A program made the translations under genes and the position numbers. 34,599 nt of DNA. It comes from Chloroflexota bacterium (GTDB lineage Bacteria; Chloroflexota; Anaerolineae; DUEN01). The notes below the pieces were generated by a model, which had not been told where the DNA came from, did not search any database, and saw nothing but the letters and a program-made list of their open reading frames with translations. Where the stretch lies: the NCBI GenBank assembly GCA_013152435.1, contig JAADGJ010000095.1:1-34599 (forward strand). Reading direction: 5' to 3'. Shown one piece after another: positions 1-34,599 of the stretch. The stretch's first letter is position 1. Each line of letters starts with the position of its first letter.

Positions 1-69
1 AACAATACGATCAAGGCGTTGGGAGGACGCGTCTACAAGACCTATCGCATCTACGAGAAGGAACTCTGA
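1..69 (+). CDS. 3' end of a probable GNAT-family N-acetyltransferase (partial)
   Basis: Frame 1 is open from the window edge and stops at TGA 67-69, giving 23 residues that end in GGRVYKTYRIYEKEL. A Gly-Gly-Arg followed by a Tyr-rich basic tail is what I recall from the C-termini of GNAT-like acetyltransferase proteins of Chloroflexota. Only the tail is visible, so the acetyl-CoA binding motif cannot be checked. It runs convergently toward the MFS gene at 644, with the tandem hairpin array between them. Family assignment is a recognition-based guess; that this is coding sequence is fairly likely from the codon pattern. Confidence 0.45.
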   Translation, partial: NNTIKALGGRVYKTYRIYEKEL

Positions 70-83
70 CGCCGGCTGGGCTC

Positions 84-600
84 CACACTCGATCACACAC
101 AGCAGGTTGAGCTCCCATGCTCAACCTGCCGGTCGGCGCCAGCATGGGAGCTGGCGCTGCTGTGGTCCGGCGCCAGAAGGCCGCCCCCTCACACTCGATC
201 ACACACAGCAGGTTGAGCTCCCACGCGCAACCTGCCATCGGCGCCAGCGTGGGAGCTGGCGCTGCTGCGGTCCGGCACCAGCAGGCCGACCCCTCACACT
301 CGATCACACACAGCAGGTTGAGCTCCCACGCTCAACCCGCCATCGGCACCGGTCAGCGCCAGCACGGGAGCTGGCGCCGCTGTGGTCCGGCACCAGCAGG
401 CCGACCCCTCACACTCGATCACACACAGCAGGTTGAGCTCCCACGCTCCACCTGCCACCGGCGCCAGTCAGCGCCAGCGTGGGAGCTGGCGCTGCTGTGG
501 TCCGGCACCAGCGAGCCAGGCTCCCACACCCGGCCACACAGCAGGTTGAGCTCCCATGCTCAACCTGCCATCGGCGCCAGCGTGGGAGCTGGCGCCGCAT
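84..600. repeat. Tandem array of five ~105-115 bp units, each with two hairpins with complementary loops
   Basis: Five units begin with hairpin 1 at 103-128, 209-234, 314-339, 429-454 and 542-567. Its arms are CAGGTTGAGC and GCTCAACCTG, with loop TCCCAC or TCCCAT. About 7-20 bases later comes hairpin 2 (136-157, 241-262, 356-377, 471-492, 574-595), with arms GCGCCAGC and GCTGGCGC and loop GTGGGA, ATGGGA or ACGGGA. The two loops are reverse complements. Arms plus loops also let AGCTCCCACGCT pair with AGCGTGGGAGCT, so each unit can form two short hairpins or one long one. Units are joined by a conserved spacer containing GGTCCGGCACCAGCAGGCCG and CACTCGATCACACACAG. The array fills the gap between two convergent genes. 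This resembles a REP/BIME-type array; a transcript-end role is possible but unproven. No ORF here is convincing. Confidence 0.85.
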
Positions 601-643
601 CGCGAGACGACGCAAATGGGCCGGGTCCCCATGCCTGATCGGA

Positions 644-1861
644 CTATCCCATCGCCTCCGGGTGCGTTACGCTCGCGGGCCGGGCGGCGGGCGCCGAGGC
701 GGCGTGCAACCGCGTGACGCTGATGAGAAACCCCAGGAACATGACGGCTGCGCCGGTGAGATAGGGATAACTGATGTGCACATCAAAGGCGAACCCCGCC
801 CAAACCGGCCCGGCGATGCGTCCCAGGCTCATGAAGGCGTTGTTCAGCCCCATGGCCGCGCCCTGTCCGCTGGTGGCGCGCTTGGAGATCAGCGAGGACA
901 CCGCCGGACGAAGCAACGCATTGCAGGTGACGAAAGCGCCCACCGTCAACAGCACCCAATAGAACGTGGTCGCCTGGAGCATGAGCAGGAACCCGATGCT
1001 GCTCCCCAGCAGCGACAGCCGGATCACGGGCACCTCGCCCCAGCGCCTCGTCAGCGGCCCCGTCAGGGCCCCTTGCACGACCGCCGAGACGAGGCCGATG
1101 ATCGTCAGGATCGTGCCCACACGCTGGGGGCCGTACCCATAGCGCTCCAGCGCGTACAGCCCGAAGATCCCCTCAAAGTTCGTGAGCCCGAAGCTCAACA
1201 GGAAGGCCAGAAACAGCAACACGCCGATGGGGCCGAAGAGCGCCCGCCACAGCGCCCGCAGCTGGGGCCCCTGCAAACCGTCCTCGCGCCGGGCTCGGCG
1301 CTCCCGGCTCAGCGACTCCGGCAGCGCCAACAGGATGAACACCAGCGTGACCATGGAGAGCCCGGCGGCTACGAAGAACGGCAGCGAGAGGGTTCTGCCC
1401 GCCAGCCAGCCGCCAATTCCAGGCCCCAGGACCATGCCGATCCCCATGGCCGCTCCCATCATCCCCATGCCGCCGCCCCGCTCCTCCTCCGAGGTGCTGT
1501 CCCCGATGTACGCCATGGCCGTCGGCAGCGTGGCGGAGGAGAGGATACCCGACAGCGCCCGGGCGGCGAAGAGCATCCACAACTGCGTGGATAGGCCGAA
1601 GAAGAGCTGGGCGATGGCATTACCCAGCACGCCGATCATCAGGATCGGCTTCCGACCATAGCGGTCGGACAGGCTCCCCCAGATGGGAGCGAAGATGAAC
1701 TGTGTGACGGCGAAGGTCGCCATCAGCAGCCCTAACGCGCGGCCGCTGGCGCCGAAGCTGTCGATGTAAAACGGCATGATCGGGATGATCATGCCAAACC
1801 CCAGCATGATGACGACCAGGGTGAAGAACAGGATAGCCATGTTGCGACGGTTCGATTCCAC
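644..1861 (-). CDS. MFS transporter, probable drug/metabolite exporter (TetA/MdtG-like)
   Basis: This is a 405-residue, strongly hydrophobic protein of the usual length for a 12-helix major facilitator. Signature motif A, GSLSDRYGRKP, sits at residues 62-72 in the loop between helices 2 and 3. A Pro/Gly-rich motif-C-like stretch (MGIGMVLGPGIGGWLAG) lies in helix 5. Such proteins use the proton gradient to move small molecules across the inner membrane; the substrate is unknown. I start at GTG 1861. TTG 1870 is also possible because AAGGAAAGG lies just upstream of it, and ATG 1840 would cut into helix 1. The longer open frame up to 2032 has no family-like sequence. It stands alone, 472 bp downstream of the sugar operon, with a repeat element between them. 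Confidence 0.88.
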   Translation of the reverse strand: MESNRRNMAILFFTLVVIMLGFGMIIPIMPFYIDSFGASGRALGLLMATFAVTQFIFAPIWGSLSDRYGRKPILMIGVLGNAIAQLFFGLSTQLWMLFAARALSGILSSATLPTAMAYIGDSTSEEERGGGMGMMGAAMGIGMVLGPGIGGWLAGRTLSLPFFVAAGLSMVTLVFILLALPESLSRERRARREDGLQGPQLRALWRALFGPIGVLLFLAFLLSFGLTNFEGIFGLYALERYGYGPQRVGTILTIIGLVSAVVQGALTGPLTRRWGEVPVIRLSLLGSSIGFLLMLQATTFYWVLLTVGAFVTCNALLRPAVSSLISKRATSGQGAAMGLNNAFMSLGRIAGPVWAGFAFDVHISYPYLTGAAVMFLGFLISVTRLHAASAPAARPASVTHPEAMG

Positions 1862-1980
1862 GATCCCCAAGATCCTTTCCTTAATCGCCGATCCAGGAGA
1901 GTGCCGGACAAGATGACAGCGCCGCCAAGAACGACGGCGCCGAAAGGGAGACGCCTCGGGCTGATGGGTCACCCCAGACG

Positions 1981-2321
1981 CCCATATTGGCACACGCAAA
2001 GGACGCACGGCTGCACGTCCTATCCGCATCAACTGAACGGCATGAGCGAGGCCCTCGCCTGTCGCTTTTTCCCTCCACGGGCGGTCACACCCGAAAGGGG
2101 AGGTGCGGAGGGGCTCCCCCTCCGCAGAAAAAAGCTTTCTCTCGCCTTTTACCTGCCTGGTTGGGGCTTCGGCCAGTGGCCTTCGGCCCCACGGGGCAGG
2201 TGAAGGGCTGAAAATAGAGTTCTTCGGAGGGGCTTCCGCCCCTCCGAGCCACTCCAGAGATGCGGGACCACGCTTCCGTATCGCTTAAGTTGACACCAAT
2301 GGGACGCACGGCTGCACGTCC
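1981..2321. repeat. Dispersed intergenic repeat, family B copy 1, flanked by 20-bp direct repeats
   Basis: The core at 2124-2304 matches 6348-6508: an A-tract, a pyrimidine tract, CCTGCCTGGTTGGGGCTT, then CTGAAAATAGA, a GGAGGGGC/GCCCCTCC hairpin and a terminal ACCAATGGGA. The segment is bounded by an identical 20-bp word, GGACGCACGGCTGCACGTCC, at 2001-2020 and 2302-2321. CCCATATTGG at 1981-1990 is roughly inverted relative to CCAATGGG at the far end. Two further hairpins lie inside (GCGGAGGGG/CCCCTCCGC, 2104-2125, and an ACCTGCC/GGCAGGT pair, about 2151-2204). There is no coding content. Together with 1862-1980, where I see nothing else, it fills the gap between the MFS and aldolase genes. 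Confidence 0.7.
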
Positions 2322-2333
2322 CTGCAGATGTTT

Positions 2334-3578
2334 CTATTCCTGCATGACCGAACCCAGAAGCGTCAGGCTATCGAACAAGTGGAAGGCGACGACGTACTTC
2401 TCCATGACCCGGGCGATCCGATCGACCACATACTGATGCGGGTCCGGATGGACGAGCCCCACGTTCTCATAGAGCACGGATCGGGCCTGCACCACGGCGG
2501 GCTGCGCCCAGACGTATCGGCTCCCGGTCTGCACCAGCCAGGCCCGCCGGTCGGGTGAGAGCTCGGCGAACGACCACCCCTGCTCCTCGGGGGTGAGCCA
2601 CTTCTTCCAGCGGCCGGAGTCGAGCACCGCCCGCTCCAGCACGGCCATGAAATCGGACGGCCGCACCTCCGGACGGGCTCGGCAGAGATCCGCCTCCCTG
2701 GCGCACAGATCGGCCAGGGCCTGATATTCCGCCGCGGTGAACTCGGGGCCGACGTTGGCCCCGCCCATGCCGCTGGCCGGGTACGCCTCAGGATTGGATA
2801 CCCAGTCGGTGTAGTGCCCCTTGACCAGCGACCCCAGAGGCGCCACGATGTCGTACAGCCGGGCCGCCACCTCTGGATCGAAATCCGTGGTGTGCAGATC
2901 CGTTCCCACCTTGCCCACGATGAAACAGGGCCAGGCGTGCAACAGGCCGCGGGCCTCCAGGCCGGCGCGCAGATCCCGCACGAAGGTCTCAAAGCTGGCG
3001 AGATCCGCCAGGCCGCCGTGCACCTCCTCCGTGCCCACCTCGTATGCGATGGGGGGCAATCCCAGCCGCCGCCGCTCCGCCTCCGCGTACTCGATGAGAT
3101 CCAGCGTGCGCTCGACCACGATCTCGATGGCGAGGGGTTGCCCGGGCGGCAGCGTGCGATCCACGGTGGGGTCGATGTGCAACAGCTGATACCCCGCCTC
3201 CAGACAGGCGGTGAGGCTCCGCTTCACCTCGGCCATGGTCTCGTCCAACGAGAGGCGATCCAGCGTGTGGCGATCCTTAAGCCACGGGCCGCCGTGATCC
3301 AGGCAGGGGTACAGGGGACCATCCCAGCGATACTTCTCCGCCAGCTCCCGGATCTGCTGCACGAACTGGGACGGCGCCCAGCCGGTATATCCGCCGTCCC
3401 GATCCACCTGATTCAGCGTGGCGGCGAAGAGCATGGGCATGTGGTTGGACGCCGCCACCTTGACCGCCGCCTCCAACACCGCCGCCGAGTTGGGGCACAC
3501 GGCCAGCAGCGTGACCTGTGCCCTTCCATCCTCACGCAGCCGGATGATCCTGCGAACCAGATCGTTCAGAGTGTCCAT
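2334..3578 (-). CDS. Class II D-tagatose-bisphosphate aldolase non-catalytic subunit (GatZ/KbaZ family)
   Basis: A 414-residue protein, close to the usual ~420 of the GatZ/KbaZ family. Recognisable blocks are [16 protein letters not shown] near residues 27-42, then [52 protein letters not shown] and [16 protein letters not shown]. In enterobacteria this family stabilises the catalytic tagatose-1,6-bisphosphate aldolase (GatY/KbaY). In distant bacteria its members are often annotated by homology only and may act on other ketose or sugar phosphates. No GatY/KbaY partner is in the window. The start ATG follows GAGG at 5-base spacing. It lies 60 bp downstream of the GH4 gene on the same strand, so the two probably form a glycoside-utilisation operon. 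Confidence 0.88.
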
Positions 3579-3638
3579 GGAAACCTCGGATGAAGCATGA
3601 AGAGTAAAGCGTAAAACGCGAAAAGTCAGCCGTAAGGG

Positions 3639-4946
3639 TCAGGAGAAGAAGTGGGGCAACCACTCCCTCTGGGCCTCCAACAGGGCATCGGTGAGCTTCT
3701 CCGCCTGCTCCCGGGTGAACACATGCCCATCAGCCAGCATGGCCTGCACCACCAGCCGACGATCCCCACGCAGCGCGGCCTCCACCGTCAGCTCCTGCAC
3801 GCCGATCACCCGCAGCAGGATAGCCGTGATCCCCGGGGGCAGCTCCCCGAAGGCGATGGGATGAAAGCCGGAGCCGTTGACCAGCGTCGTCCCCTCCAGG
3901 ATCGCCCCCGCCGGAAGGTTGCTCGCCTGGCCGACATTGGGCAGGTTCGCCGAATAGAATCGACCGGCGTCATCCCACACGGATCGGAGGATCTCCACCA
4001 ACTGTGAATGCTCCCCGGCCCCGCCCTCCTCGGCCAGCGGCACACGGCCGTACGCCTCGTCGGCCATCCGCTGGAAGATCTGATCCCCCCGCTCGATGAT
4101 GGACTCGAAGGGCAAGGCGTCCACCCCCAGGGTGCGACCGTAATAGTCTCCTTCCCCGTGCCAACCCGGGAAGAACTCCACCACGTGGCTATCCAGCACG
4201 GCCGGGAAAGCTCCGAAAACCCGGAACAGATCCCATGAGAGCGGATTCTTCGCCACGGCATCCGGCTTTTCCGCCATCTTCTGACGTACCAGCGGCCACG
4301 CGTCCTCCCCCTGATAGCGCAGCTCCGTGATCCAGGTGAGATGGTTCACGCCGATGGCGGCCGACCACACCTCGTCGGGCGAGGCGTCGATGAAGCGCGC
4401 CAGGTAGTCGTGCACCTCCTTGACGCCGATACACAGGCCGACCACCTGCGCAGACGTGGCCTTGCGGACCGCCCGGCATACCACGGACATCGGGTTGGAG
4501 TAGTTGATGAAGATGGCATCCGGGCACAACGCCACCACATCCCTGGCGATGTCCACCATGGGAGGGACCATCCGCAGAGCCCGGGAGATGCCGCCGGGCA
4601 TGTAGGTATCCCCCACCGGATGATAGATACCGAACTCCCGGCAGACGAACACATCCTGCTCCCAGGCGCGGCGCCCCCCCACGCCGATGGTCGTGACCAC
4701 CGCATCGGCGCCCGGCAAAAGCTCGCGTCGATTCTCGGAGGCTCGCACCGTGATGGGGGCTTCGTGAGCCTCCACCAAGCGCTGCGCGAGCCGCCGGGCG
4801 ACCTCCAGGCTCCCCGGATGGATATCCACCAGGCGCAATTCCCACTCCCCGCCATCGGCGATCAGATTCTGCACCAGGCCGCGGGTGAACATGGCGCTCC
4901 CCGCGCCGATCAGCACGAGCACTTTGCGATCCGTTGCCGTTCGCAT
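3639..4946 (-). CDS. Glycoside hydrolase family 4 enzyme with unusual CIGV signature
   Basis: A 435-residue GH4 protein. GH4 enzymes use bound NAD+ and a divalent metal for redox-assisted glycoside cleavage. The dinucleotide site IGAG is at residues 13-16 and NYSNPM at 148-153. The metal-binding cysteine is Cys172 in GLCIGV, and the second metal ligand is His202 in GVNHLTW. Known GH4 groups read CHS (alpha-galactosidase), CDMP or CNVP (phospho-glucosidases) or CHE/CHG-like at the cysteine, so CIG leaves substrate specificity open. The start is well supported: GAAGGAG lies 7 bases before ATG 4946. It is first in the probable operon with the KbaZ-type gene. Sugar metabolism in the cytoplasm is the likely role. 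Confidence 0.87.
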   Translation of the reverse strand: MRTATDRKVLVLIGAGSAMFTRGLVQNLIADGGEWELRLVDIHPGSLEVARRLAQRLVEAHEAPITVRASENRRELLPGADAVVTTIGVGGRRAWEQDVFVCREFGIYHPVGDTYMPGGISRALRMVPPMVDIARDVVALCPDAIFINYSNPMSVVCRAVRKATSAQVVGLCIGVKEVHDYLARFIDASPDEVWSAAIGVNHLTWITELRYQGEDAWPLVRQKMAEKPDAVAKNPLSWDLFRVFGAFPAVLDSHVVEFFPGWHGEGDYYGRTLGVDALPFESIIERGDQIFQRMADEAYGRVPLAEEGGAGEHSQLVEILRSVWDDAGRFYSANLPNVGQASNLPAGAILEGTTLVNGSGFHPIAFGELPPGITAILLRVIGVQELTVEAALRGDRRLVVQAMLADGHVFTREQAEKLTDALLEAQREWLPHFFS

Positions 4947-5104
4947 AACGCATCTCCTTCACACCTATATGCGGTGCTGCCCGAACAACCGAGGCATTCT
5001 ATCACCGTCTGAGAGCCCCTGCAACTGCGAAAAAACCGCTTGACAAATTCCCTTCCATGCGGTACACCAAAAACCATGGCGGCACCGTACCCAACCTCAA
5101 CCCC

Positions 5105-5360
5105 AGAGTGTGCCTGAAAAATGCCGTTGCTTCTGCTTTGGGGAGACCCGGAGGGGCTCTGCCCTTCCGGAAAAAGCCCTTCTTTTGCCTTCGACCTGCC
5201 TGGCCTCGGCCTAGGCCCTTCGGGAAGGGCCGAGAAAGGCAGGTATAGGCCGGAAAAGTGGGATTTCCGTGGAGGGGAGGGCCCCTCCACACCCCCCTGT
5301 GGAGCCAATAGCTGAGGGAGACCCTCAGACACCTTGCCGGTAAACTTTCAGACACGCTCT
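5105..5360. mobile_element. MITE-like element, family A copy 1
   Basis: This 256-bp segment is closely similar along its whole length to 24602-24861. Its ends are imperfect inverted repeats: AGAGTGTGCCTGAAA on the left, and AGAGCGTGTCTGAAA read inward from the right. Inside are a hairpin with arms CCCTTC/GAAGGG nested in CTCGGCC/GGCCGAG, and an outer CCTGCCT/AGGCAGG pair. There is no transposase. The flanking bases here are CC and CA, so a TA duplication is not visible in this copy. It sits between the divergent GH4 and VIT1-type genes. In the rest of this gap (4947-5104, 5361-5424) I see only a weak TTGACA at 5040-5045 with a poor -10. Confidence 0.7.
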
Positions 5361-5424
5361 CAGGGAGCAGCCCCTCCGCAAAAGCCGAGGCCATCCGCCT
5401 CACCTGACTCTACGACGAGGGAGG

Positions 5425-6234
5425 ATGATGAGCATATCCAAACGGATCGAAGAGGCACGCAAAGCCTTCTCCCGACGCGATGTCCAGGCGGCGGCACAAG
5501 CCCACACGCCGGAACGCATTATCCAGACGGCCCAGGAGCGACACGGCGCGACGAGCCACCAGTACATCGGCGACATGGTGTACGGCGGGCTGGACGGCAT
5601 CATCACCACCTTCGCCGTGGTGAGCGGCGTCGCCGGCGCCCAGCTGGCCACCAAGATCGTCCTGATCCTGGGCCTGGCGAACCTGTTCGCCGACGGCTTC
5701 TCCATGGCCACCGGCGCCTATCTCTCCTCCAAGAGCGAGCAGGAATACTATGAACGCGAGTGGGCCCGAGAGGCGTGGGAGGTGGAACACTTCCCCGAGG
5801 GCGAGAAGACGGAGCTATACGCGATCTACCGGGCCCAGGGATACTCGGAGGAGGACGCCCGCCAGCTGGTGGAGATCCACTCCAAGGACCCCGAACGGTG
5901 GGTGCGGGCGATGATGGTCGACGAGCTGGGGCTGATGGAGGACGAGAAGAAGCCGCTGCTCAGCGCGCTAGCGACGCTGGTGTCCTTCATCGTCGCCGGG
6001 TCAGTCCCCCTGCTGATCTACCTGATCGGCCTGGTGGTCCCGATCCCCACCTCCATCGAGTTCCCCATGTCGCTGGCGCTGTCGGCCCTGGCACTGTTCG
6101 GGCTCGGCGCGGCGAAGGTGCTCATCACCGAGCTGAACCCGATCCGCAGCGGCGCGGAGATGCTGCTGGTCGGCGGGCTGGCCGCGGGCGTGGCCTACGC
6201 GGTGGGCGCGCTGCTCAAGGGCATCGGCGGGTGA
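5425..6234 (+). CDS. VIT1/CCC1-family iron/manganese transporter
   Basis: A 269-residue membrane protein whose family exports or sequesters Fe2+/Mn2+ in exchange for protons. After a polar N-terminus, YIGDMVYGGLDGIITTFAVV starts the first helix near residue 47. This DGI/TTFAVV block and LILGLANLFADGFSMATGAYLSSKSE (about residues 87-112) are family hallmarks. The acidic middle segment (about 113-175: EYYEREWAREAWEVEHFPEGEK and onward) matches the cytosolic metal-binding helices, followed by three hydrophobic helices. AGGGAGG directly precedes ATGATG; the second ATG (5428) is better spaced and may be the real start. It appears to be transcribed alone. Confidence 0.9.
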   Translation: MMSISKRIEEARKAFSRRDVQAAAQAHTPERIIQTAQERHGATSHQYIGDMVYGGLDGIITTFAVVSGVAGAQLATKIVLILGLANLFADGFSMATGAYLSSKSEQEYYEREWAREAWEVEHFPEGEKTELYAIYRAQGYSEEDARQLVEIHSKDPERWVRAMMVDELGLMEDEKKPLLSALATLVSFIVAGSVPLLIYLIGLVVPIPTSIEFPMSLALSALALFGLGAAKVLITELNPIRSGAEMLLVGGLAAGVAYAVGALLKGIGG

Positions 6235-6273
6235 TCCTCGCCCGGGACAAGACGAGGAGAGCGTCATCCGGCA

Positions 6274-6508
6274 CGCGAGGAGCGGGGGGCAATGCCCTCC
6301 GCTCCTCGCGCTCCGAACGTTCAGGGCCTATCTATCCTATCCATCAGGCAGAAAAACTCTTTCTCCCGCCTTTTCCCTGCCTGGTTGGGGCTTTGGCCGG
6401 TGGCCCCCGGTCCCACGGGGCGTGAGGGGCTGAAAATAGATTTCTTCGGAGGGGCCGCCGCCCCTCCGAGCCACCCCGGAGATGTAGTTTAACTTGATAC
6501 CAATGGGA
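6274..6508. repeat. Strong hairpin plus dispersed repeat, family B copy 2
   Basis: A long inverted repeat at 6274-6310 has 12-bp arms CGCGAGGAGCGG and CCGCTCCTCGCG around a GGGCAATGCCC core. It could terminate transcripts from the VIT1-type gene, but no T-run follows it. The adjoining 6348-6508 repeats the family B core seen at 2124-2304, including the GGAGGGGC/GCCCCTCC hairpin and the ACCAATGGGA end. It fills the gap between two convergent genes. No protein-coding signal is present. Confidence 0.65.
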
Positions 6509-6517
6509 TCACGGCGA

Positions 6518-7492
6518 TCACGCCTCTGCCGCGTCCCGCTTCACGCCGCGGGAGACGATGTCGTGACGTAGATGCTCGGAGATGATGCAGGGGACATCCG
6601 GGTTGACCTCCTGCATGAACTCACAGAATGCCCTCCGGGCAGGGGTCTGAGGCAGGTTCAAGTTGTAGGCGATGTACAGCCACCGCTTCATGGAAAGCCC
6701 CTCCAACGGCACGATATCCACCCGCCCCAGGGCGATGCAGCGTTCGGCCGCCACGCGAGGTACAAAGCCCAACCCGATCCCCTCCTCCACGGCCAGCAGG
6801 ATCGCCTCCGAATTCCCCACCACGAGCACCGTCTCCAGCCGGTCCACATCCACGCCCGCCTGATCCAGCCCCTCCAAAAGCGCCATGTGCGTGCCCGAGG
6901 TGGGCTCGCGCATGATGAAGCGCTCCTGATACAGCTCGAACGGGGAAATGCTCCCCTTCTGCGCCCACGGATGCCCCGATGGCACGACCAGCACGATCTC
7001 GTCCTCGAAGAAGCGGCAATAGTGCAACCCGGTGCGCTGCACCCGCTCGCTGGTCACCCCCAAATCGACCTCCCCGGAAAGCAGCCAGTCGATCACCTGG
7101 GAGCGCAGCCCCACGCGTATCGTCCCCCGCACCAGGGGATACCGCTCACGATATCGCGCCAGCAGCCAGGGGAGCACGTACTTCCCCGAGGTCGTGGAGC
7201 ACCCGATGACCAGATGGCCCACCACCTCTCCGGAGAGCGCCAGGGCCACCTCCTCGACCCGCTTGTGGGCGCGCAACAGCTCCTGAACCAGGGGCAAAAG
7301 AGTTTTTCCGGTCGCGCTCAGCTTGATGCGGCGGCCGTGCCGCTCGAAGAGCTGTACACCGAACCGTTTCTCCAGGGCGCCGATATGCTGACTCACCGCC
7401 GGCTGGCTCATGTGCAAGCGCTGCGCCGTCAACGAGAAGTTCTCCGTCTCCGCCGCCACCGCGAAGACCTGTAAGCTATCCGGATTCAACAC
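6518..7492 (-). CDS. LysR-family transcriptional regulator
   Basis: A 324-residue LTTR. The N-terminal winged helix-turn-helix (residues about 6-65) contains FSLTAQRLHMSQPAVSQHIG with ALEKRFGVQLFERHG after it. The effector-binding domain follows (about 90-295), starting at GEVVGHLVIGCSTTSGKY. I choose GTG 7492 over the upstream ATGs because AAGGAGGGG lies just upstream of it and LysR proteins usually begin a few residues before the SLQVFAVAAE block. It is divergent from the octaheme cytochrome gene, and the 198-bp gap has two good inverted repeats. By the usual LTTR pattern it probably controls that gene and itself. The effector is unknown; a redox or sulfur-related signal is only a guess. 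Confidence 0.92.
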   Translation of the reverse strand: MLNPDSLQVFAVAAETENFSLTAQRLHMSQPAVSQHIGALEKRFGVQLFERHGRRIKLSATGKTLLPLVQELLRAHKRVEEVALALSGEVVGHLVIGCSTTSGKYVLPWLLARYRERYPLVRGTIRVGLRSQVIDWLLSGEVDLGVTSERVQRTGLHYCRFFEDEIVLVVPSGHPWAQKGSISPFELYQERFIMREPTSGTHMALLEGLDQAGVDVDRLETVLVVGNSEAILLAVEEGIGLGFVPRVAAERCIALGRVDIVPLEGLSMKRWLYIAYNLNLPQTPARRAFCEFMQEVNPDVPCIISEHLRHDIVSRGVKRDAAEA

Positions 7493-7531
7493 GGGTCCCC
7501 TCCTTGGCGTCATTACCGTTCCCAATCAGAG

Positions 7532-7552
7532 CTTATCAGAAAGTCTCATAAG
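7532..7552. promoter_or_regulatory. Candidate LysR box CTTAT-N11-ATAAG
   Basis: An inverted repeat with CTTAT at 7532-7536 and ATAAG at 7548-7552 encloses 11 bases. Interrupted dyads of this size and AT-rich type in a LysR/target divergent gap are typical LTTR binding sites. The site lies 40 bp upstream of the regulator's GTG, so it could serve autoregulation. Confidence 0.4.
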
Positions 7553-7580
7553 GAGAAATGATATAAGTCATAGGTTACAA

Positions 7581-7596
7581 TAAGAAATCTTTCTTA
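7581..7596. promoter_or_regulatory. Palindrome TAAGAAA-TC-TTTCTTA, candidate operator
   Basis: A perfect 7-bp inverted repeat with a 2-base centre lies 94 bp upstream of the cytochrome start codon. It is next to a possible -10 TACAAT (7576-7581) for rightward transcription. It may be a second site for the divergent LysR regulator or for another factor. Confidence 0.4.
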
Positions 7597-7690
7597 ACAT
7601 GCGTACAGGAACCGCTATGTAGCGATCCACAGGAGAGCCCCTCGCTCGATCCCAGGGCTCCACCATCATCCCGTCCAAGGAGGTAGGAGG

Positions 7691-10309
7691 ATGCAAGGGA
7701 AAAGGAAACGACGCTGGCTCACAGCAGCGGTTGCGCTGGCCGCCCTGATGCTCGCATCCGGCTGGCTGTGGGCAGGCGGCGCGCTGGCCGCACCACAGGA
7801 GGCCACGCAAGCGCAGGCGATCCCCAAGAAGCACCCGCCGTTCTTTCTGCGCAACGAGGCCGGCGAGGTGATCAACCCGCTCACCGGGGAGAACGCCGAC
7901 CAGCCCTACAGCCCACGCCAGACGTGCAGCGCCTCCGGATGCCACGACTACGATACCATCACCGGGGGGTATCACTTCCAACAGGGTGCGGACGTCATCA
8001 GTGATCACTTCGATCCCGAACGGCCGTGGGTGCTGTCCGACGGCATGTTCGGGAAGTTCTGACCGCCCTCCTTTCGCCAGTTGGCGAAAAAGCACAACGA
8101 AACCCCAGATGAGATCGACATCACCGTCTGGCAGTGGGTGACGACGGGCCCGCCCAACATGCCCACCTGCGCCGGATGCCATCCCGGCGGCGGCCCGCTG
8201 GAGTTCGACCGGGATGGGCAACGCTACGACCAGGCCCTGGTCGCCAATCCATCCCTGCGAGACTCGCTGGATGGGGACTACATGGGCAGCCACTGGGATC
8301 AGAGCGGCGTGTTGGAGGCGGACTGCCTGCTCTGTCACTCCCCTGACTACGACTGGAAGGGAAGGATCGGGCAGCTCAAAAGCTGGAACCTGAAATGGGC
8401 CGCCACAGCCGCCGGTCGCCTGGGGATCGTAAAGGGGCGCATCTTCGACCCCGAGACGAAGCAGCTGACCGGGGAGACCCCAACCGTCGTCTACAACAGG
8501 CGGCTCTTCAACGAGGACGGCAAGGTGGCGCTGGACATCAACTACCGGCCGGCGGACACCAACTGCCTGCAATGCCACGGCCCCGCGGACATGAAGAAGC
8601 GAGGGTTCAGCTGGAACGACCCCATCAATCCGGACGTGCACAACCAGCAGGGCATCCAGTGCGTGGACTGCCATCCGGGGGATATCTCGCACAACTTCGC
8701 CAAGGGCCACACGACCATCGAGACGGTGCGGGATGACCTGGACAAGACGATGCGCTCCTGCGAGGACTGCCACACCACGGGCTACCTGGGCGCATCCATC
8801 CCGGACCACGTGAACATCCCGCCATCGCACCTGAAGGCGATCGCCTGCGAGACCTGCCATATCCCCCAGAAGCACCGGGCCGCCGGTGAGTATTTCGACA
8901 GCACCTACGGCTCCCTGCATTGGGACATCATCGGGGGGGCGGAAAAGTGGGGACAGCCGGCCGACTGGTATCCGGCCTATGAGGAATTCGACGGCCAGAT
9001 CCACCCGGTGAACCCCATCTTCGGCATCTGGTGGGGCAATCGGGAGGCGGATGGGACCGTCTATCCGCTCTTCGCCCGGGAGCTGGCCAAGGCGTGGGCC
9101 GTATACAAGGACCAGGTCACCGACGATAACGGGGACGGCTTCCCGGAGGTGAACCGGCGGGAGGAGATCGAAGCCGGGCTGCACGCGCTGGAACAGACGC
9201 TGGCCGGCAACGCCCGCTTCACCCAGATACACCCGGTGTTCGTCAAAGGGGACAAGCTGTGGGAGTTCGACGACAGCGGCGCCCTGATCGGGCATCCCGC
9301 GCCGGAGTGCAAGGGCGAGGCCTTCTCCATCAGCCACAACGTCGCGCCGGCGATGGAGGCGCTGGGGGCAGGCGGCTGCAACGACTGCCACAGCCGGCAG
9401 GGCGAGTTCTTCAACCGCACCCACATCGTGGATCCCTTCGACGAGGAGGGCAAACAGGTCATCGAGCCGGTGCGGTGGACCATCGGCGTCAGCGATTTCA
9501 GCTACACGCTCTGCTCGATCCACTGTCCCCTGGTGCGCCCCTGGATCGGCGGGCTGCTCCTCCTCGTCTTCTTCGCCACCACGCTCCACTTCACCCGCTA
9601 TGGGCCGCACGACTTCGGCGGCCGGCCGCTCACTCCCAGGCCGGATGACTACGAACGGATCGAGCGTTACAGCTGGTTCGAGCGCCTGGTCCACCTGATC
9701 GTGCTGATGACCTTCCTGTTCCTGGCGTTCACCGGCCTGGCCTTCGCCTATAACGGCGGGCGGTGGCTACAGCTCGTCTTCGGGAACACGCTCACCCCGC
9801 GCGTGTGGCACGGCTGGCTGGGGTTCGTCTTCGGCGCCGGCGTCATCATCATGTTCATCCTGTGGTGGCGCGACGCGGTGCTGATCCCCAGCGACCGGGA
9901 GTGGCTTCGCAAGCTGGGCGGCTACCTGGGAGGACACGTGCCCGCCGACCGCTTCAACGCGGGCCAGAAGATCTACTTCTGGACGGTGATCATCGGCGGC
10001 ATCGTCCTGCTCATCACCGGCACGCTCCTCTTCTTCCGGGACTCGCTTCCCAACGATGTGGTCTTCCTGGCCGTGATCATTCACGATCTGGCGGCGCTCT
10101 TCGGCGTGGCCGGAGTGCTATCTCACGTCTATCTGGGCACGGCGGCCAATCCCGGCACGATCCAGGCCATCTTCGCCGGCTGGGTCACCAAGGGATGGGC
10201 CAGGCTGCACCACCCGCTCTGGTACGAGAAGATCACGGGTCGTCCGGCCATCAACGGACAGGCGACGTCAGAGGAGCCGAAGGCCAACACAAAGGCATCA
10301 GAGGAGTGA
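7691..10309 (+). CDS. Octaheme cytochrome c / cytochrome b fusion with in-frame TGA (probable selenocysteine, codon 124)
   Basis: Read through TGA 8060-8062, this is one 872-residue protein. Residues 1-34 are a Sec-type signal peptide. Haem motifs are CX4CH at 79-85 and CXXCH at 160, 212, 292, 324, 357, 386 and 563, making eight. From about 615 to 815 there are about five membrane helices with a formate dehydrogenase gamma/cytochrome b556-like sequence, which suggests electron exchange with quinones. The c-type part resembles the octaheme tetrathionate-reductase-like group, so reduction or oxidation of a sulfur or nitrogen compound outside the membrane is plausible. AAGGAGGT precedes ATG 7691 by 6 bases. 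The part after TGA has no Shine-Dalgarno and no signal peptide, yet it carries seven haem sites that need export. Both halves are in the same frame. A degraded gene or two ORFs are the alternatives. Confidence 0.8.
8060..8062 (+). other. In-frame TGA, candidate selenocysteine codon (residue 124)
   Basis: The TGA lies between GMFGKF and PPSFRQLAKK with no frame change and no disrupted sequence on either side. The position follows an aromatic residue and precedes the first CXXCH. As I recall, octaheme tetrathionate reductase has a cysteine in a similar place close to its catalytic haem. TGA is used as a normal stop in this window, including at the end of this gene, so a whole-genome Trp reassignment is unlikely. 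Confidence 0.6.
8072..8089 (+). promoter_or_regulatory. Candidate bacterial SECIS hairpin
   Basis: Arms TTTCGCC (8072-8078) and GGCGAAA (8083-8089) form a perfect 7-bp stem with loop AGTT. The loop starts after 16 bases from the TGA and has G as its second base, followed by T (U in RNA). The bacterial SECIS pattern, as established for SelB-dependent genes, asks for a stem-loop just downstream of UGA, a 16-37 base distance to a small apical loop, and a G in its first two bases. All are met. The hairpin is inside coding sequence. Confidence 0.55.
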
Positions 10310-10356
10310 TCAAGCGATCCCCGGCCGCTCGCCGTCACGCCGGGAGATCCGCAGGC

Positions 10357-10389
10357 ACAAAAAACAGGGGCGGGATGATCCCGCCCCTG
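10357..10389 (-). terminator. Rho-independent terminator of the downstream GH4 gene
   Basis: On the minus strand, arms CAGGGGCGGG and CCCGCCCCTG (10365-10389) around a 5-base loop are followed by a run of six T. It lies about 110 bp past the stop of the minus-strand GH4 gene. On the plus strand no T-run follows, so it is less clearly a terminator for the cytochrome gene. Confidence 0.85.
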
Positions 10390-10497
10390 CTCGCGTCTAC
10401 GGGATATATCGGGTAAGGACACGGCATGCCATGCCCGTGAGCCAATCATTGACCTCGCTCAGATTAAGCAACGTAGAAATCCCGCTCTCCGCGAAGA

Positions 10498-11916
10498 TCA
10501 ATAATCCTCGAACGGCGGGATGTAATCGCCGTGGGCCTCAATGAGCTCGTCCACCAGGGCGTCGATCTCGTCCAGCGTCAACTCGGCCGCCGTGTGAGGA
10601 TCGAGCATGGCCGCGTAATAGACGTAGTCCCGTCGCCGCTCCAGCGCCGCCTTCACGGTCAGCTCCTGCACGTTGATGCTGGTGCGCATCAGCGCCGCCA
10701 GGTGCGGGGGCAGCTCGCCGACGCGCACGGGCTGCACGCCCGCGCCGTCCACCAGGCAGGGCACCTCCACGCAGCATCCCTGCGGCAGGTTGTCGATCAG
10801 CCCGTAGTTCATCACGTTGCCGTAGATCACGCGCGGCTGGCCCGTCTCCATGGAGTGGATGATGAGCGTGCCGTACTCGCCGGAGTGGCGTGACTTGCCC
10901 TCCGCCTGGGCCTGCTCCCACTCCTTGCGGAGCTGCTCCGCCCGCTCGGGGTCCTCCTCGGCGATCCGCTTCAGCCACTCCTCCATCTTCTTTCGCTCGT
11001 AGCGCACGATGGCCTCCGGATCGGGATCCTCCAGCGCCGCCTTCATCTCATCCCAATCGGCGATCTGGGCCTCGCACCGCCGCGGGTACTCATCCAACGG
11101 GACGTTGAAACGCTCGATGAGGTCGGGGCGATCGCGGCGGATGAAGTAAGGTACGTATTCGGCGAAGTGCTCGCTGGACTCGGTGACGAAGTAGCCCAGC
11201 CGGCGGAACATCTCGAACCGCACGCGATCGTCATCCGGCACCCGCCCCTCCTCGATCACCTGGCGCAGCCGCGGGTACAGATCTTCGCCCTTGCGCTCGA
11301 AGCGCAGGTAGAACGCCATGTGGTTGATGCCCGCGCAGACGTAGGTGATCTCCTCATAGGGAATGCCCAGGATGCGGGCCAGATGGGCGGCCGTGCCCTG
11401 GACGCTGTGGCACAACCCCACCGTCTTGATGTTGGTGGCCTGGTTCATGGCCCAGGTGAGCATGGCCATGGGATTGGTGTAGTTGATGAAGAGCGTGTCG
11501 GGACACAGCTCCTCCATGTCACGGGCCATGTCCAACATGACCGGGATGGTGCGCAGGGCGCGCATGATGCCGCCGATGCCCAGCGTGTCGCCGATGGTCT
11601 GGCGCAGCCCGTACTTCTTGGGGGTCTCGAAGTCGATGACGGTGCTGGGCCGATAGCCGCCCACCTGGATCATGTTGATGACGTAATCGGCGCCGTCCAG
11701 CGCCTGGCGGCGATCCGTGGTCGCCTCGATGGTGGGATGGGCGTTAGCCGCCTCGGCCACCCGATGCGCCACGATCTCCGACGTGCGCAGACGATCGGGA
11801 TCGATGTCCATGAGGGAGATGGTGACATCATGCAGCTCCGGGAAGATGAAGATGTCACGCAACAGGTTCCGGGCGAAGACGGTGCTCCCCGCGCCGATGA
11901 AGGTGATCTTGGCCAT
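10498..11916 (-). CDS. GH4 alpha-galactosidase (MelA-like)
   Basis: A 472-residue GH4 enzyme, slightly longer than the ~450 usual for the family. The NAD+-binding IGAGST is at residues 7-12, NYTNPM at 145-150, and the alpha-galactosidase-type signature GLCHSVQ at 167-173, with metal ligand Cys169. INH at 197-199 supplies His199. It hydrolyses alpha-galactosides in the cytoplasm by an NAD+/Mn2+ redox mechanism; alpha-glucosidase activity also occurs in the CHS group. A charged insert (about 300-350, rich in Glu, Lys and Arg) explains the extra length. I start at ATG 11916 ([10 protein letters not shown]) with GGAGG 9 bases upstream; the 24 residues before it look non-coding. It is monocistronic with its own terminator. 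Confidence 0.9.
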
Positions 11917-12019
11917 GTCCTCGTTCCTCCATGCCAGAAATTGGGCGTCCTGTGGAAAAGCAGGCAAGATCAGTATACCGCAGCTCACCCATATGGCAAG
12001 GGGAAAAACAGGTGCAACG

Positions 12020-12188
12020 TTATTGATCTTCGCTTAGATAAAGCAACATATGAATCCTGGTCTTCAGGAAACAGCGGGATTCTGTAGGGGCGACCTGCCG
12101 GTCGCCCCTACAACTACGTCGGTTCCAGAAGCTTATCCGAAACGAATGACGCGGCCGTATGTTCCTTTCACCATGCGAAGATCAATAA
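12020..12188. repeat. Intergenic segment with a 13-bp inverted repeat and GCGAAGATCAATAA motifs
   Basis: A perfect hairpin at 12083-12112 has arms TGTAGGGGCGACC and GGTCGCCCCTACA with loop TGCC. Short palindromes like this are dispersed in many Chloroflexota and cyanobacterial genomes, from memory. The word GCGAAGATCAATAA occurs at 12175-12188, inverted at 12020-12033, and again at 10491-10504 over the GH4 stop codon. CGCTYAGAT followed by AAGCAAC is shared by 12031-12047 and 10456-10472. No gene is visible in 11917-12194. Confidence 0.6.
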
Positions 12189-12194
12189 TACAGA

Positions 12195-15100
12195 TCACCT
12201 CCCAGATCGGCGCCGGCAGCACAGCCCCAGCATGCCCAGGGCCAACATTATCCCGCCGAGGAGCGTCAGCAGGCCTGGCGCCCATTCCTGGCCTGTGTTG
12301 GAGACCGTGAACCGCCTCAGGTTGACCGCGGTTGGGCCGGCGGCGATGTCCAGGCATCTGGAGAACTCGGATGTATTGCCGCTCGGGTCCGTCGCCGTGG
12401 CGGCGATAAACCGATAAGGCGGGGAGATCTCCTGGGAGAAGGCGGCGGTGAACGCCACGTGCCCGCTCCCGTCCGTGGTCACCGACTTAGAGCCGAGAAA
12501 CCGCCGTCCCTCGCCATGCCCTGATGCATCGCACGCGCCATCGTAGAAAAACCTGAGGGTGTAAGCGGTCTGGGCCGCGGCATCCAGCGTGCCCGTGATG
12601 ACCGTGCCGTTGGTATCGCTGACCCCCTTCTTCAAGACGGGATAGTTCTGCAGATCGTTGCCGCCCGAGTCGCCGTCGGCGGGATCGTTGGCCGTCACGC
12701 CGTCGTCGCCCAGGTCGATGCCGAGACCACCGTTGCTGAAGATGATGTTGGGATCGACGCGGTTGCCCGTGCCGTAGAGCACAGCGATGCCAGCGCCGCC
12801 ATTGTAGGCGATCAGATTACCCTCCCCGGTGGCTGTGCCCCCGACGAGGTTGCCATTGGCATACCTCAGCTCCACGCCGTTATCCTGATTCCCCAAGCCT
12901 TTCGTGCCGCTGACATCGGTGCCGATCAGGTTGCCCTGGACCTTATTTCCCGATGCGTAGGAGCCGGTAAACGCCTTATTATCCATATCGACGCCATCAT
13001 CATCATTCCCGGAAATGAGGTTGCAGGCGCCGGTGCACGGCCCGCCAGGTGTTGTCCCCGTCGCGCCACCGATGACATTGTTGACGGCTCCAACGAGGGC
13101 GATTCCATCACCGTTGTTACCCAGCTTCGCCGTTCCCGTGGTGTCGGTGCCGATGAAGTTCCCCTGGACCACGTTGCCCGTGGCACCGTTGCCCTGGATC
13201 TCAATGCCCGGCCCCACCCCGTTGCCGGAGATGAGGTTACGCGCAGCCGGCGTGGTCCCCCCGATGACGTTATTGGGGGCACCATCGATGCTTATGCCGA
13301 TCCGATTGCCCACGGGAGCCTTCCCGCTGACGTCCGTGCCGATGAAGTTCCCCTGGACCACGTTGCCCGTGGCACCACTTCCGCTGATGGTCAGACCCGT
13401 CACCTGGTTACCCGAAAGGAGGTTACAGGCGCCGGTGCACGCCCCTCCCGGCGTCGTCCCAGCCGTCCCGCCGATCGTGTTGCCGGGGGCATCCGAGATG
13501 ACGATGCCGTTCGCGCAATTGCCCAACTTGGCCGTGCCGCTTCGGTTGGTGCCTACGAAGTTCCCCTGCACCACATTGCCGGAGGCGGCGCTCCCATCGA
13601 TATAGATGCCGTAATCATCGCCGATGATGAAGTTGCGCTCGGCCGATGTCGCCCCTCCGATGGTGTTCCCGGGCGCGCCCACGATGCGGACCCCCACATC
13701 GGTCACGGACGCGTCCCACGGCGTCAAGTTTGGCAGCGCCGTGATGCCGGCGGCATCCATGCCGATGAGGTTCCCGCGGACCACATTGCCGGTCGCGCTG
13801 CCGCCGGAGATCCGGATGCCATCGCCGTCATTGCCCGCGATGAGGTTATCGCTAACAACCGTGTTAGGCGCGCCATCGATCAGCAGGCCGCCCCCTACGT
13901 TCCCCCGATCCGAGCCGCCGTCGGCGCTGGTGCCGATGCGGTTGTGCCGTACCTGATTCCCGCTGGCGCCGCCGCCGGAGATGATGACGCCGGTGGGGGA
14001 GGTCCCCTGGCCGCTGCCGTTGCCCGACACCACGTTGCCCTGGTCGGCGCTGTCCCCGCCGATGATGTTCCCGGGCGCCCCCTCGACGAATACGCCCCCG
14101 GACCAGTTGCCCAGAGCCAATCCACCGTTCATCTGAAGGCCGATATAGTTCCCCTGGATCCGGTTGCCCGTTGCGTGGCTCCCCTTGATATACACGCCGT
14201 AGCCGTTGTTGGCGGCGATCACGTTGCGCGCCGCCGCGTCGCTGCCGCCGATGGTGTTGTTCGGCGCGTCCTGGATGAGCACGCCATGGTTGAAGTTCTT
14301 CACCTCGGCCGCGCCCAGGTAATCCGTGCCGATGAGATTCCCCTGGACCACGTTGCCCGATGCCGTCGTCCCGGAGATGACCACGCCATACACGTTTCCG
14401 GAGATGATGTTTCCGGCATGGGCCGCGGTGCCGCCGATGGTGTTGCCGGATCCGCCCTCGATCTGCACCCCGCTCCCGTAATTGTTCACCGCGGCCGAGC
14501 CGCCGGGGTTCGTGCCGATGACGTTGCCCTGCACCAGGTTCCCGGTGGACCCCGCCCCCGTGATGAAGACGCCACCCGACTCGTTGCCCGAGATCTGGTT
14601 GCCGTCTGAAACTCCCGTCCCGCCGATGAGGTTATTGGCCGAGTTCAGGATGTAGATCCCATACAGCCCATTGTTCCGAGCCGCGTAGTCGCCGTTGACG
14701 TCCGTGCCGATGTAGTTCCCCTGGATGACGTTGCCACCGCCGCCGCTTAGCTTGATGCCGTTGCCCCCGAAGCTGTTGATCGCCAACCCGCGGATGGTGC
14801 TATGTCCGCCGGTGATGACCAGGCCATCGGCGCTCGAGCCCGCCAGGCTCCCATTCAGCTCGATGCCCGGACCGGCCCCATGATTGGGCTGAGACGTCCC
14901 ATCGATGGTCACCGGATCGGTAATGGGGGGAAGAGCGGATCGCGGCTGGATGGTCCGCACACCACCGCCGCCGATGTTGAATTCGATCACGTCCGCTCCC
15001 CTACTGGCGTTCGCCTCCTGGATGGCGGCTCGGAGCGAGCAGCGGCCATCGACGTCCATGGCGATGCCATCGCCTACACGCATGTCGTCGCTGTCGGTCG

Positions 15101-18100
15101 TGGTATCCACGATCAGCTTCTGGTAGGCGGGGCCGCCCGGGTCCACGATCTCCCCGTTGGCCGTGAGGTCGTCATCCCCACGCTGCCCATCGACGAGGTG
15201 GATCAGCAGGGTATGAGCATCCACTATCTCCACCCCGGTGGTGCCATCATACATAAAGCGATACCAGTGGGGCAATGGGTCCGTCGGCGTCGGGCCGTAC
15301 TTCCAGAAAGTGTTCAACGTATAGGTGGGATGGAGGATGAGCCGGATGGTGACCGCCTGGCCGGGCGTGAGCCCTTTGATGGTGAAGTGATACAGGCCCA
15401 TGGGATACGTCGTATGCGGCGGAGCCGTGAACGGGTCCGGGTTCGGCCTTATCCCCACATCCGTCAACTGGACGCCATTGGGGGCCACAAAGGTCGCATA
15501 CTCGTTGTGATCGTTGAGCAGTGATGCCACGTTATCCTGCTGGCTATCCGGGATGCCGTCGTTGTTGCCGTCGCCGTTGTTCGGGGCCCCATCCTCTATC
15601 TGATCGCTCACGCCGTCGGCGTCCGCGTCGGGCGCGGGCTGAATGGTCGTGGTCTCAGCCGCCTGGTTGTCCGACTCATCCGGGTCGGGCGTGGTCGATG
15701 TCACCGTGACTTCGTTCGTGATAGAGCCCGTCTGTGCCGGGGCTCTCACCCGGAGGGTGATGTTCACGACGGCCGGGCTGGCCAGATCGCCCAAATTCCA
15801 TATCAGGGGAGGCCCCACGCTAGTGGGCGCGGGGTTCGCGGAGATAAAGGCCACGCCCGGCGGTAACGCGTCCCGCACCGTCACGTCCTTGGCTGGGGCC
15901 GGCCCCACATTGGAAACTGTGATCCTGTATTCGAATTCGGTCCCCGCGACGACCGGATCGGCCGAGTCCGATTTCAGGATCTCCAGGCGCGCGCCGCGTT
16001 TGACCTGCGTGGGTTCCTCATCCTGGTTGTTGTCCTCATTTGGATCCGGCTCCGCCGCCGAGACGTAGACTTTGTTGAGAAGCCATCCCTCTTGCGCAGG
16101 GGCCTTGAGCCGGAGGTTGATCTCCCAGGATTCATTCGGGGCCAGGGTATTCCGTCGACATATTATCGTATGGCCCGTATGCGTACACTCTTGCGGGATA
16201 CTGATCACGCCCACATTCACCGGTACCGTGCCGGTAACCACGACCATTTCCGTCGGTAACGTGTCGGTAACCACGAGCGAGGTGGCCGTCTCAGGGCCAT
16301 TGTTCATGACGATAATGTTATGCGCGATCTCGCCTTCCGTCGCTACCGGGTCTCGCATATCCAGGATGACGGGCTCCAGATCCGCGCCCGGCCGGACGGT
16401 CGTCTCCTCCTGGGCGACGTTATTGAAGTACGAAGGATCAGGCTCCGCGGCGCTAACGATGACATCGTTCTCGATCGTCCCCTCTTGCATCGGTGCCCTG
16501 AGTTCGACGGAAACATCCTTGCAGTCCCCCGGGCTCAAGGTGCCAAAGTCGCAGCTCACGACGCCGCTGGCATACGAACACGCGGAGGCGTTCGCGCCAT
16601 ACAACTCCACAAAGGCGGCGCCTGAGGGTAATGTATCGGTCAACCGGACATTCGTGGCTACCTTAGGACCACCATTCGTGACGGTGAGGTTATATACGAG
16701 CCGTCCGCCCATCGCTACCGGATCCTTCAAATCCGAGTTGGTCACCTGAATATCCGCTCCCTGCTCCACCACGGTCTGCTCCGTGGCCGCGTTGTTGTTC
16801 AGATCGGGGTCCGGCTCTCTTCCCCTCGCGACGACCTGATTGACAATGGTGCCCTCGTCCTTGGGCGCTTTCAGGTTGACGGTCAGCACCCTGGCGGCGC
16901 CGCTGGCTAATGAACCAACGGTACATACGATCTGATTACCCGAGCGCGTGCAATCAGGCCCTGCGTCATCGAAGGTTACACCAGCGGGAAGGGTATCGGT
17001 GACTACGACCTGCGTGGCATCCTCCGGCCCCCTGTTCGTCACGGAGATCTTGTAGGTCAGCTCCCCTTCCGTAGCCACGGGATCATGTAGATCCCGCATC
17101 GTGATCTGGATATCCGCACCCTGTCTGACCGAGGTCTGCTCCACCCGGCTGTTGTTTGAGGTATCAGGATCCGGCTTAGCGCTTGAGATGGTGACGTGAT
17201 TTGTAATCGTGCCCTCCTGCTGAGGCGCTTTCACCTTGATGAAGAACATCGTGCCCTGGTTCGCGGGCACATCGCCGACATCACAGGTGATCGTGACGCC
17301 GCTGTGCGTACATCGGGGTGGATCCGGATCGCCGGGGAGGGGCTCCACCTTGACGAAGGTCACCCCGGCGGGCAACGTGTCGGTCACCCGCATCCGCGTG
17401 GCCGTCTCCGGACCGTGGTTCGCCAGGGAGATCACATAAGTCAAGTCCCCACCCACCGCGACCGGATCCGGACTGTCAACTTGATTGATGGCCACGTCAG
17501 CGCCCCCGACGTAGATCGCCTTGGCGGCCCTGTTATTAGATCGGTCAGGATCATCTGGATCAACCAGGTCTACCTCCACCGTGTTCGTGATGACCCCTGT
17601 CTGTTGCGGCGCCCTGACCGTGATGTCCACTCCTATCATATCGCCAGCCGCGAGATCGGGGAGGATACACTTGATCAAACGGGGATTACCTGTCTCCTGG
17701 GCACAGTACGAGCTGGGTTCGACGCTGATAAAGGTGACTCCCTGGGGCAATGTATCGACCAGGTTGGGCGCAACGGCCTTTTCCGGGCCGTTGTTGGCGA
17801 TCTGGATAACATAGGATAAGCGCGCCTCCGGCCGGACGGGATCGGGGTTGCCGTCTATCTGGAGGCTCAAATCGGCGCCGCCGACGGCCACGACCGCCGA
17901 GGCTTTATTATCCGATGGATCGGGGTCGAACTCCCAGGCGACGACCTCTACGGTGTTCGTGATCGTCCCCCTTTGCGTGGGTGCTTTGAGGGTGATGTCC
18001 ACCTGAACCGAGCTATTGGCGGCAAACGTATCCCACGAACAGCGCACCTGATCGTTCACGTAACGGCAATGTGAGCTGGGGGCGACACTGACGAAGCTCG

Positions 18101-20450
18101 TGCCGGCCGGCAGGATGTCGAACAGCATCACCGAGGTCGCCGCGTTAGGCCCCTGGTTGCTCACAGTGATCCGATGGTGGATATCCCCGCCCGGCGCCAC
18201 ACGCTGAGGCGACGCGGTCTTGGTCACGCTTAAGTCGGCCGTCTTGGCGGCGATCGCGACCACAAAGGCGTCTTGATAGGCGGCACGGGCTCTCTGATAG
18301 GGGGCCTTGGTGGGAAAACGGTCGGATTCCGTCCTCCCTGACACGAAGATATTTGCCCCGTCCGTTGTCACGGCAATGCCGAGCCCTATATCGGTTCCTT
18401 CGCCACCCAGGAAGCTGGAGAACAGCAGGGAGGCGGCGCCGCTTTGCGCGGGGTTGAGTTCTGCTACGAAGGCATCGCTTCCCCCGCCGCCATAGGTGGG
18501 ATAGAGCGCCTGCACGGTGGGGAAGTTCTGCGAGGATGTGCTCCCCACCGCGTAGAGCTTGCCATCATTCAGGGCCAGAGCCTCGATGTCGTCCGAATCG
18601 CTCCCGCCCAGGAATGTGGAGTAAAGTAACGCCGTGCCCGCGGCGTTGATTCCGGTGATAAAGCCATCACCGTGCCCACCATACGAGCTCTGATACGCGT
18701 TCGTAACCGGAAAATCCGCCGAGCCGGTCCCTCCCGCGACGTAAACCTTGCCACCATCCTCAACGATGCCAAACCCCGTCTCTCCGCCGCTACCGCCCAA
18801 GTAAGTGGAATAGATCAAGGCCGTGCCCGCAGCGTTCAACTTGGTGACGAAGGCATCTGTCGTCCCTTTCAAAGCGCTCTGCAGAGCGCCCTGTATCGGG
18901 TAATCCGCGGACTCGGTCCATCCGGTCACATAGCAGGTATCGTCCAGAGCATCAACAACGATGTCTGTGCCCACATCATCGCCACTTCCTCCCAGGTAGG
19001 TCGAGTAGACGAGAGAGGACGCTCCTGATTTCGCCGTATCCAGCTTTGTCACGAAAGCATCACCATACTCACTACCGGCCGCGGTACCACCCCCGTACTG
19101 GCCTTGGAATGCGCCATTTGTAATCGGGAAATCCACGGAGTTGGTATATCCGGTCACATAGACAGCATTTCCGTCTGCGTAGACGCCTTCCCCACTTTCC
19201 GCCCCCTGGCCGCCAAGATACGTGGAGTACAACAGAGCCCCCGAGCCGCTATCCAATTTTGTTATGAAAGCATCCGCTCCGGGAACGCTTCCTGGCTGAA
19301 AGGCGTTCTTGACCGGGAAGTCGATGGAGAAGGTCACCCCGGTGACATACACGGCCCCCATGGACAGGCTGATATCGTTAACCCAATCCGCTCCACCGAC
19401 CCCATAAGGCACCCCATCTGTCGTCCCACCGAGATAGGTGGCAAAGGCGAGCCGACCATCGGAGTAGAACTTAGCGATAAAGGCATCCGTTTCCCCGGGA
19501 GCACTCCCACTAGTCCCCGGGAAATCGGTGGAGCTGGTCAATCCAGCCACGTAAGAGGTCTTATCGGACGAGTCCACAGTCACCGCGCGCGCTTCGTCGT
19601 TCCCGTTCCCCCCCAGATAAGTGGACCAAGCGAGGGTCGGGTCGATCACCAATGGACGCGAGGGATCGTAGGGCCCCACGCGGAATCCCACTTCCCGCTC
19701 CCCGAGGAGGACGAACCGGCCGGGGATCGAATGTCGGATACCCTCCACCTCCTGATAGATGAACGGCGCGCTTTCCACTAGCTCGCCCCCATCCACCTGC
19801 AGCACGAGGGCCCCATCCTCCCGTAGACGTAGGGCCTCCACGCCCTCGTAGGCCAGCCGGATCGCCCTCGGATTCGCCCCAGGCGCGACCAGGAACGTGC
19901 TCTTCAGCTTTCCACCCTCCCCGCCATAGATCAGATCCACGCCCGGGTAGAGGTCACGATACACCACGGATCCATAGGCGGGTACGCGCGTGCGCCACCT
20001 CGCCGGGTCATTGCCGATGTAGTAATTGATGATGGCCGACTGGCGATCGCGTCCCCTCATATCCGGGACAGGGTTAGCGCCCACAAAGCGGATGCGTATG
20101 GTGGCCCCCTTCGCCGGGCTTTCCTCTCCTCTAGGAATCGCCAGCGGAACGCTACGCAGCGCCAGCCAGAGGGCCTCTTGGGTTAGCCAGGCCGTCCCCC
20201 CGCTTACCCCATGCATAAGGAAACGTACACGGGGATCGAATTGCCCCACGTTTTGGACGAACCATAGCGACACCCCGCGCAGGCCATGGGTCGGACCCGT
20301 TTGCTCGTCCATCAGATCAACCAGCCCGGCCACGTGCCCATCCGAGGGAGACGGTGCCCCAAGCGCCGGCTCCCAGCCACCCGGCACACAGGCCGAGACC
20401 AAGAGCAAGATGAGCCAAGCGGATACCCCAAGTTCACAAAGGCGTTTCAT
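12195..20450 (-). CDS. Giant secreted repeat protein: DUF7948, SBBP, DUF11 and beta-helix domains (2751 aa)
   Basis: Start ATG 20450 has GGAGG 6 bases upstream. The N-terminus carries a lipobox, LVSAC, with Cys21. Then come a DUF7948-like region (about 60-270: LWFVQNVGQFDPRVRF), SBBP beta-propeller repeats with STYLGG motifs (about 270-735), and seven DUF11 repeats of ~115-120 residues (about 737-1600: GADxxxxxxDxxDPV starts, TNTVEV ends). Next are a Ca-binding thrombospondin-3-like strip (DADADGVSDQIEDG), a choice-of-anchor-U-like domain, a CSLRAA block near 1805, and about 15-20 right-handed beta-helix units (about 1850-2600: GNVVQGNFIGTD, NNVIGG). The C-terminus has a hydrophobic helix and CCRRRSGR. 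It is a surface adhesin or matrix-like protein with no visible catalytic motif. It is the last gene of the operon, 66 bp after the small gene. Confidence 0.92.
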   Translation of the reverse strand: MKRLCELGVSAWLILLLVSACVPGGWEPALGAPSPSDGHVAGLVDLMDEQTGPTHGLRGVSLWFVQNVGQFDPRVRFLMHGVSGGTAWLTQEALWLALRSVPLAIPRGEESPAKGATIRIRFVGANPVPDMRGRDRQSAIINYYIGNDPARWRTRVPAYGSVVYRDLYPGVDLIYGGEGGKLKSTFLVAPGANPRAIRLAYEGVEALRLREDGALVLQVDGGELVESAPFIYQEVEGIRHSIPGRFVLLGEREVGFRVGPYDPSRPLVIDPTLAWSTYLGGNGNDEARAVTVDSSDKTSYVAGLTSSTDFPGTSGSAPGETDAFIAKFYSDGRLAFATYLGGTTDGVPYGVGGADWVNDISLSMGAVYVTGVTFSIDFPVKNAFQPGSVPGADAFITKLDSGSGALLYSTYLGGQGAESGEGVYADGNAVYVTGYTNSVDFPITNGAFQGQYGGGTAAGSEYGDAFVTKLDTAKSGASSLVYSTYLGGSGDDVGTDIVVDALDDTCYVTGWTESADYPIQGALQSALKGTTDAFVTKLNAAGTALIYSTYLGGSGGETGFGIVEDGGKVYVAGGTGSADFPVTNAYQSSYGGHGDGFITGINAAGTALLYSTFLGGSDSDDIEALALNDGKLYAVGSTSSQNFPTVQALYPTYGGGGSDAFVAELNPAQSGAASLLFSSFLGGEGTDIGLGIAVTTDGANIFVSGRTESDRFPTKAPYQRARAAYQDAFVVAIAAKTADLSVTKTASPQRVAPGGDIHHRITVSNQGPNAATSVMLFDILPAGTSFVSVAPSSHCRYVNDQVRCSWDTFAANSSVQVDITLKAPTQRGTITNTVEVVAWEFDPDPSDNKASAVVAVGGADLSLQIDGNPDPVRPEARLSYVIQIANNGPEKAVAPNLVDTLPQGVTFISVEPSSYCAQETGNPRLIKCILPDLAAGDMIGVDITVRAPQQTGVITNTVEVDLVDPDDPDRSNNRAAKAIYVGGADVAINQVDSPDPVAVGGDLTYVISLANHGPETATRMRVTDTLPAGVTFVKVEPLPGDPDPPRCTHSGVTITCDVGDVPANQGTMFFIKVKAPQQEGTITNHVTISSAKPDPDTSNNSRVEQTSVRQGADIQITMRDLHDPVATEGELTYKISVTNRGPEDATQVVVTDTLPAGVTFDDAGPDCTRSGNQIVCTVGSLASGAARVLTVNLKAPKDEGTIVNQVVARGREPDPDLNNNAATEQTVVEQGADIQVTNSDLKDPVAMGGRLVYNLTVTNGGPKVATNVRLTDTLPSGAAFVELYGANASACSYASGVVSCDFGTLSPGDCKDVSVELRAPMQEGTIENDVIVSAAEPDPSYFNNVAQEETTVRPGADLEPVILDMRDPVATEGEIAHNIIVMNNGPETATSLVVTDTLPTEMVVVTGTVPVNVGVISIPQECTHTGHTIICRRNTLAPNESWEINLRLKAPAQEGWLLNKVYVSAAEPDPNEDNNQDEEPTQVKRGARLEILKSDSADPVVAGTEFEYRITVSNVGPAPAKDVTVRDALPPGVAFISANPAPTSVGPPLIWNLGDLASPAVVNITLRVRAPAQTGSITNEVTVTSTTPDPDESDNQAAETTTIQPAPDADADGVSDQIEDGAPNNGDGNNDGIPDSQQDNVASLLNDHNEYATFVAPNGVQLTDVGIRPNPDPFTAPPHTTYPMGLYHFTIKGLTPGQAVTIRLILHPTYTLNTFWKYGPTPTDPLPHWYRFMYDGTTGVEIVDAHTLLIHLVDGQRGDDDLTANGEIVDPGGPAYQKLIVDTTTDSDDMRVGDGIAMDVDGRCSLRAAIQEANASRGADVIEFNIGGGGVRTIQPRSALPPITDPVTIDGTSQPNHGAGPGIELNGSLAGSSADGLVITGGHSTIRGLAINSFGGNGIKLSGGGGNVIQGNYIGTDVNGDYAARNNGLYGIYILNSANNLIGGTGVSDGNQISGNESGGVFITGAGSTGNLVQGNVIGTNPGGSAAVNNYGSGVQIEGGSGNTIGGTAAHAGNIISGNVYGVVISGTTASGNVVQGNLIGTDYLGAAEVKNFNHGVLIQDAPNNTIGGSDAAARNVIAANNGYGVYIKGSHATGNRIQGNYIGLQMNGGLALGNWSGGVFVEGAPGNIIGGDSADQGNVVSGNGSGQGTSPTGVIISGGGASGNQVRHNRIGTSADGGSDRGNVGGGLLIDGAPNTVVSDNLIAGNDGDGIRISGGSATGNVVRGNLIGMDAAGITALPNLTPWDASVTDVGVRIVGAPGNTIGGATSAERNFIIGDDYGIYIDGSAASGNVVQGNFVGTNRSGTAKLGNCANGIVISDAPGNTIGGTAGTTPGGACTGACNLLSGNQVTGLTISGSGATGNVVQGNFIGTDVSGKAPVGNRIGISIDGAPNNVIGGTTPAARNLISGNGVGPGIEIQGNGATGNVVQGNFIGTDTTGTAKLGNNGDGIALVGAVNNVIGGATGTTPGGPCTGACNLISGNDDDGVDMDNKAFTGSYASGNKVQGNLIGTDVSGTKGLGNQDNGVELRYANGNLVGGTATGEGNLIAYNGGAGIAVLYGTGNRVDPNIIFSNGGLGIDLGDDGVTANDPADGDSGGNDLQNYPVLKKGVSDTNGTVITGTLDAAAQTAYTLRFFYDGACDASGHGEGRRFLGSKSVTTDGSGHVAFTAAFSQEISPPYRFIAATATDPSGNTSEFSRCLDIAAGPTAVNLRRFTVSNTGQEWAPGLLTLLGGIMLALGMLGLCCRRRSGR

Positions 20451-20516
20451 CTCCTTCCTCCCCTCCCTTGCCGGAGCACTGGCCCCAATACGAAGCCTCG
20501 GAGGAGCCTTAACAGC

Positions 20517-20738
20517 TCATTTCAGACGAACGGAGGGCTCTCCTACATCGGAGAGTCCCCCGATCCAGCGTTCGATGAAGCGCAGCAACTCTTCCCAATC
20601 CCGCACGTAGGAGATCTCACCGGAGCGGACGTGTTGCACCCACCCGCGCCAGGCCGGCTGGCCATCATCCGTCGCGGGGGCCGGTTCCCACCAGATGCGA
20701 ATCACGAAAGCACTATAGCGTCGATCGGAACTGGTCAT
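20517..20738 (-). CDS. Conserved small protein (73 aa) inside the surface-protein operon
   Basis: MTSSDRRYSAFVIRIWWEP begins a compact soluble protein with WRGWVQHVRSGE and DWEELLRFIERWIG. I recognise this as a small hypothetical family common in Chloroflexota; function unknown. Aromatic residues are frequent and no signal peptide or metal site is seen. The upstream gene's stop (20747-20749) overlaps a possible ATG at 20750 in an ATGA arrangement. ATG 20738 has GAGG at 6-base spacing and gives the more typical N-terminus. Either start implies translational coupling with the protease-like gene and places this gene between two large secreted proteins. Confidence 0.75.
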   Translation of the reverse strand: MTSSDRRYSAFVIRIWWEPAPATDDGQPAWRGWVQHVRSGEISYVRDWEELLRFIERWIGGLSDVGEPSVRLK

Positions 20739-20746
20739 GATAAACC

Positions 20747-23700
20747 TCATCGCCCGAGCAACATCGGCAGGTACGTCCGATGGCCCACGTAAACCCGGAT
20801 CGTGTCGGAGGCCACATTGCCGTCGCCGTCCACGGCGGTCACGGTGATGCGATGCCAGCCGGGGCTGAGGCTCGGCACCAGAAGCTTCTCGCCCGTGCCC
20901 AGACCGCCATCCCGGTCCGAGCTCCAGGTGTAGCCGCCATCCCCCAGCGGCCCGTCCTCGGCGTCGTAGCCAGCGGCGGCGAGGAGCACGGGTGCACCCG
21001 GGAGGAGGGCGGCGCCATCCTCCGGCGCGACCACAAAGACGATCGGCACCTTGGCCGTCACGATGAACGGGCCGGTCACATCCTCGGAAGTGTTTATGCC
21101 ATCGGTGACCATCACCTTCAACATCCCCTCAGAGGTCTCCGGCCAGAGGTAGGTATCGAGAGTGACCTGGGTCTCCTCTAGATCAGAGGCCAACAACTCC
21201 CATGTCTCGCCGCCATCCACGCTCAGATAGACCGCGCTCGTGACTGCATCGCCGTCTGCGTCCTGGGCCTCCCAGGAGAGCGTCAGGATATCGGGGGCCG
21301 TCCCCGTCACCGGGTGAACGCTCACCGTCGGGGGATGGGGGCTGATGTCCAAGGAGTAGATCTCTTCATCCTCGTGCGTGATCACGAAGCGGGTCGCCGT
21401 GGGCTCGTACGGCAAAAGCGTCATGAAGGCGCCCACCGTACTGGTAGAGGCCTCGGTGGCCCATATCAGATCGAAGGGCCGTTCGGAGACCACGTTCCCT
21501 TCGCCATCCACGAGTTGAGCCGTGTAAGGCGCGCCGGATGGGACATCGGGCATTGGATGCAAGCTCGAACCGGATAGCTTCGTCATCGGCCGCACCGAGA
21601 CGGCTTGGGTTTCCGTGTCGATCCGGCCCATCACGATGAGGTAATCCGCGTCTGGCTCCAACTCCGAGGCGGTTATCGCTGCCGCACTGGTCTTCGCTAC
21701 CGGCGTCGGATTCAGTCGCCCGATGAGCTGCCGATAGCTATAGTCCGATATCCACTTGGGCCGGCAATAGGTCATGAGGTCACTATTGTGCTTGGGGTGT
21801 TTGATGGTGGGTGGGTTATACCAGGTATCGATTCCCCAATAATCCCGATCGCCGCCGTTGCTCAGCCATGTGCCGGGATACGGGTAGTTCTCAAAGGGAG
21901 CCCCGGGGAGCCAACAGCCCTGAACATGGCCTAAGCCGCCCAGGGCGTGCCCCAGCTCATGGGCCAGGTCCTCCGATCGACGATACAGATCGTCCGTCCG
22001 CACCCATGCGACCTGGAGTCCAGCCCAACTCTCCCCCGCCATGAACCAATGGCCCCCCTTCTTGAAACCGACGACGGCGAAGCCTCGATCATTGGACCGA
22101 GGGTCTTGTACGAGCTTGTTATACAGCGCGAGCAAAGTCTTGGCGGAGCTATCCCACTTGACGTAGTCGCCGCTGCGACGGGTCAACCTCACTCGAGCTA
22201 CAGGGAACATGCGTTGTATCAACAGATGCATGGATTTGTAATCCCGGTAGAATGGCCCACAGCCAGGGTCGTCACATCCCTCCCGGACCTGCACGGCCCT
22301 GATGGTGATCGTGTTGGCATCACCAAAGGTGACGGTCCTCACATCCTCGTTATTCTTCAAGTCGGGATCGCAGTAGCCTGACGGGACCTGAACATGACCC
22401 TGGATCGTGATCTTCTGCGATGGCCTCGTCCAGGCTTTAGGCACATAGCAGTACAGGGCGTTGGTGATCCGGGCGCGCTCGCGGACCTTCGAGGGATCGG
22501 TTAAGGTATCGATGACGAACTGCTGGCTGGCGCATCGAACCCGGCTGGGGCCTATCTGGGCACCTCCGCGAGTGGCCGTGAGGTATCCGCGTAATGGAGC
22601 GCTCAAAGTTTCCCTGTGATCTCCCACAACGAACAGGCGAACGACCGTCAGTTTGTACCCCACAAGCGGCACGTCGTTGTCGAGGTTTTGAATGCTCTGT
22701 GTGATCTCCATGTCCCGGATTCGGAGATCCAAAGTGGGCACGCCTGAAGGACATACATGAGGCGTCGAGGTCGGCGTGGGCGTGGGCGTCTGCGTGGGCG
22801 TCGGCGTGGGGGTGGGGGCGAAGACCTGCAACGCCAGGTCGTAATCCGGGTTCTCCCCACCGCTCGTCTTGGGATACACCCGGACGTAGTAATAGCCCTT
22901 GCTCAACGCCTCGTATTCCAACTGTTCATCGTCCGTTCGGCTCTCGGCCTTCTTGACGAGCGATGGCGGCTCGTCGTCGTTGTAGATCGCCAGGTCCAGA
23001 TCCCCATCCGCATGCCGGAACCCGATGGTGGCCCGCAAGGTATCGTGCGTATCGAGCCCAACGGCAAACCAGTCCTCGTCGCCAGAACAGATGCTGAGGC
23101 TGGTAGTGATGAAGTCGGTGTAAGGCCAGGCACGCAGCAAAGCCTGCTGATAGCTATCGTTGGGCTCCAGACGATCGGGCTGACATGAGGTAGGAGTGGG
23201 CGTGGGAGTGGGAGTGAGCACTTCGCCGGCGATGTGGTACGGATGCGCCGTGTCGTAGTCGCCGATGATCTGGCTGTCCACCCGGGCGTACCAGGTGCCG
23301 CTGACGTCGGCCGTGAAACGGATGGCTTCATCGCTGGTGCCGGAACGAGCTGATTGCGCAGCCCAAGTGCAATTCGGGCGATAGAGGCTGAGGTTGTAGT
23401 TCTTTGGTAAGTCTGTGAGCGTTACCTGGATGGTGTGGCTGATGCCCACCGAAGGGATCTTCCAATAATCCAGATCCTCAGGCGTGCAGACATAGCTCCA
23501 CCATCCGGATTCGGTGAGCGACCAGGCGGGGCCGCCGCAGACATCATTGGGCTCGAAGCCATCGGGGCACCCGGGATAGCGCGGCGTGGCCGTCGGTGTC
23601 GGCGTTGGGGTCGGCGTCGCTCCCCCGCTCAGGGTCACCAGCAGTTCGTAGGGGTTAACGAGCTCGTCCTGGGTGCCAAAGACCAGCGCGTAGTAGGTGC

Positions 23701-24523
23701 CGGGCTGATCGGCGGCGAGCACGATCTCCTCCTCGGCCGTGCCCGCGTTATAGGACTGCCCGATCAAGGCGCGCGTCGGATCGTACAGCTCCAGATCGGC
23801 GTTGTAGGCCATGTCATACAGGCGGACGGAGATTTGCTGGCCCTCAGAGACATTGAACGCGAAGTAGTCCAGGTCGTCGGAGGTACAGATGTAGGATGGG
23901 ATCGGGGTGCCGGCCGCGATGCGGGAAGCTGTGTCGAAGTCGTCGTTCGGCTCGTATCCATCCGGGCATCCCTGCGCAGTCGCCGTGGGCGTCGGGGTCG
24001 GCGTGGAGGTAGCCGTGGGGCCGCTGGAGGTGATGCGCAGGGTGTAGGGGTTGGGGAGCTCGCCCTCCGTGCCCCAGACCCGCACGTAGTAGTTCCCCGC
24101 CTGCTCGGCCACGTATACGATCTGCTCAGGTACGGAGCCGCCATTCGCCGAGGTTTCGATCCAATCCGTGAGAGGGCCATACAGATCCAGTGTAGCGTCC
24201 CAGGCCAAGTTGAAGAGGTCAATGACGACCTCCTGCCCCATCTCCAGGTAGAAGACGTAGTAATCGCTATCCTCGACCGGGCACACCTCCGCGTTGTAGA
24301 GGATGTCGAACTCCGCCGGCGTGGCCTGGTCGAACCAGTTATTGGGCTCGTAGGGATCCGCGCACTCCGCCGCACGCGCGGGGGTCGACGCGATCGAGCG
24401 ACCATCAGCGCCCGCGCGGCCCCCCATCGCCACGGCGGAGAGGCCGATCATGAGCCCGAACAAGAGAGCCGCCACCAGGGCCAGGCCCCCAGCCCTGCCG
24501 ATCACCATACGGGTTTCCTTCAT
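20747..24523 (-). CDS. Secreted multi-PPC-domain zincin-like metalloprotease (1258 aa)
   Basis: A signal peptide (about residues 1-57) is followed by four PPC-type beta domains (each beginning PDxxEPND/N and separated by Thr-Pro linkers such as TPTPTPTAT), to about residue 575. Next is a CARDB-like segment (LRIRDMEITQSIQNLDNDVPL). A catalytic-type region has HELGHALGGLGH at 855-866 (His855, Glu856, His859), and two Ig/FN3-like domains follow. The C-terminus is TYLPMLLGR. The third histidine is one residue further than in the metzincin HExxHxxGxxH pattern, so a different third ligand or a non-classical fold is possible. It probably degrades extracellular protein. GAGGAG precedes ATG 24523 by 7 bases, which I prefer over ATG 24538. 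It is the first gene of the three-gene operon. Confidence 0.87.
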   Translation of the reverse strand: MKETRMVIGRAGGLALVAALLFGLMIGLSAVAMGGRAGADGRSIASTPARAAECADPYEPNNWFDQATPAEFDILYNAEVCPVEDSDYYVFYLEMGQEVVIDLFNLAWDATLDLYGPLTDWIETSANGGSVPEQIVYVAEQAGNYYVRVWGTEGELPNPYTLRITSSGPTATSTPTPTPTATAQGCPDGYEPNDDFDTASRIAAGTPIPSYICTSDDLDYFAFNVSEGQQISVRLYDMAYNADLELYDPTRALIGQSYNAGTAEEEIVLAADQPGTYYALVFGTQDELVNPYELLVTLSGGATPTPTPTPTATPRYPGCPDGFEPNDVCGGPAWSLTESGWWSYVCTPEDLDYWKIPSVGISHTIQVTLTDLPKNYNLSLYRPNCTWAAQSARSGTSDEAIRFTADVSGTWYARVDSQIIGDYDTAHPYHIAGEVLTPTPTPTPTSCQPDRLEPNDSYQQALLRAWPYTDFITTSLSICSGDEDWFAVGLDTHDTLRATIGFRHADGDLDLAIYNDDEPPSLVKKAESRTDDEQLEYEALSKGYYYVRVYPKTSGGENPDYDLALQVFAPTPTPTPTQTPTPTPTSTPHVCPSGVPTLDLRIRDMEITQSIQNLDNDVPLVGYKLTVVRLFVVGDHRETLSAPLRGYLTATRGGAQIGPSRVRCASQQFVIDTLTDPSKVRERARITNALYCYVPKAWTRPSQKITIQGHVQVPSGYCDPDLKNNEDVRTVTFGDANTITIRAVQVREGCDDPGCGPFYRDYKSMHLLIQRMFPVARVRLTRRSGDYVKWDSSAKTLLALYNKLVQDPRSNDRGFAVVGFKKGGHWFMAGESWAGLQVAWVRTDDLYRRSEDLAHELGHALGGLGHVQGCWLPGAPFENYPYPGTWLSNGGDRDYWGIDTWYNPPTIKHPKHNSDLMTYCRPKWISDYSYRQLIGRLNPTPVAKTSAAAITASELEPDADYLIVMGRIDTETQAVSVRPMTKLSGSSLHPMPDVPSGAPYTAQLVDGEGNVVSERPFDLIWATEASTSTVGAFMTLLPYEPTATRFVITHEDEEIYSLDISPHPPTVSVHPVTGTAPDILTLSWEAQDADGDAVTSAVYLSVDGGETWELLASDLEETQVTLDTYLWPETSEGMLKVMVTDGINTSEDVTGPFIVTAKVPIVFVVAPEDGAALLPGAPVLLAAAGYDAEDGPLGDGGYTWSSDRDGGLGTGEKLLVPSLSPGWHRITVTAVDGDGNVASDTIRVYVGHRTYLPMLLGR

Positions 24524-24601
24524 GTGCTGACTCCTCACCCGCGTCGGGCTCGCGAGCGAACTCGACGCGGCTCACGCACCGCACACACCACGAAGTTACT
24601 A

Positions 24602-24861
24602 AGAGTGTGTCTGAGAAATGCCGTTGCTTCTGCTGTGGGGAGGCTCGGAGGGGCGGAGCCCCTCCGGAAAAAGCCCTTCTTTTGCCCTCGGCCTGCCTGG
24701 CCTCGGCTTGAGTCCTTCGGGAAGGGCCGAGAAAGGCAGGTACAGGCCGGAAAAGTGGGATTTCCGTGGAGGGGAGCCCCCCCACACACCTCCCCCTGTG
24801 GAGCTGGTCGTTGAGGGAGACCCCGCAGAACATCTCGCCGGTAAATTTTCAGACACGCTCT
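24602..24861. mobile_element. MITE-like element, family A copy 2, with TA target duplication
   Basis: A 260-bp element with terminal inverted repeats AGAGTGTGTCTGAGAAAT (24602-24619) and, read inward from the right, AGAGCGTGTCTGAAAATT. TA flanks both ends (24600-24601 and 24862-24863), the duplication expected for IS630/Tc1-type transposition. It is nearly colinear with 5105-5360. No transposase is encoded, so movement would need one in trans. It lies between the beta-helix gene and the protease gene, both on the minus strand, and so separates them into different transcription contexts. Nothing else is visible in 24524-24899. Confidence 0.75.
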
Positions 24862-24899
24862 TAGCGCCTTAGCGGTTCCTACCGCTCTTTTCAGCCCCC

Positions 24900-26159
24900 T
24901 TAGCGCCTTTTGAGGATGACGGGGGCATACATGCGATGCATCGGATACTCGTCGGCGCCGACGTCGCATCCCTTCCTAGGGCGCCTGCCGCCGTCCACGT
25001 CCACTGTCACCCCGGCGTCCACCCCGGCATCGATCGCCGCCGAGTTGCGGGTCAGATGATAGCCGTCGGCGGCGAAGGCGGGGTCGCCAGAGCGGTCCAG
25101 GGTGTGAACGATCGCACCCGGCCCGGTCCAATTAGTCGCGTTGCCATGCCACAGCGTCGCCGTGAGCGTGACCGTGTTCGCCTTGCGGGTTGAGAGCTTG
25201 ATCCCCGCGCTGTGACCGGAGATGATCGTGTTGGTCATCACCACCTGGCTGGAGTCGCTGGGGAACCCGGTGTTATCCACGAAAACGCCGCTTTTGCCGC
25301 TGTTGTTCGCCAGGGTGGTATGCAGCCAATGGGGGAACGCGCTATAGACGAAGGCCCCGGCCCCCTCATCGCTCACCGCCCGATTCCCGATGATCACGTT
25401 GTTCACCAGGGTGGCCCGACTATCATTGAAGAACAGGCCGCCTCCTCCCCAGGTGGCCCTGTTCGCACGAATGATGTTCCGCTCCAGGCGATCATAACCG
25501 CCGAGCAGGTAGAGGCCGGCCCCCGAGTCGGCCGTGTTGGACAGGATCGAACATCCCTCGATGTGGGCGCTGTAAACGCCACCGGAGGAGTTCAAGAACA
25601 CGCCGCCCCCTCGATACGCCTGGTTATCATGGATGGTGAGGTTGCGCAGGGTGACGGTGCTGATGTGCACGAAGATCCCGCCGCCGGCATCGTTGCCCCA
25701 CGGGTCGCCGCCCAATCCCGTGGCGTCGCCCCCGGTGATGTGCAGATCCTGCACGGTGAGGCGGATATAGCCGGACACGTAGAGCACACGCCCCTTGCCC
25801 TTGGCATCCAGGATGGTGGGATGGGCCGTGGGATCAGGAGCATCCCACCGGGCTGTGGAGTAGCCCCCGCGCAGGGTGAGGGATTTGGTAATGTACACCA
25901 CCTGGGTGATACCCTGGCGTGCGTGGACGTCGGAATAGGTCCCCTGGGCGATCTTGACCGTGTCCCCATCCTGGGCCGCGTCCACCGCGGCCTGGACCGT
26001 GGCGTAGCAGGGGGCCGCCCCCCCGCAATTGCCGTTGGGGGCCACATACAGGACGCCGGAGTCGGCGAGGGCCACGCCGCCCTGAGCCCCCAACAATCCC
26101 AACAGCCCCAAAGCCAACCCCAGGCCCAGGGCCAAAGCCAACATCACTCGCCCGCTCAT
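24900..26159 (-). CDS. Secreted right-handed beta-helix protein (419 aa)
   Basis: ATG 26159 (MSGRVMLALALG) has AAGGGG 7-8 bases upstream. The longer frame to 26285 adds sequence with no signal-like character. Residues 1-32 are a signal peptide ending ALA. The mature start, VLYVAPNGNCGGAAPCYATVQAAVDAAQDGDTVKIAQGTY, is the standard entry into parallel beta-helix proteins of the pectate lyase/polymorphic outer-membrane-protein superfamily. Repeats with GGGIF, GGGVF, GAGLYL and GGGLFF follow. A DVGADEYP motif closes the helix, as in many such proteins, and the tail is MYAPVILKRR. Catalytic residues for a lyase are not identifiable; a structural or adhesive surface role is equally likely. Confidence 0.88.
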   Translation of the reverse strand: MSGRVMLALALGLGLALGLLGLLGAQGGVALADSGVLYVAPNGNCGGAAPCYATVQAAVDAAQDGDTVKIAQGTYSDVHARQGITQVVYITKSLTLRGGYSTARWDAPDPTAHPTILDAKGKGRVLYVSGYIRLTVQDLHITGGDATGLGGDPWGNDAGGGIFVHISTVTLRNLTIHDNQAYRGGGVFLNSSGGVYSAHIEGCSILSNTADSGAGLYLLGGYDRLERNIIRANRATWGGGGLFFNDSRATLVNNVIIGNRAVSDEGAGAFVYSAFPHWLHTTLANNSGKSGVFVDNTGFPSDSSQVVMTNTIISGHSAGIKLSTRKANTVTLTATLWHGNATNWTGPGAIVHTLDRSGDPAFAADGYHLTRNSAAIDAGVDAGVTVDVDGGRRPRKGCDVGADEYPMHRMYAPVILKRR

Positions 26160-26222
26160 AAATCGCCCCCTTATGTCAATAGATGAGGTGAAGAGTTGCC
26201 AGCGTGAACGATGGAGCCAAAC

Positions 26223-26257
26223 AAAAAAACACACCGCCGCCTGCCGACGGCAGTGTG
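26223..26257 (-). terminator. Rho-independent terminator for the GxxExxY gene
   Basis: Read on the minus strand, CACACTGCCG and CGGCGGTGTG pair (10 bp, one T-G wobble) around an 8-base loop and are followed by seven T. It lies about 195 bp downstream of the GxxExxY stop and upstream of the beta-helix start, so it insulates the two genes. Confidence 0.85.
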
Positions 26258-26344
26258 CCCAAACCACGTCTCCAAAGCGTCTCAAGGAGACCGATCCCCA
26301 CCCAACCTTGGGCTCATTTCGTTGGGACGCTGATGCCGCTGATA

Positions 26345-26917
26345 CTCGCAGATTCTCACAGATGGATCGACGCCGATCAGAGCTCCCTGATGTACATTAA
26401 CATGCCAATGGGGCACTGACGTCACGAGGGGGACGCCAGCGCACATCCTGCTACCTGCGACGAGCGGTCTCGTATATCTTACGACGCACTTGTGGCTCGG
26501 GTCCGAAGTTGAGCAGCAACCCCACCTCGATCTCCGTTGCCTTGAGATAGTTCAGAAGCTGGGCCTCATGCTCAGGAGCAATGGCCTCGGCCGCCTTCAG
26601 CTCAACGATCACCAGACCATTGATCAAGAGATCCGCGTAGTACTCGCCCACGACAATGCCATCGTAATGGACTCTGATAGGCGCCTGCTGGATGACATCG
26701 AATCCCCTACTGCGCAGTTCATGGGCCAGGGCGTTCTCATACACCTTCTCCAAGAAGCCATAACCCAGGGTGTTGTACACATGATAGAAGGCGTTGATAA
26801 TGGCGCTGGTCAGCCTACTATGTTTGTATCCCATCATCCTATCCTCTGAAGGCTAACAGGATCCACAAGCAGAAGCACGATCAGCGCAAATCAGCGTGCA
26901 TCTGTGGCATCTGCGTG
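26345..26917. repeat. Inverted-repeat-bounded segment carrying the GxxExxY gene
   Basis: The left word CTCGCAGATTCTCACAGATG (26345-26364) is, when inverted, CATCTGTGAGAATCTGCGAG. The right word CATCTGTGGCATCTGCGTG (26899-26917) matches it with one gap and a few changes. Related words (ATCAGCG, GCTGATGCCGCTGAT) continue beyond both. I recall such words as dispersed sequences near GxxExxY genes in other genomes. No transposase is present. Confidence 0.45.
26451..26837 (-). CDS. GxxExxY family protein (PD-(D/E)XK nuclease fold)
   Basis: A 128-residue protein of normal family length. The name motif is GFLEKVY at residues 27-33. The nuclease-fold core shows Asp69 and ELK at 79-81 in YYADLLINGLVIVELKA, with QLLNYLK after it (93-99). 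These proteins are widespread and of unknown physiological role; the fold suggests nucleic-acid cleavage or binding. AGAGGATAGG precedes tandem ATGs at 26837 and 26834. The gene is isolated, with its own terminator and with similar words in inverted orientation on both sides (26345-26364 and 26899-26917), which suggests a small transferable unit. Confidence 0.9.
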   Translation of the reverse strand: MMGYKHSRLTSAIINAFYHVYNTLGYGFLEKVYENALAHELRSRGFDVIQQAPIRVHYDGIVVGEYYADLLINGLVIVELKAAEAIAPEHEAQLLNYLKATEIEVGLLLNFGPEPQVRRKIYETARRR

Positions 26918-29900
26918 CTATCGATTTCGGCTTCCCCGGGTGCGTATCTCGTGCCCGGCCCGGCGGAGGGCGGCCAGGTCCCGCTTGATGGTGGCCCGGC
27001 TCACGCCCAACGCGTCCGCCAGATCGTCCACGGTGGGCGCGGCGCCCTGCTCCCCCGCCTCCCGCAGCAGGCGCAGCAGCCGATGCCGACGGCGGGCGAC
27101 CTTCCCGACGACGGCGTCATCCCCGCCATCCTCCACCGTCCAGATGACCTCCACCCACTCATCGTCGTGCAGCGCCCGGCCGGTGGGAGCCCCCTCCCGT
27201 GGGAGGCGACGGATCACACGTCGGGGCCGGGTTCCCTCCCACGCCTCAACGATCGCCCGGTGCTCCGGTATCCGCTCCAGGCTCATACGCCGCTGCTCCG
27301 GCGAGACACCCTCCAACAAACGCAACATCCCCTCACGAGCCTGCCGCAAGGCCACGCGGGCCTCCTGATCCCGGCCCAGAGCGGCCAACACCCGGTAGTG
27401 CACGAAGGGAATGAGATAGGATTGCTCCACGCCGGGGCCCAGCCGGGCCATCGCCTCACTGGTGGCGACCAGAGCCTCCGCTGGTTTTCCCATCGCCAGG
27501 AGCACCGCGCCCCGATCGGCCAGCAGGTTGGTCGCCAGATCCGCCATGCCCAGCTCCCGGGCGATGGACTCCGCGATCTCCAGATATTCCAAGGCGACCG
27601 CCGGCTTCCCCTCTCGCAGGCTGAGACGGACCAACGCTCGATAGACCTGCACGGCGATCCAGCGCTCGCCGGACACCAGCAGGAGGGCCAGGCCGGCCTC
27701 CAGGCGGCTCCACGCCGCCTCCATCTGCCCTTGCAGCAACGCCATCTGCCCCAGCACACCCAGGGACTGGCCCTCGTAAATGCGATCACCAGTCTCCCGG
27801 AAGTACGCCCACGCGGCCTCGGCGTCAGCGACGGCCCTCTCCACGTCGCCGAGTACGGTGCCATACACCGATGCCCTGTTGATGCGCACGATAGCCTCGC
27901 CCCGGCGGTGTCCGGTCGCCGAGAAGATCGCCAGGGCCTCGTCGTAGCACCTGAGGGCCTCGCCTACCTCCCCGCGCACGTAGCGTACGTTGCCCAGGTT
28001 GAGCAACGTACGCGCCTCGCCGTAGCTATACCCCACCTCGCGGGAGGCATCCAGGGATCGGGCGTAACAGCTCAGGGCGGCGTCCGTATCCCCCTGCTCC
28101 ATGTGGAGGATGGCCAGCAGGCCCAACGTCTCGGCCTCCCCAAAGCGATTTCCCGAGGATCGACAGAGGACCAGCGTGGTCTCCAGCTCCGTCCTCGCGG
28201 CGGCATACGCCTTCACGCCGAGAAGGGCATTGCCCAGCGCGGAGCGGGCCTCGATCTCACCCCCCGTGTCGCCCCGGTGTCGGTACAGTCGAACGGCGGA
28301 CCGCAGAGGGGAGAGGGCCTCCGCCGGCCTGCCCGACCAGTTGACGATCATCCCCATGGCCGTAAGCGCCGCCGCCTGGCCGCCCTCATCGCCCAAGGAT
28401 TCCGCCAGGGACAACGCCCGCTGCGCCGCCGACCGGGCCTCCTCGTAGCGGCCGAGATGAGCCAACAGCCAGGCCCGACGACGGTGCACCTCGGCCAGGC
28501 GCTCAGGATCTCCACCGGCCAGGTCCGCCAACGCGGCCAGATCGGCCGCCTGCTCCTCCCTCCGCCCCAGGACGTTCAGCACCTCCTCGCGCCGGATGCG
28601 GATCTCCCACTGCGCCTCCCGATCGTCCGCGCCGGCGAGCGCGAGCGCCTGATCGTAATGGGCCAGCGCCTCCTCGTGGGAGTACATCGCCTGAGCCCGC
28701 CGACCGGCTTGCAGGCTGTAAGCCAACGCCTCGTCCCGCACCCGCCCCAGGGCAAAGTGACGGGCCAGAGCCTCCACCCGTTCCGGGTGCAGGGCCTCCA
28801 GCGCCTCGCCGGCACGCCGATGCAGCCGCCGGCGCGCCTCCTCGTCCAGCTCCAGGTACGCCACCTGGCGTATCTTGTCGTGGCTGAACCGGTAAGCGGC
28901 CGGCTCCTCCACCAGGAACCGGCGCCGTACCAACGCGCTCACCGCCGCCAGGACCGCCTCCCGCGGCAGATCGCTCGCCTCGGCCAGCAGGGAGAAGTCG
29001 AAATCGGTCCCCAACACGGCCGCGGCGTCCAGGACCGCCCGCTCATCCGGCTCCAGCCGCGCCAATCGCCGGGCGATCACCTGATACACCCCGGGCGGCA
29101 ACGGCAGCTCCGCGTAGTCCGTCGTCACCTCATCCCAGAGGGTGCTCCACTCCCCAGAGGCATCGCGATAGAGCACGCCCTCCTCATGCAGGGCGCGCAA
29201 CATCTCCAACACGAAGAGCGGGTTCCCCTCCGCCTCGCGGTACAGCCGCCTCTCGAAGTGCGGCACCTCACGCGCCAGGCCCAGGCTGCGCCTCACCAGC
29301 TCGCCTGTCTCCCGGGCCGTCAGCCGGGGAAGCCTCAGGCGCTCGCCATACTCCACCCGGTCCAGCGCCCGTAGCGCATCCCACACCGCCCCTCGCGCCC
29401 GCGCCTCCTCGTCCCGATAGCTGAGGATGAGCAGCACGCGGCCTTCGGCCAGGCGGCGCGCCAGGTAGGGCAGCACCTCCAGCGTGGCCTCGTCGGCCCA
29501 TTGCAGATCGTCCAGGATTAGCACATGTGGGGCGATCCGCCCAAGGGCAAGCACCAGGCGGGTCAGCGCCTCCCACAGGCGCATCCGCTCCTGCTCCGGC
29601 TCCAGGGCGGCGCGTGGCGGCAGATCAGGCAGCCACTCCGCCAGCTCCGGCAGGAGCAGGCTCGCCTCCCGCAGCCAGATCCCCTCCATCAGATGGGCCA
29701 GCTGCCCGGCCCGCATGGGCGAGAGCCCGGCTCGCAACGCCTCGCCCAGCACGCCGTAGGGGGGCGATTCGGCCAGCTCACGCCCACGACCCCACAGGAC
29801 CCGAGCCCCCCGCCACCCCGCGTCATGGGCGATCTCCTGCAGCAGGCGGGTCTTGCCCACCCCCGCCTCCCCCTCGACGAGGATCAGGCCGCCCCGGCCG

Positions 29901-30778
29901 TGGATGGCCCCCTCCAGCCGTTCCACCAGCGCGGCCCGCTCCGTCCGCCGCCCCACCAGCGGGACTTCTCCGCTCCCCTCCAGGAGAGGCGAAGGCGGGG
30001 CGCTCGCGGGGAGGTAAGCCACGTCCACCGCCCCGGCGCGGGCGGCGATCTCACGGTACAGGGCGACGGTGGCGGCCGCGGGCTCAACTCCTAACTCCTG
30101 CGCCAGGGCCGCCCGGCAGAGCTCGTACTGCTCCAGGGCCTCACGGTGCCGCCCCAACAGGTAGCAGAGGCGCATCACCTCGCGATGCCCTTCCTCACGC
30201 AGGGGATCCTCCATGGTCAGCTGGCGGGCGTAATGCAACGCCTCCTCATAGTCCCCCTGAGTCCTGCAGAAAGCCAGCAGCCGGTCCAGGGCGGCCAGGT
30301 ACATCTCCCGCAGCCGCTCCCGCTCGACGAGCACCCAATCGTCGTAGTATCCGGCCATGAAGTCGCCACGGTAGAGGCCGACGGCCTCCCTCAGTCCCTC
30401 GACCGGGCCCGGCAGGTCCATGGACCGGGCGGCCTCAAGCGGGGCACATCCGGCCCGGAACGCCTCCACATCCGCCCAGCAAGGCGCCTCGGGATGAAGG
30501 CGGACGACGTCGCCTTCGGTGAGGATGAAGGGGACCGAGACGGGGAGATCGGAGAGATGGTGGCGGATTCGCCATAGCGCCTGTCTCAGCCGGCGGCGGG
30601 CCTGGGCGTTGGGGAGATCCGGCCAAAAGGTGCCGGCCAGGAGGTCGCGTGTATGCGGGTGACGGTAGGTGACGAGGTAGCCGAACAGGGAGCGCGCCGA
30701 GCGGCTGGCGAAGGGCGAAAGCGGGACATCGCCCCAGCTCAGGGAGAAGCCGCCGAAGAGGTGGACTCGAAGGAGCAC
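26918..30778 (-). CDS. BTAD/SARP-like regulator with AAA ATPase, TPR array and C-terminal HTH (1286 aa)
   Basis: Domains in order: an N-terminal winged-helix-like plus BTAD region (about 1-250: RVHLFGGF, LLAGTFWPDLPNAQARRRLRQALWRIR, EDPLREEGHREVMRLCYLLGR); a P-loop ATPase with Walker A GEAGVGKT at 303-310 and Walker B LILDDLQWADE near 420; a long TPR section (about 700-1150, recurring ALxxYxxALAL helices); and a DeoR-like HTH at the C-terminus (VDDLADALGVSRATIKRDLAAL). Such proteins are ATP-dependent, ligand-sensing transcription regulators; the target is unknown. GTG 30778 has GGGAG 5-6 bases upstream and gives the usual family N-terminus; ATG 30841/30838 is the alternative. A palindrome at 30873-30890 lies upstream. 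The two DNA-binding ends are unusual. Confidence 0.88.
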   Translation of the reverse strand: MLLRVHLFGGFSLSWGDVPLSPFASRSARSLFGYLVTYRHPHTRDLLAGTFWPDLPNAQARRRLRQALWRIRHHLSDLPVSVPFILTEGDVVRLHPEAPCWADVEAFRAGCAPLEAARSMDLPGPVEGLREAVGLYRGDFMAGYYDDWVLVERERLREMYLAALDRLLAFCRTQGDYEEALHYARQLTMEDPLREEGHREVMRLCYLLGRHREALEQYELCRAALAQELGVEPAAATVALYREIAARAGAVDVAYLPASAPPSPLLEGSGEVPLVGRRTERAALVERLEGAIHGRGGLILVEGEAGVGKTRLLQEIAHDAGWRGARVLWGRGRELAESPPYGVLGEALRAGLSPMRAGQLAHLMEGIWLREASLLLPELAEWLPDLPPRAALEPEQERMRLWEALTRLVLALGRIAPHVLILDDLQWADEATLEVLPYLARRLAEGRVLLILSYRDEEARARGAVWDALRALDRVEYGERLRLPRLTARETGELVRRSLGLAREVPHFERRLYREAEGNPLFVLEMLRALHEEGVLYRDASGEWSTLWDEVTTDYAELPLPPGVYQVIARRLARLEPDERAVLDAAAVLGTDFDFSLLAEASDLPREAVLAAVSALVRRRFLVEEPAAYRFSHDKIRQVAYLELDEEARRRLHRRAGEALEALHPERVEALARHFALGRVRDEALAYSLQAGRRAQAMYSHEEALAHYDQALALAGADDREAQWEIRIRREEVLNVLGRREEQAADLAALADLAGGDPERLAEVHRRRAWLLAHLGRYEEARSAAQRALSLAESLGDEGGQAAALTAMGMIVNWSGRPAEALSPLRSAVRLYRHRGDTGGEIEARSALGNALLGVKAYAAARTELETTLVLCRSSGNRFGEAETLGLLAILHMEQGDTDAALSCYARSLDASREVGYSYGEARTLLNLGNVRYVRGEVGEALRCYDEALAIFSATGHRRGEAIVRINRASVYGTVLGDVERAVADAEAAWAYFRETGDRIYEGQSLGVLGQMALLQGQMEAAWSRLEAGLALLLVSGERWIAVQVYRALVRLSLREGKPAVALEYLEIAESIARELGMADLATNLLADRGAVLLAMGKPAEALVATSEAMARLGPGVEQSYLIPFVHYRVLAALGRDQEARVALRQAREGMLRLLEGVSPEQRRMSLERIPEHRAIVEAWEGTRPRRVIRRLPREGAPTGRALHDDEWVEVIWTVEDGGDDAVVGKVARRRHRLLRLLREAGEQGAAPTVDDLADALGVSRATIKRDLAALRRAGHEIRTRGSRNR

Positions 30779-30872
30779 GTCCTCTCCCTGCGAAGGGGGC
30801 GATCTCGGAGGTAGACCGGAGCGAACAGAACCTGCCATCATCTCATCGTGAGCCCCGAGCGGAACGCAAGGG

Positions 30873-30890
30873 TGTGTGAAGTTTCACACA
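30873..30890. promoter_or_regulatory. Palindrome TGTGTGAA-GT-TTCACACA, candidate operator
   Basis: A perfect 8-bp inverted repeat with a 2-base centre lies about 95 bp upstream of the regulator's GTG, in the gap between it and the divergent ATPase gene. The half-site TGTGA is like CRP/FNR-type sites, but the spacing of 4 is shorter than their usual 6. A hairpin role in the RNA is also possible. In the remaining gap, 30891-31241, I find no gene and no clear promoter. Confidence 0.45.
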
Positions 30891-31241
30891 GTATACCCGG
30901 GGTCGCCGCTTCAAGCAACCAGGTGCCACGCGCCCTGACGTGAGGGGAGGGGCCGTCGCGTGTGGACTGCGCGAGGTTGGACATCTGATCGTGGAGGAAT
31001 GCAAGGTACAACATTCTGTCGGGTTACGCCCAGGGGTACTACCCTACCGGGCGACCCGGCCTCACCATCGTGGAATGGGCATTTCAGCAAGATCTGCACA
31101 CATCCAGCGACGCCAGGGAAACCCTTTGCAACAGCCGTGCTTTTGCTTTATACTTGATCCTGACATCGTCCCTTCGTCAAGACATCGGTCACCCCACCGC
31201 CTGCTCAAGGTGTCCGTTCCTTCCCTGAAGGGGTTCGATCC

Positions 31242-32897
31242 ATGTCCAAGGGATCCTATCCGCATAACCCAAGCAAGGGCGATCTCCTCAAGCACGGGGC
31301 ACTGGCGGTCTTCATCGAGGCCATCGGCAATTGCTGTCAGCCTTGGGGACCGCGCCTGGCCGTCCTGGGCACCATCGTCAAGGAGATCATGGAGATCATG
31401 GACGCGCGGGGCAGCGCCCCGGAAACCGCCCGCCGGGCCATCGCCGAGCTGGCGGATATGTACCAGGAGCGCCTTCGTCGGGAAATGGCCCGCCATGCCC
31501 AGGCAACCACCGAGGTCGCCCTAACCGAAGCCATCGATGTCCTGAACGATCTCGGGCTAACGGACGATGATCTCGCCAGGAGGGCAGGTCTGGACGCCGA
31601 CAAGGCTGCCAGGATCGTGCTGGACAGCGCCCGGGATCGCCTCTCCCTCCTGAATTGGGAAGAGAAGGATCTGACCCAGCGGCTGGTGAAAGCCTACTAC
31701 GAGGGATACCTCCGGCACCGAGACACGCTCACCCGGGTGGGCATCCCCGCCTTTCTGCTCCTGCTGGAGCGGCTGCCGGATATCGAGCGACGGCTCGTGG
31801 AGGTCCTGGACTCGGACCGTAACAAGACGTGGCGCTACGTACGTTGGCCAGTGCGCGACTACGATCGCGCCCTTGGCCTCCACCCCATCGCTCTGCTACC
31901 GGAGTACTGCCCAGTTTGCTACGTAGGGACGCGACATCGGGCGGCATTGGAAGATCTCCTGGCCTGGACACGCAGGCTGGCGGAGCGAGAGATAGGCCAA
32001 CGGTTAGGCTTGCGCCTCTACGTAGGCTCTAGCGGCGCAGGCAAAACTCGACTTCTCATCGAGGCCGGGAAGGTCCTACGTAGAGAGGGCTGGATTGTGG
32101 GCTTTCTAGCCGACGGGGTAGTGACAGAGAAGAACGTTTACCATCTCTTGGATAAGGACCAACCTACGCTTCTTATCTTGGACCATGCAGGCGTCCGTTC
32201 ATCGGAGGTGGAGGACTTACTCTGCGCCATGGCTGAGCATCGCCACCGTACTGATCCTTTTATCCTTATCCTCCTAAACCGGATTGAGCCCCGCTGGTTC
32301 AAGGACACTATAAACCCCGGGAGGGACTTCCGGTATGTAGACTTGCCTCGTCTCTTAGACTTGAGCACAGTGGAAAAAACGGCCATTCGCATACCCATTC
32401 TGCCCGATATCGACCGGATTCTTTTATTCCAAGAAGCTGTTCGCTGCTTTCAAGAGATCACGACACTACAGGTGGTGAGCACTGTTCCTATTCCCACTTC
32501 CGTACCTGAAAATCCGCGCTTTGTTCTTCTCTTAGCTCTCCTAGCCCTAGCCGAGAAGGACACCGATAACACCATCGACAAAGAAATGATTCTAAACTTT
32601 GTATGGCAGCAAGAACGAGACGAATGGATTCACCAATTAAAAAAGGAGGGATTGCCCGAGGTACTCAGAGATGACGCTCTCAAATTCGTGGAAGAAGTAT
32701 GTGCTTTGAAGATTCTAGGTCGTCCCCTTGAAACGCGTGAAGAAATATTAACGATATTAAATAAACGATTCCCATACAGAATTGATCCCAAGAACCAGGC
32801 AATCATCATCAATGTTATTCGTTCTCATACGCATTTTAATATCCCAGAACCTCTTGCAAGTTATATTATCAACAGAGTGCACACACTAGACATTTAG
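31242..32897 (+). CDS. STAND-like P-loop ATPase with a unique N-terminal domain (551 aa)
   Basis: Residues 1-195 are a helical domain I do not recognise; 105-130 (LGLTDDDLARRAGLDADKAARI) looks like a helix-turn-helix. From 197 (WRYVRWPV) to the end it parallels the next gene: YVGTRHRAALEDLL, Walker A GSSGAGKT at 262-269, Walker B LLILDHA with Asp314, then a helical region with NPRFVLLLALLALAEK. It has no TPR or other visible sensor repeats. The start has GAAGGGG 8 bases upstream. The first half is GC-rich like its neighbours; by eye, GC drops clearly after about 32050, inside the gene. With the tandem partner 26 bp downstream it may act as the effector half of a signalling or defence ATPase pair; that is inference. 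Confidence 0.8.
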   Translation: MSKGSYPHNPSKGDLLKHGALAVFIEAIGNCCQPWGPRLAVLGTIVKEIMEIMDARGSAPETARRAIAELADMYQERLRREMARHAQATTEVALTEAIDVLNDLGLTDDDLARRAGLDADKAARIVLDSARDRLSLLNWEEKDLTQRLVKAYYEGYLRHRDTLTRVGIPAFLLLLERLPDIERRLVEVLDSDRNKTWRYVRWPVRDYDRALGLHPIALLPEYCPVCYVGTRHRAALEDLLAWTRRLAEREIGQRLGLRLYVGSSGAGKTRLLIEAGKVLRREGWIVGFLADGVVTEKNVYHLLDKDQPTLLILDHAGVRSSEVEDLLCAMAEHRHRTDPFILILLNRIEPRWFKDTINPGRDFRYVDLPRLLDLSTVEKTAIRIPILPDIDRILLFQEAVRCFQEITTLQVVSTVPIPTSVPENPRFVLLLALLALAEKDTDNTIDKEMILNFVWQQERDEWIHQLKKEGLPEVLRDDALKFVEEVCALKILGRPLETREEILTILNKRFPYRIDPKNQAIIINVIRSHTHFNIPEPLASYIINRVHTLDI

Positions 32898-32923
32898 CAT
32901 AATGGCTATGGAAGGTTGCAACG

Positions 32924-34599
32924 ATGAGATTTGATAAACATCACAAGGTATGGCAGCAAGTGCGTTGGCCTGTACAACAAATTGATGCATCACTTAGCAT
33001 TCGGCCCTCAGTAGTGCTCCACCCTAGCTACCGTCTTATTCCCTACGTTGGAGAGCGTCACAAAGCTCTTCTTGATAACCTTCTTTCATGGGCACATGAA
33101 TTACAAAAGAGCGAGCAGGGCCTTCTAGGTTTACGGCTATACGTGGCACCGGGTGGCGCGGGCAAGACACGTCTTCTTATTGAAGCAGGAGAAAGCCTAC
33201 GTCAGGAAGGTTGGCGAATCGGCTTCCTGCCCCAAGGATTAATCACGCACCAAAACGCTGCATACCTCCTAGATGACAAAGTGCCTACTTTGTTAATCAT
33301 GGATTACGCAAGTACACGATTTGAAGAATTTCAATCTTTGTCTCATGCTATCATACATAGCACCAGAGAATGGCGTCATCCTTTCGTGTTAATCTTATTA
33401 GATCGATCCGTTCCCACATGGTACTCAAGCACTATAGATGAGATCTCTCGGGAAGTACCAACTCTGTGTACTTCAATAGATAAAGAGCCTTATGTTGTGC
33501 CACCACTAACAGATGCAGAGCGCACACTGTTATTCAAAACAGCAGTTGACAAATTGAGAGAAGTATTTGAGAATACTGAAACTCTCTTGCGATCCGACGA
33601 GCTATTAGTGCCTAAACCGTTACCTAAACGACCTCTCTTTGTCCTTCTCCTTGCTTTTCTAGCTTTGGTGGGAGAGCGACCAGAGAATACTATGAACGAG
33701 GAGGAGATCCTAGAGCTAACGTGGAGGCGGGAACGTGCTCTGTGGCGACGTCGCCTACGGACCATGGATCTCCCCGAAGTATATGAGCAGGATGCTGTGG
33801 ATTTCATCGAATCGGTGCGCCTATTAGCCACCTTAGGCCGTTCCTTTGTCACGACTCAAGATGTAATTGCATTTCTGAAAGATCACTTCACCTTGCCTAT
33901 AGATCCCCGAAGCCAAACTATTATCACCAACGCCATATGTCCCACACTTCCGTATCGCGTACCCTCAATCGAGCCCGATCCTCTAGCTGATTTTGTAATA
34001 GAAAAATGGCTCAAGGAGAGGCCCGAGCGTCTTCTCTTGACCTTGCCAACGCGTGTAGAAGTTGTGACTGCCCCTGTGGAAGCAGCAAAAAGGACCTGGA
34101 GAGTCCTCACCACCCTACAGCGCATTTGGGCCCATCCTCGTCACGCCACGCCGGAAGAAGTGGAGAGATGGCTGCATACAACCGCCGAGCGTCTGAGCCA
34201 CCTTCTTACCCCACCGGAGAGAGGTGAGGACCCTGAAATGACATGCCAGACGTGGACTTTCTTGAAGGAGTTGGAGCGGCACCTTCCCGACCCTCAGCGC
34301 ACTGTGTTTTTCCGCCCCCTGGTGGCCCAGATCCATGCTGCCCAACTGGCCTTTGTTCCCACAAAAGCCTTGATAGAACGCTCTCGACTCCTCAACAATT
34401 TGTCTGTTGCTCTCTCCGCTTTGGGGCAACATGAGGAGGCGCTACGTGCAATAGAAGAGGCGGTGAAGCTATACCGGAAGTCGGCAGCCCAGAACCCCGA
34501 TGTCTTCTTGCCCGACCTGGCCTCAAGCCTCAACAACCTGGGCGCTCGCCTCGCCGACCTGGGCCGCCGCCAGGAGGCCCTGCAGGCCTCCCAAGAGGC
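32924..34599 (+). CDS. STAND-like P-loop ATPase with TPR repeats (5' part; runs off the window)
   Basis: ATG 32924, with GGAAGG 8 bases upstream, opens a frame with no stop to the window end (558 codons). It begins directly at WQQVRWPV, the point where the upstream paralogue's ATPase module begins, so it lacks that protein's N-terminal domain. YVGERHKALLDNLLSW is followed by Walker A APGGAGKT at 75-82 (Ala where Gly is usual) and Walker B LLIMDYA with Asp127. NTPase-associated helices follow to about 400. From about 470 to the end are TPR-type helices (LLNNLSVALSALGQHEEALRAIEEAV, SLNNLGARLADLGRRQEAL). GC content is low until about 34480, then rises in the TPR region. The TPR part probably senses a ligand or partner. 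Its C-terminus is outside the window. Confidence 0.82.
   Translation, partial: MRFDKHHKVWQQVRWPVQQIDASLSIRPSVVLHPSYRLIPYVGERHKALLDNLLSWAHELQKSEQGLLGLRLYVAPGGAGKTRLLIEAGESLRQEGWRIGFLPQGLITHQNAAYLLDDKVPTLLIMDYASTRFEEFQSLSHAIIHSTREWRHPFVLILLDRSVPTWYSSTIDEISREVPTLCTSIDKEPYVVPPLTDAERTLLFKTAVDKLREVFENTETLLRSDELLVPKPLPKRPLFVLLLAFLALVGERPENTMNEEEILELTWRRERALWRRRLRTMDLPEVYEQDAVDFIESVRLLATLGRSFVTTQDVIAFLKDHFTLPIDPRSQTIITNAICPTLPYRVPSIEPDPLADFVIEKWLKERPERLLLTLPTRVEVVTAPVEAAKRTWRVLTTLQRIWAHPRHATPEEVERWLHTTAERLSHLLTPPERGEDPEMTCQTWTFLKELERHLPDPQRTVFFRPLVAQIHAAQLAFVPTKALIERSRLLNNLSVALSALGQHEEALRAIEEAVKLYRKSAAQNPDVFLPDLASSLNNLGARLADLGRRQEALQASQE

Follow-up and report, generated by a model that had tools for sequence, protein, structure and literature searches.

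The gene at positions 7691–10309 (+) of the DNA analysed here encodes a fusion of octaheme cytochrome c and membrane cytochrome b, and carries an in-frame TGA (8060–8062) that very probably specifies selenocysteine. This joint claim on coding and fused architecture rests on comparison, as no experiment has shown selenium in the protein. The DNA, a stretch of 34,599 nucleotides from a Chloroflexota bacterium (assembly GCA_013152435.1, contig JAADGJ010000095.1) referred to below as the window, lies on contig 95 of a 4.97-Mb draft genome that is 95.8% complete. By comparison, selenocysteine (Sec) coding, the SECIS hairpin, the domain architecture, the fold of octaheme tetrathionate reductase (OTR) and the match of Lys303 to an OTR residue are shown. 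A function as reductase and the role of Sec as the catalytic residue are inferred in the absence of activity data, and are preferred by a narrow margin only.

Reading frame and domain layout

The gene forms a single frame from ATG 7691 to TGA 10307–10309 with one internal TGA at 8060–8062, and this layout is confirmed. Its features and those of the neighbouring regulator gene are as follows.

6518–7525 (−): divergent gene for a LysR-type regulator, close to NF040786 (selenium metabolism-associated LysR) at 233 bits, where the cut-off is 250
7677–7683 (+): Shine-Dalgarno sequence AAGGAGG, strong, read from the sequence
7691–10309 (+): whole gene, Sec-containing octaheme cytochrome c with cytochrome b fusion, 872 residues
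7691–7792 (+): hydrophobic N-terminal export signal, residues 1–34, from the sequence; helix 2–28 in the structure model
7925–7945 (+): haem motif 1, CX4CH, residues 79–85; CXXCH in most homologues
8060–8062 (+): in-frame TGA, selenocysteine 124, from frame reading and homologue alignment
8072–8089 (+): SECIS hairpin TTTCGCC-AGTT-GGCGAAA, loop 8079–8082
8168–8182 (+): haem motif 2, CAGCH, residue 160
8324–8338 (+): haem motif 3, CLLCH, residue 212
8564–8578 (+): haem motif 4, CLQCH, residue 292
8597–8599 (+): Lys303, aligned to K153 of OTR chain 1SP3 by profile alignment
8660–8674 (+): haem motif 5, CVDCH, residue 324
8759–8773 (+): haem motif 6, CEDCH, residue 357
8846–8860 (+): haem motif 7, CETCH, residue 386
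9377–9391 (+): haem motif 8, CNDCH, residue 563
9656–10234 (+): membrane cytochrome b domain of the formate dehydrogenase gamma type, residues 655–849 (TIGR01583, 1KQF chain C)

Eight haem motifs are thus present in the window protein, one CX4CH before the TGA and seven CXXCH after it. The C-terminal cytochrome b scores above the curated cut-off of TIGR01583 (155 bits, cut-off 115.85) and matches the fold of 1KQF chain C (FdnI) with a Z-score of 20.2; a fold search with the full-length model returned cytochrome b relatives only. The original prediction, made from the sequence alone, had described one in-frame TGA joining two halves of the same frame, with the export signal and the CX4CH before it and seven CXXCH and the cytochrome b after it, and all of this held.

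It is possible that the divergent LysR-type regulator controls the selenocytochrome gene. A LysR-like reading frame lies at the corresponding place in the related locus L027, although no alignment comparison was made. Elsewhere in the window, positions 12195–20450 (−) encode a protein of 2751 residues that combines seven DUF11 repeats with DUF7948 and beta-helix domains, and two genes for GH4-type glycosidases (3639–4946 and 10498–11988) are located near it.

The TGA column, its hairpin and the decoding machinery

The closest copies of the window protein are found in two further Chloroflexota, a Caldilineae bacterium (L027, 90%) and a Thermoflexales bacterium (L026, 84%), both of which carry TGA at the identical codon. 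Altogether, the column of residue 124 is TGA in 20 loci, 3 from Chloroflexota and 17 from the Desulfobacterota group, and no further in-frame stop occurs near this shared column across the 20 genomes. Many relatives among sulfate reducers thus show this feature. The window-type form is restricted to three of the 396 genomes of the class covered by the profile search; a search of 395 genomes from the phylum of a Desulfobacterales hit gave relatives in 61, and 17 of the loci read contain TGA. Cys occupies the column in four homologues, L028 (Coatesbacteria), L029 (Desulfobacterales), L108 and L117. The check proposed at the outset, whether homologues have Cys or Sec at residue 124, thus came out in favour: all close homologues carry TGA, and another four have Cys. 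A separate group of shorter proteins without cytochrome b displays Ser, Gln, Trp or Phe at this position (Trp in L109, encoded by TGG), and Asp or Asn stands there in distant homologues from the Anaerolineae class. In view of these forms, a chalcogen at residue 124 is not needed in every member of the family.

Between the three Chloroflexota species, dN/dS is 0.06–0.08 upstream of the TGA (signal peptide excluded) and 0.08–0.11 in the cytochrome c part downstream of it, at dS values of 0.57–1.05. Since synonymous sites have diverged and dN/dS is nevertheless low, purifying selection acts on the sequence before and after the TGA alike. In the phylogenetic tree, the three Chloroflexota proteins group with six proteins of the Desulfobacterota group (99/98), apart from a second Sec clade. 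Within the latter, L108 and L117, both with Cys, form the sister group of the Sec members, and an exchange between Sec and Cys within the family is therefore likely.

Two observations were made alongside. About 95 other genomes of the class contain distant relatives (L035–L061), and the 27 that were read have Asp or Asn (FGKWDP) and lack the haem 2 motif. The Desulfobacterales Cys copy (L089/L029) is interrupted by a TAG and a frame change, reflecting either an assembly error or a pseudogene.

The hairpin at 8072–8089 comprises 7 bp with the loop AGUU, has an energy of −9.7 kcal/mol and begins its loop 16 nt past the TGA. It satisfies the published bSECIS rules (loop 3–9 nt, stem 4–16 bp, G within the first two loop bases, spacing 16–37, MFE ≤ −7.5; PMC13188914), so that the original claim of a perfect 7-bp hairpin with an AGTT loop after 16 bases, in agreement with bacterial SECIS rules, also held. 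However, a perfect stem of at least 7 bp at SECIS geometry is found at 23 of the 954 TGA triplets of the window (both strands), and the hairpin alone is for this reason weak evidence. The strong sign is its conservation over 20 genomes, most Sec forms having retained it. The spacing in Sec members is 16 in the clade with PPSFRQLAKK or 22 in the clade with a two-residue insertion. Moreover, the loop-spanning codons for Gln-Leu-Ala are CAG-TTG-GCG in all 20 Sec forms and in none of the 13 non-Sec forms; these counts are phylogenetically non-independent, but the Sec clades are only about 33–50% identical to the window protein. None of the Cys forms has a hairpin at SECIS geometry, although L108 and L117 code for almost the same peptide there.

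Three members (L104, L107 and L114) have Pro in place of Arg, and the stem is rebuilt from other bases in a different register. Of the 20 Sec forms, three (L090, L104 and L107) have a perfect stem of just 4 bp with energies of −4.8 to −5.0, and these miss the −7.5 rule when bulges are left out of the scoring. RNAalifold gave no consensus structure for a mixed-register alignment of 11 SECIS regions, which is likely due to the one-base shift of the pairing partner in L104, L107 and L114. As a side observation, L113 and L118, with Ser (TCA) at the site, carry an 8-bp hairpin TTCGAGTC-AGTT-GACTCGAA at the SECIS position. Their TCA is one base off TGA, and the hairpin could be a fossil SECIS or a chance occurrence.

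The original prediction had named selA, selB, selC and selD as genes bearing on the Sec reading. Three of them, selA, selB and selD, were detected in the organism's own genome, all above the cut-offs, but selC (tRNA-Sec) is missing from the present assembly, though present in both Chloroflexota relatives. The selA gene is split across two contig ends (G000:C147:3-1262 and C96:33350-33808); the two pieces overlap by about 130 model residues, indicating an assembly overlap or two copies. The selD gene (L019:1471-2600, corresponding to G000:C61:15736-16665) has an in-frame TGA of its own within CAGUASKL. This position is the usual Sec site of SelD, and the Sec-type selD is a second sign of Sec decoding in the organism as well as a good positive control. 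Neither a covariance model nor pattern and DNA searches found selC in this 95.8%-complete assembly, and the best hits of the Rfam tRNA-Sec search in the own genome were classified by ARAGORN as other tRNAs only. The gene situated beside selC in a sister species is found elsewhere in the own genome, without the tRNA. In both Chloroflexota relatives carrying the selenocytochrome gene, a tRNA-Sec was called by ARAGORN, and the two are 90% identical to each other. A gap in the draft is the simplest reading of the missing selC.

Fold, possible haem ligands and gene neighbourhoods

A model of the cytochrome c domain was built with 32 aligned sequences (pLDDT 77, pTM 0.77); its confidence is low in the Sec loop. 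VIA-align superimposes this model on OTR chain 1SP3 with a Z-score of 10.7 and an r.m.s.d. of 4.4 (322 aligned, 21% identity), the next row reaching 3.6. With Foldseek, 1SP3 was not among the best 50 rows for the domain model, nor was any cytochrome. A profile search of solved chains again gave 1SP3 as the best match (E 1.6e-10). By comparison, the cytochrome c domain thus has the OTR fold. The cut-off of the OTR family TIGR04315 (375 bits) is not met, with 45 bits for the window protein and 69.7 for the best scored member.

Lys303, situated in a KKRG motif, is aligned with K153 of 1SP3, and the active-site haem of OTR is ligated by a Lys (PMC12285233). Lys303 is Lys in 21 of 21 Sec and Cys members and Arg in 3 of 11 others. 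An alignment of 23 members contains six invariant non-motif His for eight haems (H95 falls into an alignment gap in four shortened or misaligned rows), and one or two haems are therefore left for other ligands or for substrate. Lys338 is also available as a possible haem ligand. The predicted likeness to OTR consequently held for the fold (1SP3) and for a Lys (K303 against residue 153). The original prediction also put forward a Cys near the catalytic haem of OTR, at a place comparable to that of the TGA. The profile of the N-terminal part alone matched no solved chain and gave no alignment at the region of this putative Cys.

The gene neighbourhoods differ between the clades. Arsenic genes are present in 7 of the 13 neighbourhoods of the second Sec clade and its Cys forms (L127–L139). 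ACR3, ArsM, one ArsG and ArsR/SmtB-type regulators score above their cut-offs, while ArsC and ArsP-like permeases remain below. An arsenic or thioarsenic substrate is accordingly a reasonable guess, for this second clade only. The 8 neighbourhoods examined for the window's own clade contain no arsenic gene, and no shared gene set is apparent in this clade; the ArsM hit in L123 looks UbiE-like. Several loci of the second clade and its Cys forms are adjoined by RND efflux genes. In the rows examined for plasmids and phages only the cytochrome b part was matched, and no relative was found on viral contigs.

Proposed working, rival readings and known systems

In the proposed working, SelB and tRNA-Sec insert selenocysteine at UGA 8060 under the guidance of the downstream hairpin. 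The product would be one exported, membrane-anchored polypeptide, its topology being inferred. In this model, the FdnI-type cytochrome b would exchange electrons with the quinone pool and pass them along the octaheme chain, in an inferred direction, to a catalytic haem for which Lys303 may be an axial ligand. Sec124, located between haem motifs 1 and 2, would be the catalytic chalcogen near this Lys-ligated haem and may attack or hold the substrate, in the role of a soft nucleophile or of a ligand. The substrate would most likely be a soft oxidant, such as an S-S, S-oxyanion or arsenic compound; there is no substrate evidence for the window's clade. A reductase is suggested because of the OTR fold, and the window protein is most likely, by inference, a quinol-linked periplasmic reductase. 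The claim of a Sec-containing reductase is thus supported for Sec, while the reductase role is inferred.

Four rival readings were weighed against this model. The TGA could be a true stop, in a pseudogene or a split gene, or a sequencing error. Table 11 has TGA as an ordinary stop, the gene itself ends with TGA and broken genes are common in drafts; against this stand 20 genomes from two groups that have TGA in the identical column and no other in-frame stop nearby, strong purifying selection on both halves and the tie of the SECIS to the TGA state. This leaves next to no room for the reading. Just as little remains for a TGA that is translated as Trp or Cys, either through a reassigned codon or through plain readthrough. 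This alternative can draw on L109 with Trp (TGG) at the site, but it is opposed by selA, selB, a Sec-type selD and tRNA-Sec in the species or its relatives, by the Cys of those non-Sec relatives that lie closest to the Sec clades and by conservation of the SECIS together with the TGA. Sequencing error, pseudogene and reassigned stop are ruled out by the conserved TGA column in combination with the selection.

The remaining rivals accept Sec and concern its function. The enzyme might mainly oxidize a donor towards quinone, or serve in As, Se or Te detoxification, instead of being a tetrathionate-type respiratory reductase. This is supported by arsenic genes (ACR3, ArsC, ArsR, ArsM, ArsP-like, ArsG-like) in 7 of 13 neighbourhoods of the sister clade and Cys forms, and by the fact that an FdnI-type cytochrome b normally moves electrons from a periplasmic donor to quinone. 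However, no arsenic gene occurs in the eight neighbourhoods of the window's own clade and the fold is that of a reductase, so that this rival, though a serious one, stays below the preferred reading. It was also considered that Sec124 serves as axial ligand of a haem instead of reacting as a nucleophile, as just six invariant non-motif His face eight haems. This is unlikely, since members with Gln or Trp at the site, and most of those with Ser or Phe, retain all eight haem motifs and both Lys303 and Lys338 are available as ligands. The preferred reading remains a reductase with Sec124 as the putative catalytic residue. A bolder version, for which the balance tips slightly to the negative, would see Sec-dependent octaheme reductases of the OTR fold across Desulfobacterota and Chloroflexota, with a selenol beside a Lys-ligated haem and a reaction unknown for any selenoenzyme. 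The substrates of the branch found near arsenic genes would be arsenic, organoarsenic or thioarsenic compounds, and the window's branch, fused to a quinone-linked cytochrome b of its own, would be a complete respiratory enzyme in one polypeptide.

Among known systems, OTR of Shewanella oneidensis (1SP3/TIGR04315) shares eight c-haems, the fold and the KKRG Lys on residue 153. In contrast to OTR, the window protein has Sec between haem motifs 1 and 2, a fused membrane cytochrome b and a cytochrome c part that is more than 100 residues longer, and lies far under the TIGR04315 cut-off. The C-terminal domain resembles FdnI, the gamma subunit of formate dehydrogenase N (1KQF chain C), in sequence and fold; unlike FdnI it is fused to an octaheme cytochrome, and no adjacent formate dehydrogenase alpha or beta genes were identified. 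ExtKL of Geobacter (NF040886) likewise belongs to the multiheme c-type cytochromes and has one residue encoded by UGA (PMC1914089, PMC13188914). In 2007, attention had been drawn to an in-frame TGA in a Geobacter cytochrome with five N-terminal CXXCH and a C-terminal part of unknown nature (PMC1914089), which we take to be ExtKL; ExtKL is also listed in a 2026 catalogue of prokaryotic selenoproteins (PMC13188914). NF040886 was not among the matches of the family members analysed here.

The same catalogue lists, without description, a GenBank-annotated 'Tetrathionate reductase family octaheme c-type cytochrome, TIGR04315, WP_331457571.1' (PMC13188914). This protein is a possible relative, since its annotation is that of a selenoprotein and OTR-family octaheme cytochrome; the members scored here fall below the TIGR04315 cut-off and are therefore probably another clade. 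The original remark that this fusion type was not known to have been described needs this correction, as a Sec octaheme cytochrome is not wholly new given the existing annotation; the family is real and barely described. The literature searched, subscription papers excluded, contained no description of the clade, the cytochrome b fusion, the SECIS or the arsenic link. What is new is this clade and its fusion to cytochrome b, the occurrence in two phyla, the SECIS and the link of the sister clade to arsenic genes.

The Sec forms with a hairpin and the Cys forms without one provide a clean natural set for studies of SECIS elements, and the tie of the sister clade to arsenic genes offers a testable substrate. 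In most genomes, members of this family are probably annotated as two separate fragments, so that a probable respiratory enzyme of Desulfobacterota and Chloroflexota would be overlooked. Selenoproteins are mostly thiol oxidoreductases or metal enzymes with Se on Mo, W or Ni. If a selenol indeed lies next to a catalytic haem of the c type, this would represent a different chemistry.
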